Origin: Anaeromusa acidaminophila DSM 3853 | GTDB taxonomy: Bacteria > Bacillota > Negativicutes > Anaeromusales > Anaeromusaceae | Direction: 5' to 3' | DNA length: 64,000 bases | Assembly (NCBI RefSeq): GCF_000374545.1 | Contig: NZ_KB894582.1 | Span: 1-64,000, forward strand | Shown: in pieces, positions 1 through 64,000 of the stretch | Position numbering within the stretch: position 1 is the first letter of the stretch | How the letters are laid out: each line of letters starts with the position of its first letter | Program-made: the position numbers and the translations under genes | The notes under the pieces: generated by a model | The model's database searches: none | What the model was told of the DNA's origin: nothing | Seen by the model: the letters and a program-made list of their open reading frames with translations, nothing else

Positions 1-210
1 TACATGAAGTTTAAAATCCAAAGAGTACGTTTGATTTTTTCTGCTTCGCAATAACCCATCTTCACCCAATCTGTTGTATATTGCAACCCATTTCTGGATA
101 TCTTTTATTGCAGGAATATTATACTTTTTGCTTAAAAATACATATCCACCTTTGCCGTTAAGATACTCTTGAACTACTTTTAATTTAAATTCAAAACTAT
201 ATTTTGCCAA
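1..210 (-). CDS. IS3-family transposase OrfA, N-terminal 70 residues (partial)
   Basis: The visible N-terminus begins LAKYSFEFKLKVVQEYLNG and continues with a helix-turn-helix region containing SKKYNIPAI and IQKWVAIYNRLGEDGLL. This is the DNA-binding domain of IS150-type OrfA (HTH_28/transposase_8 class), which recognises the element ends and is normally followed by a DDE orfB reached by -1 frameshifting. The start is read as TTG at 210. A second HTH appears to begin at SLDFKLHV where the window stops. The gene is cut by the window edge, so whether the element is intact is unknown. Confidence 0.75.
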   Translation of the reverse strand, partial: MAKYSFEFKLKVVQEYLNGKGGYVFLSKKYNIPAIKDIQKWVAIYNRLGEDGLLRSRKNQTYSLDFKLHV

Positions 211-217
211 AAAAACC

Positions 218-260
218 GACCCCCAAAAGTTAGATTTTTAAGGTCTAACTTTTGGGGGTC
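218..260. repeat. Perfect 17-bp inverted repeat at the IS end
   Basis: GACCCCCAAAAGTTAGA (218-234) is exactly complementary to 244-260, separated by 9 bases. It lies between the element terminus and the transposase start. One arm is likely the terminal inverted repeat. As RNA the palindrome would form a hairpin just ahead of the TTG start, which could shield the transposase from read-through transcription (inference). Confidence 0.85.
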
Positions 261-285
261 AGTTCACCCTGCACGGTTTTTCATT

Positions 286-864
286 TTATTGCCATAGTGC
301 GTCAAGATCTTTTTTTGTCTTGCTTACAAAGGTCGTTCTGATTAGAGAATCGGCTTCTTTTTTTTCTTCTAATTGATTGGTAATCACTTTAGCCTGCTTG
401 AGCGCTGCTGTATATTCCGCTAAAGAAGAATAGCTCGCAGGGGAAGAATCCAGCTTTTTTCCTAAAGACGCTAGTTCTTTCAATTTTTGCGAGGCAGCTA
501 TACAGGCTTTTAGGTACTGGGCATGGGCGGCGCTGTATTGTTGCAATTCGCCAAGAGCGATGGTTAAGGTCTGTTTGATTTTTGCAGCGCTGGATGTGGG
601 TGGGGTTGTTTCGGATAACTGCGCTTCTAGTTCAAGGAGGGTGTTTTGAATGCGTCCGCATTCGGCGATTTGTCCTGGCAGAAGCTGCTCATCGTTATCG
701 CCTAACTCATAAATCGCTTCCAAACTTTCGTGTAAGGCGCCCATTGCTTGGTAGGTCGGCAAAATGGCAGCGGTATATTGTTTTGTTTGATAGTGCTGAT
801 AACCCCAGTAAAGGCTCAGTAGTAAAAGGAGAAGTAAAACGAATGCATTCGGTTTGCGCCGCAT
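286..864 (-). CDS. Membrane-anchored hypothetical protein
   Basis: This 192-residue protein is not recognised as a member of a named family. It starts MRRKPNAFVLLLLLLLSLYW, a basic tip followed by one hydrophobic segment, so it is probably an uncleaved signal anchor with an extracytoplasmic helical remainder. The body is rich in Gln, Leu, Glu and Ala and looks coiled-coil-like, with two Cys residues (AECGRIQ and KACIAAS). It starts 4 bp after the end of the gene at 869-1141 on the same strand, so the two probably form an operon. A shorter frame on the opposite strand (582-866) is a shadow. Confidence 0.7.
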   Translation of the reverse strand: MRRKPNAFVLLLLLLLSLYWGYQHYQTKQYTAAILPTYQAMGALHESLEAIYELGDNDEQLLPGQIAECGRIQNTLLELEAQLSETTPPTSSAAKIKQTLTIALGELQQYSAAHAQYLKACIAASQKLKELASLGKKLDSSPASYSSLAEYTAALKQAKVITNQLEEKKEADSLIRTTFVSKTKKDLDALWQ

Positions 865-868
865 GAGC

Positions 869-1141
869 TTAGGGCTCCATGTTTTGTTGATTTAGCCAGT
901 TGATGGCGGCTTGGTTGAAGTTTCCTTTGGTGTTGCGCGTAACACGGTCAATTAACAGATAATCGCTGTCATGGATATGACGGGCAAGCGTAAGATGAAC
1001 CGCTGAGGCTGACTTGTCGGTATTTAGCAGCCAAACGGAACTCATCAGTTGATGAGTGTCGCCAAGATTTTCGATAGCGTTAAAAAAATCGGGGTACGCT
1101 TGTTGTGGTTGGTTGAAATCATAAGTGATTAAAAAAAGCAT
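869..1141 (-). CDS. Small SinR/Cas2-fold-like protein
   Basis: The 90-residue product begins MLFLITYDFNQPQQAYPDFF and contains SSVWLLNTDKSA, DSDYLLIDRVT and NWLNQQ. This pattern (YDL-type beta strand, central SVW-L-T segment, late acidic strand) matches the small ferredoxin-like proteins annotated as SinR family or Cas2-like. Their function is mostly unknown, and no cas1 or array is nearby. The start at 1141 is preferred over the longer frame to 1198 because AAGGAGG lies just ahead of it. It is probably co-transcribed with the membrane protein at 286-864. Family assignment is by pattern only. Confidence 0.6.
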   Translation of the reverse strand: MLFLITYDFNQPQQAYPDFFNAIENLGDTHQLMSSVWLLNTDKSASAVHLTLARHIHDSDYLLIDRVTRNTKGNFNQAAINWLNQQNMEP

Positions 1142-1400
1142 ACTATAGGCCTCCTTTTCAGATGGGGTAGTTTGTAATTCAATTTTTTTATATTTCAATA
1201 TCTATGAAAAAAATCCTTTTAAAATTCTGAAAAAATCATGCGTGCGTACAGAAAATTAAACAATGACAATTATCTTATGGGAGGCGTTTGGCGGACCGAA
1301 AAATGTATGCTGTAGTTGCAGTGCTAAAAAAGACAAAAAGACTCAAGGATTTTGCCGAATGGTGTGGAAGTCTCTAGAGAATTATTCTTTTGGAGGTTGA

Positions 1401-2426
1401 ATGATGGATTCTATGCAATTGGGACGGACCGGCTTGCAGATAAGCCGGAGTGGTTTTGGCGCGCTGCCGATACAGCGAATTTCTTTTGATGAGGCCAAAG
1501 GTATTTTGCGCAGGGCCTATGAGGCGGGCATTACTTTTTTTGATACGGCGCGTATGTACACGGACAGCGAGGAAAAAATCGGCTATGCTCTTTCCGATGT
1601 GCGCAATCAGATTGTAATTGCCACCAAAAGCCACGCGAAGGATAAAAAGACGCTGCTGGAGCATTTGGAAACAAGCCTGCGCAACCTAAAGACTGACTAT
1701 ATTGATATTTATCAGCTGCACAACCCGAAAGAGCTGCCGAAAGAAGCGGATGAAGAAGGTCTCTACGCCGCCTTGCTCGAAGCGAAGAAAAAAGGACTGA
1801 TTCGGCATATCGGCATTACCAATCACAGCAATAAGCTAGCTATGGAAGCGGCTGTTTCCGGTATGTACGATACCCTTCAGTTTCCTCTGAATACGTTGTC
1901 TTAGGAAGAGGACTTGCAGCTGATTGCCGCCTGTAAAGAGAGAAATATTGGCGTTATTGCTATGAAAGGCCTCTCGGGCGGGCTGATTACCAACGCGGCG
2001 ACAACCTTTTCGTTTTTGCGGCAATATGACAATGTAGTCCCCATTTGGGGAATTCAACGGATGAGCGAATTGGAAGAATTTATTGCTATGGAAAAAAATC
2101 CGCCTGTATTGAATGCGATCATGTGGGAGGCCATTCACAAGGATCGCAGTGAATTAGCGGGCGACTTTTGCCGAGGATGCGGCTACTGTATGCCTTGTCC
2201 AGCGGGCATTGAAATTCCGACGCAGGCTCGCATTTCGCTGCTCTTAGGGCGCGCGCCCTATCAGCCATTTTTAGAAGACAGCTTCAAAGAAAAAATGGAT
2301 CGCATTAATCAATGCATTGAGTGCGGCCAGTGTAAAAGCCATTGCCCCTATCAGCTGGATACGCCGAATTTGCTGAAACGGGAGCTGAAGCGCTACCAAG
2401 AGTTTTATGAAGCGCATGTAAGGTAA
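1401..2426 (+). pseudogene. Aldo/keto reductase with C-terminal 4Fe-4S domain, interrupted by in-frame TAG
   Basis: Two frames (1401-1904 and 1914-2426) are in the same phase and together encode one aldo/keto reductase of about 341 residues. The N-terminus has the TIM-barrel start (GRTGLQISRSGFGALP) and catalytic-type FFDTARMYTDSEEKIG. The C-terminus carries two cysteine clusters, CRGCGYCMPC and CIECGQCKSHC, typical of ferredoxin-fused reductases in anaerobes. The only interruption is TAG at 1902-1904, after NTLS; the following codons resume the family pattern (EEDLQLIAACKERNIGVIAMKG). The start at 1401 has GGAGG 5-9 bases upstream. It may be a nonsense mutation, a sequencing error or a read-through codon; I favour the first two. 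Confidence 0.8.
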
Positions 2427-2440
2427 AAAATTGCTAAAAA

Positions 2441-2478
2441 AAAGTCCTGTTGTGCGTTGTTGTCACAATAGGACTTTT
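2441..2478 (+). terminator. Intrinsic terminator after the aldo/keto reductase
   Basis: The hairpin pairs AAGTCCTGTTGTG with the matching arm ending in AGGACTTTT, with T residues at the 3' side. It lies 15 bases beyond the stop codon. Confidence 0.75.
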
Positions 2479-2588
2479 CTCTTAACGCAGTGAATGATAT
2501 AATGCAATAAAGTTGGTACTATAATGAACTTATAATGGCTAATACGAGTAGTTGCTACTAGGGCAGAAGAAAGAATAGGAGTGAGAAC

Positions 2589-2753
2589 GTGGTTGGGAAA
2601 AAGGTGCGCATTCTTCGCGGAAATCACTGTGGGCAAATAGGCGAAGTTGTGGAACGAATCTTTTTCGGGAAGATCAAAGAACCGGTTTATAGTGTATACA
2701 TAGGCGGTGTCGATGTCGTTTCCTGCTGTTGTGATGAATTTGAAGTTTTATGA
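2589..2753 (+). CDS. 54-residue KOW-like (SH3-barrel) mini-protein
   Basis: A GTG start at 2589 with AGGAGTGAG just upstream opens a 54-residue frame. It begins VGKKVRILRGNHCGQIGEVV and ends GGVDVVSCCCDEFEVL. The GKKVRI-GxxxGxxGEVV pattern is the hallmark of KOW-type SH3 barrels found in NusG and several ribosomal proteins. A run of three Cys near the C-terminus is unusual. It is monocistronic, with a terminator before it and another right after. A nucleic-acid or translation-related role would be inference; the function is unknown. Confidence 0.6.
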   Translation: MVGKKVRILRGNHCGQIGEVVERIFFGKIKEPVYSVYIGGVDVVSCCCDEFEVL

Positions 2754-2765
2754 GATGTGAGCGCG

Positions 2766-2806
2766 AGCAGCCATTTCCGGTGCGGAATGGTTGCTTATTT
2801 TTTTCT
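2766..2806 (+). terminator. Intrinsic terminator after the KOW-like gene
   Basis: The stem AGCAGCCATTTCC pairs with GGAATGGTTGCT and is followed by a run of T residues, 13 bases after the stop codon. Confidence 0.8.
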
Positions 2807-2825
2807 TATGAACGCGAGCGTTGCA

Positions 2826-2854
2826 TTGACAGATAGTGTGGCTAGTACTATTCT
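2826..2854 (+). promoter_or_regulatory. Sigma-70-type promoter for the LCP gene
   Basis: TTGACA at 2826-2831 and TATTCT at 2849-2854 are separated by 17 bases, about 70 bases ahead of the LCP start. Confidence 0.65.
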
Positions 2855-2922
2855 AAGCAAGTAAAGAAAATGGGAATTTACAGAGCCAAGAGAAGAAGTT
2901 TAGTCATAGGAAAGGACGAAGC

Positions 2923-4113
2923 ATGAGTTATAGCGAGGAACCAAGACTTACTAGAAGAAAACCGAAGAGGCGCATTCGCAAATTGCGAGTGGCTATGCTT
3001 TTTGGGATTGTTTTTTTGCTTGTTGGAGCTGTATATGCTCTTTGGAATGGCGGGACTTCTTTGTTGGATGTAGTCGCGAAAAATCGTATCAATATTTTGG
3101 TACTAGGTGTGGATGAAAGGGCCGATGATGTAGGCCGCTCGGATACCAGTTTTGTGGTAACCCTGGATACGGAGGCAAAAAAAATAACCGTATTCTCTGT
3201 ACCCCGTGATTCACGGGTGAAAATTGCCGGACATGGCTGGGATAAAGTGAATCATGCCTTTGCTTTTGGGGGGCTGTCACTTTCGAAGAGTACGATTGAA
3301 AACTTGCTAGGTGTTCCTATTGATTATACGGTCACCGTTGATTTCAAGGGATTTGTGCGGATGATTGACGCCCTGGGCGGGATTACGATTGATGTAGAAA
3401 AGCGGATGCGTTATTCCGATCCATATGATGATGACGGCGGCCTGGTGATTGACCTGTATCCAGGGGTACAGCGCTTGAGCGGCAAAGAAGCTATCAAGTA
3501 CGTGCGGTACCGCGATGAAGAAGGGGATATCGGGCGCGTGACAAGGCAGCAGAAATTCTTAAAAGCCGTATTGAAGGAATTGGCATCGCCTCAGACGGTG
3601 GTGCGCCTGCCGGAATTAGCAAAAGAATTTTATGGAGCGGTGAAGACCGACATGCCGTTATCTAAAATCATAAAATTGTTGCCGATGGTGCAAGAAGCGG
3701 CCTCAAACGGGATGGTTACGGCTACCATTCCCGGAACGCCCTTGTGGATTAAAGAGGTCAGCTATTGGCAGCCGAATATTGCGGAGTTGCGCTTGAAAGT
3801 AGCGCAGATTCAGGGCCTTACGAATGATGAAGGCTATGCGAAAAAATCAGAACAGTTAGCGCGAGAATATAAACAGGCGATTCCTCCAGACGCGAAGACA
3901 GATTATATGCCGACGGTTGAAACAAAGGCTCCAACTGCGGAAAAAACACCGGCGGCCAATACGAAAGCGCCAGCGACTGATGCTGCGAAGAAGACGAAGG
4001 AAGCGGCGACAGATACAAAGGCGCCGGCAGATAAACCGAAGAGTACGACGGGAACGTCGACGTCTGCTCCTACTACGACATCACCTTCCAATACGAACAG
4101 TAAAAATCCATAA
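2923..4113 (+). CDS. LytR-CpsA-Psr (LCP) family glycopolymer transferase
   Basis: LCP enzymes move lipid-linked polymers onto peptidoglycan or proteins outside the membrane. The 396-residue protein has a very basic cytoplasmic tip (RRKPKRRIRK), a transmembrane segment at about residues 23-43 and an LCP domain over about 55-230. That domain carries the conserved NILVLGVDERADDVGRSDT, VPRDSRV, VNHAFAFGG and RYRDEEGDIGRVTRQQKF motifs; the Asp and Arg residues are the usual pyrophosphate and metal contacts. The last 80 residues are a low-complexity Ala/Thr/Lys/Pro tail, probably a wall-spanning or unstructured region. It is monocistronic, with its own promoter and terminator. The exact polymer acceptor in a diderm Firmicute is unknown. 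Confidence 0.9.
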   Translation: MSYSEEPRLTRRKPKRRIRKLRVAMLFGIVFLLVGAVYALWNGGTSLLDVVAKNRINILVLGVDERADDVGRSDTSFVVTLDTEAKKITVFSVPRDSRVKIAGHGWDKVNHAFAFGGLSLSKSTIENLLGVPIDYTVTVDFKGFVRMIDALGGITIDVEKRMRYSDPYDDDGGLVIDLYPGVQRLSGKEAIKYVRYRDEEGDIGRVTRQQKFLKAVLKELASPQTVVRLPELAKEFYGAVKTDMPLSKIIKLLPMVQEAASNGMVTATIPGTPLWIKEVSYWQPNIAELRLKVAQIQGLTNDEGYAKKSEQLAREYKQAIPPDAKTDYMPTVETKAPTAEKTPAANTKAPATDAAKKTKEAATDTKAPADKPKSTTGTSTSAPTTTSPSNTNSKNP

Positions 4114-4115
4114 GC

Positions 4116-4162
4116 AAAACCCAGCTAGAAGCGAGGTCAAAAGCGCTTCCGGCTGGGTTTTT
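4116..4162 (+). terminator. Intrinsic terminator after the LCP gene
   Basis: AAAACCCAGC with following GAAGCG pairs with CGCTTCC and GCTGGGTTTT; T residues close the structure. Confidence 0.85.
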
Positions 4163-4175
4163 CGGTGCATAGCAG

Positions 4176-4646
4176 TTAGAATTTCTGTTTTAGTGTTAGC
4201 TGCGTCTGACTGCGGGGACGAACTTCCAAGGTGCGTGAATCGTCCTTATCCAGGTTGACGTTGACGCCGCCGCCTCTAATGGTGACGCCGGGAAGTATTT
4301 CCTTGCTTTTGGTTTCTTCTTTTTTTATAGACATGTTTTGAGTGGCCAAGTCGACGGGTTCGGATTCCGGTACTGGTATTTTGCCGTTGAGGCTGTGCGA
4401 TTGTGCGAGGTGTATCTCGCCAGACTGCGTTGGGGAATTGGAGTTTGAGGAGGATTGCTTGCTGACCGCTATAACCGGCAGTGGATTTTCTTCGTTTTTA
4501 GCAGTGTTGCTGGCAGGAGCGGAAGCAGGGACCGTCATGGATATATTGGCTTCTTCTTGAAGAGAAGGACTTATAGCATAGTAAACGCCCCAGCCGAATA
4601 AAATGATCGCTAAGATGGTTGTGAGGCTTTGAAATGTTTTTTTCAT
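4176..4646 (-). CDS. Secreted or membrane-anchored low-complexity hypothetical protein
   Basis: This 156-residue protein has an N-terminal MKKTFQSLTTILAIILFGWG signal or anchor followed by a Ser/Asn/Pro/Thr-rich linker. The C-terminal segment has a regular, charged pattern (GVTIRGGGVNVNLDKDDSRT, ending LTLKQKF). No family is recognised. GGAG precedes the ATG. It converges on the LCP gene, whose terminator lies between the two stop codons. A periplasmic location is inferred from the N-terminus only. Confidence 0.65.
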   Translation of the reverse strand: MKKTFQSLTTILAIILFGWGVYYAISPSLQEEANISMTVPASAPASNTAKNEENPLPVIAVSKQSSSNSNSPTQSGEIHLAQSHSLNGKIPVPESEPVDLATQNMSIKKEETKSKEILPGVTIRGGGVNVNLDKDDSRTLEVRPRSQTQLTLKQKF

Positions 4647-4829
4647 TGGTTCTCCTTTATAACTAGGTAGAAGCTATCAATAAGCTTTCTGCATGATAAC
4701 GCGCATTTCCTGCTGGTCGCCTTTCCTAAACGTGTTAGAGAGAGCGAGATCGCGACTTTTGGCGGCAGGATTTTTTGCCTTTTACAAGAATATCCATCCA
4801 ATATGAGTAGAATATGCGGAGGTGCGTGC

Positions 4830-5813
4830 ATGGCTGGTGCAGGAATTATTGGTTTGGGGCATTATGCTCCTCAGAAAATCGTGACAAATGAAGAATTGGA
4901 GCAACGCCTGCAAATGCCGGCGGAAGTTATTTTAGAGCGTTGCGGTATATGCCAGCGTCATGTGGCCGCCCCGGAAGAAGCCACTTCGGATTTGGCGCTG
5001 CAAGCGGCCCGCCAAGCGCTAGCCGATGCAGGGGTAGAAGCCCGCGAACTGGATTTGATTATTGTGGCGACATCCACATCGGATCGCCTTTCGCCGGGGT
5101 CTGCGGTTTCCGTACAGGCGGGGCTTGGCGCAACGAAAGCAGCGGCGTTTGATCTTTTAGCGGCTTGTTCCGGTTTTGTATATGGCTTGGTGATGGGCTG
5201 CCAGTTGATTAAAACTGGCTTGTATAAAAAAGTGTTGGTGATAGGCGCGGAGACGGTGTCGAAATTTGTCGATTGGCAGGATGCGAACACGTCTATCTTG
5301 TTTGGAGATGGTGCCGGAGCAGCGGTTTTGGGCGAAGTGCCAGAAGGCTATGGACTTTTAGGTTCGGATTTAGGCACAGATGGAACCGAAGCGGAAGTGC
5401 TGCAAATTCCTGCCGGAGGCAGCCGGTTGCCGGCGTCGGCGGAGACCGTTGCCCAAGGCTTGCATTATACAACGATGGATGGGCAGCGCGTTTTTATTTT
5501 TGCACTGCGGACGTTGGGGGCTTCAGTGAAGCGGTCCTTGGAGGCTGCTGGGTTGGACATAGCGGATGTGGATCTTTTAGTGCCGCATCAAGCGAATCTG
5601 CGCATTATTGAATCGGCAGTGCAACGGCTGCAGTTTCCCATGGAAAAAACCTTTATCAATCTAGAGCGTTACGGAAATACTGCTGCCGCCTCCATTCCGA
5701 TTGCCCTTAGCGAAATGAAAGAACAAGGACGCTTGATACGAGATCAGCAGGTAGCTCTTGTTGGTTTTGGCGCGGGTCTTACCTGGGGTTCGTGCGTGCT
5801 GAAATGGTATTAG
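4830..5813 (+). CDS. fabH: Beta-ketoacyl-ACP synthase III (FabH-type)
   Basis: KAS III enzymes condense an acyl-CoA starter with malonyl-ACP. The 327-residue protein shows the thiolase fold and the Cys-His-Asn triad: Cys113 in DLLAACSGFVYGL, His in LLVPHQANLRII and Asn in RYGNTAAASIP. The C-terminal GFGAGLTWGS loop is typical. The start at 4830 is chosen over 4803 because GGAGGTG precedes it correctly. It heads a probable operon with a GNAT-like protein and an ACP. This is not the fab operon arrangement with fabD/fabG/fabF, so it may serve a specialised acyl product rather than bulk fatty acid synthesis (inference). Length is normal for FabH. Confidence 0.92.
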   Translation: MAGAGIIGLGHYAPQKIVTNEELEQRLQMPAEVILERCGICQRHVAAPEEATSDLALQAARQALADAGVEARELDLIIVATSTSDRLSPGSAVSVQAGLGATKAAAFDLLAACSGFVYGLVMGCQLIKTGLYKKVLVIGAETVSKFVDWQDANTSILFGDGAGAAVLGEVPEGYGLLGSDLGTDGTEAEVLQIPAGGSRLPASAETVAQGLHYTTMDGQRVFIFALRTLGASVKRSLEAAGLDIADVDLLVPHQANLRIIESAVQRLQFPMEKTFINLERYGNTAAASIPIALSEMKEQGRLIRDQQVALVGFGAGLTWGSCVLKWY

Positions 5814-5844
5814 GAACCATTAATTTAGTAGGGGAGGAGAACCG

Positions 5845-6852
5845 GTGGAGGAACAGGCTTACGCGATACGGAGAGCTACAGCGGAGGATGCGAAGCTGAT
5901 TGTCGATTTGTTCCGGGAAACCTATGGAGACGCCTATCCGCACGCCGATATGTATCAGCCGGAAGGGCTGCGCGGGCGCATCGATAAAAAAGAAGTACAG
6001 GCGCTTTTGGCGGTTTCGCCAGCGGGACGAGGCATAGGCTATTTTGCAAGAGAAACCACAGCTCCTAATCCGAATCTTTGGGAAGAAAAAGGACTGGTGG
6101 TAGCGCTGGACTATAAGCAGACGTCCTTGGGGCTGGAGCTGATGAACCAGATGCAAGAGGAAGAATTTGTTAGCGGCAGCGGTGTATTCAGCTTTCCGGT
6201 ATGTTATCAGTATTTTTCGCAGTTAGCTTGTATAAAGCATGGCCGTCGCGATGTCGCTTTGTGCCTGGATATGGTGGAAGGAAGTATTTTCAAAGAACGT
6301 CAGGCGGGGCAGGGGCGAGTGGCTTGTTTATTGAATTTTTCCGAGTACGAGAAGCCTACGGCGCCGACATATCTACCAGACGTATATGATAAAATTCTAC
6401 GAGACCTGGCCGCACCGTTGCAAGAACGTATTTTTAAAGAAGCCGCCGGAGGTTTGCCTGCAGAGGGAAAAACGGTTTTGGAAACGCTAGGCTTGCCGGA
6501 AGATGGTAGTTGGAGCGTAGCCGTCCGGGAGATTGGCGCGGATTGGCCGCAGTGTTTGCAAGAACTAGTAGCGCAGGCGCAACGTCAGCAGGTAATTAGT
6601 TTGCGTTTTATTATTAATGCGCATCGAGCTGCCGTAGGGGCTGCGGTAGAAGAGCTGCGGCAACGTGGATTCTTTTTTTGCGGTTTGGCGCCCCGTTGGT
6701 TTGGCAGCGACGGGATCATGATGCAGAAGGTAGTTCATAAAGATCCGGATTTTGAAGGCATCAGGCTGTACTCTCAGCAGGCGAAGGAACTTTGTTCTTT
6801 TATTCGCGCCGATAGGGACGCCGTTGAAAATATACATGCCGAAAAAAGATAA
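5845..6852 (+). CDS. GNAT-like acyltransferase in an operon with KAS III and ACP
   Basis: The 335-residue product begins with a recognisable GNAT start (YAIRRATAEDAKLIVDLFRE, then ETYGDAYPHADMYQPEGLRG). The usual acyl-CoA pyrophosphate loop is not well conserved: the corresponding region reads YKQTSLGLELM. The C-terminal half has no clear family but ends with a small alpha/beta unit around INAHRAAVGAAVEELRQRGFFFCGLAPRWFGSDGI. A GTG start at 5845 has GGGGAGG 7 bases before it. It sits between KAS III and ACP, so the acyl donor could be the ACP (inference). A regulatory or protein-acylation role is also possible. Confidence 0.65.
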   Translation: MEEQAYAIRRATAEDAKLIVDLFRETYGDAYPHADMYQPEGLRGRIDKKEVQALLAVSPAGRGIGYFARETTAPNPNLWEEKGLVVALDYKQTSLGLELMNQMQEEEFVSGSGVFSFPVCYQYFSQLACIKHGRRDVALCLDMVEGSIFKERQAGQGRVACLLNFSEYEKPTAPTYLPDVYDKILRDLAAPLQERIFKEAAGGLPAEGKTVLETLGLPEDGSWSVAVREIGADWPQCLQELVAQAQRQQVISLRFIINAHRAAVGAAVEELRQRGFFFCGLAPRWFGSDGIMMQKVVHKDPDFEGIRLYSQQAKELCSFIRADRDAVENIHAEKR

Positions 6853-6870
6853 AACAAGGAGGACGATACT

Positions 6871-7107
6871 ATGACAACGACGGAAAAGGTAAATAAGATT
6901 ATTTTGGACTTGAAGAAGGGCAAGGTTACGGAGGATATGCTGCAGCCTTCAGCGGAACTGGTGAAGGACTTGCACATGGATTCCCTGGATATGGCGGAAA
7001 TGCTGGTTATGGCGGAAGATGAATTTCAGGTGAAAATTTCGCTGGAAAAAGTAGGCGGCCTTAAAACCTTGGCTGACGCCGTGCAATATGTAGATAGCTT
7101 GCTGTAA
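6871..7107 (+). CDS. acpP: Acyl carrier protein
   Basis: This 78-residue acidic helical protein contains LVKDLHMDSLDMAEMLVMAE, where Ser38 of DSLD is the expected 4'-phosphopantetheine site. AGGAGG lies ahead of the ATG. It ends a three-gene unit with KAS III and the GNAT-like gene and is followed at once by a terminator. Compared with the housekeeping ACP, the motif HMDSLDMAEM (rather than GADSLDTVEL) suggests a dedicated paralogue; this is inference from one motif. Confidence 0.9.
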   Translation: MTTTEKVNKIILDLKKGKVTEDMLQPSAELVKDLHMDSLDMAEMLVMAEDEFQVKISLEKVGGLKTLADAVQYVDSLL

Positions 7108-7118
7108 GTTAAAAAAAC

Positions 7119-7143
7119 GCTGGCCTAAAGGCTGGCTTTTTTT
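7119..7143 (+). terminator. Intrinsic terminator closing the KAS III-ACP operon
   Basis: GCTGGCC and GGCTGGC pair with two G-U wobbles around a TAAA loop, followed by seven T residues. Confidence 0.75.
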
Positions 7144-7243
7144 ATTGTTTTTGAATTTATTTTGAAAACATGTTTGCTGTATGGGAAAATGTTGTTATAC
7201 TAAGACACGTTAGATAGATGTTTTGTTTTATGGAGTGCTTTTC

Positions 7244-8749
7244 ATGCAGATAAAAACCCGATATTTTCTGGAAAAATTGTTGTTGGCGTGGGCCGCTGCC
7301 GGTATTGGTTTAGCGCTGGTGACCTCTGCGATGTATTTGCTTTGGCCGGGCTTTGGCGAGCAAGGCGAGGTCAATTTTGCATCGGTGGCCTGGTTGGTCA
7401 GCAACGGGCAGCCTCTTTATACGGATGTGGATGCGGCGCAGCGGTACAGCTTGCAGCATGGTCCGATTGTATATTTGCTGATTGGCGGTATCATGCAACT
7501 GCTGGGGCCTAGCTATCTTACGGCGAAGCTATCCGGCGTAGTCATGTTTTGGCTGATTTTAGCGCTTTCGTTTAGTATGTTTAAACGAGCTGGCGGTACA
7601 AGAAACGCTCTGCTTTTTACCGGTCTGGAAGCCTGGCTCTTATTTCATTGGCATAACTCTTGTTATATTCGGCCGGACGCCATGCTGGTGGTATGCATGC
7701 TAATCAGTTTGTATGCGATTTCCTGTATTCGAAACAAGACGCTTATGTTGGCAATTTGCGCGGTTACGTTTGGTGTAATGATCAATCTTAAAATTCACGG
7801 TGTCATTTATTTGCTGCCGTTGTTGGTGCTTTTAACTAAATATCTTACGGTGAAACGCTTTTTGGCAGCTTCTTTTTTGATGGCGATTGTGGGGGGGCTT
7901 CCTTTTTTACTGCCGCAGGTTTCATTGGAGAATTATCTTTTTTGGATTCAAACGTCTGTGCAGATGGCTGTGGGCGATCCGGCGTCTACTTTGCGGAACT
8001 TTGCGCCTAAATTGGCGGCGATTTTGATTTTGGCCTTGTTTCCTTACTGCTTTGCAGTGCTGCGCGACATTCGCTTGTACAACTTTTACCGACATAATAG
8101 GATGGTGCTGAAGGCACTGCTGTTAGGCGTATTGGCCGCTTCCATTATTGGCTCCAAACCAGGGAGCGGTACCAATCATCTTATGCCCCTTATTCCTTTT
8201 TATTGTTACTTGCTGCTGCGGTTGAATCAGGAAAAACCGGAGGCAGATCTGGCTGTAAGTACAGGCCGCATCTGGAGACGCAGAATTAGCGGCATTGTTT
8301 TAGGAGTGTTGTTTTTACTAGTTACTTTGGGCGGAGCCCACAAGGAAATAACGTTGCTGAAAATGGCGGCAACCGATGACAGAAGACCTGTTTTGCAGGA
8401 ATTGGCAGAGCTTGAAAATGCCTATGCCGGTAAGACGATGGAGATTGGTTATGGTGAAAAAGGGAATCGCGTAATTACAGACTGTATTCCCCAGTTGGTG
8501 TTTCATGGGCAGCCGCTGTTAATAGAAAAGGTTGCCTTTGGGGATATGCTGGCCGTGAAAGTCCCGATTCCCGCAGCTACGGTACAGGCGTTGCGGGATG
8601 GGTATATCCAGGTCTGGTTGATTCCTAAGGGGCAGAAGCCATTTCCTTGGATTAGCGAAGAAGCCTTTTCGCAAGCTTTTTTGCAAAACTATCATTTAGA
8701 AGAAAGCACTACTCATTTTGACGTTTGGACATATAAGCCCCAAATGTAA
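7244..8749 (+). CDS. GT39/ArnT-like multi-spanning glycosyltransferase
   Basis: The 501-residue protein is a polytopic membrane enzyme with about ten hydrophobic segments. Family members use lipid-phosphate sugar donors and transfer the sugar outside the membrane. The early loop PGFGEQGEVNFASVAWLVSN resembles the acidic catalytic loop region of GT39/GT83 enzymes, and YTDVDAAQRYSLQHGPIVYL and YIRPDAMLV follow the family pattern. The soluble C-terminal 110 residues are extracytoplasmic. The start at 7244 is chosen because GGAG lies at 7231-7234; the upstream ATG at 7223 has no ribosome site. Its acceptor is unknown. It is monocistronic between two terminators. Confidence 0.7.
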   Translation: MQIKTRYFLEKLLLAWAAAGIGLALVTSAMYLLWPGFGEQGEVNFASVAWLVSNGQPLYTDVDAAQRYSLQHGPIVYLLIGGIMQLLGPSYLTAKLSGVVMFWLILALSFSMFKRAGGTRNALLFTGLEAWLLFHWHNSCYIRPDAMLVVCMLISLYAISCIRNKTLMLAICAVTFGVMINLKIHGVIYLLPLLVLLTKYLTVKRFLAASFLMAIVGGLPFLLPQVSLENYLFWIQTSVQMAVGDPASTLRNFAPKLAAILILALFPYCFAVLRDIRLYNFYRHNRMVLKALLLGVLAASIIGSKPGSGTNHLMPLIPFYCYLLLRLNQEKPEADLAVSTGRIWRRRISGIVLGVLFLLVTLGGAHKEITLLKMAATDDRRPVLQELAELENAYAGKTMEIGYGEKGNRVITDCIPQLVFHGQPLLIEKVAFGDMLAVKVPIPAATVQALRDGYIQVWLIPKGQKPFPWISEEAFSQAFLQNYHLEESTTHFDVWTYKPQM

Positions 8750-8795
8750 TAAGAAGAAGCGTTGGCTAATTTAGCCAACGCTTCTTCTTATTTTT
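8749..8795. terminator. Strong bidirectional intrinsic terminator
   Basis: A nearly perfect stem of about 20 bp (centred on GTTGGCTAATTTAGCCAAC) has A-rich and T-rich flanks. It separates the glycosyltransferase from the converging CPBP protease gene. Confidence 0.9.
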
Positions 8796-8836
8796 GTCCT
8801 ACGTGTAGCTTTTGACAGTAATAGCGTTGTTGCTCA

Positions 8837-9718
8837 TTATGGCAATGACGGATAAGTGAAAAGAAGGAAATGGGCCGCATTTACTAAAAAATGCAGCAAG
8901 ATAGAAGCTTCAATACAGCCGGTTCTTTGATAAGCCCAGCCATAATATAGGCCGGCAAGGGTGACGAAGGCGACATACAACGAGCCGCCGGCAAAATGAG
9001 AAAGACCATAAACGAAGGAAGCTAATACAAGCGGCAGTGTTTGTCGCAAGGGACGGTCTTTCCAAAGAAGAGCGAGCTGCCGCTGCAAGAAGCCGCGAAA
9101 GAAGGCTTCCTCCGCAGTGCAGACAAAGAGCAGGTTCGTGAGCATCCATAATAAAGTATAGCTAGGCAGCTTCGGATCCCAGTGGACTTTGCCGGATGCA
9201 AGAGCCAGGATAAAAATAAGAGGCAAAAAAATAAGACCGCGGGAGCTCAAAAACGGCAAGAGCTGACGCCAGTCTGGCCGCGTGAAAAGTCTGGGCGTAC
9301 ACCAGCCCAGAAGACCCAGAGCGACAAGGGTTTTATCCAGGTTTAAATACATTGTAAAAGGAAGTCCATCGGCGCTGACTAAAACGGCGTCAAGCGCTTT
9401 GAGATTATGAAAGCCCGGCAAGAGATGGACGCCTAAGAGTAGGGAAAAGGCGGCGAGCAGTAGCCCGCTAAGCCCTTTTTCGAAAGAATGTGCTGCCCGT
9501 GAAAACCGGTAAGCGATAAAAAAATATAAAACGGCCAGTCCTAGGCCGAGCGGAGTCAGCTGGCCGCTTATAAGCCCGCTAAAGCCTGCGGAGGCGGCAA
9601 GAATAAGCCAAAGAGGCTGACCAAAGATAGAAACGGGAAGCCACAGGCAGGCAACGCCAAGATAAAGCAAGCTATAACAAAGAAGCGTAAAAGATGAGTC
9701 GGGCAGTGAAATATCCAT
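8837..9718 (-). CDS. CPBP-family intramembrane metalloprotease
   Basis: The 293-residue polytopic protein belongs to the CAAX-protease/bacteriocin-processing (Abi) family. Its motifs are visible in order: EEAFFRGFLQRQL (Glu-Glu and Arg), FVYGLSHFAGG (catalytic-type His) and LHFLVNAAHF (second His/Asn). About eight hydrophobic segments are present. The start at 9718 (MDISLPDSS) follows TAAGGAGAA; the longer frame to 9799 lacks a ribosome site. Substrates in bacteria are mostly unknown; bacteriocin immunity or envelope protein processing are options. It is divergent from the tlpA-like gene. Confidence 0.88.
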   Translation of the reverse strand: MDISLPDSSFTLLCYSLLYLGVACLWLPVSIFGQPLWLILAASAGFSGLISGQLTPLGLGLAVLYFFIAYRFSRAAHSFEKGLSGLLLAAFSLLLGVHLLPGFHNLKALDAVLVSADGLPFTMYLNLDKTLVALGLLGWCTPRLFTRPDWRQLLPFLSSRGLIFLPLIFILALASGKVHWDPKLPSYTLLWMLTNLLFVCTAEEAFFRGFLQRQLALLWKDRPLRQTLPLVLASFVYGLSHFAGGSLYVAFVTLAGLYYGWAYQRTGCIEASILLHFLVNAAHFLLFTYPSLP

Positions 9719-9853
9719 TTTGCAGTTTCTCCTTAAAAGGCTGGTTTTTAAACGTGAATTCTGCAGGCGGTGCAGCTGGAGCAGGATTTTGCGTTGCAAT
9801 CAAGAAGTTTCTAAACTATGAATATAGATAGGATAGGAGCGTGAATTAGGAAG

Positions 9854-10378
9854 ATGAAAATACGAAGTGAAATGATGAAAATGTTTTTTTTGACGTGTTG
9901 TTTCTTGGTGGCGTTGACGGCTGTCTGTGCAGCTGGCGGTGCGAACGCCGGAGATAAGTGGACTCCTCGTGATTTGCCGCTCCTAGATGGAACGCCAGTG
10001 ACGCTGGCGCCGGAGAAGGATAAGATTCTGGTGTTGAATTTTTTTGCCACCTGGTGTCCATATTGTGTAAGAGAGTTGCCGGAGTTTAATCAAGTATACT
10101 TAAAGTATCAAGACAAAGTCAAAATGTATGTCATTGATATGTGGGAAACCCCGGATAAAGCCAATGCCTTTATGTATCAAAACGGTTATCAAATTCCGAC
10201 GCTTTTTGACAATACAGGCAAGACGTTGGCTAATGATATGGGCATGCGGGGCATACCGGTGACGCTGATTATTGACGAAGAGGGAACTATCCGGATACGG
10301 CAAAACGGCATGATGCCGCCTGGATATTTGGAGAAAGCCATCCAGCAGGTTATGAGAAAAAATGAGGCAGCAAAATGA
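9854..10378 (+). CDS. Secreted TlpA/ResA-like thiol-disulfide oxidoreductase
   Basis: The 174-residue protein has a signal sequence (FFLTCCFLVALTAVCAAGG), then a thioredoxin fold with the redox motif FFATWCPYCVRELPEF and the cis-proline loop GIPVTLI. Such proteins reduce or exchange disulfides outside the cytoplasmic membrane, for example in cytochrome c maturation. No cytochrome genes are nearby. The first ATG has a weak ribosome site; an ATG at 9872 is an alternative. Its stop overlaps the start of the next small gene (ATGA), implying translational coupling. Confidence 0.9.
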   Translation: MKIRSEMMKMFFLTCCFLVALTAVCAAGGANAGDKWTPRDLPLLDGTPVTLAPEKDKILVLNFFATWCPYCVRELPEFNQVYLKYQDKVKMYVIDMWETPDKANAFMYQNGYQIPTLFDNTGKTLANDMGMRGIPVTLIIDEEGTIRIRQNGMMPPGYLEKAIQQVMRKNEAAK

Positions 10379-10551
10379 AGAAATATCTGGCCGTGATGTT
10401 ACTGACGCTGGTTTTGTTTAGCGGCAGTGTCGTGCTGGCTGGCGCTGGTGAACCGTCATCGCCGGGGAATTCTGGCGATGCAAATGGCAATGACGATTGC
10501 AAAGACGGCATTTGCACTCTTAAAGAACAACCAGATGAACCAGGAAAATAA
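10375..10551 (+). CDS. Secreted 58-residue peptide with a Cys pair, coupled to the TlpA-like gene
   Basis: This short gene has the sequence start MKKYLAVMLLTLVLFSGSVV, a good signal peptide with a likely cleavage after VLAGA. It then has a Gly/Asn/Asp-rich mature part containing DDCKDGICTLKEQ. The ATG overlaps the upstream stop by four bases (ATGA). A terminator follows immediately. The only notable residues in the roughly 35-residue mature peptide are the two Cys, spaced CxxxxC. Because it is coupled to a secreted thioredoxin, it may be a substrate or partner of it (inference). No family is recognised. Confidence 0.7.
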   Translation: MKKYLAVMLLTLVLFSGSVVLAGAGEPSSPGNSGDANGNDDCKDGICTLKEQPDEPGK

Positions 10552-10553
10552 GG

Positions 10554-10602
10554 AACGGCCTTCTTCGCAACTATTAACCGCTGCGGAGAAGGCCGTTTTT
10601 TC
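10554..10602 (+). terminator. Intrinsic terminator after the TlpA/peptide operon
   Basis: AACGGCCTTCT pairs with AGAAGGCCGTT and is followed by T residues; the stop codon of the small peptide is 3 bases upstream. Confidence 0.9.
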
Positions 10603-10644
10603 GCTATATCAGAGTATATTAGTTTTACGGATGAAAACCTAGGG

Positions 10645-10805
10645 TCATCAAGATTTCCGCGCAACTCGCAAAATAGGAGTCGACGGCAGTTCTGCGAACT
10701 CGCTAGTGTTCAGACATACGGAACTTTTCTCCGTTGGCTCCTGTTGTTGCGTCCTACGGATCGTTTTGCTCCAAAAAGTCTCAAATCCAATCACGGCCGC
10801 CGTAG
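10645..10805. repeat. Dispersed repeat family A, copy 1
   Basis: It shares with 22558-22733 and 31170-31352 a core reading AACTCGCT...CAGACATACGGAACTTTT and a second part with GCGTCC, TTGCTCCAAAAA and GTCTCAAAT. The two halves are complementary over several blocks, so the element folds back on itself. It fills most of the gap between the TlpA operon terminator and the 3' end of the converging RNase H gene. A family D motif follows at about 10806-10868. Confidence 0.8.
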
Positions 10806-10872
10806 CCTCATGGCCCCCCTCGCTTTACTCCCTCTACTCCTGTTCAACTCCCGTACTTCTCTGGTCTTATTG

Positions 10873-11475
10873 TTACTTAAGCAGCCCCAGTGCTTGTTTG
10901 GCCAATTTATCCGCCAGCTCATTTCCTTCTACGCCGGTATGACCGGCTACTTTGCAGAAGGTCACCCAGCTGAGACGCTGGGAAGCAAAAGCGGCGTACC
11001 AGGCGGTAAAGGGATTTTTAGCCTGCCATTCTTTGGTGGCCCATTTAGCTAGGCCGCTGTAGTCGTGATGAATCGAGATCGGCTGAATATCGTTCTCTTC
11101 GGCCCACTGGATCGCCATAGTGGCTCCGGCCAGTTCACCGGCAACGTTGCGCATTTTAGCCGCTTCGGGATCTTCGCCGACGCCGCTGTCTGAGTGCGTC
11201 AAATTTCCGTCTTCATAGACGGCAAAGGCCCAGCTGTATTGGCCTTTGCTAAAGCTGCCGTCGACGTAGATATGTATGCCTGCAGGATTTTCTTCCGGCG
11301 CGGCAGCTGTCGAGATTTGGGCGTTCATAAAAGCAAGGGCTTCCTCTTTCGTAGGAAAGCCCTTAAAAGCGGCATTGGGATAGCCGCTGACTTGTTTCTG
11401 ACACTCCGGCCAATTGGTGTAAATGCCAGGAATTCGTCCTTCGCGGACGGCGTAGAATTTATTCTTGCCAGCCAT
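10873..11475 (-). CDS. rnhA: Ribonuclease HI with N-terminal hybrid-binding (viroplasmin-like) domain
   Basis: RNase HI cuts the RNA strand of RNA-DNA hybrids. The 200-residue protein has an N-terminal hybrid-binding domain (FYAVREGRIPGIYTNWPECQ and FPTKEEALAF) and a catalytic domain. The acidic residues are visible: Asp in IYVDGSFS, Glu in VAGELAGATMAI, Asp in IHHDYSGL and Asp in GNELADKLA; GHTGVEGN supplies the His loop. The start at 11475 has AGGAG 8 bases upstream. The frame extends to 11883 but the added N-terminus has no family character, and another gene lies there in a different frame. Confidence 0.92.
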   Translation of the reverse strand: MAGKNKFYAVREGRIPGIYTNWPECQKQVSGYPNAAFKGFPTKEEALAFMNAQISTAAAPEENPAGIHIYVDGSFSKGQYSWAFAVYEDGNLTHSDSGVGEDPEAAKMRNVAGELAGATMAIQWAEENDIQPISIHHDYSGLAKWATKEWQAKNPFTAWYAAFASQRLSWVTFCKVAGHTGVEGNELADKLAKQALGLLK

Positions 11476-11656
11476 AGTAAAAGCTCCTCTCAGTGACTTG
11501 CTTCTACTATACAGGATACAGCGCGGCAGCGCCAGCAAATTTGAGTGTGAAATGCCGATTAAAGGACGAACAAGAGAACCGGAGTGATCGGAGGGTGCGA
11601 CAAAGAGAAAGCGGCTAGCGTCAGGCGCTTGTTCAAAAATTCGTGTTCCATAGTGA

Positions 11657-11899
11657 TTAGCAAATGTTTCCGGCCAAATGCGCCCGTTCCGCCTGCTCTT
11701 CGGCATAATACCAGCGCACCGAGCTGCCGATGACGCAGCGGACCGCGTCCAATTTTCCTTCCGTGGCCATTTTGCGCATTTTTTGCACATCGAAGCCGTT
11801 AGTGGAGAAATAGCTTGCCGAGATAAAGCCGCGATGCAAAAGCTGTTTGCGATAGCGTTCCGAATCTCGTCTGTCCAGTTCAACTTGCCAAATCGCCAT
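11657..11899 (-). CDS. Small hypothetical protein
   Basis: An 80-residue frame begins MAIWQVELDRRDSERYRKQL and contains ASYFSTNGFDVQKMRKMATE. It has no recognised family. GAGAGGTG lies about 9 bases before the ATG at 11899, which supports translation. The protein is soluble and basic, with no signal or membrane segment. It lies between RNase HI and the phospholipase C-like gene on the same strand. The 180-base gap up to RNase HI holds a family D repeat motif at 11568-11602 and nothing else recognisable. Confidence 0.5.
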   Translation of the reverse strand: MAIWQVELDRRDSERYRKQLLHRGFISASYFSTNGFDVQKMRKMATEGKLDAVRCVIGSSVRWYYAEEQAERAHLAGNIC

Positions 11900-11979
11900 A
11901 GTTTTTAACACCTCTCTTACTTTGTCATAAGTAGTTTCTAAAGAGAATTGTAAGAAGCTATGAATACATCAGCGGTTCT

Positions 11980-12717
11980 TTAACCATTGGCTGCTTCGTC
12001 TCGTTGACGCCAGCCGGCAAAGGAAGGACGCAGGGCTAAGCGGCTGGAGAACCGCTCTAAGAGACCTGCGGTGCTGCGCTGCGCCAGAGGCAGCAGGATT
12101 TGCGTGGCGTGGCGGTAATCGGCTTCGTTCGCTCCTTGGGCGGTGCGGGCGTATAGCGAGGTTGCCAGTTCGGCATTTTCCAGCAGCCAAGCCAGGGGGT
12201 CTTGGCGGGTATAGTAAAGACCGCCTGCCTGCGCCTTATATTGATGGCGATGGCTGGCGGCCCATGTTTCATATTCTTTATGTCCGTCGAAGAGCTGCGC
12301 TTGGGCATGGTGAGGTACGCAAAGATCTTGCAGCAAATGCGCGGCAGCGCCCAAAAAGAAAGCTGCCTGTTTTTCGTCAGCATTTTTGGCGGCGCTTACG
12401 GCCTTTTCAAAATAGCTTTGGAATTCTTCTAAAGCGGAATGAAAACGCCAAAGGCCTCTGCGGTTCAGAGGCTGTAAATAATGGTGTATGTTTTTCCAGT
12501 CCGCGTCGGCCCAGACGGCGCCGCGATTAAATGAAGAGAGATGCCGGCGCAGCCAGGAACCTTCCCATGTACAGCCGTCGGTGAGCAAAATGCGCGCTGC
12601 CTGACGATTAATAAAGCAATGCGTCAAGGCCGGACGATCAAACCAATGCTGCACGCTACCGGCTAGGCTTAGCAGCCAGTTTCCTGATAATGATGACGAT
12701 GGATGTCCGTGACTCAC
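11980..12717 (-). CDS. Zinc-dependent phospholipase C-like protein
   Basis: The 245-residue protein has the layout of the zinc-dependent phospholipase C/S1-P1 nuclease helical fold. Its metal-ligand segments are THCFINRQAARIL, WADADWKNIHHYLQP, FLGAAAHLLQDLCVPHHAQ and GHKEYETWAASH. The central HLLQDLCVPHH element is the most diagnostic. A GTG start at 12717 follows GGAGGAGA. No secretion signal is obvious, unlike the clostridial alpha-toxin, so it may be a cytoplasmic or unconventional member. Substrate is not known. The gene reads away from the nif operon. Confidence 0.8.
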   Translation of the reverse strand: MSHGHPSSSLSGNWLLSLAGSVQHWFDRPALTHCFINRQAARILLTDGCTWEGSWLRRHLSSFNRGAVWADADWKNIHHYLQPLNRRGLWRFHSALEEFQSYFEKAVSAAKNADEKQAAFFLGAAAHLLQDLCVPHHAQAQLFDGHKEYETWAASHRHQYKAQAGGLYYTRQDPLAWLLENAELATSLYARTAQGANEADYRHATQILLPLAQRSTAGLLERFSSRLALRPSFAGWRQRDEAANG

Positions 12718-12900
12718 ACCTATCTCCTCCTTTGGTAGCGGCTTTTAGCCTGGCAAGAGGTAAGTCTCAATTCGTTGGCTCGTAATAACCATAGCACATA
12801 GAGGGGAACGTTGCGTTAACCTCAAGTTAAGGTTTGATTAAAAAATACTATAGAAAGTACAAAGTGAGCCAAGAACGTACGGAATATACAAACTTTTTGT

Positions 12901-12946
12901 TAAGTGTATCTTTGGTGTTGACACTTATTTTTTTTCGTGCTATACT
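12901..12946 (+). promoter_or_regulatory. Sigma-70 promoter of the nif operon with inverted repeat over the -35 box
   Basis: TTGACA (12918-12923) and TATACT (12941-12946) are separated by exactly 17 bases. TAAGTGT (12901-12907) and its complement ACACTTA (12921-12927) flank and overlap the -35 box, so a repressor or activator could bind there. A second small inverted repeat, AACCT and AGGTT, is at 12818-12834. Assignment to nif is by position: no other promoter of this quality lies between here and nifH. Confidence 0.75.
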
Positions 12947-12952
12947 CGGCAC

Positions 12953-14133
<1,181 letters not shown>

Positions 14134-14163
14134 ACAAAACGGTAAGAAAAAGGAGTGAAGTCT

Positions 14164-14490
14164 ATGTTGTTGGTAAGAGCCATTATTCGGCCGGAAAAAC
14201 GAGACGAAGTGCTATATGAGCTGTCTACAGCCGGCTTTCACGCGGCAACGGTTATCGACGTTATGGGCCGAGGCAAGCAAAAGGGCATCAAAATCGGCAG
14301 TATTGTGTATGACGAAATTCCTAAAGTCATGATTTTGATGGCAGTGCGGGATGAAGACAAAGAAGACGTAGTCAGCGTCATCATGCGCACTGCGAAAACC
14401 AGTGATTCCGGCGCTTTTGGGGACGGTAAAATTTTTATCACGCCTATCGAAGAGGCGTATACGGTATCCTCCGCAGCCACTGGGCTGTAG
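14164..14490 (+). CDS. nifI1: PII-family nitrogenase switch-off protein NifI1
   Basis: NifI1 and NifI2 form a complex that blocks the nitrogenase component in response to ammonium (known in methanogens and clostridia). The 108-residue protein begins MLLVRAIIRPEKRDEVLYEL and has the PII T-loop region GRGKQKGIKIGSIVYDEIPK and the GDGKIFITPIEEAYTV C-terminal strand. AAAGGAG precedes the ATG at 14164; the GTG at 14155 lies inside that site. It sits between nifH and nifI2, the standard clostridial and archaeal arrangement. No uridylylatable Tyr is expected in this T-loop. Confidence 0.95.
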   Translation: MLLVRAIIRPEKRDEVLYELSTAGFHAATVIDVMGRGKQKGIKIGSIVYDEIPKVMILMAVRDEDKEDVVSVIMRTAKTSDSGAFGDGKIFITPIEEAYTVSSAATGL

Positions 14491-14508
14491 AAAGGGGTGG
14501 CGCATTCG

Positions 14509-14919
14509 ATGAAAGAGATCATTGCCATTGTGCGTATGAATAAGACTAATGCCACGAAAAAGGCATTGGTAGAGAGCGGAGCTGCCGGTTTTACGGCGAC
14601 CAAGGTATTGGGACGAGGCAAGCTGGTAGATGATCCGACGGTGATTGCTGCTCGCAAAGCGGATTTGATGCGCTTGGCCGAAGAAGAAGATATGCGTGAG
14701 GCGGAGGTTTTGATTGACGGTTTTTTGGACGGCACTCGCCTGTTTCCGCGGCGCATGTTCAATGTCATTGCTCATGATGCTGATGTGGACAAAATTGTGA
14801 AATCCATTATTGCAGCCAATCAGACCAACAATCAGGTTGGCGACGGAAAAATCTTTATTCTGCCACTGCTGGATGCTTATCGGGTTCGTACGGCGGAAAA
14901 AGGCGATGCAGCGATTTAA
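14509..14919 (+). CDS. nifI2: PII-family nitrogenase switch-off protein NifI2
   Basis: The 136-residue protein begins MKEIIAIVRMNKTNATKKAL and contains the GRGKLVDDPTVIAARKADLM T-loop-like insertion, longer than in ordinary PII, and GDGKIFILPLLDAYRVRT near the end. This long insertion is characteristic of NifI2 and mediates the ATP- and 2-oxoglutarate-dependent contact with NifDK in studied homologues. The ATG at 14509 has AAAGGGG ahead; a GTG at 14497 overlaps that site. Gap to nifI1 is 18 bases, so the pair is tightly coupled. Confidence 0.95.
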   Translation: MKEIIAIVRMNKTNATKKALVESGAAGFTATKVLGRGKLVDDPTVIAARKADLMRLAEEEDMREAEVLIDGFLDGTRLFPRRMFNVIAHDADVDKIVKSIIAANQTNNQVGDGKIFILPLLDAYRVRTAEKGDAAI

Positions 14920-14940
14920 AAGACAAGGGGGGACGCCATC

Positions 14941-16554
14941 ATGGCGATGACCGAAAAAGAGCTTCAGGACATCTTGGATCGCTATCCGAGTAAGGTCCAA
15001 AAAAATCGCAAGAAGCACATTCTGATTAAAGATGGCGTTCTGGAACAGCAAGAGATTGAAGCGAATACCAGAACGGTTCCAGGCATTATGACCAACCGCG
15101 GCTGCGCCTATGCAGGATGCAAAGGCGTGGTGGTTGGGCCGCTGAAGGATATGGTGCATATTGTGCATGGCCCTATCGGCTGCAGCTACTATGCCTGGGG
15201 CGCACGGCGCAACAAGGCCCGCACCGAAGAAGGCGGCGACAATTTCATTAACTACTGTTTTTCAACGGACATGCAGGAAAGCGACATTGTCTTCGGCGGC
15301 GAGAAAAAATTAACCGCTATGATCGATGAAGTCGTGGAGATTTTCCACCCGAAAGCTATCAGTATTTCCGCTACCTGTCCAGTTGGGCTTATCGGCGACG
15401 ATATCAACGCTGTCGCCAGAACCGCGCAGGAAAAACACGGTATTCAGGTGCTGGCGTTCAACTGTGAGGGCTATAAAGGCGTTAGCCAGTCGGCGGGCCA
15501 TCATATTGCCAATAACAACCTGATGGACAAAGTCATCGGCAACAGCGATCTAGAGGAGGCGCCGGGTAAATTTCCCATCAATATTCTCGGCGAGTACAAC
15601 ATCGGCGGTGATGGCTGGGAAGTCGAGCGCATGCTCAAGGAAATTGGCTATCACATCGTCACCGTTATGACCGGCGATGGCTCGTGGAAATCGTTGCGCA
15701 ACGCTCATGTGGCGGAACTGAATTTGGTGCAGTGTCACCGCTCCATCAACTATATTGCGGAGATGCTGGAAATTAAATATGGTACGCCGTGGCTGAAGGT
15801 CAACTTTATCGGCGTCAACAGCACCGTTGAGACACTGCGCAACATGGCCAAGTATTTTGACGATCCGGGACTGACGCAGCGCACCGAAGATTTCATTGCC
15901 AAAGAACTGCTGCGGGTACAGCCGCAAATGGAGCAGTACCGCAAAATTTGCGACGGCAAAACCGCCTTCTGTTTTGTGGGCGGTTCTCGGGGCCATCATT
16001 ATCAGGGCCTTTTCGGCGAATTGGGTATTGAGACCGTGCTGGCTGGCTATGAATTCGCCCATCGCGACGACTATGAAGGCCGCGTCGTTATTCCCACTAT
16101 CAAAACCGACGCGGATAGTAAGAACATTCCCGATCTGCATGTGGAACAAGATGAGCGCCGGTATCGCCTGAAGCTGTCGCCGGAAAAAATGGAGTCCCTG
16201 AAAGGGGTTATTCCGCTGGGCGATTACAAGGGCATGAATGTGGAGATGAAAGACGGCAGCATTATTGTCGATGACATCAACCACTATGAGACGGAAGAAT
16301 TCATTCGCCTGCTCAAACCGGATATCTTCGCTTCCGGCATCAAGGATAAGTATGTGGTACAGAAAATGGGCATTCCCGCCAAACAGCTGCACTCGTACGA
16401 TTACAGCGGACCCTACGCCGGTTTTAACGGGGCCGTGAATTTCGCCAGAGATGTCAGCATGGCCTTTGCTTCACCGACATGGAACTATATTACGCCGCCC
16501 TGGAAGGACCAACCCTTGCTTGACGGCAGCATGAACGAAGGAGGTGCGCGCTGA
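14941..16554 (+). CDS. nifD: Nitrogenase molybdenum-iron protein alpha chain
   Basis: NifD holds the FeMo cofactor and shares the P-cluster with NifK. The 537-residue protein shows the P-cluster cysteines in NRGCAYAGC (Cys55), HGPIGCSYYAWG (Cys81) and SATCPVGLIGDD. The cofactor ligands are Cys in NLVQCHRSINYI and His in GIPAKQLHSYDYSGPY. Length and the extra internal segment before the last third match clostridial-type Nif alpha chains. The metal type (Mo rather than V or Fe) is inferred from the absence of vnfG/anfG and from sequence character. A run of G residues precedes the ATG. The stop overlaps the start of nifK. Confidence 0.97.
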   Translation: MAMTEKELQDILDRYPSKVQKNRKKHILIKDGVLEQQEIEANTRTVPGIMTNRGCAYAGCKGVVVGPLKDMVHIVHGPIGCSYYAWGARRNKARTEEGGDNFINYCFSTDMQESDIVFGGEKKLTAMIDEVVEIFHPKAISISATCPVGLIGDDINAVARTAQEKHGIQVLAFNCEGYKGVSQSAGHHIANNNLMDKVIGNSDLEEAPGKFPINILGEYNIGGDGWEVERMLKEIGYHIVTVMTGDGSWKSLRNAHVAELNLVQCHRSINYIAEMLEIKYGTPWLKVNFIGVNSTVETLRNMAKYFDDPGLTQRTEDFIAKELLRVQPQMEQYRKICDGKTAFCFVGGSRGHHYQGLFGELGIETVLAGYEFAHRDDYEGRVVIPTIKTDADSKNIPDLHVEQDERRYRLKLSPEKMESLKGVIPLGDYKGMNVEMKDGSIIVDDINHYETEEFIRLLKPDIFASGIKDKYVVQKMGIPAKQLHSYDYSGPYAGFNGAVNFARDVSMAFASPTWNYITPPWKDQPLLDGSMNEGGAR

Positions 16555-17942
16555 TGTTGAATCACACGCCGGAAACCATTGTTGAACGCAAAAGCGGCGG
16601 GATGATCAATCCCGCTAAGACTTGCCAGCCTATCGGCGCCATGTACGCGGCGCTGGGTCTGCACGGCTGCATGCCGCACAGCCACGGCTCCCAAGGCTGC
16701 TGCTCCTTCCACCGCATGCACCTGACCCGGCATTTTCGAGACCCCATCATGGCAACGACCAGCAGCTTTACCGAAGGTGCCTCGGTTTTCGGAGGCGGCG
16801 CCAATCTGAAGACTTCGATTAAAAATATTTTTGAGGTCTATGACCCGGAAATCATTGCCGTGCATACAACCTGTCTTTCCGAAACCATCGGGGACGATGT
16901 ACCGACGATTATTTTCCAATCGGAAGTTCCCGAAGGCAAAGTCGTGTTTCACGCGAACACACCCAGCTATCAAGGCTCGCATATTACCGGCTTTTCCAAT
17001 ATGACCAAAGCAATGGTCAACTATTTTTGCGAAGCTACAGAGAAGTTCAAAAAAGAGCAGGTCAATCTTCTTCCTGGCTTCGTTAACCCTGGAGACATGC
17101 GGGAAATCAAGCGTTTAACAAGCCTGATGGACGTGCCCTTTCATATGTTCCCGGACACCTCGGGCGTTGTCGATTCGCCGATGACAGGAACGTTCTCCAT
17201 GTATCCCAAGGGCGGCGCGTTGCTGGAGGATGTCAAGGATGCCGGCAATTCCCGAATCACTCTTTCCTTGGGGCATTTCGCCTCCATGAATGCAGCGGAG
17301 CTGTTGGAGAAAAAATGCAAAGTTCCCAAAGTAGACTTGAAAACTCCTATCGGCATTAAGGCGACAGACGCTTTTCTCATGGCCTTGCGTGGCGCTTTTG
17401 CAAAAGAAATTCCGTACGAACTGGAAGAAGAGCGCGGGCAACTGGTGGATATCATGACAGATACACACTTCCATTTCCATGGCAAGAAAGTGGCGATTTT
17501 CGGCGACCCCGACGTAGTTACGGCGATGACCGAGTTTGCCCTCAGTTTGGGGATGAAGCCGGTGCATGTCCTCACAGGCACTCCCGGCGGTGGATTGGGA
17601 GCAGGACTGGGCAGCTTTGAAGACGACATTAATGGACTGCTCAAAGGAGCGGGAATCAAGGGCAATGTCAAAGCAGCGGGAGATTTGTTCCTGCTCCATC
17701 AGTGGATTAAAAACGAGCCGGTGGATCTGCTGATCGGCAACACCTATGGCAAGTATATCGCCCGGGCGGAAGACATTCCTTTTGTGCGGCTGGGCTTCCC
17801 TGTTCTGGACCGCAGCGTGCATTCCTACTTCCCGGTCGTAGGCTATCGCGGCGCGATGCGCCTCATCGAAATGATCAGCAGCGCTCTTCTGGACCGCGCT
17901 GACCGCGACGCCAAAGACGAAGACTTCGAATTGGTTATGTAG
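16554..17942 (+). CDS. nifK: Nitrogenase molybdenum-iron protein beta chain
   Basis: The 462-residue beta chain has P-cluster ligands in AKTCQPIGA (Cys24), SHGSQGCCSFHR (Cys49) and VHTTCLSETIGDD. It lacks the roughly 50-residue N-terminal extension of proteobacterial NifK, as in clostridia. FTEGASVFGGGANLK is the conserved loop near the P-cluster serine. The ATG overlaps the nifD stop (TGATG), so translation is coupled and stoichiometry is balanced. No terminator directly follows; 470 bases of repeat-containing sequence separate it from nifE. Confidence 0.97.
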   Translation: MLNHTPETIVERKSGGMINPAKTCQPIGAMYAALGLHGCMPHSHGSQGCCSFHRMHLTRHFRDPIMATTSSFTEGASVFGGGANLKTSIKNIFEVYDPEIIAVHTTCLSETIGDDVPTIIFQSEVPEGKVVFHANTPSYQGSHITGFSNMTKAMVNYFCEATEKFKKEQVNLLPGFVNPGDMREIKRLTSLMDVPFHMFPDTSGVVDSPMTGTFSMYPKGGALLEDVKDAGNSRITLSLGHFASMNAAELLEKKCKVPKVDLKTPIGIKATDAFLMALRGAFAKEIPYELEEERGQLVDIMTDTHFHFHGKKVAIFGDPDVVTAMTEFALSLGMKPVHVLTGTPGGGLGAGLGSFEDDINGLLKGAGIKGNVKAAGDLFLLHQWIKNEPVDLLIGNTYGKYIARAEDIPFVRLGFPVLDRSVHSYFPVVGYRGAMRLIEMISSALLDRADRDAKDEDFELVM

Positions 17943-18002
17943 GCCGAGGGGACGCAAGGGCAACCGAAATCCTCGGAGGGTACGAAGGAGAGGACCCATT
18001 AT

Positions 18003-18126
18003 TGCTAAATCCCTCCGCCGCTGTGGCGGCACCTCCCTTTGGCAAGGGAGGCAGGAGATTCGAGGACCACAGGGATTTAAAGGTCCCCCTTGCTAAAGGG
18101 GGATGGCCCGCAGGGTCAGGGGGATT
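18003..18126. repeat. Dispersed repeat family C, copy 1 (two head units)
   Basis: Unit a (about 18006-18048) reads CCCTCCGCCGCTGTGGCGGC followed by ACCTCCC...GGGAGGC. Unit b (about 18081-18126) reads GTCCCCCTTGCTAAAGGGGG followed by GGCCCGCAGGGTCAGGGGGATT. Each contains a short GGGAGG- or GGGGG-type hairpin plus a second palindrome. The same pattern recurs at 32290-32345 (inverted, unit a type) and 41887-41935 (unit b type). It lies between nifK and nifE. Confidence 0.8.
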
Positions 18127-18256
18127 TGACCTGCGGTTTATGTTCCATAAAGAAAGTGCTTAAAAATTAAGGCGCCACGGATGAAACGAATGCTTTTCTG
18201 TAAAGTTATCTTAGGAATAAATCTGTGGGCCAAAAGGGAAATAATGCTTGCCTGAG

Positions 18257-18385
18257 CACACCGTCAGGGCTAGTCATTTCTCTGTCATACGCGAAAGAAA
18301 ACGCAGGCATAGCAACGCTCTGCCGAGGCTTTCTGAAAAAGTATGGCGGAGAAATGGATGTCCTGGCGCGTGATGCGAAGCAAGC
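18257..18385 (+). repeat. Dispersed repeat family B, copy 1
   Basis: The segment matches the reverse strand of 32090-32215 over about 90 bases. Shared blocks are CGCGAAAGAAAACGCAGGCA, CGCTCTGCCGAGG and TTTCTGA. Both copies also keep a similar open frame (AKENAGIA.LCRGFL.K). It fills the gap just upstream of nifE. The rest of the 17943-18415 gap holds the C repeat, a family D trace at 17974-17984 and no convincing gene. Confidence 0.75.
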
Positions 18386-18415
18386 AGTGATTCCCTCAAA
18401 AGGGAGGTGTGCGCC

Positions 18416-19807
18416 ATGGAAGAGGCGAGAAGTCTAGCGGCTAGAGACGCGTTTATTGTAACCAAAGGACAGAAGAAAACCCTGCAGTGCGACGCCGACA
18501 GCATTGCCGGCTGCGTCAGTCAACGGGCTTGCGTCTATTGCGGCGCGCGGGTCGTGCTCAATCCGATTACCGACGCTTTGCATTTGGTGCACGGCCCTAT
18601 CGGCTGCGCCAGCTATACCTGGGATATCCGGGGCAGTCTGAGCAGCGGCGAAGAGCTGTTTCGTAACAGCTTTTCAACAGACATGCAAGAAGAAGACATT
18701 ATTTTCGGCGGTGAAAAGAAGCTGGCTCTTTGTTTGGATGAACTGATTACGAAATACCGTCCGCCCTTGGCTTTCGTATATTCTACTTGTATTGTCGGCG
18801 TGATCGGCGACGATTTGAAGGCCGTCTGCAAGGCGGCGTCAGAGCGGCACGATATTGAAGTGCTGCCTGTAGAATCCAGCGGCTTTATCGGCAACAAAGC
18901 CGCCGGTTACCGGGCTGCCTGCGACGCATTGCTGCGACTCATTGCCGTCGAACCGGCGGAGGCGGCGCGCCGCCGCAAAGAACGCCGCGCCAAAAGCGGC
19001 AAGCCGGTGATTAACTACCTGGGAGATTTCAACCTAGCCGGGGAAGCTTGGATTATTCGCGACTATCTGTGCCGGTTGGGCGTAGAACTGAATGTGGTTT
19101 TTACCGGCGACGCTACGTACGCCGATTTGAAACGGGCGCCGGAAGCGGAGCTGAACATCATTCAATGCGCCGGTTCGATGCAGTATCTGGCGGGGAATAT
19201 GCAAGATGTGTACGGCATTCCCTCGCTGCAAGTTTCTTTTTTAGGCATGGACGATACGGCTTCTTCGCTGCGAGCCATTGCGCAAGAACTGGGAGAGGCG
19301 AAGATTGCAACGAACGCGGAAGCGGTCATTGCGGTGGAAGCGGCAGCTTACGCGCCGCAAGTAGAGGCGTATCGACAACATCTGGAAGGGAAAAAAGCGG
19401 CGGTATATGTGGGCGGCGGCTTTAAGGCTGTCTCGTTGATTCGCCAGTTCCGCGAAGTGGGTATGGAAGTGGTTATGGTGGGCAGCCAGACTGGGCGCAA
19501 AGAAGAATATGCGCTGATGAATGACTTGGTTCAAGAAGGCGCTGTTATCTTAGACGACGCCAATCCGGCGGAGCTGGAGCGGTTCTTGCTTGAGCAAGGG
19601 GCGGATCTTCTGGTTGGGGGCGTGAAAGAACGTCCTTTGGCCTACAAGCTGGGGCGGGCGTTTTTGGACCATAATCATGACCGCAAGCACCCTCTGAGCG
19701 GCTATGTAGGGGCGCTGAATTTTGCCAAGGAAGTGTATTCTTCCATTTGTTCGCCGGTTTGGCGGCATTTGGGCGAAGCGCCGTGGCTGAAGAAAGGCGG
19801 TGTGTAG
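18416..19807 (+). CDS. nifE: Nitrogenase FeMo-cofactor scaffold subunit NifE
   Basis: NifE pairs with NifN to form the scaffold on which the cofactor precursor from NifB matures. The 463-residue protein resembles NifD but lacks its cofactor His environment. It retains the cysteines in CVSQRACVYCGARVV, HGPIGCASYTWD and YSTCIVGVIGDD, plus the Cys in NIIQCAGSMQYL. The ATG at 18416 has GGGAGG eight bases upstream; the GTG at 18407 overlaps it. A nearby repeat cluster separates it from nifK, so a secondary promoter within 17943-18415 is possible but not obvious. It is followed after one base by nifN. Confidence 0.96.
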   Translation: MEEARSLAARDAFIVTKGQKKTLQCDADSIAGCVSQRACVYCGARVVLNPITDALHLVHGPIGCASYTWDIRGSLSSGEELFRNSFSTDMQEEDIIFGGEKKLALCLDELITKYRPPLAFVYSTCIVGVIGDDLKAVCKAASERHDIEVLPVESSGFIGNKAAGYRAACDALLRLIAVEPAEAARRRKERRAKSGKPVINYLGDFNLAGEAWIIRDYLCRLGVELNVVFTGDATYADLKRAPEAELNIIQCAGSMQYLAGNMQDVYGIPSLQVSFLGMDDTASSLRAIAQELGEAKIATNAEAVIAVEAAAYAPQVEAYRQHLEGKKAAVYVGGGFKAVSLIRQFREVGMEVVMVGSQTGRKEEYALMNDLVQEGAVILDDANPAELERFLLEQGADLLVGGVKERPLAYKLGRAFLDHNHDRKHPLSGYVGALNFAKEVYSSICSPVWRHLGEAPWLKKGGV

Positions 19808-19808
19808 C

Positions 19809-21200
19809 ATGGTGATGCGCAGCCGCAATGTGAATGAAAATCCCTGCAATATGTGCATGCCTATGGGCGGCATTTTGGCCTTGAAGGGTATTGAAAAAGC
19901 AATGGTGATTGTGCATGGTTCTCAAGGCTGCAGTACGTATATGAGGCGTCATATCGCCGAACATTATAATGAGCCTATCGACGTAGGCTCCTCTTCTCTA
20001 AATGAAAAAGGCACTGTCTACGGGGGCGAAGGCCAGCTTAAGCAGGCTATCGACAACATCTGCGCCGTCTATCATCCGGAGGTGGTCGGCATCGTGACTA
20101 CCTGTTTGGCTGAAACCATCGGCGAAGATGTAAAGCGTACCGCTGAAGAATACCTGCAAAGCCATCCGCAAGCAGATGTGGCTCTAGTAGCGGCTTCAAC
20201 TCCCGGTTACGGCGATAGCTTTGGCGAGGGCTACCACCGGACGCTGCGAGCGGTAGTAGAGACGCTGGCGACGGATGAAGTCAAACACGACGGCATCAAT
20301 ATCGTTAGCGCGCTTCTTAGTCCGGCGGACATTCGCTGGATCAAAAACCTGCTCGAAGCGATGGACGTATCCTATACGTTTTTGCCGGATATTTCCGAGA
20401 CGCTGGACAAGCCGTATTTGAAAGAATACCGCAAACTAGGGCCGGGAGGGACTTCGCTGAAGGATATTCGGACCATGGGCGGCGCGAAGGCGACGCTGCA
20501 GCTGGGCTGTACCGTTAAAAAGGCTTTTTCCGCAGGAACCTATTTAGAAGAACGCTTTGGCGTTCCTTGTTATACGCTGCCGCTGCCAATCGGCTTAGAA
20601 AATACGGATTTGTTTTTGGCAACGCTCCAAGAGGTCAGCGGCAAAAAGATACCGGCATCGCTGGCGCAGCAGCGCGGACGCCTGCAAGACGCCATGGTAG
20701 ACAGCCACAAGTACAATTTTGCCGGACGCTGCGCTATTTACGGCGAACCGGACATGGTCTACGCGGTAACAACGGTATGCTTGGAAAACGGCCTATTGCC
20801 GGTAATTGCCGCTAGCGGCAGCCGAAGCAGTCTTCTGGTATCGCTGCTGGAAGAAAAGCTGGAAGCTTTTCGGGAAACACCGCTGCTGTTGGCGGGGGCT
20901 GATTTTGTTTCTATTCGCCAAGCAGTAGAAGAGCGACAGATCAATCTGGTCATTGGTTCTTCCGAAGGTCGTTACTTGGAAGAGCGCTGCGGCATTCCGC
21001 TGGTGCGCTTGGGCTTTCCTATTTTGGATCGCGTAGGCGGCGCTAGGCAGTTGTCGGTAGGATATGAGGGGACGGCTCTTCTTTTAGACCGGCTGACCAA
21101 TTCTCTTTTAGACCATAAGCATAAACACTATCGGCAGGCCATGACCGACGCCTTTTGGCGGCCGGAAGAAAAACGATACGCTGAAGACGGGCGTAATTGA
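19809..21200 (+). CDS. nifN: Nitrogenase FeMo-cofactor scaffold subunit NifN
   Basis: The 463-residue protein is NifK-like and pairs with NifE. The N-terminus NVNENPCNMCMPMGGILALK and VHGSQGCSTYMRRHI keep cluster-type cysteines, and VTTCLAETIGEDV matches the third. GLGFPILDR-like (RLGFPILDRVGG) and VGYEG near the end are typical. There is no fused NifX domain; that domain is on NifB instead. The ATG is one base after the nifE stop, with AAAGGCGG inside the end of nifE as ribosome site. Confidence 0.94.
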   Translation: MVMRSRNVNENPCNMCMPMGGILALKGIEKAMVIVHGSQGCSTYMRRHIAEHYNEPIDVGSSSLNEKGTVYGGEGQLKQAIDNICAVYHPEVVGIVTTCLAETIGEDVKRTAEEYLQSHPQADVALVAASTPGYGDSFGEGYHRTLRAVVETLATDEVKHDGINIVSALLSPADIRWIKNLLEAMDVSYTFLPDISETLDKPYLKEYRKLGPGGTSLKDIRTMGGAKATLQLGCTVKKAFSAGTYLEERFGVPCYTLPLPIGLENTDLFLATLQEVSGKKIPASLAQQRGRLQDAMVDSHKYNFAGRCAIYGEPDMVYAVTTVCLENGLLPVIAASGSRSSLLVSLLEEKLEAFRETPLLLAGADFVSIRQAVEERQINLVIGSSEGRYLEERCGIPLVRLGFPILDRVGGARQLSVGYEGTALLLDRLTNSLLDHKHKHYRQAMTDAFWRPEEKRYAEDGRN

Positions 21201-21216
21201 AAAGGAGGCGGGCCTC

Positions 21217-22488
21217 ATGAGCTGTCAATCCGATTCCTGTATGTACGAGGGCATGTCCCCGGAGCTGGCCGCCAGCACCGCGAAACATCCCTGCTATTCA
21301 TTTGAGGCGCATCATCAGTATGCGCGCATGCACTTGCCTGTGGCCCCGGCCTGCAATATTAGCTGTAATTATTGCAATCGGAAATTCGACTGTGTCAATG
21401 AAAGCCGTCCTGGCGTGACCAGCGAGGTGTTGTCGCCGGAAGAAGCGCTGGAGAAGTTTCTTTGGGTGAAGCGCGAAATGCCAAACTTGAGCGTTGTCGG
21501 CATTGCCGGTCCTGGAGACACCTTGGCTAACTGGCCGGCTGTGTCCAAGACGCTGCGCGCCATTCGGGCGGTTGATGAAAAGGTAGTCTTTTGCGTATCC
21601 ACCAACGGGCTGATGCTGCCGACCTATGCGGATGAGCTCCTAGAGCTGGGGGTCCGTCATATTACGGTAACCATGAATGCTTTGGATCCAGCGGTTGGGG
21701 CCAAATTATACCGCCATGTGCTGTATGAAAATAAGGTGCTGCGAGGTGAAGAGGCGGCTAAATGCCTTTTGGAGAACCAGCAAGCCGGCATTGCCAAGCT
21801 GACAGCGGCAGGGGCGCTGGTGAAAGTCAATACGGTCATGGTTCCCGGAGTGAATGAGGCGCATATTCCGGAGGTAGTGAAAAAAGCCAGGGATTTAGGC
21901 GCTTTTGTGAGTAATATCATGCCGCTCATCCCGGCCCCTGGAAGCGCTTTTGAACATTTACCGCAGACCAATCGGCGCGACTTGGACGCGTTGCGAGAGC
22001 GCTGCCAGATTGATTTGCGGCAGATGCGTCATTGCCAGCAGTGCCGAGCTGACGCGATTGGCCTGTTGACGCAGGACGAATCATCAAAGTATCGCCTTCA
22101 CGAACAGCCGGTGCAGCCTGTTGCGGTTGCAGCAGGCGTATATCGTATTGCGGTTACCTCGAAATATCAAAAGCTGGTGGATTTGCATTACGGCCATGCG
22201 GAGCAGTTTCATATCTACCAGGTGCGAGGCAAGCAGATGAAGTTTTTGGAGACGCGTCCTAGCCTCCGATATTGCCGGGGACAAGACGTCTGCGAAGAGG
22301 ATGACATGCATAAGAGCAGTCTCGTACAATTGCTTTCCGATTGTGATGCGGTATTGACCATGCGCATTGGACAGGGTGCCAAAGCGCGGCTGCAGCAGGC
22401 GGGCATTGTCAGCGTCGAATCGTGCAACAGCGTTGACGAGGGATTGTTGTTTGCAGCGGAATGTTTGCGGCAGAAGCGGGCCATGTGA
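21217..22488 (+). CDS. nifB: Nitrogenase cofactor biosynthesis radical SAM protein NifB with C-terminal NifX-type domain
   Basis: NifB fuses [4Fe-4S] clusters and inserts carbide to make NifB-co. The 423-residue protein has the radical SAM motif CNISCNYC in PVAPACNISCNYCNRKFDCV, SAM-binding GIAGPGDTLAN and a cluster-ligand Cys-rich loop ending RHCQQCRADAIGLL. From about residue 305 a NifX/NafY-like cofactor-binding domain follows (YRIAVTSKYQKLVDLHYGHA, then TMRIGQGAKARLQQAGI). This fusion is common in Firmicutes. An AAAGGAGG site precedes the ATG. It ends the block before the family A repeat. Confidence 0.96.
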   Translation: MSCQSDSCMYEGMSPELAASTAKHPCYSFEAHHQYARMHLPVAPACNISCNYCNRKFDCVNESRPGVTSEVLSPEEALEKFLWVKREMPNLSVVGIAGPGDTLANWPAVSKTLRAIRAVDEKVVFCVSTNGLMLPTYADELLELGVRHITVTMNALDPAVGAKLYRHVLYENKVLRGEEAAKCLLENQQAGIAKLTAAGALVKVNTVMVPGVNEAHIPEVVKKARDLGAFVSNIMPLIPAPGSAFEHLPQTNRRDLDALRERCQIDLRQMRHCQQCRADAIGLLTQDESSKYRLHEQPVQPVAVAAGVYRIAVTSKYQKLVDLHYGHAEQFHIYQVRGKQMKFLETRPSLRYCRGQDVCEEDDMHKSSLVQLLSDCDAVLTMRIGQGAKARLQQAGIVSVESCNSVDEGLLFAAECLRQKRAM

Positions 22489-22557
22489 TTTTTCTTGGAA
22501 ACTATCATTTGATTCACTGCTACGCCAAAATGGTTTTTTACCGAGTATTCATGGCAA

Positions 22558-22733
22558 CCGCCAATATTTTTGCGACAAGATTTCCGCAAGCTTCGCAAAA
22601 ATGGGCGGCGACGGCAGTTCCGCAACTCGCTGACGCTCAGACATACGGAACTTTTCTCCATCGCCTTCCCTTTTTGCGTCCTGTGGACCGGCTTGCTCCA
22701 AAAAAGTCGCAAAAACACCGGCGGCTACGAACC
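22558..22733. repeat. Dispersed repeat family A, copy 2
   Basis: It carries the core GCAACTCGCTGACGCTCAG and ACATACGGAACTTTTCTCCA and the flanking arms CAAAAATGGGCGGCGA and TCGCCTTCCCTTTTTG, which pair. It lies in the 380-base gap between nifB and the ferredoxin gene. A family D motif follows at 22774-22812. No gene is seen in the rest of the gap. Confidence 0.8.
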
Positions 22734-22868
22734 TCCCGTTAATCCATTTGTTCTTGTTTAAAATTCGCAACCCTCATGCGTACCCTCCGATTCTCCCGCG
22801 ACTCTTGTTTGCGGCCTGTTTTTTTCTGGTTTTCTTATAAAAATGCGAAAAGCGAAAGGGGTCTGGCA

Positions 22869-23174
22869 ATGGAAAAACCGAAGAAGCATGTATTTATTTG
22901 TACGAGTTCCCGGATGACGGGGCAGCAAAAGGGATTTTGTCATACAAAGGGCGCGGTGGATTTGGTAAACGCCTTTATGGAGGCCATTGAAGAAGAAGAT
23001 TTGGAAGGCATTTTTGTTTCGAACACAGGCTGTTTTGGTCTTTGCGAGGAAGGCCCGATTGTAGTGGTCTACCCGGATAATGTCTGGTACGGCAAAGTCA
23101 GCGAAGACGATGTGACGGAAATTGTCGAGGAGCATTTGGCGGCAGGCCGCGTTGTAGAACGGTTAGCGCTTTGA
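22869..23174 (+). CDS. Nif-associated thioredoxin-fold [2Fe-2S] ferredoxin
   Basis: The 101-residue protein begins MEKPKKHVFICTSSRMTGQQ. It has the cysteine layout C-x12-C (FICTSSR and KGFCHTKG) with a second pair in NTGCFGLCEEGP, as in the Clostridium pasteurianum and Azotobacter 2Fe ferredoxins linked to nitrogen fixation. Proposed roles are electron transfer or accessory function in nitrogenase maturation. The ATG at 22869 follows GAAAGGGG; a longer frame from 22776 covers repeat D sequence and is not used. It probably starts a transcript with the AnfO-like and nifV genes. Confidence 0.9.
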   Translation: MEKPKKHVFICTSSRMTGQQKGFCHTKGAVDLVNAFMEAIEEEDLEGIFVSNTGCFGLCEEGPIVVVYPDNVWYGKVSEDDVTEIVEEHLAAGRVVERLAL

Positions 23175-23212
23175 GAGAGGCGTAATAGCTCTCCGTAGAA
23201 AGGGTGTGGAGT

Positions 23213-23833
23213 ATGGCTAAGGAAATTGCAGTGCTGATGGCGGTCAACGGTGAAACCGCATCGATGGATCAAGGCGGCTTGCTGCGGGTTTATCGCCGAC
23301 AAGAAGGAAGCTGGCAAGAAGAACGCTCCATGCCGCTTTTAATGTCGGCGGGCGGCGGCTTGACGGGACTGCGCAAGCAGTTGGCTGCGATGGTGAATTT
23401 TCTGGACGGCTGCCGGGTGGTTGTGGCTTCTGCGATTACGGGGGTTCCTTATTATGAACTAGAGAAAGCCGGCTGTTCTCTTTGGGAGATGCAAGGCGCT
23501 CCGACAGGCTGGCTGGACGAAGTATTAGCTGGTGAAGAACTGCAGGCGGCTGTCAAGCCGGAGGCTGAGGCGATCAAGATACCAGTTCCTGAGGAAGTGG
23601 GAGAAGGGCGCTATCGTATTTCCATAAGCGAAGTGCAGCGGGCTAGCGGCGGTATTACGTCTAAACAAGTGCTGCAGCCATGGCTGCAAGGGAAGAGCTT
23701 TTCTTCCTTGGAAATTGTTTGTACTCATGTACCGCCGTGGTTGGAATGCGAGTGGCAAAGCGGCGGCTCCTTTGCAGGGGAAAAAGAGAAACTGCCCTCG
23801 GGAGAGTGGAAAGTACTTTTGCAAGGGAAATAA
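23213..23833 (+). CDS. anfO: AnfO-like nitrogenase accessory protein
   Basis: The 206-residue protein follows the AnfO pattern. It begins MAKEIAVLMAVNGETASMDQ and has LLRVYRRQEGSW, then CRVVVASAITGVPYYELEKAG, and a conserved C-terminal part with ISISEVQRASGGITSKQVLQ and EIVCTHVPPWLECEW. AnfO is best known from iron-only nitrogenase operons, where it is needed for activity by an unknown mechanism. Here no anfHDGK genes are in view and it sits between a [2Fe-2S] ferredoxin and nifV. GTGTGGAG precedes the ATG. The assignment is by remembered motif pattern. Confidence 0.8.
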   Translation: MAKEIAVLMAVNGETASMDQGGLLRVYRRQEGSWQEERSMPLLMSAGGGLTGLRKQLAAMVNFLDGCRVVVASAITGVPYYELEKAGCSLWEMQGAPTGWLDEVLAGEELQAAVKPEAEAIKIPVPEEVGEGRYRISISEVQRASGGITSKQVLQPWLQGKSFSSLEIVCTHVPPWLECEWQSGGSFAGEKEKLPSGEWKVLLQGK

Positions 23834-23869
23834 GATAGCTAAAATCGGCAAGAGCGGGAAGGTGAGAGC

Positions 23870-24904
23870 ATGGCTCAGGATGTGTTGTTTATAGACCAAA
23901 CATTGCGTGAAGCGACGTCGTTAGGGCCTGCGGCGGCAAGGGCCGTCTTAAAGGAAATGAGGCATTTCCAGATTTCGTTGCTGGATGTGCCGATGGCGTT
24001 GGGGAAGGTTCTGCCTCTGCGAACACAGGCGGAAGCTTTCCGGGCTATCTTGCCGCTCGCGCAGGGGGCGGCGGCAGAGGCGGCGCAGTTAGGTTTTCAA
24101 CAGGTCTTGTTTTCGTGCTCTTTGCAACAAGGGCTGCCGGCGTACACCGTGGAAGTGCTACGTGAGGCGAAAGCGCAAAAGCTGCGGGCGATGCTTCTGG
24201 TAGAGGATGCTTCTTTGGCGTCCGGCTTACTTTGGCAAGCGGTTCTGCCTATGCTCTGTGCCGCAGGGCTAGAGGGGCTTGCCTTAAAGGATACTGCCGG
24301 CATCTTGCAACCCCTGCTTTTGCAGGAGCATCTGGACCTTTTGCAGCAGCAGTGGCCGCAGCTGGAACTGGAATTTCACGGTTCCAATGAGAAACAGCTG
24401 GCGACGGCAAACGCTTGGGCGGCTTGGCGCGCTGGCGTGCGCCGCTTGGCGGTGTCTGTAGGCGGCAAGAACAATAGCGCTCCATGGGAAGAAGTGCTGC
24501 TGCTTTTGCGGCAGCTTGGCGAAGTTCCTTTAACGGTGCCAGTGAATATGGCGCAGCGCAGCCGTTGGCTGCTGCAGCTCTTAGGTGAGGAAACAGCAGC
24601 GAATAAAGCCATTATCGGAGAAAATATTTTTGCCCATGAGTCGGGGCTGCATGTGGCGGGTGTGGCGAAGGACGCAGGACTGTATGAAGCGTTTCCGCCG
24701 GACTTGGTAGGGGCCGAACGAAAGATTATTCTTGGAAAACATTCCGGTACGACTTCGCTGCGCGTGAAATTCAAGGAATTAGGACTGCCTTTTCCCAGCC
24801 GCGCGGAGACTTTACTGATGAAAATACGCGCTTTGGCGGTGGCGCGCAAACGGGCCATTTCCGATGAGGAATTGCTGGCCTTGTGGCGGGAGGAAACAGC
24901 ATGA
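23870..24904 (+). CDS. nifV-omega: Homocitrate synthase omega subunit (NifV-omega)
   Basis: Homocitrate synthase supplies the organic ligand of the FeMo cofactor. In some clostridia it is split in two; this 344-residue chain corresponds to the omega part. The N-terminal barrel is degenerate: FIDQTLREATSL replaces the catalytic DTTLRDGEQ, and FHGSNEKQLATANAW replaces HGHNDFGLA, so the metal-binding His pair is incomplete. The C-terminal region is well kept (GENIFAHESGLHVAGVAKDA, then IILGKHSGTTSLRVKF). It may thus provide the C-terminal subdomains to NifV-alpha. The stop overlaps the alpha start (ATGA). Confidence 0.88.
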   Translation: MAQDVLFIDQTLREATSLGPAAARAVLKEMRHFQISLLDVPMALGKVLPLRTQAEAFRAILPLAQGAAAEAAQLGFQQVLFSCSLQQGLPAYTVEVLREAKAQKLRAMLLVEDASLASGLLWQAVLPMLCAAGLEGLALKDTAGILQPLLLQEHLDLLQQQWPQLELEFHGSNEKQLATANAWAAWRAGVRRLAVSVGGKNNSAPWEEVLLLLRQLGEVPLTVPVNMAQRSRWLLQLLGEETAANKAIIGENIFAHESGLHVAGVAKDAGLYEAFPPDLVGAERKIILGKHSGTTSLRVKFKELGLPFPSRAETLLMKIRALAVARKRAISDEELLALWREETA

Positions 24905-25701
24905 GCGTGCATTTTGTCGATACAACCTTGCGGGATGGGGAGCAGCAGGCGGGTTTGGCATTTAGCGCAGCGGATAAGCTGCGCATTGCGCATTTGTTGG
25001 CAGGGGCTGGAGTGGCAGCGATTGAAGCAGGTACGCCGATTATGGGAGCTGCCGAGCAGGACGCATTGCGCGGCATTGTGCAGCAGCGGCTTTCTTGTCC
25101 CGTATTGGCATGGAATCGCGCTCGCAAAGAAGATATCGATGCGTCGGTTTCTTGCGGTTTTGAGTGGGTGCACATATCGGTTCCTGTTTCGGATCACCAT
25201 TTAGTCAAAAAAATGCGGCGCAGTCGCTCTTGGCTGTTGGGGCAGTTGGCGCAAAGCATTCCCTACGCTAAATCTTGGGGCTGCCGGGTGACGGTGGGTG
25301 CGGAAGACGCTTCCCGGGCGGACCCTCATTTCTTCTTAGAGGTTGCGCGTTTAGCGGCGGGACTGGGCGCCGAGCGCATCCGTTATGCTGATACCGTAGG
25401 ATGTTTGGAGCCATTTGGAGTGTATGAAAAAATGAAGACGCTTGGCGAATATTGCCCTCTGCCTATTGAATTTCACGGGCATAACGATTTCGGTTTGGCT
25501 GTGGCTAATACGCTGGCGGCAATTGAAGCAGGTATTGAGTGGGTGAGCGTTACGGTGGGCGGCATTGGCGAACGAGCGGGAAATGCTTCGCTGGAGGGCG
25601 TGCAAGAAGCGCTGGCCCTGGCTAAGGAGCAGAAAAGCAATATGAAAGCAGATTTGCTGCCTGCACTGCGCGGCGAAGTGCAATTAGCATGCGGGAGTTA
25701 G
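24901..25701 (+). CDS. nifV-alpha: Homocitrate synthase alpha subunit (NifV-alpha)
   Basis: The 266-residue chain is a bare LeuA/NifV TIM barrel with intact catalysis. It has FVDTTLRDGEQQAGLAFS at the start (metal Asp and Arg), VSVPVSDHH-like HISVPVSDHHLVKK, RYADTVGCLEPF and the metal-binding IEFHGHNDFGLAVANTLAA. It stops where the C-terminal subdomains of a full-length NifV (about 375 residues) would begin. It therefore depends on the omega chain encoded by the overlapping upstream gene. It is the last gene of the nif region. Confidence 0.93.
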   Translation: MSVHFVDTTLRDGEQQAGLAFSAADKLRIAHLLAGAGVAAIEAGTPIMGAAEQDALRGIVQQRLSCPVLAWNRARKEDIDASVSCGFEWVHISVPVSDHHLVKKMRRSRSWLLGQLAQSIPYAKSWGCRVTVGAEDASRADPHFFLEVARLAAGLGAERIRYADTVGCLEPFGVYEKMKTLGEYCPLPIEFHGHNDFGLAVANTLAAIEAGIEWVSVTVGGIGERAGNASLEGVQEALALAKEQKSNMKADLLPALRGEVQLACGS

Positions 25702-25757
25702 GGAACCGCTACTTTATTCGCGTTCTGACGGAGCGCGCATTAAAGCTGCGGTTCCCT
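25700..25757 (+). repeat. Long imperfect inverted repeat after nifV-alpha
   Basis: AGGGAACCGC (25700-25709, overlapping the stop) pairs with GCGGTTCCCT (25748-25757), and inner blocks CTTTATTCGCG and GCGCGCATTAAAG pair approximately. There is no T-tract directly after, so a Rho-independent terminator is uncertain. It may stabilise the 3' end of the nif mRNA. Confidence 0.6.
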
Positions 25758-25771
25758 AGGTAAAGTGTGAG

Positions 25772-25912
25772 TTTTACGGACCGTCTTGCTTCAATAAAAG
25801 TCTCAAATACAACTACAGCCTCCAGCAGCTCTTCATGCATATTGTTAAATTCGCTTTTCGTACCCTCAGTCATACCCTCCGCTTCTCATCGTGACTCTTG
25901 TTCAAATCCTTC
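25772..25912. repeat. Partial family A repeat followed by a family D motif
   Basis: The segment AGTTTTACGGACCGTCTTGC and then AAAGTCTCAAATACAACT matches the right arm of family A only. It is followed at about 25864-25905 by a D motif (CCCTCAGTCATACCCTCCG). The left half of A is missing. No gene is seen here. Confidence 0.6.
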
Positions 25913-25984
25913 GTTTTTTTTTATCTTCCAGCGCCAGTGTCTGTGATAAAATAAAAAGAAACAGCACTATTGGGGGCGCAGAAC

Positions 25985-27124
25985 GTGGACGGAAGGCTGA
26001 ATTTGCAGCAATACCTGCAGGACTTAGAACAGTTAGTCAATATCGACAGCGGCTCGAAAAATGCCGCAGGGGTAGCGATGGTGGCCGGGATTTTCACCGA
26101 GCGTTTTAAACAGTTGGGGTGGTCGGTGCAAGCGCATCGGTTTCATGACGTGATAGGACCGAGTCTGGAAATCAGCAATTGCGGGGATGCGCCTTGCGAT
26201 GTGTTGATTTTGGGTCATATGGATACGGTTTTTGCCGCCGGCACCGCTGCTGAGCGGCCTTTTGCCGTGCGTGACGGGCGGGCGTACGGACCTGGCGTGG
26301 TCGATTGCAAAGGCGGCTTGACACTGGTGCACTATGTGTTGCAATCCTTGCAGCAAGACGGCGTTTTTAAAAAACTTGCCGTCCGCGTTGCCTTTAACGC
26401 GGACGAGGAAATTAGCTCGGTTCACTCTCGGGCATGGCTGGAGCAGCTGGCCGTCAAAAGCGGCTGCGTTTTAGTGGCCGAGCCGGGGCGGCCTAATGGT
26501 GATATGGTGAACCAACGCAAAGGTATTGCTCGCTATGAATTAGAGATTTGCGGTGTGGCGGCTCATGCAGGAGCGGACCATGAAAAAGGCCGCAGCGCGG
26601 TAGAAGAGCTGGCGCATTGGATTTTGGCGCTGCAGGAAAAAACTAATTATGAGGCGGGGACGACGGTAAATGTAGGAGTTATAGCTGGCGGCAGTGCGCC
26701 GAACGTGGTGGCGGCGCAGGCGCGGGCGCAGGTGGATGTGCGTGTTTTAGATATTAGCGAGGTAGAGCTGGTTGAAGAGTTTTTGCGAAAAAAAGAAGCA
26801 ACACCCTTTACTGCTGGCGTTGTTGTAAAAGTGACGGGAGGGTTGAGGCGGCCTCCTATGCTGCCTTCGGCGCAGACGCTGGCCTTAGGCGAAATTTTGG
26901 AGCAGATAGGTGCGGAGATGGATATTTCTGTAAACTGGGCGGCCACAGGAGGCGGTTCTGATGGAAATTTTGCCGCGCATTTGGGCGTGCCGACGCTGGA
27001 CGGCTTGGGTCCGGTTGGCGGACGCGCTCATAGTGAGGAAGAATATTTGGAGCTATCTTCGTTAGAGTCTCGTTTTAAGCTGTGGTGCGGGTTGTTAACG
27101 CAGCTGGCGGAGAAAAAGAAGTAA
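25985..27124 (+). CDS. M20-family metallopeptidase (glutamate carboxypeptidase-like)
   Basis: The 379-residue protein is a dinuclear zinc amidohydrolase. Its motifs are LILGHMDTVFAAGTA (His and Asp ligands), GPGVVDCKGGL (bridging Asp), AFNADEEISSVHSR (catalytic Glu pair), VAEPGRPNGD (ligand) and a late His in GGRAHSEEEY. A dimerisation domain lies between about residues 175 and 290 (GVAAHAGADHEKGRSAVEEL). The closest named relatives are CPG2-like carboxypeptidases. A GTG at 25985 has five G residues 8 bases upstream; TTG at 25970 is an alternative. It is probably unlinked to nif. Confidence 0.9.
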   Translation: MDGRLNLQQYLQDLEQLVNIDSGSKNAAGVAMVAGIFTERFKQLGWSVQAHRFHDVIGPSLEISNCGDAPCDVLILGHMDTVFAAGTAAERPFAVRDGRAYGPGVVDCKGGLTLVHYVLQSLQQDGVFKKLAVRVAFNADEEISSVHSRAWLEQLAVKSGCVLVAEPGRPNGDMVNQRKGIARYELEICGVAAHAGADHEKGRSAVEELAHWILALQEKTNYEAGTTVNVGVIAGGSAPNVVAAQARAQVDVRVLDISEVELVEEFLRKKEATPFTAGVVVKVTGGLRRPPMLPSAQTLALGEILEQIGAEMDISVNWAATGGGSDGNFAAHLGVPTLDGLGPVGGRAHSEEEYLELSSLESRFKLWCGLLTQLAEKKK

Positions 27125-27154
27125 AGCAGAGGCATGTGAAAGGGAGGGATTGTC

Positions 27155-28027
27155 TTGACGGAATCGAGCAAGGAACGCGTAAAGTTTTGGCGTTCTCGGC
27201 ACTTGCCGCAGGTGGAATTGCTGCACGCTTTCTATGTCAAACAGTCGTTCTCCCGTCACTTTCACGAAGGCTTTGCATTAGGCGCGGTAGAGCAGGGAGC
27301 GCTGCGTTTTTCGTATCGCGGCGAATGCCTGACGGCCTTTCCCGGCTGCGTTAACTTAGTGATTCCCGGCGAGGCTCATGACGGGGAAGCCGCTGGCGAA
27401 GACGGCTGGACGTATCGCATGTTTTATCTGGATAACTCTTTGATGGAACGAGTGGTGTTCGAGTTGTCCGGTAAAGAAAACAGGCTGCCTTTTATTGCTG
27501 CCGGCGTGCTGGAGGATGCTGCGCTGGCTCGCGCTATCAGCAATTTGCATCGTCAATTGGAAAGCGAGGAGCTGTCACTTTTAGAGCAAGAAAGTCAGTT
27601 GTTGACGCTCTTGACGACCTTTGTCGCCCGCTATGGTGAAAAACGGAGACAGCAAACATGGTCAGCTGATACGAGGGCGGTTGCCTTAGTGAAGGACTAT
27701 CTTGAGGCCATGTATGTGAGAAATGTTTCCTTAGAAGAACTGTCTCGACTTTGCGGCTTAAGCTCGTTTCATATGCTGCGTCAATTTCGTGCGGCTGTGG
27801 GGGTGCCCCCGCATGCGTATCTTAAGCAGGTGCGGGTGCGGCAAGCGCAGCTGTTTTTGCGGCAAGGCCTACCGTTAGCGTATGTGGCCCAAGAAACGGG
27901 CTTTGCTGATCAAGGTCATTTTTCTAGGCAGTTTAAGCAGATTACCGGAGTCAGTCCGAAACAATACAGCAAGAACGTACAAGAAAAATCTTCTCTACGA
28001 GCTACAATGAAGTACGAGAGGAGATGA
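27155..28027 (+). CDS. AraC-family transcriptional regulator
   Basis: The 290-residue protein has an N-terminal cupin-like sensing domain (SRHFHEGFALGAVEQGALRF, FPGCVNLVIPGEAHDGEA) and a C-terminal double HTH beginning about residue 185. The HTH shows LEELSRLCGLSSFHMLRQFR and then YVAQETGFADQGHFSRQFKQ and TGVSPKQY. A TTG start at 27155 follows AGGGAGGG. Such proteins often govern adjacent exporters; the next gene is a B3/B4-domain protein and a LysE exporter lies 3.4 kb downstream. The ligand is unknown. Confidence 0.88.
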   Translation: MTESSKERVKFWRSRHLPQVELLHAFYVKQSFSRHFHEGFALGAVEQGALRFSYRGECLTAFPGCVNLVIPGEAHDGEAAGEDGWTYRMFYLDNSLMERVVFELSGKENRLPFIAAGVLEDAALARAISNLHRQLESEELSLLEQESQLLTLLTTFVARYGEKRRQQTWSADTRAVALVKDYLEAMYVRNVSLEELSRLCGLSSFHMLRQFRAAVGVPPHAYLKQVRVRQAQLFLRQGLPLAYVAQETGFADQGHFSRQFKQITGVSPKQYSKNVQEKSSLRATMKYERR

Positions 28028-28033
28028 ACTTGT

Positions 28034-28699
28034 ATGTTGATATTGACGGAGAATTGGCGTCATCAGTATGAGGGCGCTTCCATGGGCGTACTGATAGTGG
28101 AGAACGCGCAGTGTGCAGAGTTGTCCGAGTTGTTGGAAGTGCAGCGGCGGCAAGTGGAAGAGGATTTGCGTGTAGCTTTTGCCTCCAAGGAGGAACTGGA
28201 TGATTCGCCCGTATTGGCGGCATACGGCCAATACTATAAGCGATTTAAAAAAACCTATCATGTGCGGCAGCAATTGGAATCAGTGATCTTCAAAGGCAAA
28301 AGCATTCCGTCCGTGACTCCTTTGGTGGAAGCCATGTTTATGGCGGAATTAAAAAATGGCTTGCTAACGGCAGGCCATGATTTGGGTCAGGTACAAGGAA
28401 CGCTGACCTTGGATGCGGCAAACGGTGAAGAGACGTATGTGCTGATAAATGGCAAAGAGCAGACGCTAAAGGTTCAAGACATGTTTTTGCGGGATGACGT
28501 AGGCGTTCTTTCCAGCATTATCTATGGGCCGGATCAAAGAACTCGCATCGCTCCGGAAACAAAGAATGCTGTTTTTACCGTATATGCGCCAGAGGGTGTT
28601 TCTCGGAAAACGGTGGAACAGCACTTGGAGGATATTTACAGCTATGTAAGATTGGCGGCACCGCAAGCGTTGCGAAGAGAGCAAAAAATATATGAATAA
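28034..28699 (+). CDS. B3/B4 tRNA-binding domain protein
   Basis: The 221-residue protein matches stand-alone relatives of the B3/B4 domain of phenylalanyl-tRNA synthetase beta chain. Typical segments are YYKRFKKTYHVRQQLESVIF, IPSVTPLVEAMFMAELKNGL, LTAGHDLGQVQGTLTLDAA and the later VLSSIIYGPDQRTRI. In the synthetase this domain edits mischarged tRNA; isolated proteins may edit or bind amino acids or tRNA (family knowledge). GAGGAGATG lies ahead of the ATG and the gene begins 6 bases after the AraC stop, so they form an operon. A terminator follows. Confidence 0.85.
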   Translation: MLILTENWRHQYEGASMGVLIVENAQCAELSELLEVQRRQVEEDLRVAFASKEELDDSPVLAAYGQYYKRFKKTYHVRQQLESVIFKGKSIPSVTPLVEAMFMAELKNGLLTAGHDLGQVQGTLTLDAANGEETYVLINGKEQTLKVQDMFLRDDVGVLSSIIYGPDQRTRIAPETKNAVFTVYAPEGVSRKTVEQHLEDIYSYVRLAAPQALRREQKIYE

Positions 28700-28743
28700 A
28701 ACAAGCCCTGGTCAGTAGAGGTACTGGTCGGGGCTTGTTTTTG
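28699..28743 (+). terminator. Intrinsic terminator after the AraC-B3/4 operon
   Basis: ACAAGCCCTGGTCAGT pairs with ACTGGTCGGGGCTTGT and is followed by a T run. Confidence 0.88.
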
Positions 28744-28903
28744 TTTCTATACTAGAAGTTATAAGGTTTTATGGATGAAAACGAGTCTTATGGATTTCTT
28801 CTAGAAAAAGGAAACGCAACAATTGTGTCGAAGAAATGAAAAATGGTCATAAGAAAGTGTACTGTTGGCAAGATGATTCTCTTTGGTTAAAGGAGGAGTT
28901 TCA

Positions 28904-29092
28904 ATGAAAATGGTGCAAGTGCAGGAATTGGCGAGAAGTAGGGGGCTTAAGCCAGGACGGCGCAAGAAGGCGGACTTAATTCACGCCATTCAGATTGAAG
29001 AGGGGAATCGTCCTTGCTTCAATGAAATGAATTCGGATTGTGGTCAGGCTGATTGTTTATGGCGGGACGACTGCAGCGCCGCTAAGACGTAA
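28904..29092 (+). CDS. 62-residue SAP-like protein with a Cys-rich tail
   Basis: The protein starts MKMVQVQELARSRGLKPGRR and continues KKADLIHAIQIEEGN, the helix-turn-helix of SAP or Rho-N-like domains that bind nucleic acids. The C-terminal half has four Cys: RPCFNE, SDCGQADCLWRDDCSA, a possible metal site. AAAGGAGGAG is placed well ahead of the ATG at 28904. It is monocistronic with its own terminator. Similar small proteins in anaerobes are uncharacterised. Confidence 0.7.
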   Translation: MKMVQVQELARSRGLKPGRRKKADLIHAIQIEEGNRPCFNEMNSDCGQADCLWRDDCSAAKT

Positions 29093-29114
29093 ATGAGTGT
29101 ATTAGATTTAGTTT

Positions 29115-29143
29115 AGGGTTCCCTGTATAGGGGCTCTTTTTTT
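29115..29143 (+). terminator. Intrinsic terminator after the SAP-like gene
   Basis: A short stem (AGGGTTCCCT and AGGGGCTCTT, with one mismatch and wobbles) precedes seven T residues. Confidence 0.65.
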
Positions 29144-29180
29144 GTCTATTAAACTATAATGAAGATTACGGAGGAACTTT

Positions 29181-29654
29181 ATGAATCGGATTTGGAATGT
29201 GCAAACGAAATTGTTGGATGTAATTGCTCAACAGGAGAACCATAAGGCAGAACGAGATTACCCTTTGCACTGGGAGCGCCTCCATTTGGCCAGTTGCGCG
29301 CAAATCGGGCAGTGGCTGGCGGTGAAACGGGGCGTGAATCCAGAAATGGCGGCGCTGGCATGCTCGCTGCATGATTTTGGCCGGATTGTAACCGGCAAGC
29401 AAAAGAATCACGCCGAAAACGGCTATGAACCTGTGAAGAATTTTTTGTTGCAACAAGACTGCTTTTCATCGGAGGAGTGCGAGCAATTGGCATTAGCGGT
29501 AAAGCATCACAGCAATAAAGATATAGTGGGGACGCCGCTGGAGGAAATCGTTAAAGACGCCGATGTGCTGGACTGCTTTCAATATGGGCAAGAGCTGACT
29601 CGTCCGGAGCAGAGGGAGCGCCTTGAGAAAGTACGGACGGAACTGGGGCTGTAG
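29181..29654 (+). CDS. HD-domain protein
   Basis: The 157-residue protein has the HD metal-binding layout: a His in DYPLHWERLHLASCAQIG, the His-Asp pair in ALACSLHDFGRI, a His pair in AVKHHSNKD and an Asp in VKDADVLDCFQYG. HD proteins hydrolyse phosphate esters, often of nucleotides. It is short and soluble, with no other domain. GGAGG lies ahead of the ATG. It converges with the gene at 29657-30154, their stop codons being 2 bases apart. Confidence 0.85.
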   Translation: MNRIWNVQTKLLDVIAQQENHKAERDYPLHWERLHLASCAQIGQWLAVKRGVNPEMAALACSLHDFGRIVTGKQKNHAENGYEPVKNFLLQQDCFSSEECEQLALAVKHHSNKDIVGTPLEEIVKDADVLDCFQYGQELTRPEQRERLEKVRTELGL

Positions 29655-29656
29655 GG

Positions 29657-30154
29657 TTAGCCTTTTTTATTGCGGCAAACCATTTCGCAGTAGGGAGCGC
29701 CTTCGAGCGTGTTTTGCAGTGTAACTAAATCACTGTCGGGGTGGAAGCCTTGGTATTTTGCTTGGTCGATATAGCAGTATAATCGGCCAAATTCAGCAAA
29801 GTCTTTTTCCTTCCAAACCTCAGCGAAGGGGCAATAGGTAATACGGATATGCGTATCATTTTCCGGCTGTTCCGCTGGCTCCATGTCCCAGCCTAGGGAA
29901 GGAAGGTCCGAAACCTTGACGTAGTTCCGCGGCAGGTGTTCGTAGCCGGCGGCGAGAACGGCTTCTTTTTGGGATTGTCCTCGTTCTTCTCCTAAAGCGG
30001 CAATGGCCTTGGTGACAATTCCTTTGGCTGCTTCAGGGCCTACGGCGTCAATCATTTGACGGCAAAGATGGTAGTAGAGCGATGCGGTCATTTTGCCCAT
30101 TTGCCGAACCTGCCGGGTTGCTTCCGTGCGGGAGATGGTTTCTTCATTATTCAT
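29657..30154 (-). CDS. L-2-amino-thiazoline-4-carboxylate hydrolase-like protein
   Basis: The 165-residue protein resembles the ATC hydrolase family, named for a Pseudomonas enzyme of cysteine synthesis. Most members have no proven activity. Conserved segments are the helical TASLYYHLCRQMIDAVGPEA, then ITYCPFAEVWKE, and the C-terminal LYCYIDQAKYQGFHPDSDL and GAPYCEMVCRNKKG with several Cys. AAAGGAG precedes the ATG. It follows the MerR gene on the same strand with a 57-base gap and may be co-regulated. Confidence 0.75.
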   Translation of the reverse strand: MNNEETISRTEATRQVRQMGKMTASLYYHLCRQMIDAVGPEAAKGIVTKAIAALGEERGQSQKEAVLAAGYEHLPRNYVKVSDLPSLGWDMEPAEQPENDTHIRITYCPFAEVWKEKDFAEFGRLYCYIDQAKYQGFHPDSDLVTLQNTLEGAPYCEMVCRNKKG

Positions 30155-30211
30155 AACGTAGACTCCTTTAGCTTTAATTTTTATTTGTAGCTTGCCCTGT
30201 TTTGTTGCCCT

Positions 30212-30598
30212 CTATTTTCTCTTTCCTTTGCTTGGTGTTTTGTACTGCAGCGCCTGACGGTAGAAAGTCAGCTTTTCTTCCAGCTTCCGCAGGTTTTCCG
30301 CTAACTTTTTCTGTTCCTCTAAGACATTTTTGTGATGCTCTTCCAGCATTGCTAACCGTTCCTGCATCGTGCTGTCTCCTTGATAGCGCAGCTGAGCATA
30401 GCGGCGAATTTCTCGAATGGGCATACCTGTTTCTTTGAGGCGCTTGATGAAATGAAGCCATTCGACATCCTGCTCGGTGTACTCGCGGCGTCCGGCGGCG
30501 TCTCGTTGTACTGATAGCAAACCTTCTTGTTCGTAGTAGCGCAGCGTCGGGCCAGTGAGGCCGGTCAGCTTTGAGAATTGTCCAATGGCATAACTCAT
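30212..30598 (-). CDS. MerR-family transcriptional regulator
   Basis: The 128-residue protein begins MSYAIGQFSKLTGLTGPTLR, with YYEQEGLLSVQRDAAGRREY, the winged HTH of MerR proteins. A dimerising coiled coil follows from about residue 75. There are no Cys residues in the C-terminal part, so a metal or thiol sensor is unlikely. GGAG precedes the ATG. It is divergent from a CMD-family gene and shares a MerR-type promoter with 19-bp spacer in the gap. Confidence 0.92.
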   Translation of the reverse strand: MSYAIGQFSKLTGLTGPTLRYYEQEGLLSVQRDAAGRREYTEQDVEWLHFIKRLKETGMPIREIRRYAQLRYQGDSTMQERLAMLEEHHKNVLEEQKKLAENLRKLEEKLTFYRQALQYKTPSKGKRK

Positions 30599-30608
30599 AA
30601 AAAACTCC

Positions 30609-30639
30609 TTGACTTCAAGTTAACTTTAAGTACTATGCT
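30609..30639 (+). promoter_or_regulatory. MerR-type promoter with 19-bp spacer and dyad operator
   Basis: TTGACT (30609-30614) and TATGCT (30634-30639) are 19 bases apart instead of 17, the signature of promoters twisted open by MerR proteins. The spacer region is a near-perfect 20-base palindrome, ACTTCAAGTTAACTTTAAGT, with one mismatched pair. It drives the CMD gene. Confidence 0.85.
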
Positions 30640-30670
30640 TTTAGTATAACAAGTAGAGGGGGCTAAAACA

Positions 30671-31069
30671 ATGCAAAATGAACGTTGGACAAAGGGATGG
30701 GACAGACTGGCGGAGGTGGACGGCCATGCCGGTGAAATGGTAGTGGACGGGCTTAAAGATATTGCGCCGGACTTAGGGCGTTATATTGTAGAATTTGCTT
30801 TTGGGGATGTGTATTGCCGCGAAGGGCTGGATCTGCAGGAGCGGGAAATGATTACATTAGCCAGCTTGCTGACCCTGGGAGGCTGCGAGACGCAGTTGGA
30901 GGTGCATTTGCACGGAGCATTGAACGTAGGCGTAACGCCGCAGAAGATTATAGAAACCTTTTTGCAGTGCATTCCCTATACCGGTTTTCCCAGAGTGCTC
31001 AATGCCGTGGCAGTGGCTAAACGGATTTTTGCGCAGCGTCAAGTGTCGCTGGAGTCAAAGGAAATTTAA
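30671..31069 (+). CDS. Carboxymuconolactone decarboxylase (CMD) family protein, PcaC-like
   Basis: The 132-residue protein is a small all-helical CMD-domain member. The core reads LQEREMITLASLLTLGGCET, then LEVHLHGALNVGVTPQKIIE. It lacks the redox CxxC of AhpD and is closer to the PcaC type, with His in the place of that motif. The function of such stand-alone proteins is usually unknown. GAGGGGG precedes the ATG. Control by the divergent MerR protein is strongly suggested by the promoter. A terminator follows. Confidence 0.85.
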   Translation: MQNERWTKGWDRLAEVDGHAGEMVVDGLKDIAPDLGRYIVEFAFGDVYCREGLDLQEREMITLASLLTLGGCETQLEVHLHGALNVGVTPQKIIETFLQCIPYTGFPRVLNAVAVAKRIFAQRQVSLESKEI

Positions 31070-31087
31070 TATGCGACGTAGAAACAA

Positions 31088-31119
31088 AAGAAGCATTGAG
31101 GCATTCAATGCTTCTTTTT
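31088..31119 (+). terminator. Intrinsic terminator after the CMD gene
   Basis: AGAAGCATTGA pairs with TCAATGCTTCT around a short loop and is followed by T residues. Confidence 0.88.
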
Positions 31120-31169
31120 CACGTTTGCCAGGATTTATAAGTTTTTCAAGGTTTGGGAGATTCTATATG

Positions 31170-31352
31170 ACCGGCGGCATAACTGTATTTGAGGCAAGAT
31201 TTCCGCGCGACTCTCAAAAATAGGAGACGACGGCAGTTCCGTGAACTCGCTGGCGCTCAGACATACGGAACTTTTTTCCATCGTCTCCTGTTTTTGCGTC
31301 CTGCGGACCGTCTTGCTCCAAAAAAGTCTCAAATACAGTCACGGCCACCGTA
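31170..31352. repeat. Dispersed repeat family A, copy 3 (most complete)
   Basis: Complementary blocks nest in order: ACTGTATTTGAG with CTCAAATACAGT, GCAAGA with TCTTGC, CAAAAATAGGAGACGA with TCGTCTCCTGTTTTTG, and GTTCCGT with ACGGAAC around a loop of about 22 bases. The whole unit is thus one long fold-back. It lies between the CMD terminator and the LysE gene. No gene is seen in the remainder of this 376-base gap. Confidence 0.85.
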
Positions 31353-31445
31353 GTATCAGCCATACCTTCTTTTTACTCCAGCCACTCTCTCTGGTCTGTG
31401 TTTTCGGCTTTTCTTATGTTTTGTATTTGAAAGGAAGTCGGTTCT

Positions 31446-32072
31446 ATGTTTGGCATTAGCCATTATGAGATGTTTTTATTAGCCGGTATTGTTCTTAATA
31501 TTACGCCAGGGTCGGATACTCTCTATATTTTGGGACGCAGCGTGTCGCAGGGGAAGAAGGCGGGGTTATATTCGGTGATGGGCATTAGCTCCGGCTGTGC
31601 GGTACATACGCTGTTGGCGGCGTTAGGGCTTTCGGTGCTTTTGGCGCAATCTGCTGAAGCGTTCATGGCGGTCAAGATAGCCGGTGCATTATATCTGGGG
31701 TATTTGGGCTTGCAGCTTCTGCGCAGCAAGGAAAGCATGCTGGCGGCCGTGCAAACAGAGGAAGTATCTAGAAAAGATATCTATCTGCAAGGGCTTTTGA
31801 CCAATGTCTTGAACCCCAAAGTGGCATTGTTCTTCGTTTCCTTTTTGCCGCAGTTTATTGACTCGCAGAATCAATATGGCATTTTGCCCTTCATGCTGCT
31901 GGGTGTTACTTTTTTGACAACCGGTACGCTATGGTGCTTGTTTTTGGTGTTCTGCTCAGCTCGCGTAACCGCCTGCCTGCGGCAGAGCCAGACGATGGCT
32001 AAACGCCTTAACAAGATTTGCGGCGGCATCTATGTGCTGTTGGGGGTTAAGCTATTGACTTCCGAGCGCTAA
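31446..32072 (+). CDS. LysE/RhtB-family amino-acid exporter
   Basis: The 208-residue membrane protein has six hydrophobic segments. It shows the family N-terminal pattern FLLAGIVLNITPGSDTLYIL, then GRSVSQGKKAGLYSVMGISS and LTNVLNPKVALFFVSFLPQF. LysE-type exporters lower internal amino-acid levels or export related metabolites. A Leu-to-Thr-type substrate cannot be read from the sequence. GGAAG precedes the ATG. It is isolated between repeat regions and carries no obvious terminator apart from the following repeats. Confidence 0.92.
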   Translation: MFGISHYEMFLLAGIVLNITPGSDTLYILGRSVSQGKKAGLYSVMGISSGCAVHTLLAALGLSVLLAQSAEAFMAVKIAGALYLGYLGLQLLRSKESMLAAVQTEEVSRKDIYLQGLLTNVLNPKVALFFVSFLPQFIDSQNQYGILPFMLLGVTFLTTGTLWCLFLVFCSARVTACLRQSQTMAKRLNKICGGIYVLLGVKLLTSER

Positions 32073-32089
32073 AGGGCCAAAACTTTATT

Positions 32090-32215
32090 CACATCTCGCG
32101 CCCAAACAGTGCTTTTTTCATCAGACTTTGTCAGAAATCCTCGGCAGAGCGCCGCTATGCCTGCGTTTTCTTTCGCGCCTGACGGAAAATCTCTAGTTTT
32201 GGCGGAGTGTTCATT
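32090..32215 (-). repeat. Dispersed repeat family B, copy 2 (inverted)
   Basis: Read on the minus strand it matches 18257-18385 over about 90 bases (CGCGAAAGAAAACGCAGGCA, CGCTCTGCCGAGG, TTTCTGA). It follows the LysE gene directly. Confidence 0.75.
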
Positions 32216-32289
32216 AAAGTATTGGACCTTTAATAAAAAATGAGTGGTAGTCGAAATACGAAAGGAAAACAAGGGTTTGCCGTGCTGGA

Positions 32290-32345
32290 TTATATTTTGC
32301 CTCCCTTGTTAAAGGGAGGTGCCGCCGTAGCGGCGGAGGGATTTG
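32290..32345 (-). repeat. Dispersed repeat family C, copy 2 (inverted unit a)
   Basis: GCCTCCCTTGTTAAAGGGAG, then GTGCCGCCGTAGCGGCGGAG and GGATT, is the reverse complement of the 18006-18048 unit with compensating changes in the loop. A D motif follows at 32358-32400. The 372-base gap between LysE and HpaI holds only these repeats. Confidence 0.8.
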
Positions 32346-32444
32346 AAAACTCGTAGCCCTCATTCGTACCCTTCTTTGACTCCCTTTACTCCTGTTTAAA
32401 ACCGCATTCCGCAGTCATTGTACGCTGATTTGGAGGTACTCAAT

Positions 32445-33224
32445 ATGAGACATAACACGATGAAGGAAAAACTGCAAAAAGGAGAGCTGGTTACCGGCTG
32501 CATGCTGCAGGGGTATCTGCCGGCGCTGGTGGAAATCTGCGATTTGGCTGGGTTTGATTTTGTCTTTTTAGATGCGGAGCACGGGCCGTTATCGCCGGAG
32601 GACTGCGAAGGCCTGGCTCGGGCGGCGGAGGTCCGGGGCGTTACGCCGTTGGTGCGGGTGCCGGATTTGCAGGAGAGCACGCTGTTGCGGTATCTGGATG
32701 TGGGGGCGATGGGCGTCATCTTGCCGGGCGTGTCCAGTGCGCAAGAAGCTAAGGCGGCCGTCTCGGCAGTGAAATATCATCCGATGGGAAAGCGAGGGCT
32801 AAATGGCGTGCGCGCTTCCGGATACGGTATGGAGAAGCCCTTGGCGGACTATGCGCAGGAGGCCAACCGGGAGACGGTAGTGCTGGCCATTATCGAAAAT
32901 ACGGCGGCTATGGAAGCGTTGCCGGATATTTTACAGGTAGAGGGATTGGATGGCGTAATTTTTGGCGCCATGGATTATTCGCAGGCGGTGGGCGTCCCGG
33001 GACAAGGCCAGCATCCACTGGTGCAAGCAGGCTATGAAATAGTATTGGCGGCGGGGCGGGCTGCTGGCAAGCCGGTGGGGACCGTGGTCCGCGCCGGGGA
33101 AGCGGCGGAAGGATATGTGCAGCAAGGAGTTCAAATGATTTTAACCAGCGCCTTTGGCCTTTTCGGCAGGGAAGCGCGCCGGTTTGTACAGACGGTACAG
33201 CAAGAAGCGGCTAAGGGAGAGTGA
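32445..33224 (+). CDS. HpcH/HpaI-family aldolase
   Basis: The 259-residue TIM-barrel protein has the family motifs DFVFLDAEHGPLSPEDCEGL, PLVRVPDLQE, GAMGVILPGVSSAQEA (metal Glu and Asp region) and IIENTAAMEALPDIL. Members cleave 2-keto-3-deoxy-aldonates or 4-hydroxy-2-ketoacids using a divalent metal. The late substrate loop reads GAMDYSQAVGVPGQ. GGAGG precedes the ATG at 32445; the longer frame from 32418 is not used. The next gene, a zinc-ribbon peptide, begins 3 bases later, so an operon is likely. Confidence 0.88.
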   Translation: MRHNTMKEKLQKGELVTGCMLQGYLPALVEICDLAGFDFVFLDAEHGPLSPEDCEGLARAAEVRGVTPLVRVPDLQESTLLRYLDVGAMGVILPGVSSAQEAKAAVSAVKYHPMGKRGLNGVRASGYGMEKPLADYAQEANRETVVLAIIENTAAMEALPDILQVEGLDGVIFGAMDYSQAVGVPGQGQHPLVQAGYEIVLAAGRAAGKPVGTVVRAGEAAEGYVQQGVQMILTSAFGLFGREARRFVQTVQQEAAKGE

Positions 33225-33226
33225 GA

Positions 33227-33415
33227 ATGATGGTGACAAGTCATGTAATTGCCCGGGCGGCGGGGGAAGAAACACTTAGAGAACGATGCTGGCGGCAATG
33301 TCGTCATTGCGGTGAAAAATTTGAGCAGTATCGTCAAATGTTTAGCTTGAAAAAAGAACCTGTCTGCTGTCCGCACTGCGGCAAGGAGCTGGATGCAGTA
33401 GAATTGCTGGATTAA
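33227..33415 (+). CDS. 62-residue zinc-ribbon peptide
   Basis: The product has two CxxC knuckles: CRHCGEKF and CCPHCGKEL, typical of zinc ribbons. It begins MMVTSHVIARAAGEETLRER. Two adjacent ATG codons lie after GGGAGAGTGAG; the first is taken. It is directly downstream of the HpaI aldolase gene. The function is unknown; zinc ribbons bind nucleic acid or protein partners. Confidence 0.7.
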   Translation: MMVTSHVIARAAGEETLRERCWRQCRHCGEKFEQYRQMFSLKKEPVCCPHCGKELDAVELLD

Positions 33416-33560
33416 AAAGGCGTTCGAACTAAAACCGAAAGTAGCTGGAAGGTACTAAGCGGTTATATAATAAATGATTGTAAGAGCCTTGAAGGAAATG
33501 GAAGATGGATCAGGAATCTTATCGATAGTAGTATGAATGATGAAAGAGAGCGTGAGTAGC

Positions 33561-33998
33561 ATGAGTAATGAGAAACGAGTACAACAGGCAGTAGAAGCCT
33601 TTATGGATGGTAAATCTTGTTCTCAGGCGGTGTTTTTCGTGTATGGTCCGGCTTTGGGAATTCCAGAAGAGGCGGCGTTGCGCATTTCCGGAGCTTTTGG
33701 CGGCGGCATGGGAAATTTGTCCGAAGCTTGCGGCGCGGCAACCGGAGCGTTCATGGCGATTGGGGCCAAGGGACTGCCCAAAGAAGAAACATATCAATTG
33801 GTACAGGCCTTTGCCAAAGAGTTTCAAGCGAAATACGGCTCTATTCACTGCACGAACCTGCTAGGCTTTGATTTGAGTACGGAAAATGGCCGTGAGGGTC
33901 GCAAAAACAGCGGCCTTGGTCATGAGTATTGCGCCCAGTATGTGCGAGGCGCAGCGGAAATTTTGGAAAACCTTTTATTTTCGGCCGCGACAAAATAG
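33561..33998 (+). CDS. C_GCAxxG_C_C family redox protein
   Basis: The 145-residue protein has the family's spaced cysteines: GKSCSQAVF, LSEACGAATGAFMA (GCAxxG-like), IHCTNLLGFDL and HEYCAQYVRGAAE. The pattern suggests a bound metal cluster or redox disulfides; many anaerobes carry such genes of unknown role. The ATG at 33561 is taken (MSNEKRVQQAVEAFMDG); an ATG at 33537 is possible and neither ribosome site is strong. TATAAT-like sequence lies about 90 bases upstream. It is monocistronic. Confidence 0.85.
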   Translation: MSNEKRVQQAVEAFMDGKSCSQAVFFVYGPALGIPEEAALRISGAFGGGMGNLSEACGAATGAFMAIGAKGLPKEETYQLVQAFAKEFQAKYGSIHCTNLLGFDLSTENGREGRKNSGLGHEYCAQYVRGAAEILENLLFSAATK

Positions 33999-34068
33999 AT
34001 AGGTAAAACAGGCGTATCTTTTTGGAAAAACGGGAGATCTGGAGTTGGAAAGAAAACAATAAGATTGA

Positions 34069-34097
34069 TTGACGTTGCCGCCTTCTTTTGCTATATT
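34069..34097 (+). promoter_or_regulatory. Sigma-70 promoter of the potassium permease gene
   Basis: TTGACG (34069-34074) and TATATT (34092-34097) are 17 bases apart, 62 bases before the start codon. Confidence 0.7.
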
Positions 34098-34138
34098 GAG
34101 TCGGTATGGCTTGTTTTAATTTAGCAAATGAATGCTTG

Positions 34139-34158
34139 AAAGTACGAGGTGGTACTTT
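34139..34158 (+). promoter_or_regulatory. Ribosome-binding site presented in a hairpin loop
   Basis: AAAGTAC (34139-34145) pairs with GTACTTT (34152-34158) around the loop GAGGTG, which contains the ribosome-binding site. The ATG starts at the next base, 34159. The structure could hide or display the site depending on a factor or on temperature. Confidence 0.7.
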
Positions 34159-36006
34159 ATGATGCGCTGGGTGAGACGGGCTTTGATTGGCAGACCTTTG
34201 CACAATCGTGAGCTTGCGCATGAAAAATTGCCGAAATGGAAGGCACTGTCTATTTTTTCTTCAGACGCACTGTCTTCGGTAGCGTATGGTCCGGAACAGA
34301 TTATGATTACTTTAGTAGCCGCTCCAGGCATTGTCGCCTACGGCTACATGTCGCCAGTAGCGTTGTCAATTTTGCTGCTCCTGGCGATTGTTGTTTTGTC
34401 CTATGTCCAGGTGGCGAAAGCCAATCCGGGCGGCGGCGGCGCCTATGCGGTAGCTAAGAAAAACCTTGGAGAGATGCCGGCGCTGGTAGCGGCAGGTTCG
34501 GTGTTTGCCGATTATGTTCTTACTGCTGCGGTGAGTGTGTCTGCGGGAACCGCGGCAATTATTTCAGCCTTTCCAGAGTTGTCGGGGAATGAAGTAACCT
34601 TGGATTTGGTGGTGCTCTTCGGCATCTTAATGATGGTGAATTTGCGGGGCGTGCGTGAGTCTTCCAATGCCTTTGTGATTCCGACATACGCCTTTTTGCT
34701 AGGCGTTGTGGTACTGATAGGAGTTGGCGTTTGGAAATCGCTGTTTGATGCGCCGTATATACTCCCGGCGGCTTCCATGGCAAAACAGCAGCTGGATTGG
34801 GCCATGCTGTTTTTAGTCTTGCGCGCTTTTGCCAATGGCTGTAGTTCGATGACAGGCGTAGAGGCGATTGCTGACAGCGTGCCTATGTTCCGTTCGCCTG
34901 AAGCTCGTAATGCCGCCGTGACGACCTACTGGATGGCGGGCATTCTTGGTTTTATGTTTATCGGCATTTCCTATTTGATTATGCACTATCATATTATGCC
35001 GATACCGGAAGTAACGGCTATGTCGCAACTGGCGGAACAGATTTTCGAACGTTCGCCTATGTACTTCTATATTCAGATTACAACTATGCTGGTGTTGTAC
35101 TTGGCGGCCAATACGGCTTATAACGGCTTGCCGGTGCTTATGTCCATTGTGGCTAAGGACGGCTATATGCCGCGTTATTTGGCGGCTAGAGGCGAGCGGC
35201 TGACGTTTTCTAACGGCATTATCCTGCTGACCGTGGCTGCTGGGCTTTTGATTGTCGCCTTTCAGGGCAACACGGAGCATTTGATTTCCCTTTATGCCAT
35301 CGGCGTTTTTATTTCCTTTACCGTGGCGCAGAGCAGCATGGTGGTTCATTGGAACCGCGAGAGAGGCGCCGGTTGGCAGTTCCGGGCGTTTCTTAATGGT
35401 TTGGGCGCGACCGTGACCGGCATTATTGTAGCTGTTATTACGGCGACAAAATTCCTCTACGGCGCGTGGATTGTCCTTGTCTTTATTCCGATTATGATTT
35501 ATATCTTCAAAGCCGTACGGGCGCATTATAATGTTGTAGCCGATCAATTGCATCTGCCAGAGGAGAGCTACAATCAGGGCGCTGAAGTATTTCCCAAGGG
35601 TAAGCATATTATTATCGTTCCTGTGGCTACGCCGACGCGGGTGGTCTACAATACCATTCGCTACGCTAAAACCATCGGCGATAATATTATTGCCGTCAAT
35701 ATCGCGGATAATGCCGAAGCGGAAAAAAAACTGCGCGAAAAATGGCAGCTTTGGGACCCCGGAGTGGAATTGAAGATTATCCGGTCTCCTTTTCGGCTGC
35801 TCATGCGGCCGCTGATCCAGTTTATTGAAAAGAAAGAACGCGAGAAGGGGCCTAATGACTATATTACGGTGATTATTCCGGAGTTTGAGACCAGTAAGCC
35901 GTGGCATCGTTTTTTGCACGGCCAGACCGGTTTGTTTTTGCGTAACGCTCTGATTTGGAAAACCAATGTGATCGTTAGCACCGTGCCATACCACTTAAAA
36001 GAATAG
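34159..36006 (+). CDS. KimA-like APC-superfamily potassium permease
   Basis: The 615-residue protein has about 12 membrane segments and a cytoplasmic C-terminal domain of about 150 residues. The N-terminus LIGRPLHNRELAHEKLPKWK and ALSIFSSDALSSVAYGPEQI match KimA (formerly YdaO), a potassium importer of the APC superfamily. The C-terminal domain (HIIIVPVATPTRVVYNTIRY) is the USP-like part that binds c-di-AMP in KimA. Substrate by homology is potassium, with proton coupling. The start at 34159 is placed by the ribosome site in the upstream hairpin. It has its own promoter and terminator. Confidence 0.82.
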   Translation: MMRWVRRALIGRPLHNRELAHEKLPKWKALSIFSSDALSSVAYGPEQIMITLVAAPGIVAYGYMSPVALSILLLLAIVVLSYVQVAKANPGGGGAYAVAKKNLGEMPALVAAGSVFADYVLTAAVSVSAGTAAIISAFPELSGNEVTLDLVVLFGILMMVNLRGVRESSNAFVIPTYAFLLGVVVLIGVGVWKSLFDAPYILPAASMAKQQLDWAMLFLVLRAFANGCSSMTGVEAIADSVPMFRSPEARNAAVTTYWMAGILGFMFIGISYLIMHYHIMPIPEVTAMSQLAEQIFERSPMYFYIQITTMLVLYLAANTAYNGLPVLMSIVAKDGYMPRYLAARGERLTFSNGIILLTVAAGLLIVAFQGNTEHLISLYAIGVFISFTVAQSSMVVHWNRERGAGWQFRAFLNGLGATVTGIIVAVITATKFLYGAWIVLVFIPIMIYIFKAVRAHYNVVADQLHLPEESYNQGAEVFPKGKHIIIVPVATPTRVVYNTIRYAKTIGDNIIAVNIADNAEAEKKLREKWQLWDPGVELKIIRSPFRLLMRPLIQFIEKKEREKGPNDYITVIIPEFETSKPWHRFLHGQTGLFLRNALIWKTNVIVSTVPYHLKE

Positions 36007-36008
36007 AG

Positions 36009-36046
36009 AATAAGAAAAGCAGCCTGGCAAGGCTGCTTTTCTTATT
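36009..36046 (+). terminator. Intrinsic terminator after the potassium permease
   Basis: AATAAGAAAAGCAGCC pairs perfectly with GGCTGCTTTTCTTATT around TGGCAA. Confidence 0.9.
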
Positions 36047-36061
36047 CGATGAAAAGAAATG

Positions 36062-36099
36062 GCCTATATATTAATGGAATAATTTGTTAATATATAGGC
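36062..36099. repeat. 13-bp inverted repeat upstream of the pilin gene
   Basis: GCCTATATATTAA (36062-36074) and TTAATATATAGGC (36087-36099) are exact complements, 12 bases apart. TATAAT lies just after, at 36103-36108, without a clear -35 box. It is a candidate operator for the pilin gene. Confidence 0.65.
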
Positions 36100-36206
36100 A
36101 AGTATAATAGGCGTAGACTCATATAAAATAGAGATACGATATGCTTGAAGCGATCAGAAAAATAATCTTTTAAAAGGTATGTCGGAGAAAGGAGCGACAA
36201 GAGGCT

Positions 36207-36371
36207 ATGAATTTGCGTATCTTCGTTTTAGATAAGAAGGGGCAGGCAAGCGTAGAGTATTCATTAATTTTGTTGCTTGTCTTTCTTGCGGTCGTTGGCG
36301 CGGCCTCGCTACTGGGCGTTGGCCTCCAAGAACTTTATACCGAGATCGCTGCTACTCTACAAAACTTATAG
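36207..36371 (+). CDS. Flp/Fap-type pilin-like peptide
   Basis: The 54-residue product begins MNLRIFVLDKKGQASVEYSL and continues as one hydrophobic helix (ILLLVFLAVVGAASLLGVG). This is the Flp pilin layout: a short charged leader, Gly before the processing site, Glu at +5 (QASVEYS) and an adjacent Tyr. AAAGGAG lies about 12 bases upstream. No tad/cpa secretion genes are in the window, so it would depend on a locus elsewhere. It is followed at 160 bases by an EAL-HDOD gene. The ORF is too short for most automated callers. Confidence 0.72.
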   Translation: MNLRIFVLDKKGQASVEYSLILLLVFLAVVGAASLLGVGLQELYTEIAATLQNL

Positions 36372-36533
36372 AGAATGTACGATGACTTTGTTCATGGAAG
36401 CGCTTGCCGAGTGGAAGACTTGCAAGTCGGAATGAACGCATTGTTTTGGCGGCTGGCTCGCATCTAAACCCGGTGCCAATATTCCTCCGCAGCGTAGTCT
36501 AGCATCGTTATAAAAGAGAAGAGGAGGGGGAGT

Positions 36534-37754
36534 ATGGAGGTTTTTGTTGCCAGACAACCTATTTTCGACAATAAAATTGAAGTAGTGGCTTATGAACTGC
36601 TTTATCGCAACGGCATGTTCAATCGTGCCGAACCAATTGATGATAATCAAGCTACTACCGACGTCCTGACCAATGTATTTTTGCAAATGGGCATAGATAC
36701 CATTGCTGAAGGAAAACGAGCTTTTGTGAATTTTAATGAAGCATTGTTGTTGCAACAAGTTCCTCATTTATTGCCTTCAAATATTCTTGCGGTTGAGATT
36801 CTAGAGACGGTTATTCCTAGTGAAGCCTTGTTGCAGGCCTGTAAGAAGCTGAAACAGGAAGGCTATTGGCTTGTATTGGATGATTTTTTGCCAGCGCCGG
36901 AGTGGCTTCCGTTGGCTAAAATTGCCGATATCATAAAAGTGGATTTTAAAAACCCTCAAAGCCTTGAAGCAAGGGAGTATTTGCTGCGCCATGACGTTCA
37001 TCAACCGGAATATTTGGCGGAAAAAATAGAGACGAAAGAAGAATTTATGCGAGCGCGCAAACAAGGATATTCTTTCTTTCAAGGTTATTTTTTTCAAAAA
37101 CCAATTATTTTATCGCAAAAAGAAATGCCATTGGCGAGCATTCAGCATTTGCGGCTGTTGAAGGAACTTTATGCTGAAAATGTCGATTTGAGAAGGTTTG
37201 AAGAAATTGTTAAACGAGATATGTCGCTATCGTTTTTGCTTTTAAAGTATGTCAATTCGGCATTTTTTAGCTTTCGCTCGCCGATCCAATCCATTCGCCA
37301 TGCCGCGGCGCTGCTTGGACAGCGTGAATTGGCAAAATGGCTGGCTTTAGTGACCTTGCGCAATTTGGGAGAAGATCAGCCTTCTGAAGTATTACATGTG
37401 TCTGTGTTAAGAGGGCGGCATTGCGAATTGATTGCGGCTTGTTTGCCCCAATGCAGGATGGCAGTGGAGCAATTCTTTTTTGTAGGCTTGTTTTCGTTGC
37501 TGGATGTATTTATAGGTAAATCGCTAGCGGATATTTTAGAATACTTGCCTGTTGGTGAAGAGGTGAAGCAAGCGCTGCTAGGAGGAAAAAATGTCTTGAA
37601 TACAGTGCTGAATTTAGTCGTTGCTTATGAACGAGGTCAATGGTGGGACGTGCAGCAATATAGCGATGAACTCAGGCTTCCCTATGATCAACTGGCGCCG
37701 ACCTATATTTCGGCAATTTGCTGGGAGCAAGAGCTATTTAGGAAAGACGCTTGA
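36534..37754 (+). CDS. EAL-HDOD signalling protein, paralogue 1
   Basis: The 406-residue protein pairs an EAL-type domain (about 1-200) with an HDOD domain (about 205-390), like B. subtilis YuxH. The EAL part keeps many conserved positions: YELLYRN in place of the EAL signature, FVNFNEALL, AVEILET, LVLDDF, DIIKVDF, LAEKIET and FFQGYFFQKP. Whether it still cleaves c-di-GMP or only binds it cannot be told. The HDOD part has RDMSLSFLLLKYVNSAFF and IRHAAALLGQRELAKWL. GGAGGGGG precedes the ATG. A second paralogue lies at 51273-52517 downstream of a c-di-GMP riboswitch. Confidence 0.88.
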   Translation: MEVFVARQPIFDNKIEVVAYELLYRNGMFNRAEPIDDNQATTDVLTNVFLQMGIDTIAEGKRAFVNFNEALLLQQVPHLLPSNILAVEILETVIPSEALLQACKKLKQEGYWLVLDDFLPAPEWLPLAKIADIIKVDFKNPQSLEAREYLLRHDVHQPEYLAEKIETKEEFMRARKQGYSFFQGYFFQKPIILSQKEMPLASIQHLRLLKELYAENVDLRRFEEIVKRDMSLSFLLLKYVNSAFFSFRSPIQSIRHAAALLGQRELAKWLALVTLRNLGEDQPSEVLHVSVLRGRHCELIAACLPQCRMAVEQFFFVGLFSLLDVFIGKSLADILEYLPVGEEVKQALLGGKNVLNTVLNLVVAYERGQWWDVQQYSDELRLPYDQLAPTYISAICWEQELFRKDA

Positions 37755-37769
37755 GAGCGTAGCGAAAAA

Positions 37770-37799
37770 AGAAACCTCCTTCCAGGGGTTTTCTTTTTT
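37770..37799 (+). terminator. Intrinsic terminator after the EAL-HDOD gene
   Basis: AGAAACCTCC pairs with GGGGTTTTCT with one mismatch, followed by a T run. Confidence 0.75.
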
Positions 37800-37846
37800 A
37801 TGTAGAAATTAATCAAAAGAAAGAACCGGCAAGGGAAGTGTTTGAC

Positions 37847-38926
37847 TTGATAAAACAAGAGCGTCTGCAGCGACTGCTGCAAGGCATGAAGGTGGCGGAA
37901 ATGCCGCAACTGCTGGTATCGGATCCAGCATCGCTTTACTATCTCACAGGGCAGTGGTTTTCGCCGGGGGAACGGATGTTGGCTTTGTATGTAAGCTTGG
38001 AGCAGGAACCGCTGGTCTTTCTGAATGAGCTGTTTCCGTTGCAGGAAGAGATCGGTGTAGAAATTGTGCGTTTTGATGACACTCAGGACGCGGTGGCTAA
38101 AGTAGCGGAGCGGGTCCGTAAGGATCGGCTTATGGGCGTGGATAAAAATTGGCCGGCGCGGTTTTTGCTGCGACTGATGGAGTTAAAAGGCGGCAGCCGC
38201 TTTGTCAACGGGTCGGCGGTTTTGGATCGCCTGCGCATGTGCAAGGACCAAGAGGAGATCGCGTTGATGCGGGCGGCGTCTCGTGTTAATGACAGGGCTA
38301 TGAAGCATTTGCTGGAATTGATACCGCAAGAGCTGTCCGAAAAGACGATGGCCAGGCAGCTTTTGGATATCTATGAAGGCTTGGGAGCGCAAGGGTTTTC
38401 CTTTACTCCTATTGTTGCTTATGGCGCGCATGCCGCCGATCCACATCACAAAACAGGCACAAGTACGGTGCGGGTGGGCGATTGTGTACTCCTCGATGTG
38501 GGCTGCAAAAAAGATTCCTACTGCGCGGATATGACGCGGACGGTCTTTTATCGGCAGGTTACGCCGTTGGGTCGCAAAATATATGAAACCGTACTGGAGG
38601 CCAACCGGAGGGCCATTGCTACGGTGAAGCCGGGGGTGCGCTTTTGTGATATTGACGCGGCTGCGCGGCAAGTTATCGCGAGTGCCGGGTACGGGGCTAA
38701 TTTCACTCATCGTACAGGGCATTCGATTGGGCTGGAGACGCATGATTTTGGCGATGTCTCTGCGGTCAACACGGAAATGGTGCAGCCGGGGATGATTTTT
38801 TCCATTGAACCAGGCATTTATTTGCCAGGACAGCTGGGCGTACGCATTGAGGATTTGGTGCTGGTCACGGATGACGGCTGCGAGGTGCTGAATGCGTATT
38901 CGAAAGAGCTGACCATTGTGGAGTAA
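37847..38926 (+). CDS. M24-family Xaa-Pro peptidase
   Basis: The 359-residue protein has an N-terminal creatinase-like domain (LLVSDPASLYYLTGQWFSPG) and a pita-bread peptidase domain. The five metal ligands are visible: Asp in LLDVGCKKDSYCADMTRT (two Asp), His in NFTHRTGHSIGLETHDF, Glu in IFSIEPGIYLPG and Glu in GVRIEDLVLV. It cleaves N-terminal residues ahead of proline. The start is uncertain: TTG at 37847 follows AAGGGA at a suitable distance; GTG at 37838 is an alternative. A near-perfect terminator separates it from the converging pruA. Confidence 0.9.
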   Translation: MIKQERLQRLLQGMKVAEMPQLLVSDPASLYYLTGQWFSPGERMLALYVSLEQEPLVFLNELFPLQEEIGVEIVRFDDTQDAVAKVAERVRKDRLMGVDKNWPARFLLRLMELKGGSRFVNGSAVLDRLRMCKDQEEIALMRAASRVNDRAMKHLLELIPQELSEKTMARQLLDIYEGLGAQGFSFTPIVAYGAHAADPHHKTGTSTVRVGDCVLLDVGCKKDSYCADMTRTVFYRQVTPLGRKIYETVLEANRRAIATVKPGVRFCDIDAAARQVIASAGYGANFTHRTGHSIGLETHDFGDVSAVNTEMVQPGMIFSIEPGIYLPGQLGVRIEDLVLVTDDGCEVLNAYSKELTIVE

Positions 38927-38950
38927 TGGGAGATGCAGAGGTAGCTGCAA

Positions 38951-38986
38951 AACAGCGGAGCGCACCGATCGGTGCGCTCCGCTGTT
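38951..38986. terminator. Bidirectional terminator between M24 peptidase and pruA
   Basis: AACAGCGGAGCGCACCGA is a perfect half of an 18+18-base palindrome; it serves both converging genes. Confidence 0.9.
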
Positions 38987-39004
38987 GCTTGCGTAAAGAG
39001 GTGT

Positions 39005-40636
39005 TTATTTTTCGATCATGTAAGGGTAGGTCGTCGTAGTGCGGGGGGACAGCACTTCTTTGATAGCGCGCTGACTGATCCAGCGGTGCAGGTTGACTGC
39101 ACTGCCGGCTTTGTCGTTGGTGCCGGAAGCGCGGCTGCCGCCAAAGGGCTGTTGTCCGACAACGGCACCGGTTGGCTTGTCGTTAATGTAGAAGTTGCCT
39201 GCCGCATGATCCAGGGCTTTTGCAATCTTGATGATGGCGTTGCGGTCTTGGGCGAAGACCGCGCCGGTCAAGCCATACACGGTAGCGGTGTCGCAAGCAT
39301 GGAGGGTTTGCTCCAGCTCGGCATCCGGATATACATAGATGGTGAGAACCGGTCCGAAGATTTCCTCCACCATGGTTTTAAAGGTAGGAGTTTTAGCCAA
39401 AATAACCGTAGGTTCTACGAAGAAGCCGATGCTGTCATCGCAGCCGCCGCCGATAATGACTTCCGCATCCGGGGAGCTTTTGGCGTAGTCTACATAGCTT
39501 TTGATGTTATCGAAAGATTTGCGGTCAATAACGGCATTCATCAAATTCGTGAAGTCGCAGACATCGCCCATTTTGATGGCGGCCACTGCTTTTTCCAGAC
39601 GGGGTTTTACTTCGCTCCAGAGGCTGGCCGGAATATAAGCGCGGGAAGCGGCGGAACATTTTTGTCCTTGATACTCAAAGGAGCCCAAGACAAGAGCGCT
39701 TGTCAGCGCTTCTACATCAGCCGACTTGTGGGCAAAAATGAAGTCTTTGCCGCCGGTTTCGCCGACCAGGCGCGGATACGTAACATAGTTGGCGATGTTT
39801 TGGCCGACTTGGTTCCAAATGCCGTTGAAGACGCCGGTGGAGCCTGTAAAATGGAAACCTGCCATTTTTGGGTGGCTGACGACGATCTTGCCGAAATCGG
39901 AGCCGCGGCAAGGAAGGAAATTGATGACCCCGGCGGGCAACCCGGCTTCCATGAGAATCTGCATGAAGTAGTAATTGGAAAGAACCGCTGTCGACGAGGG
40001 CTTCCAAAGCACCGTATTGCCGACCATGGCCGGAGCGGTGCACAGGTTGCCGCCGATGGAAGTGAAGTTAAAAGGCGTAATAGCGGCGACAAAGCCGTCC
40101 AGGGCGCGATATTCTACACGATTCCAAATGCCGTCGGTGCTCAAGGGCTGCTGCTTATAGATTTCTTGCAGGTAGTAAGGGTTGAAGCGCAGGAAATCGG
40201 CCAGCTCGCAGATGATGTCGATTTCCGCCTGGAAGGGGTTTTTGCTCTGACCAAGCATACAGGAGGCGGCTAACTTAGCGCGATACTTGCCTGTAAGCAG
40301 TTCCGCCGCTTTCAGAAAGATGCTGGCGCGGTGTTCCCAAGGCATATGTTCCCATTCTTCGCGTGCGGCTTCCGCCGCAGCGATGGCCAAGTTGAGTTCC
40401 GACTCGCCTGCAACATAGTATTCGCCCAATACGTGCTGATGATCATGAGGGCAGATGATTTGCTCTTTGCGGGTTGTACGGACTTCTTGTCCGGCGATGA
40501 TGAGAGGGACTTCCACGAACGACGCCAACTGGCGCTGTAGTTCTTCTTTCAAGGCCAGTGTCTCCGGAGAACCGGGCATATAGCCTTTAACAGGCTCGTT
40601 GACAGGATGTTTGACTTCAAAATAGGCATTGTTCAT
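39005..40636 (-). CDS. pruA: L-glutamate gamma-semialdehyde (1-pyrroline-5-carboxylate) dehydrogenase
   Basis: The 543-residue NAD-dependent enzyme oxidises the semialdehyde from proline to glutamate. The conserved layout is N-terminal MNNAYFEVKHPVNEPVKGYM, cofactor-binding AITPFNFTSIGGNL, HFTGSTGVFN, catalytic Glu in LVGETGGKDF and catalytic Cys in YQGQKCSAASRAY; C-terminal QPFGGSRASGTNDKAG is typical. AAGGAGGAG precedes the ATG. A LysR gene and an amino-acid permease lie upstream on the same strand, but no putA is in view. A long open frame on the opposite strand (38972-40273) is a shadow. Confidence 0.95.
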   Translation of the reverse strand: MNNAYFEVKHPVNEPVKGYMPGSPETLALKEELQRQLASFVEVPLIIAGQEVRTTRKEQIICPHDHQHVLGEYYVAGESELNLAIAAAEAAREEWEHMPWEHRASIFLKAAELLTGKYRAKLAASCMLGQSKNPFQAEIDIICELADFLRFNPYYLQEIYKQQPLSTDGIWNRVEYRALDGFVAAITPFNFTSIGGNLCTAPAMVGNTVLWKPSSTAVLSNYYFMQILMEAGLPAGVINFLPCRGSDFGKIVVSHPKMAGFHFTGSTGVFNGIWNQVGQNIANYVTYPRLVGETGGKDFIFAHKSADVEALTSALVLGSFEYQGQKCSAASRAYIPASLWSEVKPRLEKAVAAIKMGDVCDFTNLMNAVIDRKSFDNIKSYVDYAKSSPDAEVIIGGGCDDSIGFFVEPTVILAKTPTFKTMVEEIFGPVLTIYVYPDAELEQTLHACDTATVYGLTGAVFAQDRNAIIKIAKALDHAAGNFYINDKPTGAVVGQQPFGGSRASGTNDKAGSAVNLHRWISQRAIKEVLSPRTTTTYPYMIEK

Positions 40637-40766
40637 AGCGGCTCCTCCTTAACTTACATAAAAAATAATATGGCCTTATCTTAGCATAGAGGAGGAACTC
40701 CGGTGAATTATGAGTATTTGAAGAGACCCTACAGTTTCTTTGAAGGCTATTTAGAGGCGCTTTCGA

Positions 40767-41681
40767 TTACTTGCGTTTTGAAGTGTTTGTTAGAGGAAAA
40801 TGCAGGAGATCTTTTTCTACCAACCAGGAATGGACGCACTGGACAAACTTTCTGGCGGCCGGGGGCATTTGTTTGAAAGAAAGGGCCGCCAGGCCGATTA
40901 CGCGGTGTTCTTCTGGAGCTAGCGGGATTAGATGTACATCCGGCGGCACGTGCTCTAAAATGAGCTCAGGCAGGATGCTGATGCCGAGGCCGAGCTGGAC
41001 CATGGCTAAAATGGTGCGTTCTTCCATCAGTTCGTATTGGACCTGCAGCTGCACGCCATGCTCAAGAAGCGTGCGGCGTATATTATCATCCGCCCCCCAT
41101 TGAGGCATGATGAACTGTTCATCCCGGATTTGAGAGAAGGTGATGGATGCTTGCTCTCTCAGGGGATGCTGCGGCGGTAGAATCACCATTAGCCGATCTT
41201 TATACAACGGCTGAACCTCGAAAGACTTGGAGATCGGCAAAGAAACAAAACCGAAGTCGACGGTTTTGTTGGAAATCCACTCGTTCATTTCATCATAGCA
41301 CCCTAAATAGGTCTTAACTTCGATATGGGGGTATTGCTTGTGAAAAGAGGCAAGAATTCCGGGAAGCCATTGCATGGAAACGCTGGATAATGTGCCGATT
41401 CGGACCAGACCGGTTTCAATGCCTTTGATTGCTAACGCTTCCTGGAGCAATTGTTCTTCGTGGTGCAAGATTTGTTTTACATGTACGAGTATTCGCTCGC
41501 CGTTATTCGTCAGGAGCATGCCGGACCGTTCTCTTTTGAAAAGAGGAAAGCCTAGCTCGCCTTCAAGCGTTGAGATTGCGTAGCTGACGCCGGACTGGGC
41601 CATGTTCAATTTATCGGCCGCCTTGCTGAGACTGCCGAGTTCGGCAATGGTGCTGAAAATATAGTATTTAGAAGTAAGCAA
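40767..41681 (-). CDS. LysR-family transcriptional regulator
   Basis: The 304-residue protein has the LysR HTH at the start (YYIFSTIAELGSLSKAADKL, then NMAQSGVSYAISTLEGELGF, PLFKRERSGM). The effector domain follows from about residue 90, with VRIGTLSSVSMQWLPGILAS. The TTG start has GGAGG about 8 bases upstream. It lies between pruA and the amino-acid permease on the same strand; control of one or both is plausible because LysR regulators often affect neighbouring catabolic genes. The effector cannot be read. Confidence 0.92.
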   Translation of the reverse strand: MLTSKYYIFSTIAELGSLSKAADKLNMAQSGVSYAISTLEGELGFPLFKRERSGMLLTNNGERILVHVKQILHHEEQLLQEALAIKGIETGLVRIGTLSSVSMQWLPGILASFHKQYPHIEVKTYLGCYDEMNEWISNKTVDFGFVSLPISKSFEVQPLYKDRLMVILPPQHPLREQASITFSQIRDEQFIMPQWGADDNIRRTLLEHGVQLQVQYELMEERTILAMVQLGLGISILPELILEHVPPDVHLIPLAPEEHRVIGLAALSFKQMPPAARKFVQCVHSWLVEKDLLHFPLTNTSKRK

Positions 41682-41886
41682 AGAGAAAACCTCCGTTCGC
41701 GTGTCGATAGGTGGTAATAGCTTACCTTTACTTTACTGGAAGACTTGCTTGTAGGCAAGGTGATTTGTGATAAGCAGAGTCAAAGGAGAGTGTAGCTAAG
41801 TCCACAAGAGATGATTATTGTAGAGTGGCGAAAACAAGTTTTGAACAAGAGAATCGGCGACGGCGCTGTAGGCAGCTAGGGTCGGC

Positions 41887-41935
41887 TTAAGTCCCCCTTG
41901 TTAAAGGGGGACGGCCCGCAGGCCAGGGGGATTGT
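41887..41935 (+). repeat. Dispersed repeat family C, copy 3 (unit b type)
   Basis: GTCCCCCTTGTTAAAGGGGG, then ACGGCCCGCAGGCCAGGGGG and ATT, matches 18081-18126 with changes that keep the two hairpins. A family D-like trace is at 41841-41870. The 315-base gap between LysR and the permease otherwise holds only the permease terminator. Confidence 0.8.
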
Positions 41936-41944
41936 ATTTAAAAA

Positions 41945-41990
41945 GAAAAAATCCGCAAGCAGCGTAATGCTGGTCGCGGATTTTTTCTTA
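41945..41990 (-). terminator. Intrinsic terminator of the amino-acid permease
   Basis: On the minus strand AAAAAATCCGCG pairs with the 3' arm ending in GCGGATTTTTT, with CCAGCATTACGCTGC as an inner stem. Confidence 0.85.
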
Positions 41991-41996
41991 TTCGTT

Positions 41997-43424
41997 TTAT
42001 TTGTTCAAACGTTTCGCGAAGGAAGGCAGAATCAAGCCCAGCGCCAGGAGGGCGAAGGGGGTCAAGATGTTAAGCGTGATCTGGAAGTACCACTGCGAGG
42101 TGTAGACGGCTACGCCTTTAGGGAACATGCCCATGATGCAGGCAAAGGCGGTAAAGAGGAAGCACCACGCGCCGATGCCCATGCCCAAAGTAGGATTTTT
42201 AACGAATTTGTAGTCGGAGACAAAGGAACCTGCCAGACGGCGCAAGGCGATGTAGGCGGCGAACACCCACAGATAGCGCAACGGCATAACGATGGAGTTA
42301 AGGTCTAGCAGCCAGTTGTACAGATCGTTCATATTGCCGATGCCCAAAGCAGGGATGATAATGAGGATGCCCACTAAAACGGCAGTTAGCTTGTAGCCGT
42401 TGATGGGAGCGCCATGTTCATTCGTTTTGGTTAAGATGTTGGGGATGTATTTGGAATCGCCTTCGGCCAGCATGACCTTGAGCGGTGCGTCAATAGAGAA
42501 AACCAGCGCCGAAATCTGTCCGGCAAATTGAGCAAACGCATAGAGCATGAGGAAAAGATTGCCTACGCCGTAATATTGGCCCAAGAGCTGGAAGGCGTAG
42601 TATTGACCGTTCATTTTCAGGTCTTTAGGAATGTTGTTGGAATCGAACATCATGCCCATGGCCAAAGAGCCCAGCAATGCGGAAAGAACGACTAAAACGG
42701 CGAGGATGATCATGCCCCGGGGGAATTCCTTGGAAGCATTATACGTATTGTTGACATAGGGGGCGATTTTTTCCGAGCCGCCGACGGCAAAGACCAGCAT
42801 GGAAATGGTCGTGAAATACGTAAAGTCAAAGTTGGGAATAAAGGTGTGCAGACTGAGATCGGTAGTGGCGGAGGTGACGCCGCGCAGGGCGGGAGCCGCC
42901 ATCATCAGCAGGATGTAAAGAAAAGACATAACAAGCATAGATGTGCCGGCGATCATGCCGATGCGTTTGAGAGAAGTAACGCCGCGCGAGGCAATCCAGA
43001 GAAAGAAAAGAAATAAAGCCAAGGTCATCAACTGCAGTACCATGGGGCTAAACATTTTGACAAACTTGCCGTCCTGGAAAATACCCCAGCCCATCGCGAC
43101 CAGGATCATCTGCGGTTTTTGCGCCAAATAGGGGACATGGACTACCCAGTAGGTCCAGCCGGCTAAGTACGCTAGGAGCGGGCCGGTGGTGGACCTCATC
43201 CAGGTGCTGACGCCTGCTTTGCCTTCTTTAAAGGTTGAACCCAGCTCGCCGACCATTAGCGCGTAGGGGATGAAATATAAGGCATTGATCAAAATCCAGG
43301 AAACGATAACCGTCAGGCCCTGGTTGGCATAGTTGTTTACCACATTGCCGAAACCCCAGACCATGATGAAGGCCATAACGGCCAGGTTGTACCAGCGTAA
43401 ATTCTTTTCGTTTTGAGTTTCCAC
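41997..43424 (-). CDS. APC-family amino-acid permease
   Basis: The 475-residue protein has about 12 membrane segments. The N-terminus NLAVMAFIMVWGFGNVVNNY and LMVGELGSTFKEGKAGVSTW resemble the glutamate/GABA-antiporter group of APC transporters. The region LLDLNSIVMPLRYLWVFAAY is also typical. The substrate cannot be read; proximity to pruA and LysR suggests glutamate or proline-related amino acids (inference). A GTG start (VETQNEK) is preceded by GGAGG. A dedicated terminator is at its end. Confidence 0.85.
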   Translation of the reverse strand: METQNEKNLRWYNLAVMAFIMVWGFGNVVNNYANQGLTVIVSWILINALYFIPYALMVGELGSTFKEGKAGVSTWMRSTTGPLLAYLAGWTYWVVHVPYLAQKPQMILVAMGWGIFQDGKFVKMFSPMVLQLMTLALFLFFLWIASRGVTSLKRIGMIAGTSMLVMSFLYILLMMAAPALRGVTSATTDLSLHTFIPNFDFTYFTTISMLVFAVGGSEKIAPYVNNTYNASKEFPRGMIILAVLVVLSALLGSLAMGMMFDSNNIPKDLKMNGQYYAFQLLGQYYGVGNLFLMLYAFAQFAGQISALVFSIDAPLKVMLAEGDSKYIPNILTKTNEHGAPINGYKLTAVLVGILIIIPALGIGNMNDLYNWLLDLNSIVMPLRYLWVFAAYIALRRLAGSFVSDYKFVKNPTLGMGIGAWCFLFTAFACIMGMFPKGVAVYTSQWYFQITLNILTPFALLALGLILPSFAKRLNK

Positions 43425-43604
43425 GCTTAGACCTCCTTTTTTGTTTTAGAATTTTAGTTGTCCTTGCAATTTTCTTACGTTATTGTAACATTTTCTGTCC
43501 ATTCCAGGCAATCGTATTTTATAGAAATTCCACAACGGGAGTACAAACAGTGAAAGCTTGCGGAGTTATGAAAGTGCTGTTTTTGTATCATGCACGGTAG
43601 TTCC

Positions 43605-43667
43605 TTGACAAGCGACAAGAAACGAGATATAGTTACCCTTGCTAATAATTAACAATGGTAACTATAT
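43605..43667 (+). promoter_or_regulatory. Promoter and MarR operator palindrome
   Basis: TTGACA (43605-43610) and TATAGT (43628-43633) are 17 bases apart. The palindrome ATATAGTTACC (43627-43637) and GGTAACTATAT (43657-43667) covers the -10 box and the start point. It is a convincing self-regulated MarR promoter. Confidence 0.82.
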
Positions 43668-43689
43668 GTAAAAAAGCGGAGGAAGCTCC

Positions 43690-44100
43690 ATGCAAGGATT
43701 CTTTAGGCAGTGTCTGCCCCTGCAGCGCCGGATTGTCGCTAAGCTGAATGAACGGTTAGAGGGTTTTGGTTTGTGCTACTCGCAGTGGACGGTGCTATAC
43801 TATGTGAAAAATCATGGTTCTACTGTTTTAGGGGAAATTGCCGCTTATTACGGCGTGAAAAAGCCGGTGATTACGCGTTCCGTGCAGGCCTTGGAGGCGA
43901 AGCGGCTGGTGGAACAGCTTCCCAGCAGAGACCGGCGAGAAAAGTTAATCCATTTGACGGCCAAAGGCGAAGAAATTTACGCAGCCGGGCGTCGTTTGAT
44001 TGACGAGCTGGAACAAGAAGCGCTGGCAGGTCTTACGGAGACGGACGTAACAACGCTTTTTGCGGCCATGGCAACGATACGAAAAAATTTACAGGTATAG
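43690..44100 (+). CDS. MarR-family transcriptional regulator
   Basis: The 136-residue protein has the MarR winged HTH: LCYSQWTVLYYVKNHGSTVL, GEIAAYYGVKKPVITRSVQA and the wing SRDRREKLIHLTAKGEEIY. GGAGG precedes the ATG. A large palindrome covers the promoter just upstream, so autoregulation is likely. The following exporter gene starts 12 bases later and is almost certainly its target. Confidence 0.93.
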   Translation: MQGFFRQCLPLQRRIVAKLNERLEGFGLCYSQWTVLYYVKNHGSTVLGEIAAYYGVKKPVITRSVQALEAKRLVEQLPSRDRREKLIHLTAKGEEIYAAGRRLIDELEQEALAGLTETDVTTLFAAMATIRKNLQV

Positions 44101-44112
44101 GTGATAACAAGA

Positions 44113-45309
44113 ATGCAGGAACATACTACCTTATGGACGCGAGACTTTCTGATCGATTCGTCGGTAAATCTACTTCTTTATTTGACGTATTACTTGCTGA
44201 TTTTGACGATTACCGTCTTTGCCAGCGAGACTTTTGAGGCGACGCCCAGCCAGGCGGGCTTGGCATCAGGCTTGTTCATCCTAGGAGCGTTGGTGGCGCG
44301 ACTATTTGCCGGACGGTCGATTGAAGGACTGGGCTGTAAGCGCATGCTGTATATGGGCGTGGGATTACTGATTGGTACAACCGGACTTTATTTTGCCGTC
44401 GGGAATTTGCAGGCGCTCTATGCGGTGCGATTTTTCAACGGCTTGGCTTTTGGCGTTTGCTCTACCGCCACAGGTACGATTGCGGCGCATTTGATCCCTA
44501 AAGAGCGTCGCGGCGAAGGAATGAGCTACTATGCCATGAGCGGCACCATTGCCTCGGCGATTGGGCCTTTTTTAGGGATGGTTCTTTGTCGTTACAGTAC
44601 GATGGACATGATCTTTCTTTTTTGCTTCGTGTTGGCTCTTTGTTGTTTGGGAGGCGTTCTTTTTTTGCGGGTACCTCCTTTGCAGCTGACGTCGGAACAG
44701 CGGCGGCAGGCGGCAAGCTGGCGGCCGGACAGCTTTTTTGAGTCTAAAGCGCTGCCGATTGCTTTTCTTAGCTTGCTCATGGGCTTTTGCTATTCCAGCG
44801 TGCTTGGCTTTTTGACTTCTTATACGAAGGAAATCGGACTTTTAGGGGCAGGCAGCTTTTTTTTCATTGTTTATGCGGCGGTTGTTTTTCTTTCCCGTCC
44901 GCTGACAGGACGGCTTTTTGACCAAAAAGGCGAAAACATGGTGATGTATCCGTCGTTCGCTTTTTTTGCGCTGGGCATGCTTTTGCTTAGCCAAGTGCAG
45001 GCGGAAGGCATGCTGCTTTTTGGGGGCGCTTGCATTGGCCTAGGATTCGGTACGTTCTTTTCCTGCGCGCAGGCTCTGGCGGTCAAGGTGTCTCCGAAGC
45101 ATCGCATGGGTCTGGCGACGTCGACCTTTTACATTCTTTTAGACGGCGGTATTGGTGTGGGACCCTTTCTTTTGGGTATGCTGGTGCCTTCGCTGGGGTT
45201 CCGGGGCCTTTATGCAGCCATGGCGGCGCTGGCGCTGGCCTGCGGTATCCTCTATCGCCTGCTCCACGGAGCTAAGGCTGGCTGGGAGGAAGAAGAACTG
45301 GCGGCTTGA
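44113..45309 (+). CDS. MFS-family exporter
   Basis: The 398-residue protein has 12 membrane segments in two halves. The first half has the cytoplasmic loop GRSIEGLGCKRMLYMGVGLL (motif A, G-R-D/E-x-G-x-K/R) and the region GTIAAHLIPKERRGEGMSYY. The second has the loop GRLFDQKGENMVMYP. The start at 44113 is used because AGGTGA lies about 8 bases upstream; GTG at 44101 abuts the previous stop. With MarR control this is probably a multidrug or metabolite exporter. Confidence 0.9.
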   Translation: MQEHTTLWTRDFLIDSSVNLLLYLTYYLLILTITVFASETFEATPSQAGLASGLFILGALVARLFAGRSIEGLGCKRMLYMGVGLLIGTTGLYFAVGNLQALYAVRFFNGLAFGVCSTATGTIAAHLIPKERRGEGMSYYAMSGTIASAIGPFLGMVLCRYSTMDMIFLFCFVLALCCLGGVLFLRVPPLQLTSEQRRQAASWRPDSFFESKALPIAFLSLLMGFCYSSVLGFLTSYTKEIGLLGAGSFFFIVYAAVVFLSRPLTGRLFDQKGENMVMYPSFAFFALGMLLLSQVQAEGMLLFGGACIGLGFGTFFSCAQALAVKVSPKHRMGLATSTFYILLDGGIGVGPFLLGMLVPSLGFRGLYAAMAALALACGILYRLLHGAKAGWEEEELAA

Positions 45310-45350
45310 CCCCGAGTGGAACGGCTGGAATATAGGAAGGGAGGAGCCAT

Positions 45351-45800
45351 GTGCTTTATTCGATTTTGGCTTTTATTTCCGGGGCGGCCTTAACGATACA
45401 GGTAGGGATTAATGGAAAGCTGTTAGGGCAAATGGGCAGCCCTTTGTTGACTGCATTGATTAGTTTTTTGGCGGGAACCGCAGGCTTAGCTGTGACGTAT
45501 CTTTTTGCAGCAGCCAATGGGATGCAAGCGATGCCTGCAATGGGTGCGTTTCAACAGACGCCGCTATGGATGTGGTTGGGCGGGCTTTTAGGAGCGTTTT
45601 ATATTTTTTCGGCTATTTTTTGTGTGCCGCAAATTGGGTTTGCCAATATGTTCAGTTTGGTTGTGGCGGGGCAAATTATTTTAGCGCTGCTTTTCGACCA
45701 TTTTGGGGTGCTTGCGGCTGGGACGCATGAAATAAGCCTGCTGCGTCTGCTTGGCGTGGGCCTTTTAATTCTAGGAGTGTATCTCATTCAAACACAGTAG
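45351..45800 (+). CDS. YdcZ (DUF606)-family membrane transporter
   Basis: The 149-residue protein has five hydrophobic segments and matches the small DMT-superfamily YdcZ group. The typical start is FISGAALTIQVGINGKLLGQ, then the middle PLWMWLGGLLGAFYIFSAIF and late LVVAGQIILALLFDHFG. A GTG start follows GGAAGGGAGGAG. An overlapping ATG one base earlier is in another frame. It is last in the MarR-MFS-YdcZ operon. Substrate is unknown. A terminator lies inside the 3' end of the converging AraC gene. Confidence 0.85.
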   Translation: MLYSILAFISGAALTIQVGINGKLLGQMGSPLLTALISFLAGTAGLAVTYLFAAANGMQAMPAMGAFQQTPLWMWLGGLLGAFYIFSAIFCVPQIGFANMFSLVVAGQIILALLFDHFGVLAAGTHEISLLRLLGVGLLILGVYLIQTQ

Positions 45801-45833
45801 CTTTTGGCGGTCGCCGCTGTGATTTTTCTATTA

Positions 45834-46772
45834 CTAGACCGGATGCGACGGTAGAACGTCATGTCCGGTCTGTTTTTTTCGCAGTTCCGACGGAGCTCGA
45901 TTCTGGTATTTTTTAAAAACGCGGCTGAAATAATTGCTGTCGTCAAAGCCGACGGCCGCGGCTATTTCGGTAATGCTAAGGCGGTCTTCCGTCAAGAGCG
46001 TAACCGCTTTAGTTGTACGGATATAGTTAATATAATCCATCGGACGCTTGCCTGTAAGGGTTTTGAAAAGGCGGCAGAAATGTTGCTCGCTGAGATTGGC
46101 CAAAGCAGCTAGCTGGCTTAAGCGAATCGTTTCCTGGTAATGAGTGTCGACGTACTCCAGCGCCGCGCGCAACTGCGCCAGAGAATGCTGCTGGCGTTGT
46201 AGTTCAGCCGGCGGCAGCGCCTCCTGGCGATAATGACGCAGCAGATGGACAAGCAAAAGGTAGAGCTGGGCTTTGATAGCTAGTTCCCAGCCGGGCTGCA
46301 AGTGCTGGTATTCTTCGGTAATCGTCTGGATGCGTTGGCTTAAAGCCGGATCCGGCGGCAGCTTGTTTTGAAACAAGAGCGTTCCTTGAGCCAGCGGCGT
46401 TAGGTAGTTGAGCTGACATAAATCCTGTTGGCTGCTGGCCAGAAAGGGCAGGTCGATTTTTAAAATAACATAGATCAAGTGGTCGCTTTCGGTGACGCCG
46501 TAATGAAGTTCTTGACTGTTAATGACTAGCGTGTCGCCTGGGCCCAGGCGGTTTAAGCGGCCATTGCAATGAATAAGGGCTTCTCCCTGTTCGCAATGCA
46601 GGATTTGTAGGGCTTCATGCCAATGCTTTTCAAAGAGCGGTCCGGCTAAAGCTCGTTTGCTGCGAGCGATTTTTACGGGGAAATCACGGTATAGAGCGGC
46701 GGTCCAGTGCGTGTTGTGGGTGATGTCGCCGGGGTGGGCGGCCCCGGGCCAGTATTCGCCGGTGCTAGGCAT
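45834..46772 (-). CDS. AraC-family transcriptional regulator with cupin domain
   Basis: The 312-residue protein has an N-terminal cupin (HWHEALQILHCEQGEALIHC, LGPGDTLVINSQELHYGV) and a C-terminal AraC HTH pair (IRLSQLAALANLSEQHFCRL, then ITEIAAAVGFDDSNYFSRVF). The ATG at 46772 follows AAGGAGGAG. It is divergent from the MFS gene at 46926, which is the likely target. The ligand cannot be told; cupin AraC proteins often sense sugars or aromatic acids. Confidence 0.92.
   Translation of the reverse strand: MPSTGEYWPGAAHPGDITHNTHWTAALYRDFPVKIARSKRALAGPLFEKHWHEALQILHCEQGEALIHCNGRLNRLGPGDTLVINSQELHYGVTESDHLIYVILKIDLPFLASSQQDLCQLNYLTPLAQGTLLFQNKLPPDPALSQRIQTITEEYQHLQPGWELAIKAQLYLLLVHLLRHYRQEALPPAELQRQQHSLAQLRAALEYVDTHYQETIRLSQLAALANLSEQHFCRLFKTLTGKRPMDYINYIRTTKAVTLLTEDRLSITEIAAAVGFDDSNYFSRVFKKYQNRAPSELRKKQTGHDVLPSHPV
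45836..45879 (+). terminator. Intrinsic terminator of the MarR-MFS-YdcZ operon
   Basis: AGACCGGATG pairs with the arm ending CATGTCCGGTCT, with T7 after it. It lies inside the 3' end of the converging AraC gene. Confidence 0.8.
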
Positions 46773-46925
46773 AGTAGGCTCCTCCTTGAAGTAATTTATA
46801 TTCATATTATGCTAAAGATAACGAATATCCTTCATGACATTCAGCATCATTCTCTATATGATAGTACTATATTTTAAAAGTAGCGGGTTAATTTTTTGCT
46901 AAACTTTTTATAGAGGTGTAAGGAT

Positions 46926-48140
46926 ATGGAGTATCTTCGGAAGATGGACCGGAATTATTTACTGTTTTTATTGTCTACGGCTTTAGTCGGCGTGGCTCAG
47001 AGCGTGGACGGGTCTACGCTGACCAATTATTTACGGGATGGCCTGGGAATGATGATTTTGGAGCGTTCGGCGCTGGAGTTTCCCCGGGAATTGCCGGGCT
47101 TGTTTATGGTGGGAATTATCGGTATGCTGGCGTTTTTAGGCGATACCCGGACGATGATGTTGGGGAATCTTTTTTCCGCGGCAGGCATGTTTGCTTTGGG
47201 CATGATTCCGCCGGACTATGCCTTGGTAGTTGTCAGTATTTTTGTTTATAACGTTGGCACCCATATTTATATGCCTTTGTCCAACAGCATCGGCATGAGC
47301 TTTGCTTCGGCAAGCGATTTGGGACGGAGCTTGGGACGGATGAACGCCGTTAACACGCTTACGTTGGTTCTCAGCAGCGCTGTGCTTTGGGTGCTTTTCA
47401 CTTTTTGGCATATTTCTTACACGACTGCTTTTACAATTGGGGCAATCGCCTTTGTGCTGGCGGCTGTGCCGTTGTTTTTTATGAAGCCGCTTGAAGGTAC
47501 CCGCAAAACGCCTCGTTTTGTTTTTCGTAAAGAGTATAAGCTGTACTACTGGCTCAGTGTACTTTTTGGCGCGCGTAAGCAGATTTTTATTACCTTCGGC
47601 CCTTGGGTGCTGGTGGATATTTTCCGACAGCCTGTGGCGACGATGACCTTGCTGTTTTTTATCGTTTCTATTGCCGGTATTTTCGTGAAACCCTGGCTTG
47701 GCTCGGCTATTGATCGGTATGGAGAAAAACAGGTACTGAGCGGCGAAGCGATTTGCTTCTTGCTGGTTTGTCTTGGGTATGCGTTTGCGGCGGATTTGCT
47801 GCCTTATTCGTGGGCGCTGCTTCTCATCTGCTTCTGTTATATTGTGGACCAGGCTCTGAACGCCGTGAGCATGGCTCGAGCTACGTATATGCGTAAAATT
47901 GCCCTGGCGCCGGAAGACATTTCCCCGAGTCTTTCCCTAGGTACGAGCATTGACCATTTGGTGACCATGGTGCTGCCTATTTTAGGCGGTTTTGTTTGGT
48001 ACAACAGCGGACCCAATGGTTATAAATACGTATTCTTGGGCGGTGCGGTTATTGCGCTTTTGAATTTCATCTCGGCGCGCTTTATTCATATCAAGGAGGC
48101 CAAGGCGGAGGGGGTGGAGCATGGAAAGCTAAAAAAATAA
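46926..48140 (+). CDS. MFS-family transporter
   Basis: The 404-residue protein has about 12 membrane segments. Motif-A-type loops are weak (LGDTRTMMLGNL in the first half; IDRYGEKQVLSGEAICF in the second). A cytosolic segment EGTRKTPRFVFRKEYKLYYW joins the halves. It belongs to a group of anaerobe MFS proteins seen next to AraC regulators, without known substrate. GAGGTG precedes the ATG. It is likely monocistronic under the divergent AraC gene. Confidence 0.8.
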   Translation: MEYLRKMDRNYLLFLLSTALVGVAQSVDGSTLTNYLRDGLGMMILERSALEFPRELPGLFMVGIIGMLAFLGDTRTMMLGNLFSAAGMFALGMIPPDYALVVVSIFVYNVGTHIYMPLSNSIGMSFASASDLGRSLGRMNAVNTLTLVLSSAVLWVLFTFWHISYTTAFTIGAIAFVLAAVPLFFMKPLEGTRKTPRFVFRKEYKLYYWLSVLFGARKQIFITFGPWVLVDIFRQPVATMTLLFFIVSIAGIFVKPWLGSAIDRYGEKQVLSGEAICFLLVCLGYAFAADLLPYSWALLLICFCYIVDQALNAVSMARATYMRKIALAPEDISPSLSLGTSIDHLVTMVLPILGGFVWYNSGPNGYKYVFLGGAVIALLNFISARFIHIKEAKAEGVEHGKLKK

Positions 48141-48227
48141 AAGAAATTTTGGCAAGGACTAAGAGCGCTTGTAAGCGAACTGAATTATAGATGTGAAAAT
48201 GAGCGATTCTTTTTAGTGGAGATAAAA

Positions 48228-49441
48228 ATGATGTTGGAGACGATAAAGACAACCTATCCGGCGCTGACGCAGCGCGATTTTCGCTACTTCTGGTTTGGTC
48301 AGTGTATTTCTCTGCTGGGTACCTGGATGCAAGCGACAGCGCAGCAATGGCTGGTCTATTCGTTGACGAAATCGGCGTTGCTCTTGGGCTTGCTGGGAGT
48401 AGCTCAATATGGACCTATTATGTGTTTATCGTTGCCTGCTGGCGTTTTTATTGATCGGTATCCGAAAAAAAGTTGCTGCTATTTACCCAAGTTAGTCTTA
48501 TGCTGCAAGCTTTTTTTATGGCGTTGCTTATTTGGACCGAACAGGCGACGTACGAAAATATTCTGATGTTAGCTTTTTTATTGGGCCTAGCCAATACTCT
48601 GGAGCAGCCAACGCGTCAGGCGATGATGCCGGAGTTAGTCGGGCGGGATTATATTCGTAGCGCGGTGGGGTTGAATTCGGCGATTGTGAATGTAGCCCGC
48701 ATGGTGGGGCCAGCCTTGGCGGCGGCTTTGATGGTCGAATACGGCGCAGGGCTGCTGTTCTTTTTGAACGGAATAAGCTTTATTCCTGTGCTTTGGGGGC
48801 TGGCTTTAATTCAGACGCGGCCAGCGATTGTGCAGGATCATACGGCAAAGGTGCTGCAGGAAATCCGGGCTGGATTGATGTATGCCAGAACAAATCGGGT
48901 TCTTATGCAAGGCTTGCTTTCCATGCTGATCGTTTCGGTTTTTGTTATGAATTTCAGTATGATGGCCCCGTTATATGCAGCGGAAATTCTTGGAGAAGGC
49001 TTAGATGTTTACGGGCTGCTTTTATCCGCCCTTGGCGGGGGCTCTCTGGCGGCAGCCATCTTAGCGGCATCCCGTGCGCAAGGAAGTCCCTCCCTGAACG
49101 TATTGCGCGGCAGCGGATTGGCGGCTGCTGCGTTGCTAGTGGCGGGCACTTTTTTGCATCACGTAGCAGCGGCGGTAGTTTTATTTTCTTTATTGGGTTT
49201 TTGCTGCATTCTCTTTATTACTACGACCTTGTCATTGGTGCAACTTCATACGGAAGATGCTTTTCGCGGGCGTGTTATGAGCATTTATTCCTTTGTTTTT
49301 TTGGGAATTACGCCTGTGGGGAATTTGTTGACCGGCGTATTGATGGAATGGGCTGGTGCAGCCGGTGGGCTTGTTGCATGCGGTGCGGCAGCGATTATCG
49401 GTTTGCTGCTTATTGAGTGGCGAACCAAGAATAAGACCTAA
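48228..49441 (+). pseudogene. MFS (EntS/DUF894-type) exporter, frameshifted in an A7 run
   Basis: The frame starting at 48228 (MMLETIKTTYPALTQRDFRY) reads to PAGVFIDRYPKK and then loses the family pattern. The second frame resumes LLLFTQVSLMLQAFFMALLI and runs to 49441 with good MFS character. The change occurs at the seven-A run 48465-48471; eight A would restore KK-K-LLLFTQ. The combined protein would be about 404 residues. The cause may be a real mutation, a phase-variable tract, transcriptional slippage or a sequencing error. GTGGAG is the ribosome site; a terminator follows. Confidence 0.8.
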
Positions 49442-49447
49442 AGACGA

Positions 49448-49498
49448 AAAAACAGCATACTCCGGCAGAGATGGCTTCTGTCAGAGTATGCTGTTTTT
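49448..49498 (+). terminator. Intrinsic terminator after the frameshifted exporter
   Basis: AAAACAGCATACTC pairs with GAGTATGCTGTTTT, with an inner stem of CGGCAGA and TCTGTC; T residues follow. Confidence 0.88.
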
Positions 49499-49538
49499 AT
49501 AATAGGAGATAGGCGCTTTAAGCAGTTTCTCTCATTAC

Positions 49539-50216
49539 TTATACGAAAAGGTCAAGAGGGTGTCTTTTTTTGGCAGCGTCTTTATCCGCGGCGTCTTCCG
49601 GAGAGTCCGTAGCTGAGTCGGCTTTTGCATCCGCAGGAGAGGCGGTATCGTCCGGCTTGTGTGAAGCGGCAGAGCTGGCAGCGATATTTTTATTGATATC
49701 CTGGGACAGCTTGCCGAGCTTGGCTTCGATCCTGCCTAACCCGCCGGCAGCTTTCATCATAGCTTCTGACTGATATTTGATGCTGCCTCCCGTACGAAGA
49801 CTGTTGGCAATCTCGCTGGTGGAAATTGCAATCTCGCCAGTTAGGCGGCTTTGCAATTGATGCAAGTCGGTCATGTTTTTCTGCAGGGTCATTAATTGGT
49901 TTAAACTGTCGGATACAGCCACGCCTTCGTGAGTGAACACTTCTTTTTTTCTGAGAGCGGGGGTTTCTTTTTGAGCCGGTTCCGTTTGCTTTTGTCGATC
50001 TTCAGCAGTAAGCTGCTGTATTTGCGCATCGAGCTGGCTGATTTGCTCGGTTAACGTTTTGATTTTTTCCTGTTTACTTAACGGATCATCATTGCTGGCT
50101 TGAATTTTTTGTCGTTGATCCATAAGCTGTTGCTTTTGGCGTTCTAAAGCCTGAAGTTGGGGATTTCCGTGTTGTCCGGACGGGGAAGTAGCATTATTGA
50201 CGGCTGTAATTGCCAT
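49539..50216 (-). CDS. FlxA-like coiled-coil protein
   Basis: The 225-residue protein begins MAITAVNNATSPSGQHGNPQ and has a long Gln/Glu/Lys coiled coil (LQALERQKQQLMDQRQKIQA, then KTLTEQISQLDAQIQQL), as in FlxA-like proteins. A middle conserved region QLMTLQKNMTDLHQLQSRLT is followed by a disordered Ala/Asp tail. No flagellar genes are in view. FlxA in E. coli is sigma-28-controlled and of unknown role. GAGGAGGCG precedes the ATG. Confidence 0.75.
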   Translation of the reverse strand: MAITAVNNATSPSGQHGNPQLQALERQKQQLMDQRQKIQASNDDPLSKQEKIKTLTEQISQLDAQIQQLTAEDRQKQTEPAQKETPALRKKEVFTHEGVAVSDSLNQLMTLQKNMTDLHQLQSRLTGEIAISTSEIANSLRTGGSIKYQSEAMMKAAGGLGRIEAKLGKLSQDINKNIAASSAASHKPDDTASPADAKADSATDSPEDAADKDAAKKRHPLDLFV

Positions 50217-50348
50217 GAAAGACGCCTCCTCAAGAGAGTTCTATGTAGTATATCGATATTATCCGTAAGTTTTATAAGAATTAATTACCTGTTGTAGCGG
50301 ATATTATGCAGATCTTTCTAAAAAATGGCACTGCACCTACTATTCAAA

Positions 50349-50392
50349 CAATAATTATTCTCATTTACAATTGTGTTAGTGAGAAGTATAAT
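50349..50392 (+). promoter_or_regulatory. Promoter with Fur-like box
   Basis: CAATAATTATTCTCA (50349-50363) fits the 7-1-7 Fur box TGATAATNATTATCA at 12 of 14 defined positions when read on the minus strand. It abuts TTTACA (50364-50369) and, after 17 bases, TATAAT (50387-50392). The leader then has a hairpin AAAACCGCT (about 50409) with AGCGGTTTT (about 50455). Confidence 0.55.
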
Positions 50393-50486
50393 TAGAAAAA
50401 ACAATGAGAAAACCGCTATGTTAAAGGAGCTGTTGTTTCAACGCTAAAGAAGGAAGCGGTTTTTCGGTTTAAAAGGGGATGGGAAA

Positions 50487-50669
50487 ATGTCGACTTATTG
50501 CCATAATGAAAAAAGCGTTTCTTTGTCGCAGCGTGAATTGAAAGAAAGCGCATTGGGAGACAAAGTTTTATTGTTGGGGACGTATGCATTTTTCGTAGCG
50601 TTACTGACGGTACTGATGGTATACGGGGTGCAGCAGGGAATGGTGTTTGATTCCGGCGCCTTGAATTAA
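50487..50669 (+). CDS. 60-residue single-span membrane protein
   Basis: The protein begins MSTYCHNEKSVSLSQRELKE, is followed by DKVLLLGTYAFFVALLTVLM as one transmembrane helix, and ends GMVFDSGALN. No family is recognised. The ribosome site AAAAGGGGATGGG is placed properly. It has a likely iron-regulated promoter and its own terminator, so it is a real small gene. An iron-transport accessory role would be inference from the promoter alone. Confidence 0.7.
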   Translation: MSTYCHNEKSVSLSQRELKESALGDKVLLLGTYAFFVALLTVLMVYGVQQGMVFDSGALN

Positions 50670-50685
50670 GGAAGCAAATTTCGCG

Positions 50686-50726
50686 ATAAAAGACTCTTTC
50701 TGTAAAACAGAAAGAGTCTTTTATTC
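50686..50726 (+). terminator. Intrinsic terminator after the small membrane protein
   Basis: AATAAAAGACTCTTTCTG-type arm (AAAAGACTCTTTCTG) pairs perfectly with CAGAAAGAGTCTTTT, with T residues after it. Confidence 0.92.
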
Positions 50727-50924
50727 TTTTGGAAACGTCTATGGATAAAGAGCTGCAAAAAACAAGGACTTAAGTCTCAAAAATAGACTTGAGAGTCAAA
50801 AAATGGGAAGTTTTAGGCTTTTTTAAAGCAAGGAGCCTTGACGGAAGTCTTAAGAAAACGATACACTTGTTTTGAGAATTCTTGGAGATTCTTTTTGAGA
50901 CAAGCATATACTGTAAAATTGTAA

Positions 50925-51055
50925 AATAGCAAACTTGCTGAAAGGCAAGGACGCAAAGCCATGGATCTACGGACAGATGTCTATGATCGCCAGGTTGCCG
51001 ATTTTTTTGGTTCCGAATTCGACACTGGCCAAATCCTGGCTGGTGTCTTTTTTTT
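50925..51055 (+). promoter_or_regulatory. Cyclic-di-GMP-I (GEMM-I) riboswitch with terminator
   Basis: The sequence AGCAAAC then GGACGCAAAGCC is the hallmark of the GEMM-I aptamer (P1b stem and G20/C92 tetraloop-type core). It follows a TATACT box (50907-50912), is closed by CCAGG near 50991 and ends about 51003. A strong intrinsic terminator (51021-51055; GACACTGGCC and GGCTGGTGTC, then T8) lies 18 bases later, the typical off-switch layout. It precedes a 58-residue peptide gene and an EAL-HDOD gene. Ligand-bound folding should decide read-through. Confidence 0.88.
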
Positions 51056-51084
51056 GCAAAGAGGAAGGTAAAGGAGGTTGGACT

Positions 51085-51261
51085 ATGCCAGAGGAAAGCA
51101 TTTTGCTTCTTTTGGGACTTGGCGCTGCGATGTTGGCGGGATGTGGAGCAGCAGGCTGTTTTGTTTCTAACACCTTGTCGGCGCGGAGTCGGTTTAAAAA
51201 ATCGGCTCAATATGTGAACATGAATACCTTTCGTGTTCGACCGACTCCTCTAAAAAAGTAG
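51085..51261 (+). CDS. 58-residue membrane or lipoprotein-like peptide under the riboswitch
   Basis: The peptide MPEESILLLLGLGAAMLAGC has a hydrophobic stretch ending in LAGC, a lipobox-like tetrad, but no N-terminal basic residues, so lipoprotein processing is uncertain. The C-terminal tail is basic (FKKSAQYVN and FRVRPTPLKK). AAAGGAGG precedes the ATG. It lies between the c-di-GMP riboswitch and the EAL-HDOD gene, 11 bases before the latter. Function is unknown. Confidence 0.65.
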   Translation: MPEESILLLLGLGAAMLAGCGAAGCFVSNTLSARSRFKKSAQYVNMNTFRVRPTPLKK

Positions 51262-51272
51262 GCAGGTGCAGA

Positions 51273-52517
51273 ATGAATTGTAAAGAGGAAGCACAAGCGC
51301 AAATTCATATTGCCAGGCAGCCTATTTTTGACATGCAGCGGCAGGTATATGGTTATGAGTTGTTATTTCGCCGTACCTTGCAGAATACATACGATGGCAC
51401 AGATCCGGATCAAGCGACGCTGGATGTAGTGACAAGCAGCTTTTTGTTGTTTGGAATCGATTCCTTAACGCGCGGCAAGCTGGCATTTATTAATTTTACG
51501 GCTAATAATTTGTTAACGAAACTGCCTGCGATGCTACCGCGAGAGCAAGTGGCCGTGGAAATTTTAGAAGATGTAAGGCCGGATGAAGAGGTGCTGCGGC
51601 GTTGTCGCGAGCTAAAAAGCGCTGGCTATATGCTGGTATTGGATGATTTTGTTTACAAAAAAGAGCGGTTGCCATTGGTAGAACTGGCGGATATTGTGAA
51701 AATTGATTTTCGGGCTACTTCTACGGCGGAGCGCCAGCGGTGGCAGGGGCTTTTAGAGCCTTATGATCTTCGGTTTCTGGCGGAAAAAGTGGAAACAGAG
51801 GAAGAATACCAAGAAGCAAAGACTGCTGGCTACGCCTATGTCCAAGGTTATTATTTTTCTAAACCGGCATTAGTTTCCGCAACCTCGTTGCCTGCTTATA
51901 AAGCCAGCCATTTTCGCCTGTTGCAAGAGTTTAGCCGGCAGGAGTTGGAATTTGAACAAATTGAGTCCATTTTGCGTAAGGACGTATCGTTGTCTTATAG
52001 TTTGTTGAAATTTATCAATTCGGCATTATTTGGCTTTCGCCAGCCCATACGCTCGTTGCGCCAGGCGATGGTCCTGTTGGGGCGCAAAGAGCTGAGTAAA
52101 TGGGGCGCTCTTGTGGCGTTGAAAGATATTGGAGTGGACAAGCCAGGGGAATTAATCTTATCTTCGCTGGTGCGCGCGCGTTTTGCAGAGAAATTGGCCA
52201 TGCAGTGTGAAGGGGAAATTTGTACGGCCGATGCGTTTTTACTAGGTTTGTTTTCTCACTTAGACGCGCTATTGAACCGGCCATTGACGGAAGTGCTGTC
52301 GGAAATGCCGGTTAAGGAGGAAATAAAAAAAGCCTTTGACGAAGAGCCGGAGGGCATTTTGAGCGTACTATACAACCTGATGCAACAGTATGAACAAGGA
52401 CATTGGCAAGGAGCTGCCGCCTATGCTCAGAAGATGCAGTTATCAGAGGGGCAGGTTCTTTTGGGATATCGGGAAGCGTTACATTGGGCGCAGGATGTGT
52501 TCACAGGTAACTATTAA
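51273..52517 (+). CDS. EAL-HDOD signalling protein, paralogue 2
   Basis: The 414-residue protein is a paralogue of 36534-37754, with the same two-domain layout. EAL-region markers are YELLFRRTLQNTY, FINFTANNLL, AVEILEDV, MLVLDDFVYK, DIVKIDF, LAEKVETEEE and YVQGYYFSKP. The HDOD part has ILRKDVSLSYSLLKFINSAL and LRQAMVLLGRKELSKW. Its expression is placed under a c-di-GMP riboswitch, giving a possible feedback loop if it binds or degrades c-di-GMP. The ribosome site AGGTG is weak; the gene probably uses coupling with the peptide upstream. Confidence 0.9.
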   Translation: MNCKEEAQAQIHIARQPIFDMQRQVYGYELLFRRTLQNTYDGTDPDQATLDVVTSSFLLFGIDSLTRGKLAFINFTANNLLTKLPAMLPREQVAVEILEDVRPDEEVLRRCRELKSAGYMLVLDDFVYKKERLPLVELADIVKIDFRATSTAERQRWQGLLEPYDLRFLAEKVETEEEYQEAKTAGYAYVQGYYFSKPALVSATSLPAYKASHFRLLQEFSRQELEFEQIESILRKDVSLSYSLLKFINSALFGFRQPIRSLRQAMVLLGRKELSKWGALVALKDIGVDKPGELILSSLVRARFAEKLAMQCEGEICTADAFLLGLFSHLDALLNRPLTEVLSEMPVKEEIKKAFDEEPEGILSVLYNLMQQYEQGHWQGAAAYAQKMQLSEGQVLLGYREALHWAQDVFTGNY

Positions 52518-52537
52518 GAAAAAGAGAGGTCCTACAT

Positions 52538-53032
52538 ATGGTAATGCGGAGTGTTTCTGTCTTTTTAGATCATATCATTGTCGCTTTGTTAGCTCCGGCG
52601 AATGCAGACTATTATCAGTTTTTGGATTTGGCTTCCGGCAGAGTGATGGTATTGAGCGCTAGAGAAAAAAAACAAACGGCTCCCAGGGGGCTTTGCGAAG
52701 AAGGCTGGTCGTTGCTGGAGCAGGAACCGGGCAGGTTTATTCCGTTGCTACCCCTAGCGCCGCAGCAAGTCGCTCCGTGGTATTCGGAATTTGCCAAGAC
52801 TTGTTGTCAAGGAGTACAACGGAGAGAACTGCTGCAATTATTAGAAGGTAGCGGATATTTGGCTCGCTTTTATGACGCGCTGGATTGTGATGATTTGCTC
52901 CGTGAAAGCTGGCGGCAGTTTGAAACGGAAAAAGTTCGCGCTTATTTTTTGACGTTAGTCCCTGCAGAGCTGGCAGTAGAATTTTGTAATTTTACGGAGC
53001 AAAAAGAAGGGGCTTTGAATGCTTTTGGTTAG
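52538..53032 (+). CDS. UPF0158-like protein
   Basis: The 164-residue protein begins MVMRSVSVFLDHIIVALLAP. It has a C-terminal part with the UPF0158 pattern RFIPLLPLAPQQVAPWYSEF, then LLQLLEGSGYLARFYDALD and RESWRQFETEKVRAYFLTLV. Family members are uncharacterised. It starts 20 bases after the EAL-HDOD gene with GAGAGG upstream, so it belongs to the riboswitch operon. A terminator follows. Confidence 0.6.
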   Translation: MVMRSVSVFLDHIIVALLAPANADYYQFLDLASGRVMVLSAREKKQTAPRGLCEEGWSLLEQEPGRFIPLLPLAPQQVAPWYSEFAKTCCQGVQRRELLQLLEGSGYLARFYDALDCDDLLRESWRQFETEKVRAYFLTLVPAELAVEFCNFTEQKEGALNAFG

Positions 53033-53070
53033 GCGAATAAACGGAATAAAACGGGTAGCGCTTTTGTCGC

Positions 53071-53113
53071 AAAAATAATCTGCAACTTTTGAGGAAGGGG
53101 CGGATTATTTTTA
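53071..53113 (+). terminator. Intrinsic terminator after the riboswitch operon
   Basis: AAAAATAATCTGC pairs with GCGGATTATTTTT with one wobble and T residues. Confidence 0.8.
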
Positions 53114-53250
53114 TGCGATAAAAGAAGATTATAAAATAAGAGAAAATGTATTTTTTCTTCGGGACATTATTTAAGAAGGTTTTTTGCAAGGAAAAAAGAA
53201 TTATCAGAAAATACAAGAAATAATAAAATTATAGAAAGCGAGGGATGAAC

Positions 53251-54972
53251 ATGGGTTGGTTGAATAACTTGAAAGTAGCGCAACGGTTGGTATTGTTAAT
53301 CCTCGTTTTTGTAGTAGCCTTAGCGGGCGTTGGCGGGACGGGGTATTTGTATCTCAAGAAAACAAGTGATGCGATGGATGCGATGTATCGCGAGAAGATG
53401 CATGCAGTAGAGTTGATTTTGGATAATCGCATTCATATGCGGCGTATTGAGATGAGTACCTTTGAACTTATGATAACTACGGATGATAGTGAAAATCAAA
53501 AATTGCTGACAATGATACGAGAGAGGGAAGCAGCATTTGACAAGAATGTGGCGGAGTTTGAAAAAATGCCGTTGACAAGCCAGCAAAAAGCGGAGGTAGA
53601 GGGGCTTCGCGCTAAACTGCAAGCCTACCGACAGGTTCACAAGCAAGTGTTGACCTTGGCTGGGCAAAATAAGAATGCAGAAGCGTATCAGCTCTTTAAA
53701 ACTCAGGCGGAGCCTTTAGGACTCTCTTTTAATCAAGTGCTGGTGCAGTTGAGCGAGGACGTCAAAAAAGAAGCGGCAGCGATGAATGAGCAAGGGAAAA
53801 AAGATTTTTCTCAAGCTTCGCTGACCTTTACGATGATTTTAGCAGCCTCTATTGTACTGGGCCTGGCTTTGGGCTGGACGATTACCAAGCGTATTACCAG
53901 CCGTTTATCAGCGACAGTGGTGTTTTTGGATCGTGTAGCGGAAGGAGATTTTTCGCAAGAAGTGCCGACGACTAGTATGGCTGACCGAAGTGAATTCGGG
54001 GCGTTGGCGACTTCCGTGGATAAGATGAATCGCAGTATTGGCGCGCTGATTCGCAATTTGCTTAACACCGCGGAGCAACTAGCCGCGTCTTCTGAAGAGT
54101 TGACAGCCAGTGCGGATCAATCGGCGCAGGCGTCGAACCAAGTGGCGCAGTCCATTACGGAAGTGGCGAAAGGCTCGGATGAGCAGCTGCGGGCGGCGGA
54201 ACAGGCAAGAGATATGGTAGAGCAAATGTCAAAAGGCATTGATCAAGTGGCGCAAAATACAATGGTCGTGTCCGCGTCGGCGCAAAAAACGGCGGGCGCT
54301 GCAGCGGAAGGCGAGCAGTCTGTGGGGCAGGCTGTCGCCCAAATGGGTATTATTGAAACTAAGACAGAAGCGACGGCCGAGGTAATCGCGTCCCTAGAAG
54401 AGCGATCCAAGCAAATCGGGCAGATTGTAGAGGTTATTTCTACAATCGCGGCGCAGACCAATCTCTTAGCGCTCAATGCGGCCATTGAAGCGGCTAGAGC
54501 CGGTGAAGCCGGTCGAGGCTTTGCCGTAGTCGCCGATGAGGTGCGCAAATTGGCGGAACAGTCTCAAGACGCGGCCAAGCAGATTACGGAGTTAATTGGC
54601 GAAGTGCAAGGGCGGACCAATCAGGCGGTCTTGTTTATGAATGAAGGTCGGCGAGAAGTAGAGACAGGAGCAAAGGTCGTAAATTCCGCCGGACAAAGTT
54701 TTGCGGATATTTTGCGGATGGTACGGGAAATTTCTGCGGAAGTACACGAAATTTCAGCGGCAACCGAAGAATTGACAAGCGGTACGCAACAGGTGGTTGG
54801 CGCAGCGCAGCGCATCAGCAAAGAGAGCCGTCAAGCGGCGGAACAAACGGGAACCATCTCGGCGGCGACCGAAGAACAGTCTGCCTCGATGGAGGAAATT
54901 GCTTCCGCCAGCAGGCATTTGGCCAATATGGCGGAAGGCTTGCAGACGGCGGTGCAGAAATTCAAAATTTAA
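53251..54972 (+). CDS. Methyl-accepting chemotaxis protein with 4HB sensor
   Basis: The 573-residue receptor has an N-terminal membrane helix (about residues 11-32), a four-helix-bundle periplasmic sensor (about 33-185), a second membrane helix (about 188-210), a HAMP domain (about 212-262) and a long coiled-coil signalling domain. The hairpin tip reads [20 protein letters not shown] and [20 protein letters not shown]. The sensed ligand cannot be read. The start at 53251 is used because GCGAGGG abuts the ATG at 53245. A terminator precedes it; no other chemotaxis genes are in view. Confidence 0.95.
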
Positions 54973-54982
54973 GAAACATGGT

Positions 54983-55041
54983 TTGACATTTTTTTAGCGC
55001 CCCCTTATAATTTGAATATATTCAAATTATAAGGGGGCGCT
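54983..55041 (+). promoter_or_regulatory. TetR promoter inside a 46-bp perfect palindrome
   Basis: TTGACA (54983-54988), 17 bases, TATAAT (55006-55011). A 46-base perfect palindrome spans 54996-55041 with TTGAATATATTCAA (55012-55025) at its centre, two bases before the TetR start codon. The -10 box is inside the palindrome. Confidence 0.92.
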
Positions 55042-55043
55042 TT

Positions 55044-55667
55044 ATGGCTAGAATTGCGCAAGATCCGGAAGTGCGCCGACGCGAAATCTTAGATGCAGCG
55101 GAAAAATTGTTTGAGCAGAAAGGCTTTCAGCGCACTACGATCAGTGATATTGCCCAAGCTATGAATGTCGCCCAAGGCATGCTTTATTATTACTTTAAAT
55201 CCAAAGAAGAGCTGTTAGGAGCGCTTGTGCATCGCCAAGTGGTGATGGTTATGGCCGAAACAAAACAGAAAGCGGACTTTGCAGAGGGAACGCCGCAGCA
55301 GAAAATAGGTCTGATGATGTCGGCGCTTCTATCCAGTGCCTGCGCTCATGATTCGGTCTTATTACGGGCTCTCTTTGACGAGCGCAACGCCCATATTCGG
55401 GATCGGGTGAACCGGCAGATTGAGCAGTCTATCAGTGCCAGCCTGCGGGCGATCATTGAAGAAGGCGTTGCAGGCGGCTTTTTTCAGGTAGCCGATACAG
55501 ACGCGGTATTAGAGTTTCTTTTGCATTTTGGTGAAATTATGATTGAGGCCGTTCATGCGGGCTGGCCGGAGGAGCAGCTGCGGGTGCGCATTAAGTTGGT
55601 GGAACAACTGCTGGATGTGCTTTTAGGGCTGGAACCGCAAAGCATGCACCTGTCTGTGCGGTGGTAA
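55044..55667 (+). CDS. TetR-family transcriptional repressor
   Basis: The 207-residue protein has the TetR HTH (REILDAAEKLFEQKGFQRTT, then ISDIAQAMNVAQGMLYYYFK). The C-terminal domain for ligand and dimerisation has no Cys. GGGGGCGC of the palindrome ends just before the ATG, and the leader is too short for a normal ribosome site, so AAGGGGG within the palindrome probably serves. The same motif as in the palindrome recurs twice upstream of the efflux operon, so it should repress itself and the pump. Confidence 0.94.
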   Translation: MARIAQDPEVRRREILDAAEKLFEQKGFQRTTISDIAQAMNVAQGMLYYYFKSKEELLGALVHRQVVMVMAETKQKADFAEGTPQQKIGLMMSALLSSACAHDSVLLRALFDERNAHIRDRVNRQIEQSISASLRAIIEEGVAGGFFQVADTDAVLEFLLHFGEIMIEAVHAGWPEEQLRVRIKLVEQLLDVLLGLEPQSMHLSVRW

Positions 55668-55683
55668 GCATACGTTGATTTTT

Positions 55684-55714
55684 CGCAGGAAGAAAGCTTC
55701 CTGCGGTGCTTTTT
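55684..55714 (+). terminator. Intrinsic terminator after the TetR gene
   Basis: CGCAGGAAG pairs with CTTCCTGCG around AAAG; T residues follow. Confidence 0.88.
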
Positions 55715-55723
55715 ACTGTTTAA

Positions 55724-55843
55724 TTGAACGCATTCAAAAAAAGAACGAGATATAATAAGGGCTTTGGACAATTTCATGCTTGAGTTTTTAGAGCATGTTG
55801 GATATACGTTTTTTTTATTTAGCAATTTATTGAACGGATTCAA
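55724..55843 (+). promoter_or_regulatory. Two TetR operators in front of the efflux operon
   Basis: TTGAACGCATTCAA at 55724-55737 and TTGAACGGATTCAA at 55830-55843 both match the centre of the TetR palindrome (TTGAATATATTCAA). The pattern is TTGAANNNNTTCAA. The second site lies 35 bases before the membrane-fusion gene. Confidence 0.88.
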
Positions 55844-55878
55844 AAAAGTAGATCAGAGAAAAGTAAGGAGAGAGACCT

Positions 55879-57000
55879 ATGCAAAAATACTGGTCCCAGA
55901 TGCCTAGAAAAAGGTTGTATTGCGGGGTTGCCGCCGTGGTGCTCGGCGTGGCGGCAGCAGGAGGAATTCTCTGGAATTTAAAGAGCCAGCCCCAAATTGT
56001 GGAGGAAGAGCTGCCTACGGCTCGAACGCTGGTGGTGGGCGCTAAAAAAGAGGCCCAAAGCTACGCGTATGCTGGAGAAGTGCGAGGACGCTACGAAAGC
56101 AAGCTGGCTTTTCAAGTGAACGGTAAAATCGTGAAACGCAACGTACAATTGGGAAGCGTCGTTCAAGCGGGAGATGTGCTTCTGCAGATTGATCCCAAGG
56201 ATGTGCAGCAGACTGTAACCAGTATGAATGCACAAGTGGCGTCCGCCCAATCGCAGCTGCGATTGGCGGAGAAAAACATGGAACGCTATCAGCGCCTGTG
56301 CCAAAGCGGTGCGGTGAGCCAAATGGTGTATGATCAGTATGTAACGGCCTATGATGCGGCGTTGGCTGCGGTGCAGCAAGCGGAGGCGCAGCAGACGCAG
56401 AGCGGCAATCAAATGGAGTATACGCTGCTGCGGGCGGACCATGCCGGTGTTGTTTCAGAGTTGACGGCGGAAATTGGTCAAGTGGTCAGCGCCGGACAGC
56501 CGATTGCTACGGTGATCCAAAACGGAGAACGAGAAATCGAAATCAGCGTGCCTGAAAATCGTCTGGAAGAATTAAATCAAGCAGGGACGCTGCAGGTTAC
56601 TTTTTGGGCCCTTGCCAATCGGGTGATCGAAGGGACTGTGCGCGAAGTGGCGCCGATGGCGGACCCGGTGACGCGGACCTTTAAAGTGCGCGTCGCCTTG
56701 AATCAAACGCCGCCGGAGGTTAAGTTGGGCATGACGGCGTCGGTAACGGTCGGTCAGGGAAGCAGTCAGCAGGTGTTGTCGGTGCCTCTTGCCGCCATTT
56801 ACCAAAATGGCAGTCAGCCCGGTCTTTGGGTGGTGCAAGCAGATGGAACTTTATCGTTGCGAATGGTAAAACTGGGGCAATACGGCAGTGATTCTGTGCA
56901 GGTAGTGGAAGGGCTGCAGCCGGGAGAACGCATTGTGGCGGCGGGCGTGCATAAGTTCCGCGAAGGTCAGCGTATTAGCCTGGGCGGTGGCACGTTATGA
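55879..57000 (+). CDS. RND efflux membrane-fusion protein
   Basis: The 373-residue HlyD/AcrA-type adaptor has an N-terminal membrane anchor (YCGVAAVVLGVAAAGGILWN). Its layout is biotinyl-lipoyl (KLAFQVNGKIVKRNVQLGSV), helical hairpin (about residues 100-160), second lipoyl half and beta-barrel (IVTVIQNGEREIEISVPEN-type region, GMTASVTVGQG). AAGGAGAGAG precedes the ATG. It opens a tripartite pump operon and its stop overlaps the pump start (ATGA). Confidence 0.92.
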   Translation: MQKYWSQMPRKRLYCGVAAVVLGVAAAGGILWNLKSQPQIVEEELPTARTLVVGAKKEAQSYAYAGEVRGRYESKLAFQVNGKIVKRNVQLGSVVQAGDVLLQIDPKDVQQTVTSMNAQVASAQSQLRLAEKNMERYQRLCQSGAVSQMVYDQYVTAYDAALAAVQQAEAQQTQSGNQMEYTLLRADHAGVVSELTAEIGQVVSAGQPIATVIQNGEREIEISVPENRLEELNQAGTLQVTFWALANRVIEGTVREVAPMADPVTRTFKVRVALNQTPPEVKLGMTASVTVGQGSSQQVLSVPLAAIYQNGSQPGLWVVQADGTLSLRMVKLGQYGSDSVQVVEGLQPGERIVAAGVHKFREGQRISLGGGTL

Positions 57001-60000
57001 ACCAGTTCAACCTCACGGAGTGGACCTTAAAGCATAAGCACTTTTTATATTTTTTCATTGTCTTATTCTTTTTGGAGGGAATTGTATCGTATAAGAATTT
57101 GGGCCGTATGGAAGACCCGGATTTTACGATCAAGCAGATGGTGGTGACCGTAGCCTGGCCGGGGGCGACAGCCATGCAGGTGGAAGAGCAGGTTACCGAT
57201 AAAATCGAGCGTAAGCTGCAAGATTTGCCTGGCTTGGATTATTTGAAAAGCTACTCCATGCCCGGCTACAGCGTTATTTATGTAAATGTAAAAGAAACGG
57301 TGCCCAAGGCGGAAATCCGTAACCGCTGGGTGGAAGCCAGGCACATGGTGGACGATATTGCAGGCACTCTGCCGGCCGGTGTGATGCCGCCCGGCTTTAA
57401 TGATCGCTTTGATGAAGTGTACGGGGTAGTTTACGCTCTTACTGGCGACGGCTATACCTATGAAGAGCTTCGGGAAAAGGCGGAAAAAGTGCGCCGCTTG
57501 CTTTTGGGAGTTCCTAGCGTCAAGAAAGTAAATCTTTTGGGCGTGCAGACTGAAAAGATTTTTATTGAAATTGAGAATGCGAAAATGGCGCAGCTCGGTA
57601 TTGATCCCGCGCTTGTTACCGCCGCCATTCAGAGCCAAAATGCCATGGCGCCGGCGGGGATGCTGGAAACCAAGGCGGATAATGTGTATCTGCGTGTCAC
57701 CGGTATGTTTGAAAAGGTGGAGGAGATTCGCAGTTTGCCTATACAGGCGAATGGCCGGACCTTTCGCTTAGGGGACATTGCCAAGGTAACTCGCGCCTAT
57801 GCCGACCCCAGCGATCCTAAGTTTTTCTATAACGGGCAGCCGGCGATCGGTATTTCCTTGGCTATGGAATCAGGGGGCAATATACTTACGCTCGGCGAGT
57901 CGTTGGAGACGACGACGAAGCAGATCCAAAAAGCGCTGCCAGGCGGCATGGAACTGCACCAGACAGTAAATCAGCCGCAGGTGGTGGCGAATTCGATTAG
58001 TGATTTTACCAAATCCCTCATGGAAGCCATCGTGATTGTGCTGATCGTCGGGTTTGTCAGCTTAGGCTCGCGTTCCGGCATTATTGTGGCGGTGTGTATA
58101 CCGTTGGTTATCGCTATTGTCTTTACCTGCATGAAGCTGTTGGGCATTGATTTGCAGCGCATCTCCTTAGGGGCGCTGATTATTGCCTTGGGACTCTTGG
58201 TGGACGACGCCATTATCACCATTGAAACGATGGTGGTCAAGATGGAGGAGGGCTGGAGCCGCTTTAACGCCGCCTGCTTTGCCTATACCTCGACGGCTTA
58301 CCCGCGACTGACTGGCGAGCTTGTAACCTGCGCCAGCTTTATTCCTGTAGGTTTTGCTACAGGTAACGGCTCGGAGTATTGCGTCACCCTATTTTATGTG
58401 GTGGTCATTGCTTTGGTCTCCTCGTGGATCGTAGCCGGAACGGCGACGCCGCTTTTGGGCTACTTGTTTATTCGCGTAAAACCTAAGGAAGGAGAAGCGG
58501 AGGGCGAAGCCGCCAGCGTGCATAACACGCCCTTTTACGCTTGGTTTAAGCGGCTCCTCAACTGGTGCTTATGCCACCGGCGGACGGTGTTGGCCGCTAC
58601 GGCGGGTTGCTTTTTGGGCGCGATTGTCTTGATGGGGTTGGTGAATCACGAGTTTTTCCCTTCTTCGACGCGGCCGGAGCTAATTGTGCAGCTGAAGCTG
58701 CAGGAAGGCGCCAGTATTGATAAAACCGAGGAAGTGGCAAAGCAATTTGCGCAGCAATTAGAGGACCATCCTCTTATTTCATACTATACCTACCATGTGG
58801 GGGAAGGGGCGCCCCGCTTTGTGCTTAGCTTTGAACCGACCTTTAATAAGACTAATTTTGCGGAGTTCATTATTGTCGCCAAAGACTATAAGGCGCGCAA
58901 TGAGCTGCGGGAAAAATTGAGCAAGCAGCTTGCGAATGATTTTCCTGAAGTGCAGCAGCATATTAAGGTCATCAGCAACGGTCCTGCGGCGGATTATCCG
59001 ATCATGCTGCGGGTGACCGGAGAGGATCCGAACAAGGTGCGGGATATCGCTCAGCAGATGGAGCCTATTATGGCGCAGCATCCGAAAGTGAAAAACGTCA
59101 ACTTGAGCTGGAATGAAAAAAGCAAAGTGATGCATTTAGAAGTGGATCAGGATAAAGCAAGAAGCCTCGGCGTATCCTCCCAGGCTTTGGCGACGGCGTT
59201 ACAGACGCAGCTTTCCGGCGCGCCCTTGTCGGAATATCGGGAAACGGATCGCACCATCAGCATGCTTTTCCGCTTTGACGCCGCGGACCGTAATGATCTG
59301 TCGCGCATGAAAAATTTAAGCATTCATGTAGGCAACGGCCGTTATATTCCGCTGGATCAAATCGCTAAAATCTCTTCTGACGCGGAAGAGGGCTTGCTTT
59401 ACCGGCGTAACCTGAAGCCGATGATTGCGGTGCAGGCGGAAATTTTGCCTGGCGCTACCGGCGACAGCGTGGCCGAAGAAGTGTTTAATCAGATGGATGA
59501 TTTGCGTGCGTCGTTGCCGATAGGCTACAAAATCGAGTATGACGGCTCGAAAGAAGACAGCCTTAAGGCGGCGCGTTATATCATGGAAACCGTACCGGCC
59601 ATGATCATTGTCATCATGATTCTCTTGATGATTCAGCTGCAAAACATTCCCAAAATGCTTCTGACACTCATGACGGCGCCGTTAGGGCTGATCGGCGTCG
59701 CTTTGGGCCTGTTTTTGACGGGCAGTCCCATGGGCTTTGTAGTGCAGCTGGGTATTTTGGCGCTGGCGGGCATTATTATGCGCAATACCATTATCCTGAT
59801 GGACCAGATTGACCAACAGTTGGCGTCCGGAGATTCCCTTTGGGACGCTATCATTAACGCTACCGTAGTCCGGTTCCGCCCGATTCTTCTAACGGCAGCG
59901 GCGGCGATTTTGGGCATGATTCCGTTGATTCCCAATATGTTTTGGGGTCCTATGGCGGTGGCCATTGCCGCAGGTCTGGCGGGCGCTACGATATTGACGC

Positions 60001-60083
60001 TGCTGGTGTTGCCGGTTATGTATGCAACCTTGTATCGTGCGAAACCGCCGGTGGCGGAGCAGTCGTCGGAAAAAACGAACTGA
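56997..60083 (+). CDS. RND-family efflux pump inner-membrane transporter
   Basis: The 1028-residue protein has the AcrB/HAE layout: a first membrane helix, two large periplasmic loops and eleven more helices. The proton-relay acidic pair is in ALGLLVDDAIITIETMVVKM; other markers are GDPNK-type VTGEDPNKVRDIAQQM and the repeated second-half membrane region with GIIMRNTIILMDQIDQQ. It expels lipophilic compounds driven by protons. The start overlaps the membrane-fusion gene. A universal stress gene follows at 16 bases. Confidence 0.96.
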   Translation: MNQFNLTEWTLKHKHFLYFFIVLFFLEGIVSYKNLGRMEDPDFTIKQMVVTVAWPGATAMQVEEQVTDKIERKLQDLPGLDYLKSYSMPGYSVIYVNVKETVPKAEIRNRWVEARHMVDDIAGTLPAGVMPPGFNDRFDEVYGVVYALTGDGYTYEELREKAEKVRRLLLGVPSVKKVNLLGVQTEKIFIEIENAKMAQLGIDPALVTAAIQSQNAMAPAGMLETKADNVYLRVTGMFEKVEEIRSLPIQANGRTFRLGDIAKVTRAYADPSDPKFFYNGQPAIGISLAMESGGNILTLGESLETTTKQIQKALPGGMELHQTVNQPQVVANSISDFTKSLMEAIVIVLIVGFVSLGSRSGIIVAVCIPLVIAIVFTCMKLLGIDLQRISLGALIIALGLLVDDAIITIETMVVKMEEGWSRFNAACFAYTSTAYPRLTGELVTCASFIPVGFATGNGSEYCVTLFYVVVIALVSSWIVAGTATPLLGYLFIRVKPKEGEAEGEAASVHNTPFYAWFKRLLNWCLCHRRTVLAATAGCFLGAIVLMGLVNHEFFPSSTRPELIVQLKLQEGASIDKTEEVAKQFAQQLEDHPLISYYTYHVGEGAPRFVLSFEPTFNKTNFAEFIIVAKDYKARNELREKLSKQLANDFPEVQQHIKVISNGPAADYPIMLRVTGEDPNKVRDIAQQMEPIMAQHPKVKNVNLSWNEKSKVMHLEVDQDKARSLGVSSQALATALQTQLSGAPLSEYRETDRTISMLFRFDAADRNDLSRMKNLSIHVGNGRYIPLDQIAKISSDAEEGLLYRRNLKPMIAVQAEILPGATGDSVAEEVFNQMDDLRASLPIGYKIEYDGSKEDSLKAARYIMETVPAMIIVIMILLMIQLQNIPKMLLTLMTAPLGLIGVALGLFLTGSPMGFVVQLGILALAGIIMRNTIILMDQIDQQLASGDSLWDAIINATVVRFRPILLTAAAAILGMIPLIPNMFWGPMAVAIAAGLAGATILTLLVLPVMYATLYRAKPPVAEQSSEKTN

Positions 60084-60099
60084 AAGGAAGCGAGAAACG

Positions 60100-60543
60100 A
60101 TGGAAATAAAGTATAAAAAAATCCTGGCGCCGCTCGATGGCTCCCAAAATTCTTTTGCCGCCTTGGCTCATGCCATTGCTTTGGCGAAAACGACCGAAGC
60201 GGAGCTGCATATCTTATGCGTAATGGCATTGTCGCAGCAATTGCCGCTAGCGCCGCAGATATCGGGGCACAAAATTCCCTTTTACACTATGGATAAGCCG
60301 GAAGCTTTTGCTAAAACGATTATAGACGCCGCCGTAGCAAGCGTGCCGGAGGAGATAAACGTTAAAACCCATGTGGAGACCGGCGCTCCGACGCTTGTCA
60401 TTAAAGAATTTGCGGAGCAGCACGAGGTCGATCTGATTGTCATCGGCAGCCGCGGTTTGGGCGCTATTTCCGGCTTGATTATGGGCAGCGTCAGCGGTTA
60501 TGTGGTACATCAGGCAAAGTGTCCGGTATTGGTGGTTAAATAA
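60100..60543 (+). CDS. UspA-family universal stress protein
   Basis: The 147-residue protein has the Usp fold: IKYKKILAPLDGSQNSFAAL, then the ATP-binding-type motif VIGSRGLGAISGLIMGSVSG, then YVVHQAKCPVLVVK (G-2x-G-9x-G-S/T pattern). GGAAGCGAG precedes the ATG at 60100. It is in an efflux operon between the RND pump and TolC genes, an uncommon place. A role in envelope stress is inference. Confidence 0.9.
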   Translation: MEIKYKKILAPLDGSQNSFAALAHAIALAKTTEAELHILCVMALSQQLPLAPQISGHKIPFYTMDKPEAFAKTIIDAAVASVPEEINVKTHVETGAPTLVIKEFAEQHEVDLIVIGSRGLGAISGLIMGSVSGYVVHQAKCPVLVVK

Positions 60544-60581
60544 ATGCAGCTAAAGAAACTGCAATCATAGGGGGAACCAAG

Positions 60582-61883
60582 GTGAAAATAGAAAGGCCTG
60601 CGTGGGCAAAAAAAGTCGTCCTTTTGGGCGCGGCGCTGGCGTTGTGGAGCGGTACTGCAGCAGCAGAACCAACTGCGTTAACGCTGGAAGAAAGTATTTC
60701 TCTGGCTATGGCGCACAATCCGGTTTTGCGAATTGCCGCGGCGAATCAGGACAAAGCGGCAGGGGTTGTGGGGGAGGCGCAGGCTGCCAAAGGGGTCAGC
60801 GTTGATTATACTCATACGGAAATGCGCTCCAATGCGCCGCTTTCCTGGATGGCGACGATGGATGCCGTTTCGCCTTATAATTATTTTAGCAATAAAATCA
60901 GCGCTAGCGTGCCCCTCTATACCGGCGGCAAGCTGGAGAGCGTCGTAGCGCAGGCTAAATTGGGGAAGCAAGTATCGGACTTGGAGGTGCAGGCAACCCG
61001 GCAGCAATTGAAACTGGATACGACCGTAGAGTACTATGAAGTGCTGCGCAGCGGCAAATTGCTAGCGGTGGCGAGACAAACAGAAAGCGACTTTGCCCTG
61101 CACTTAAAGCAAGTTCGCCAGATGTACGAAGAAGGCGTTGCTGCCTGGCGGGACGTGCTGCAGACCAAAGTGCGGCTGGCCAATGCAGAAAACAGCCGCG
61201 TTCAGGCGGAAAACACCTACCAGCTTTCTCAATACACTCTAAATAAACGCATCGGTCTGCCACTGCATGGGGAGTTAAAGCTGCAAGAGCCTGCCGCAAA
61301 AGAACTGCCTCAGGAAACCATGGCAGCTTATGTGGAGCAAGGGGTGGCGAAGCGGCCGGAAATGGCCCAAAGCCAGACTGGAGTTACCTTGGCGAAGGAA
61401 AAGATAAAAGAAGCTAAAAGCGGTCAGCAGCCGAGTCTATCCCTGACGGGCAGTACCGCTTGGGATGATAACGACGCCTTTGGCGGCAGGAATCGCGACT
61501 GGACGGCTATGCTTGTGGTGCAGCTGAATCTTTTTGATTCCGGAGCTACCCAGGCCAAGCTCAAGCAGGCTAAAGCCAGTGAAGCGGCGGCGAGGGAGGA
61601 AGAACGCCAAACCAAAGACGCTATTTCTTTAGAAATTAGCGACGCTCATTTGCGGGTGCAAGAAGCGTTGAAGCGTATCGAAGCTACGCGTACTGCGGTA
61701 GAAGAAGCGCAGACCAATTTCAATATCAGCCGAGAGAGCTATGCCGCCGGCGTGGGTACCAATCTGGATGTTATGGATGCGGAAGTAGCGCTGCAACAGG
61801 CGCAGACCAACTATATTCAAGCGGCTTACGATTTGCAGATCAGCCGTGCGCGTCTGGAAAAAGCCATAGGGTCGCAAAAGTGA
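60582..61883 (+). CDS. TolC-family outer-membrane efflux protein
   Basis: The 433-residue protein has an N-terminal signal (KKVVLLGAALALWSGTAAAE) and two OEP repeats, each with long coiled-coil helices: LTLEESISLAMAHNPVLRIA and, later, GVTLAKEKIKEAKSGQQPSL. It forms the outer-membrane channel of the pump. A GTG start follows GGGGGAACC. This gene shows that the host has an outer membrane. It completes the operon of fusion protein, RND pump, Usp and TolC. Confidence 0.95.
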   Translation: MKIERPAWAKKVVLLGAALALWSGTAAAEPTALTLEESISLAMAHNPVLRIAAANQDKAAGVVGEAQAAKGVSVDYTHTEMRSNAPLSWMATMDAVSPYNYFSNKISASVPLYTGGKLESVVAQAKLGKQVSDLEVQATRQQLKLDTTVEYYEVLRSGKLLAVARQTESDFALHLKQVRQMYEEGVAAWRDVLQTKVRLANAENSRVQAENTYQLSQYTLNKRIGLPLHGELKLQEPAAKELPQETMAAYVEQGVAKRPEMAQSQTGVTLAKEKIKEAKSGQQPSLSLTGSTAWDDNDAFGGRNRDWTAMLVVQLNLFDSGATQAKLKQAKASEAAAREEERQTKDAISLEISDAHLRVQEALKRIEATRTAVEEAQTNFNISRESYAAGVGTNLDVMDAEVALQQAQTNYIQAAYDLQISRARLEKAIGSQK

Positions 61884-61980
61884 AAAAAGCAAGACGAACC
61901 AGCTTGCGTAAGTGACCGGAGGGTACGCGGAAAGGATTAGTGGAGTGCCGCGTCCCTTTCGGGCAGTCCTCCAAAAGAAA

Positions 61981-62010
61981 AAAGGCGGCTCCTTATCAGG
62001 AGTCGCCTTT
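61981..62010. terminator. Terminator between the efflux operon and the alcohol dehydrogenase
   Basis: AAAGGCGGCTCCT pairs with AGGAGTCGCCTTT around TATC; it serves both convergent genes. A D-like trace is at 61916-61930. Confidence 0.75.
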
Positions 62011-62085
62011 GTGGAATCGTTCACTCTTTGTCCCGTTGTGTTTCGTTCCGGCTTTCAGTCGAGCTATATTTCTGATCTTTCTCTC

Positions 62086-63267
62086 TTAACCGCGAGCCAG
62101 GAGGAAAATATTTTTCATGTCTTCTTGCGTGAGAACCTGGAAGGCGCCGACCGTCCGCTTGCCTTCAAAGCTGCATTTATAAGCCAGCTCATCAACCTGC
62201 GCATCGCTGACTTTAAGACCTAGTTCTTTTAAAGAGGTAGGCATGCCAATGGAGGTATAGAAGTTCTCCATGGCCTTAATGCCGGCGAGAGCCGTGTTGT
62301 CCGGCGAAGCGAAGTTGTTGGCAATGCCCAGCACATTGACGGCGAATTGGGCAAAGCGAGCCGAATTATTTTTTTGGACATACCGAGCCCAACTGCCCCA
62401 GATGGCCGCCAAACCGGCGCCATGAGCCACGTCAAAAATGCCGCTTAATTCGTGCTCCAACTGATGGCAAGCCCAGTCGCCCAGGCTGCGATGTCCGGTG
62501 AGATCGTTGTGAGAAAGGCTGCTAGCCCACATGATCTCTGCTCGGGCATTGTAGTTAGCAGGGTCTTTAACCAGGATGCGAGCATTGCGGATGACGGTGC
62601 GCATAAGGGCTTCGCTGATGCTGTCGGTCAGTTCCATGGTGGCATGGGGGCTGAAATAGCGTTCCATCGAATGCATGAGAATATCGGCGCAGCCGCTGGC
62701 TGTTTGATACGGAGGCAGCGTGGCCGTTAGCTCGGGATTCATAATCGCAAATTTGCAGCGGCTGTGATCGTTAGTGCAGCCGCGTTTGAGCCAGCCTTCT
62801 TCATTGGTGATAACCGAGGAATTGCTCATTTCGCTGCCGGCGGCGGCAATAGTTAAAATGGTTCCTACCGGGAAGCAACCTTGCGGCTGGGCTTTGCCGC
62901 AGTAAAAATCCCAAACGTCGCCGTCATAGGCAAGACCATAGCCGATCGCCTTGGCGGAATCGATGACGCTGCCGCCGCCAACGGCCAGCAGAAAGTCTAC
63001 CTTTTCCTTGCGACACAGCTCGATGCCTTCGCGCACCTTGGAAAGGCGGGGATTCGGCACGACGCCGCCAAGGCTGACGTGCTTTAGGCCGGCTTTTTCT
63101 AAGGAGGCGTAAACGCGGTCCAGCAGACCGGAGCGCTGTACGCTGCCGCCGCCAAAATGAACCAATACGGTTTGGCCTTGTTGTTCTTTGATGAGTTGTC
63201 CCACTTGATTTTCCGTGTCTTTACCGAAAATCACCCGGGTGGGTGCATAGTATTCAAAGTTTTTCAT
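62086..63267 (-). CDS. Iron-containing alcohol dehydrogenase (butanol-dehydrogenase-like)
   Basis: The 393-residue protein has the NAD(P)-binding N-terminal half (GGGSVIDSAKAIGY, TILTIAAAGSEMSN) and the helical metal-binding half. The iron ligands are visible: Asp and His in GCADILMHSMERYFSP and His in GDWACHQLEHELSGIFDVAH (two His). It likely reduces aldehydes with NAD(P)H. CAAGGAG precedes the ATG at 63267. It is monocistronic; a frame on the plus strand is a shadow. Confidence 0.93.
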   Translation of the reverse strand: MKNFEYYAPTRVIFGKDTENQVGQLIKEQQGQTVLVHFGGGSVQRSGLLDRVYASLEKAGLKHVSLGGVVPNPRLSKVREGIELCRKEKVDFLLAVGGGSVIDSAKAIGYGLAYDGDVWDFYCGKAQPQGCFPVGTILTIAAAGSEMSNSSVITNEEGWLKRGCTNDHSRCKFAIMNPELTATLPPYQTASGCADILMHSMERYFSPHATMELTDSISEALMRTVIRNARILVKDPANYNARAEIMWASSLSHNDLTGHRSLGDWACHQLEHELSGIFDVAHGAGLAAIWGSWARYVQKNNSARFAQFAVNVLGIANNFASPDNTALAGIKAMENFYTSIGMPTSLKELGLKVSDAQVDELAYKCSFEGKRTVGAFQVLTQEDMKNIFLLARG

Positions 63268-63467
63268 GCTCTGTTCACTCCTTGTTCTTTGCAATAAAAT
63301 AAGAATTTCCACATGGAATGATTATTTTCCTTTGCCATACACAAAAAAACAAAACGCAACGTTTGGCAGAGGGAGGAGGTTCAGGGGGAAATACTTGTTG
63401 AGATGAAATAGAATTGTAACATCATAGTGCTACAATAGTATAAAAGGCAGTAGGAAGGAAGCGTTTT

Positions 63468-64000
63468 ATGAAAACCAATAGCTGTTTACAGCGAGAAGAA
63501 ATAACAATAGCTCAGCCTGGGAGGAGGCAGCGACTTTGGCTGGCGTGCTTATTAGGCCTGATTTCCGCTATGGGCCCCCTTTGCACCGATTTGTATTTGC
63601 CGGCGCTGCCGTTGCTCCAGCAAAGTCTTGGCGGCGCTACGCCGTCCCAGGTGCAGCTGAGCCTGACGGCGTCACTTTTAGGGTTGGCTCTCGGGCAGCT
63701 TTTGATGGGGCCGTATAGTGATGCGATGGGGCGTCATCGGCCTTTATGGCTGTCCTTGGGCGTGTTTTCCTTGGCCTCCTTTTGGTGCGCCTTTGCGACA
63801 TCCGCCTGGGAGCTGGCGGGCGTGCGCCTTTTGCAGGGGTTGGCTGGCGCTGGGGGCATTGTAATCTCTCGGGCTATGGTTAGGGATTTGTACGAAGGGG
63901 CGGAGCTTACTCGCTTTTTTTCTCTCCTCATGCTGGTGCATAGCGTTGCCCCAACTCTGGCACCGACTTTGGGCGGTTTGTTATTGCAAGTGACCAATTG
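63468..64000 (+). CDS. Bcr/CflA-family multidrug exporter (MFS), N-terminal part
   Basis: The visible 177 residues have an initial cytoplasmic tip, then WLACLLGLISAMGPLCTDLY and LPALPLLQQSLGGATPSQVQ, which is the Bcr/CflA start. The motif-A loop reads GPYSDAMGRHRPLWLSLGVF and the TM4 region is GLAGAGGIVISRAMVRDLYE. AAGGAAG precedes the ATG at 63468. It is cut by the window edge after about five membrane segments. Confidence 0.9.
   Translation, partial: MKTNSCLQREEITIAQPGRRQRLWLACLLGLISAMGPLCTDLYLPALPLLQQSLGGATPSQVQLSLTASLLGLALGQLLMGPYSDAMGRHRPLWLSLGVFSLASFWCAFATSAWELAGVRLLQGLAGAGGIVISRAMVRDLYEGAELTRFFSLLMLVHSVAPTLAPTLGGLLLQVTN

What the first reader, a model, noticed from the sequence alone, without database searches (positions are those of the whole stretch)
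50925..51055. Cyclic-di-GMP-I riboswitch controlling a small peptide and an EAL-HDOD protein
The aptamer core (GCAAAC, GGACGCAAAGCC, CCAGG) is followed by a strong terminator. The regulated genes include a protein with an EAL-type c-di-GMP binding or cleavage domain. This would place a c-di-GMP enzyme or receptor under direct control of its own ligand, a feedback loop in a Negativicute.
Basis: partly seen in the sequence, partly recalled or inferred. Interest (0 to 1): 0.72.

Follow-up and report, generated by a model that had tools for sequence, protein, structure and literature searches.

The report
c-di-GMP riboswitch before EAL-HDOD operon
This is a real but ordinary c-di-GMP-I riboswitch, an RNA sensor for the bacterial signal c-di-GMP, placed before a small operon that includes a protein able in principle to bind or break down that same signal; the anatomy predicts that the signal shuts the operon off.

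Summary
Window 50918-51002 (+) is a full-length c-di-GMP-I (GEMM-I) aptamer (Rfam RF01051, 79.5 bits, cut-off 35, E 5.5e-14), followed by an intrinsic terminator (51021-51047 plus eight U) and a three-gene operon: a 58-aa single-TM-like peptide, a 414-aa EAL-HDOD protein and a 164-aa weakly UPF0158-like protein. All three other genomes of the genus searched, and a named Negativicutes MAG, keep riboswitch, peptide and EAL-HDOD; the aptamer is nearly invariant while flanks diverge. Aptamer and terminator do not overlap; the aptamer's P3 5' strand can instead pair with the terminator's loop and 3' arm (9 pairs here, 11 in congeners; more than shuffles give). This is the layout of the Cd1 OFF switch, so c-di-GMP most likely terminates the operon. 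The EAL domain keeps the residues I recall as catalytic, so phosphodiesterase activity is plausible but unproven; if true, the loop is double-negative and self-reinforcing. The genome has eight such riboswitches, two before GGDEF/HD enzymes and three before MCPs. EAL-HDOD orthologues in other Negativicute families lack the riboswitch, but some Bacillota MAGs flank EAL-HDOD with two riboswitches beside Tad pilus genes. New member of a known kind.

The parts
50918..51002 (+). c-di-GMP-I (GEMM-I) aptamer; positions equivalent to Vc2 G20, A47 and C92 are 50929 (G), 50956 (A) and 50998 (C) by my count on the recalled Vc2 sequence
   Evidence: Rfam RF01051, 79.5 bits, E 5.5e-14, full model length; 1 of 73 columns variable at 50929-51001 in five genomes versus 31 of 129 upstream
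50957..50966 (+). P3 5' strand AGCCAUGGAU, proposed 5' half of the antiterminator
   Evidence: pairs with 51033-51041 (9 pairs, one bulged U) in the predicted fold of the transcript cut before the terminator 3' arm is complete; more than shuffles give
51021..51047 (+). intrinsic terminator hairpin
   Evidence: 11-bp stem, 5-base loop; kept in the genus with a G-U to A-U change in one species
51033..51041 (+). AUCC-UGGCU, terminator loop plus 3' arm, proposed 3' half of the antiterminator
   Evidence: complementary to the P3 5' strand; 11 pairs in G002 and G003, same sequence in G001 and the INTA MAG
51048..51055 (+). U tract of the terminator
   Evidence: eight T, invariant in five genomes
51085..51261 (+). 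58-aa peptide, one hydrophobic stretch and a basic C-terminus; AGGAGG just upstream of the ATG
   Evidence: intact in five genomes, pS 0.16-0.17 versus pN 0.03-0.04; no Pfam or NCBIfam family; convincing homologues only in the genus
51273..52517 (+). EAL-HDOD protein, 414 aa
   Evidence: Pfam HDOD 4.9e-17 and EAL 9e-14; AlphaFold model residues 7-202 match EAL structures, Z 17-19; E29 N74 E96 K143 E171 Q191 invariant and D124 D125 at least 90% in 76 relatives
52538..53032 (+). 164-aa protein, weak similarity to UPF0158 (below its cut-off)
   Evidence: Pfam 19.3 bits versus cut-off 21.1; full-length homologues only in the genus among 40 genomes
53074..53112 (+). terminator-like hairpin AATAATCTGC/GCGGATTATT that probably ends the operon before the MCP gene at 53245
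   Evidence: read from sequence; the same hairpin with altered pairs is present in G001, G003 and the INTA MAG

Best explanation
A transcriptional c-di-GMP-I riboswitch of the OFF type heads an operon of a small membrane-type peptide, an EAL-HDOD protein and a UPF0158-like protein. Without c-di-GMP, the 5' strand of helix P3 (50957-50966) pairs with the terminator's loop and 3' arm (51033-51041), the terminator cannot close, and polymerase reads through. With c-di-GMP, P3 is held inside the aptamer, the terminator 51021-51047 forms and transcription stops. The EAL-HDOD protein is probably a c-di-GMP phosphodiesterase, so c-di-GMP would lower the amount of an enzyme that removes it (a double-negative, self-reinforcing loop). 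Shown by computation: the riboswitch, terminator, operon order, conservation, residue retention. Inferred: ligand binding, direction of switching, enzyme activity, loop behaviour.
For: Rfam match far over cut-off. Aptamer almost unchanged in five genomes while flanks diverge, Fisher p 2.8e-7 for 50929-51000. Terminator plus eight U, compatible with an intact aptamer in the predicted minimum-energy fold. Antiterminator pairing of 9 to 11 pairs reached by 15 of 5000, 1 of 5000 and 0 of 5000 shuffles for own, G002 and G003, and by 36 and 4 of 5000 hairpin-preserving random stems for own and G003; it is the predicted fold when the transcript ends within the terminator 3' arm. A coexisting aptamer and terminator that compete with an antiterminator is the stated logic of the Cd1 OFF switch (PMC9262584). 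The EAL fold and its acidic, Asn, Lys and Gln positions are kept; an EAL-HDOD protein with the same ELL motif, ZpdA, is reported to act as a phosphodiesterase in vivo (PMC12607878).
Against: No experiment. The free-energy model favours the terminated state even without ligand for the window's own sequence (-42.4 versus -34.3 kcal/mol for one forced antiterminator), so switching must be kinetic. The window's own antiterminator is weaker than that of its congeners. There are no compensatory changes in the antiterminator; its sequence is nearly fixed. The loop that follows DDF in canonical EAL domains (G-T/S-G-Y-S) is replaced by VYKKER, which I recall as a mark of inactive EAL domains. The promoter was not identified.
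Confidence: 0.68

Rival explanations
1. The riboswitch is as described, but the EAL-HDOD protein is an inactive EAL domain that works as a c-di-GMP receptor or adaptor; the switch then tunes a receptor, and there is no metabolic feedback loop.
For: Loop after DDF lacks the usual G-x-G-Y-S; the EAL part is short, about 190 aligned residues against about 235 in solved EAL domains; solved EAL receptors such as LapD and FimX align as well as enzymes do.
Against: All positions that I recall as metal- and substrate-binding are invariant or nearly so in 76 EAL-HDOD proteins; an EAL-HDOD protein is reported to be an active phosphodiesterase in vivo (PMC12607878).
Confidence: 0.35
2. The switch is of the ON type: c-di-GMP prevents termination and raises the operon, giving negative feedback if the protein is a phosphodiesterase.
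For: Aptamers of this kind occur in both ON and OFF switches (PMC9262584); the predicted ensemble for the window's sequence is mostly terminated without ligand.
Against: The terminator lies wholly outside the aptamer (18 nt gap), so binding does not block it; the only supported alternative pairing breaks both P3 and the terminator, which makes ligand favour termination.
Confidence: 0.17
3. A non-functional relic or a chance match with a plain terminator.
For: None beyond the lack of experiments.
Against: 79.5 bits against a cut-off of 35, near invariance in five genomes, seven further intact copies in the genome.
Confidence: 0.02

Closest known systems
c-di-GMP-I riboswitch, Rfam RF01051 (GEMM-I; Vc2, Cd1)
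   Same: Full-length aptamer model match, tetraloop GAAA in P2, G at the position equivalent to Vc2 G20; terminator platform with aptamer and terminator able to coexist, as in Cd1 (PMC9262584).
   Different: Controls a small peptide, EAL-HDOD and UPF0158-like operon, instead of the flagellar operon under Cd1; the antiterminator proposed here uses the P3 5' strand.
EAL-HDOD proteins (ZpdA/VC0515, CdgJ and VC1851 of Vibrio cholerae, and the Geobacter and Bacillus proteins named in PMC12607878)
   Same: N-terminal EAL domain with an ELL motif (stated for ZpdA) and C-terminal HDOD domain.
   Different: zpdA is controlled by zinc (Zur) and quorum sensing (PMC12607878); here control is predicted to be by a c-di-GMP riboswitch.
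c-di-GMP-dependent decrease of a phosphodiesterase transcript in Clostridioides difficile (CD630_07570, PMC6200980)
   Same: A GGDEF-EAL phosphodiesterase transcript falls 5.1-fold when c-di-GMP is raised, the same sign as predicted here.
   Different: GGDEF-EAL protein; the passages read do not say whether a riboswitch mediates it.

Membership tests
c-di-GMP-I riboswitch (RF01051) | Covariance-model score over the curated cut-off, full length | tested here: met
   79.5 bits versus 35, model 1-87/87
c-di-GMP-I riboswitch (RF01051) | Conserved P2/P3 core with GAAA tetraloop and GGACGCAAAGCC junction | tested here: met
   sequence; alignment with 31 relatives
c-di-GMP-I riboswitch (RF01051) | G, not A, at the Vc2 G20 position (selectivity for c-di-GMP over cGAMP) | tested here: met
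   G at 50929, invariant in 32 sequences; PMC9262584 calls this position a selectivity factor, not a hard filter; the position was assigned by my own count
c-di-GMP-I riboswitch (RF01051) | Binds c-di-GMP and changes gene expression | not testable with these tools
   needs in-line probing and transcription assays
Transcriptional OFF switch of the Cd1 type | Terminator that can coexist with the aptamer and competes with an antiterminator | tested here: met
   criterion from PMC9262584; predicted structures only
EAL-HDOD protein | N-terminal EAL domain and C-terminal HDOD domain | tested here: met
   Pfam HDOD 62.5 bits (cut-off 22.9), EAL 51.8 bits (cut-off 31.3); EAL fold of residues 7-202, Z up to 19.1
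Active EAL phosphodiesterase | Metal- and substrate-binding residues E, N, E, D, D, K, E, Q | tested here: met
   E29 N74 E96 D124 D125 K143 E171 Q191 present; assignment of roles is from memory of EAL structures
Active EAL phosphodiesterase | Conserved loop after DDF (G-x-G-Y-S) | tested here: not met
   DDFVYKKERLPL in place of DDFGSGYSGLNLL; hence I do not file it as a proven or typical EAL phosphodiesterase
Active EAL phosphodiesterase | Hydrolyses c-di-GMP | not testable with these tools
   needs a biochemical assay

The most novel reading that the evidence does not exclude
c-di-GMP, through its own riboswitch, shuts off a phosphodiesterase that degrades it, giving a double-negative loop that could make the switch between motile and sessile states bistable; coupling of c-di-GMP-I riboswitches to EAL-HDOD genes arose at least twice (this genus; Bacillota MAGs with Tad pilus loci).
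Probability: 0.4. Interest if true: 0.45.

Novelty: new member of a known kind. Interest (0 to 1): 0.3.

Why it matters
It gives a compact, testable case in which a second messenger may control the level of its own degrading enzyme without any protein regulator, in a group (Negativicutes) for which the paper search found no c-di-GMP riboswitch work. The sign of the loop (self-reinforcing or homeostatic) can be settled by two standard assays. The recurrence of riboswitches around EAL-HDOD genes and Tad pilus genes suggests a wider c-di-GMP circuit worth mapping.

Tried and rejected
First riboswitch alignment mixed strands and was discarded and redone. The first AlphaFold model (10 sequences, pLDDT 69.8) was replaced by one from 76 sequences (84.5). 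An antiterminator between the P3 3' strand (GCCAG) and the terminator 5' arm (CUGGC) was considered; one congener (G002) breaks it with a mismatch and shuffles reach it more often. An inner helix UUUGGUU/GGCCAAA of the window's own linker is not kept in the congeners. General complementarity of terminator arms to the whole aptamer was mostly not above shuffles across the eight own copies. Sigma-70 promoter scanning gave no convincing conserved promoter. The small peptide has no family match and only marginal hits outside the genus; a similar-looking tail in a riboswitch-led ORF of L053 is a resemblance only. A weak sRNA match (NsiR1, 15.6 bits against a cut-off of 39) overlaps the terminator and is taken as chance. 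Two paper searches (Negativicutes with c-di-GMP riboswitch; EAL, HDOD and riboswitch) gave no report of this arrangement in the held library.

Full report
Observation. The window carries one Rfam match over a gathering score, c-di-GMP-I (RF01051) at 50918-51002 on the + strand, full model length, 79.5 bits against a cut-off of 35, E 5.5e-14. An 11-pair hairpin with eight T follows at 51021-51055. Downstream on the same strand lie a 58-aa ORF with a clear ribosome-binding site, a 414-aa EAL-HDOD ORF and a 164-aa ORF with weak UPF0158 similarity. A long-loop hairpin at about 53074-53112, kept with altered pairs in G001, G003 and the INTA MAG, probably ends the operon before the MCP gene at 53245.

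Is it under selection? In an alignment of five genomes (window, three congeners, and a Negativicutes MAG, L074), 1 of 73 columns varies at 50929-51001 against 31 of 129 upstream; for 50929-51000 versus upstream Fisher p is 2.8e-7. Some of these genomes are very close to each other, so the p value overstates the independent evidence. The terminator is kept, with a G-U pair changed to A-U in G002 (read). The small ORF is intact in all, with pS 0.16-0.17 and pN 0.03-0.04, so it is very likely translated.

How the switch should work. The minimum-energy fold of the full leader contains the aptamer helices and the terminator together, so the two can coexist. When the transcript ends within the terminator's 3' arm, the best predicted fold instead pairs the P3 5' strand AGCCA-U-GGAU (50957-50966) with AUCC-UGGCU (51033-51041); in the congeners this grows to 11 pairs because the loop reads AGAUCC. 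Such a run was reached by 15, 1 and 0 of 5000 shuffles of the terminator (own, G002, G003), and by 36 (own) and 4 (G003) of 5000 random stems of the same composition. These tests were designed after the pairing was seen. A terminator that coexists with the aptamer and is opposed by an antiterminator is how the Cd1 OFF switch is described, whereas in the pilM ON switch aptamer and terminator exclude each other (PMC9262584). I therefore predict an OFF switch. The energy model alone does not settle it: for the window's own sequence the terminated fold is favoured even without ligand, and rigid locking of the aptamer costs several kcal/mol at every length, because neither the ligand nor tertiary contacts are modelled.

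The regulated enzyme. Pfam finds HDOD and the second half of EAL. An AlphaFold model from 76 relatives (mean pLDDT 84.5, pTM 0.53) matches solved EAL domains over residues 7-202 with Z up to 19.1 (MucR, YahA, LapD, RocR, YkuI among them); both enzymes and receptors are in that list, so the fold does not tell activity. E29, N74, E96, K143, E171 and Q191 are invariant and D124, D125 at least 90% conserved among 76 EAL-HDOD proteins; from memory of EAL structures these are the metal- and substrate-binding positions. The loop after DDF differs from canonical enzymes. The EAL-HDOD protein ZpdA, with an ELL motif, lowered a c-di-GMP reporter in vivo (PMC12607878). I put phosphodiesterase activity at about 60%.

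Distribution. The own genome has eight c-di-GMP-I riboswitches. Their first genes are three MCPs, two GGDEF plus HD proteins, a 60-aa protein weakly like DUF3391, this operon, and one locus without a clear terminator or first gene. Three congeners keep riboswitch, peptide and EAL-HDOD; the closest EAL-HDOD relatives in other families (about 53% identical) show no riboswitch within the 1.5 kb held upstream. Peptide and third gene are essentially restricted to the genus among 40 genomes searched. Among 80 EAL-HDOD loci of genome contigs, riboswitches were found in 8 (11 matches). In Bacillota MAGs L080, L081 and L082 the EAL-HDOD gene lies between two same-strand riboswitches, the second before a CpaF-like ATPase gene with Flp-pilin-like and prepilin-peptidase-like ORFs further on; L078 and L079 show the first or second half of this layout on short contigs. 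In L028 and L029 (Negativicutes) the riboswitch lies downstream of the EAL-HDOD gene, before the next gene. The 80 loci were chosen by similarity, so no rate can be drawn from them.

Verdict. A correct reading of a real riboswitch; the class, its terminator platform and its use before c-di-GMP-related genes are known. What is added here is the operon's limits, the predicted sign of control, the genus-level conservation, and the wider pattern around EAL-HDOD genes. The feedback loop remains an inference.

Noticed in passing
L080, L081, L082 (and parts in L078, L079): In Bacillota MAGs an EAL-HDOD gene lies between two same-strand c-di-GMP-I riboswitches: riboswitch, transglutaminase-like ORF (L080, L081), EAL-HDOD, riboswitch, then Tad/Flp pilus genes (CpaF-like ATPase, RcpC/CpaB-like domain, Flp-pilin-like ORF).
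   Followed up: partly
G000 contigs C9, C2, C16, C28, C6 (loci L001-L014): Seven further c-di-GMP-I riboswitches in the same genome, two of them before GGDEF plus HD proteins and three before MCPs; two lie on contig C28 about 2 kb apart, pointing away from each other.
   Followed up: partly
L004/L012 (G000:C9:61315-61400, -): A high-scoring riboswitch with no terminator found and no clear first gene; a ribosome-binding-site-like stretch nearby could suggest a translational switch.
   Followed up: no
window 48216-49441 (+): Two overlapping ORFs in different frames (116 and 322 aa) look like one MFS-type transporter gene with an apparent frameshift, either a broken gene or a sequencing error.
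   Followed up: no
window 50487-50669 (+): A 60-aa single-TM-like ORF upstream of the riboswitch, without Pfam match.
   Followed up: no
L053 1887 (+): A riboswitch-led locus with a 60-aa TM-like ORF whose tail (FRKELKYVE) resembles that of the window's small peptide (FKKSAKYVD in congeners), followed by a probable HD-GYP-type protein.
   Followed up: partly
L029 1516-2736 (+): The search row for this EAL-HDOD match in G033 reports one in-frame TGA within the matched range, although an ORF of 406 aa is listed there.
   Followed up: no
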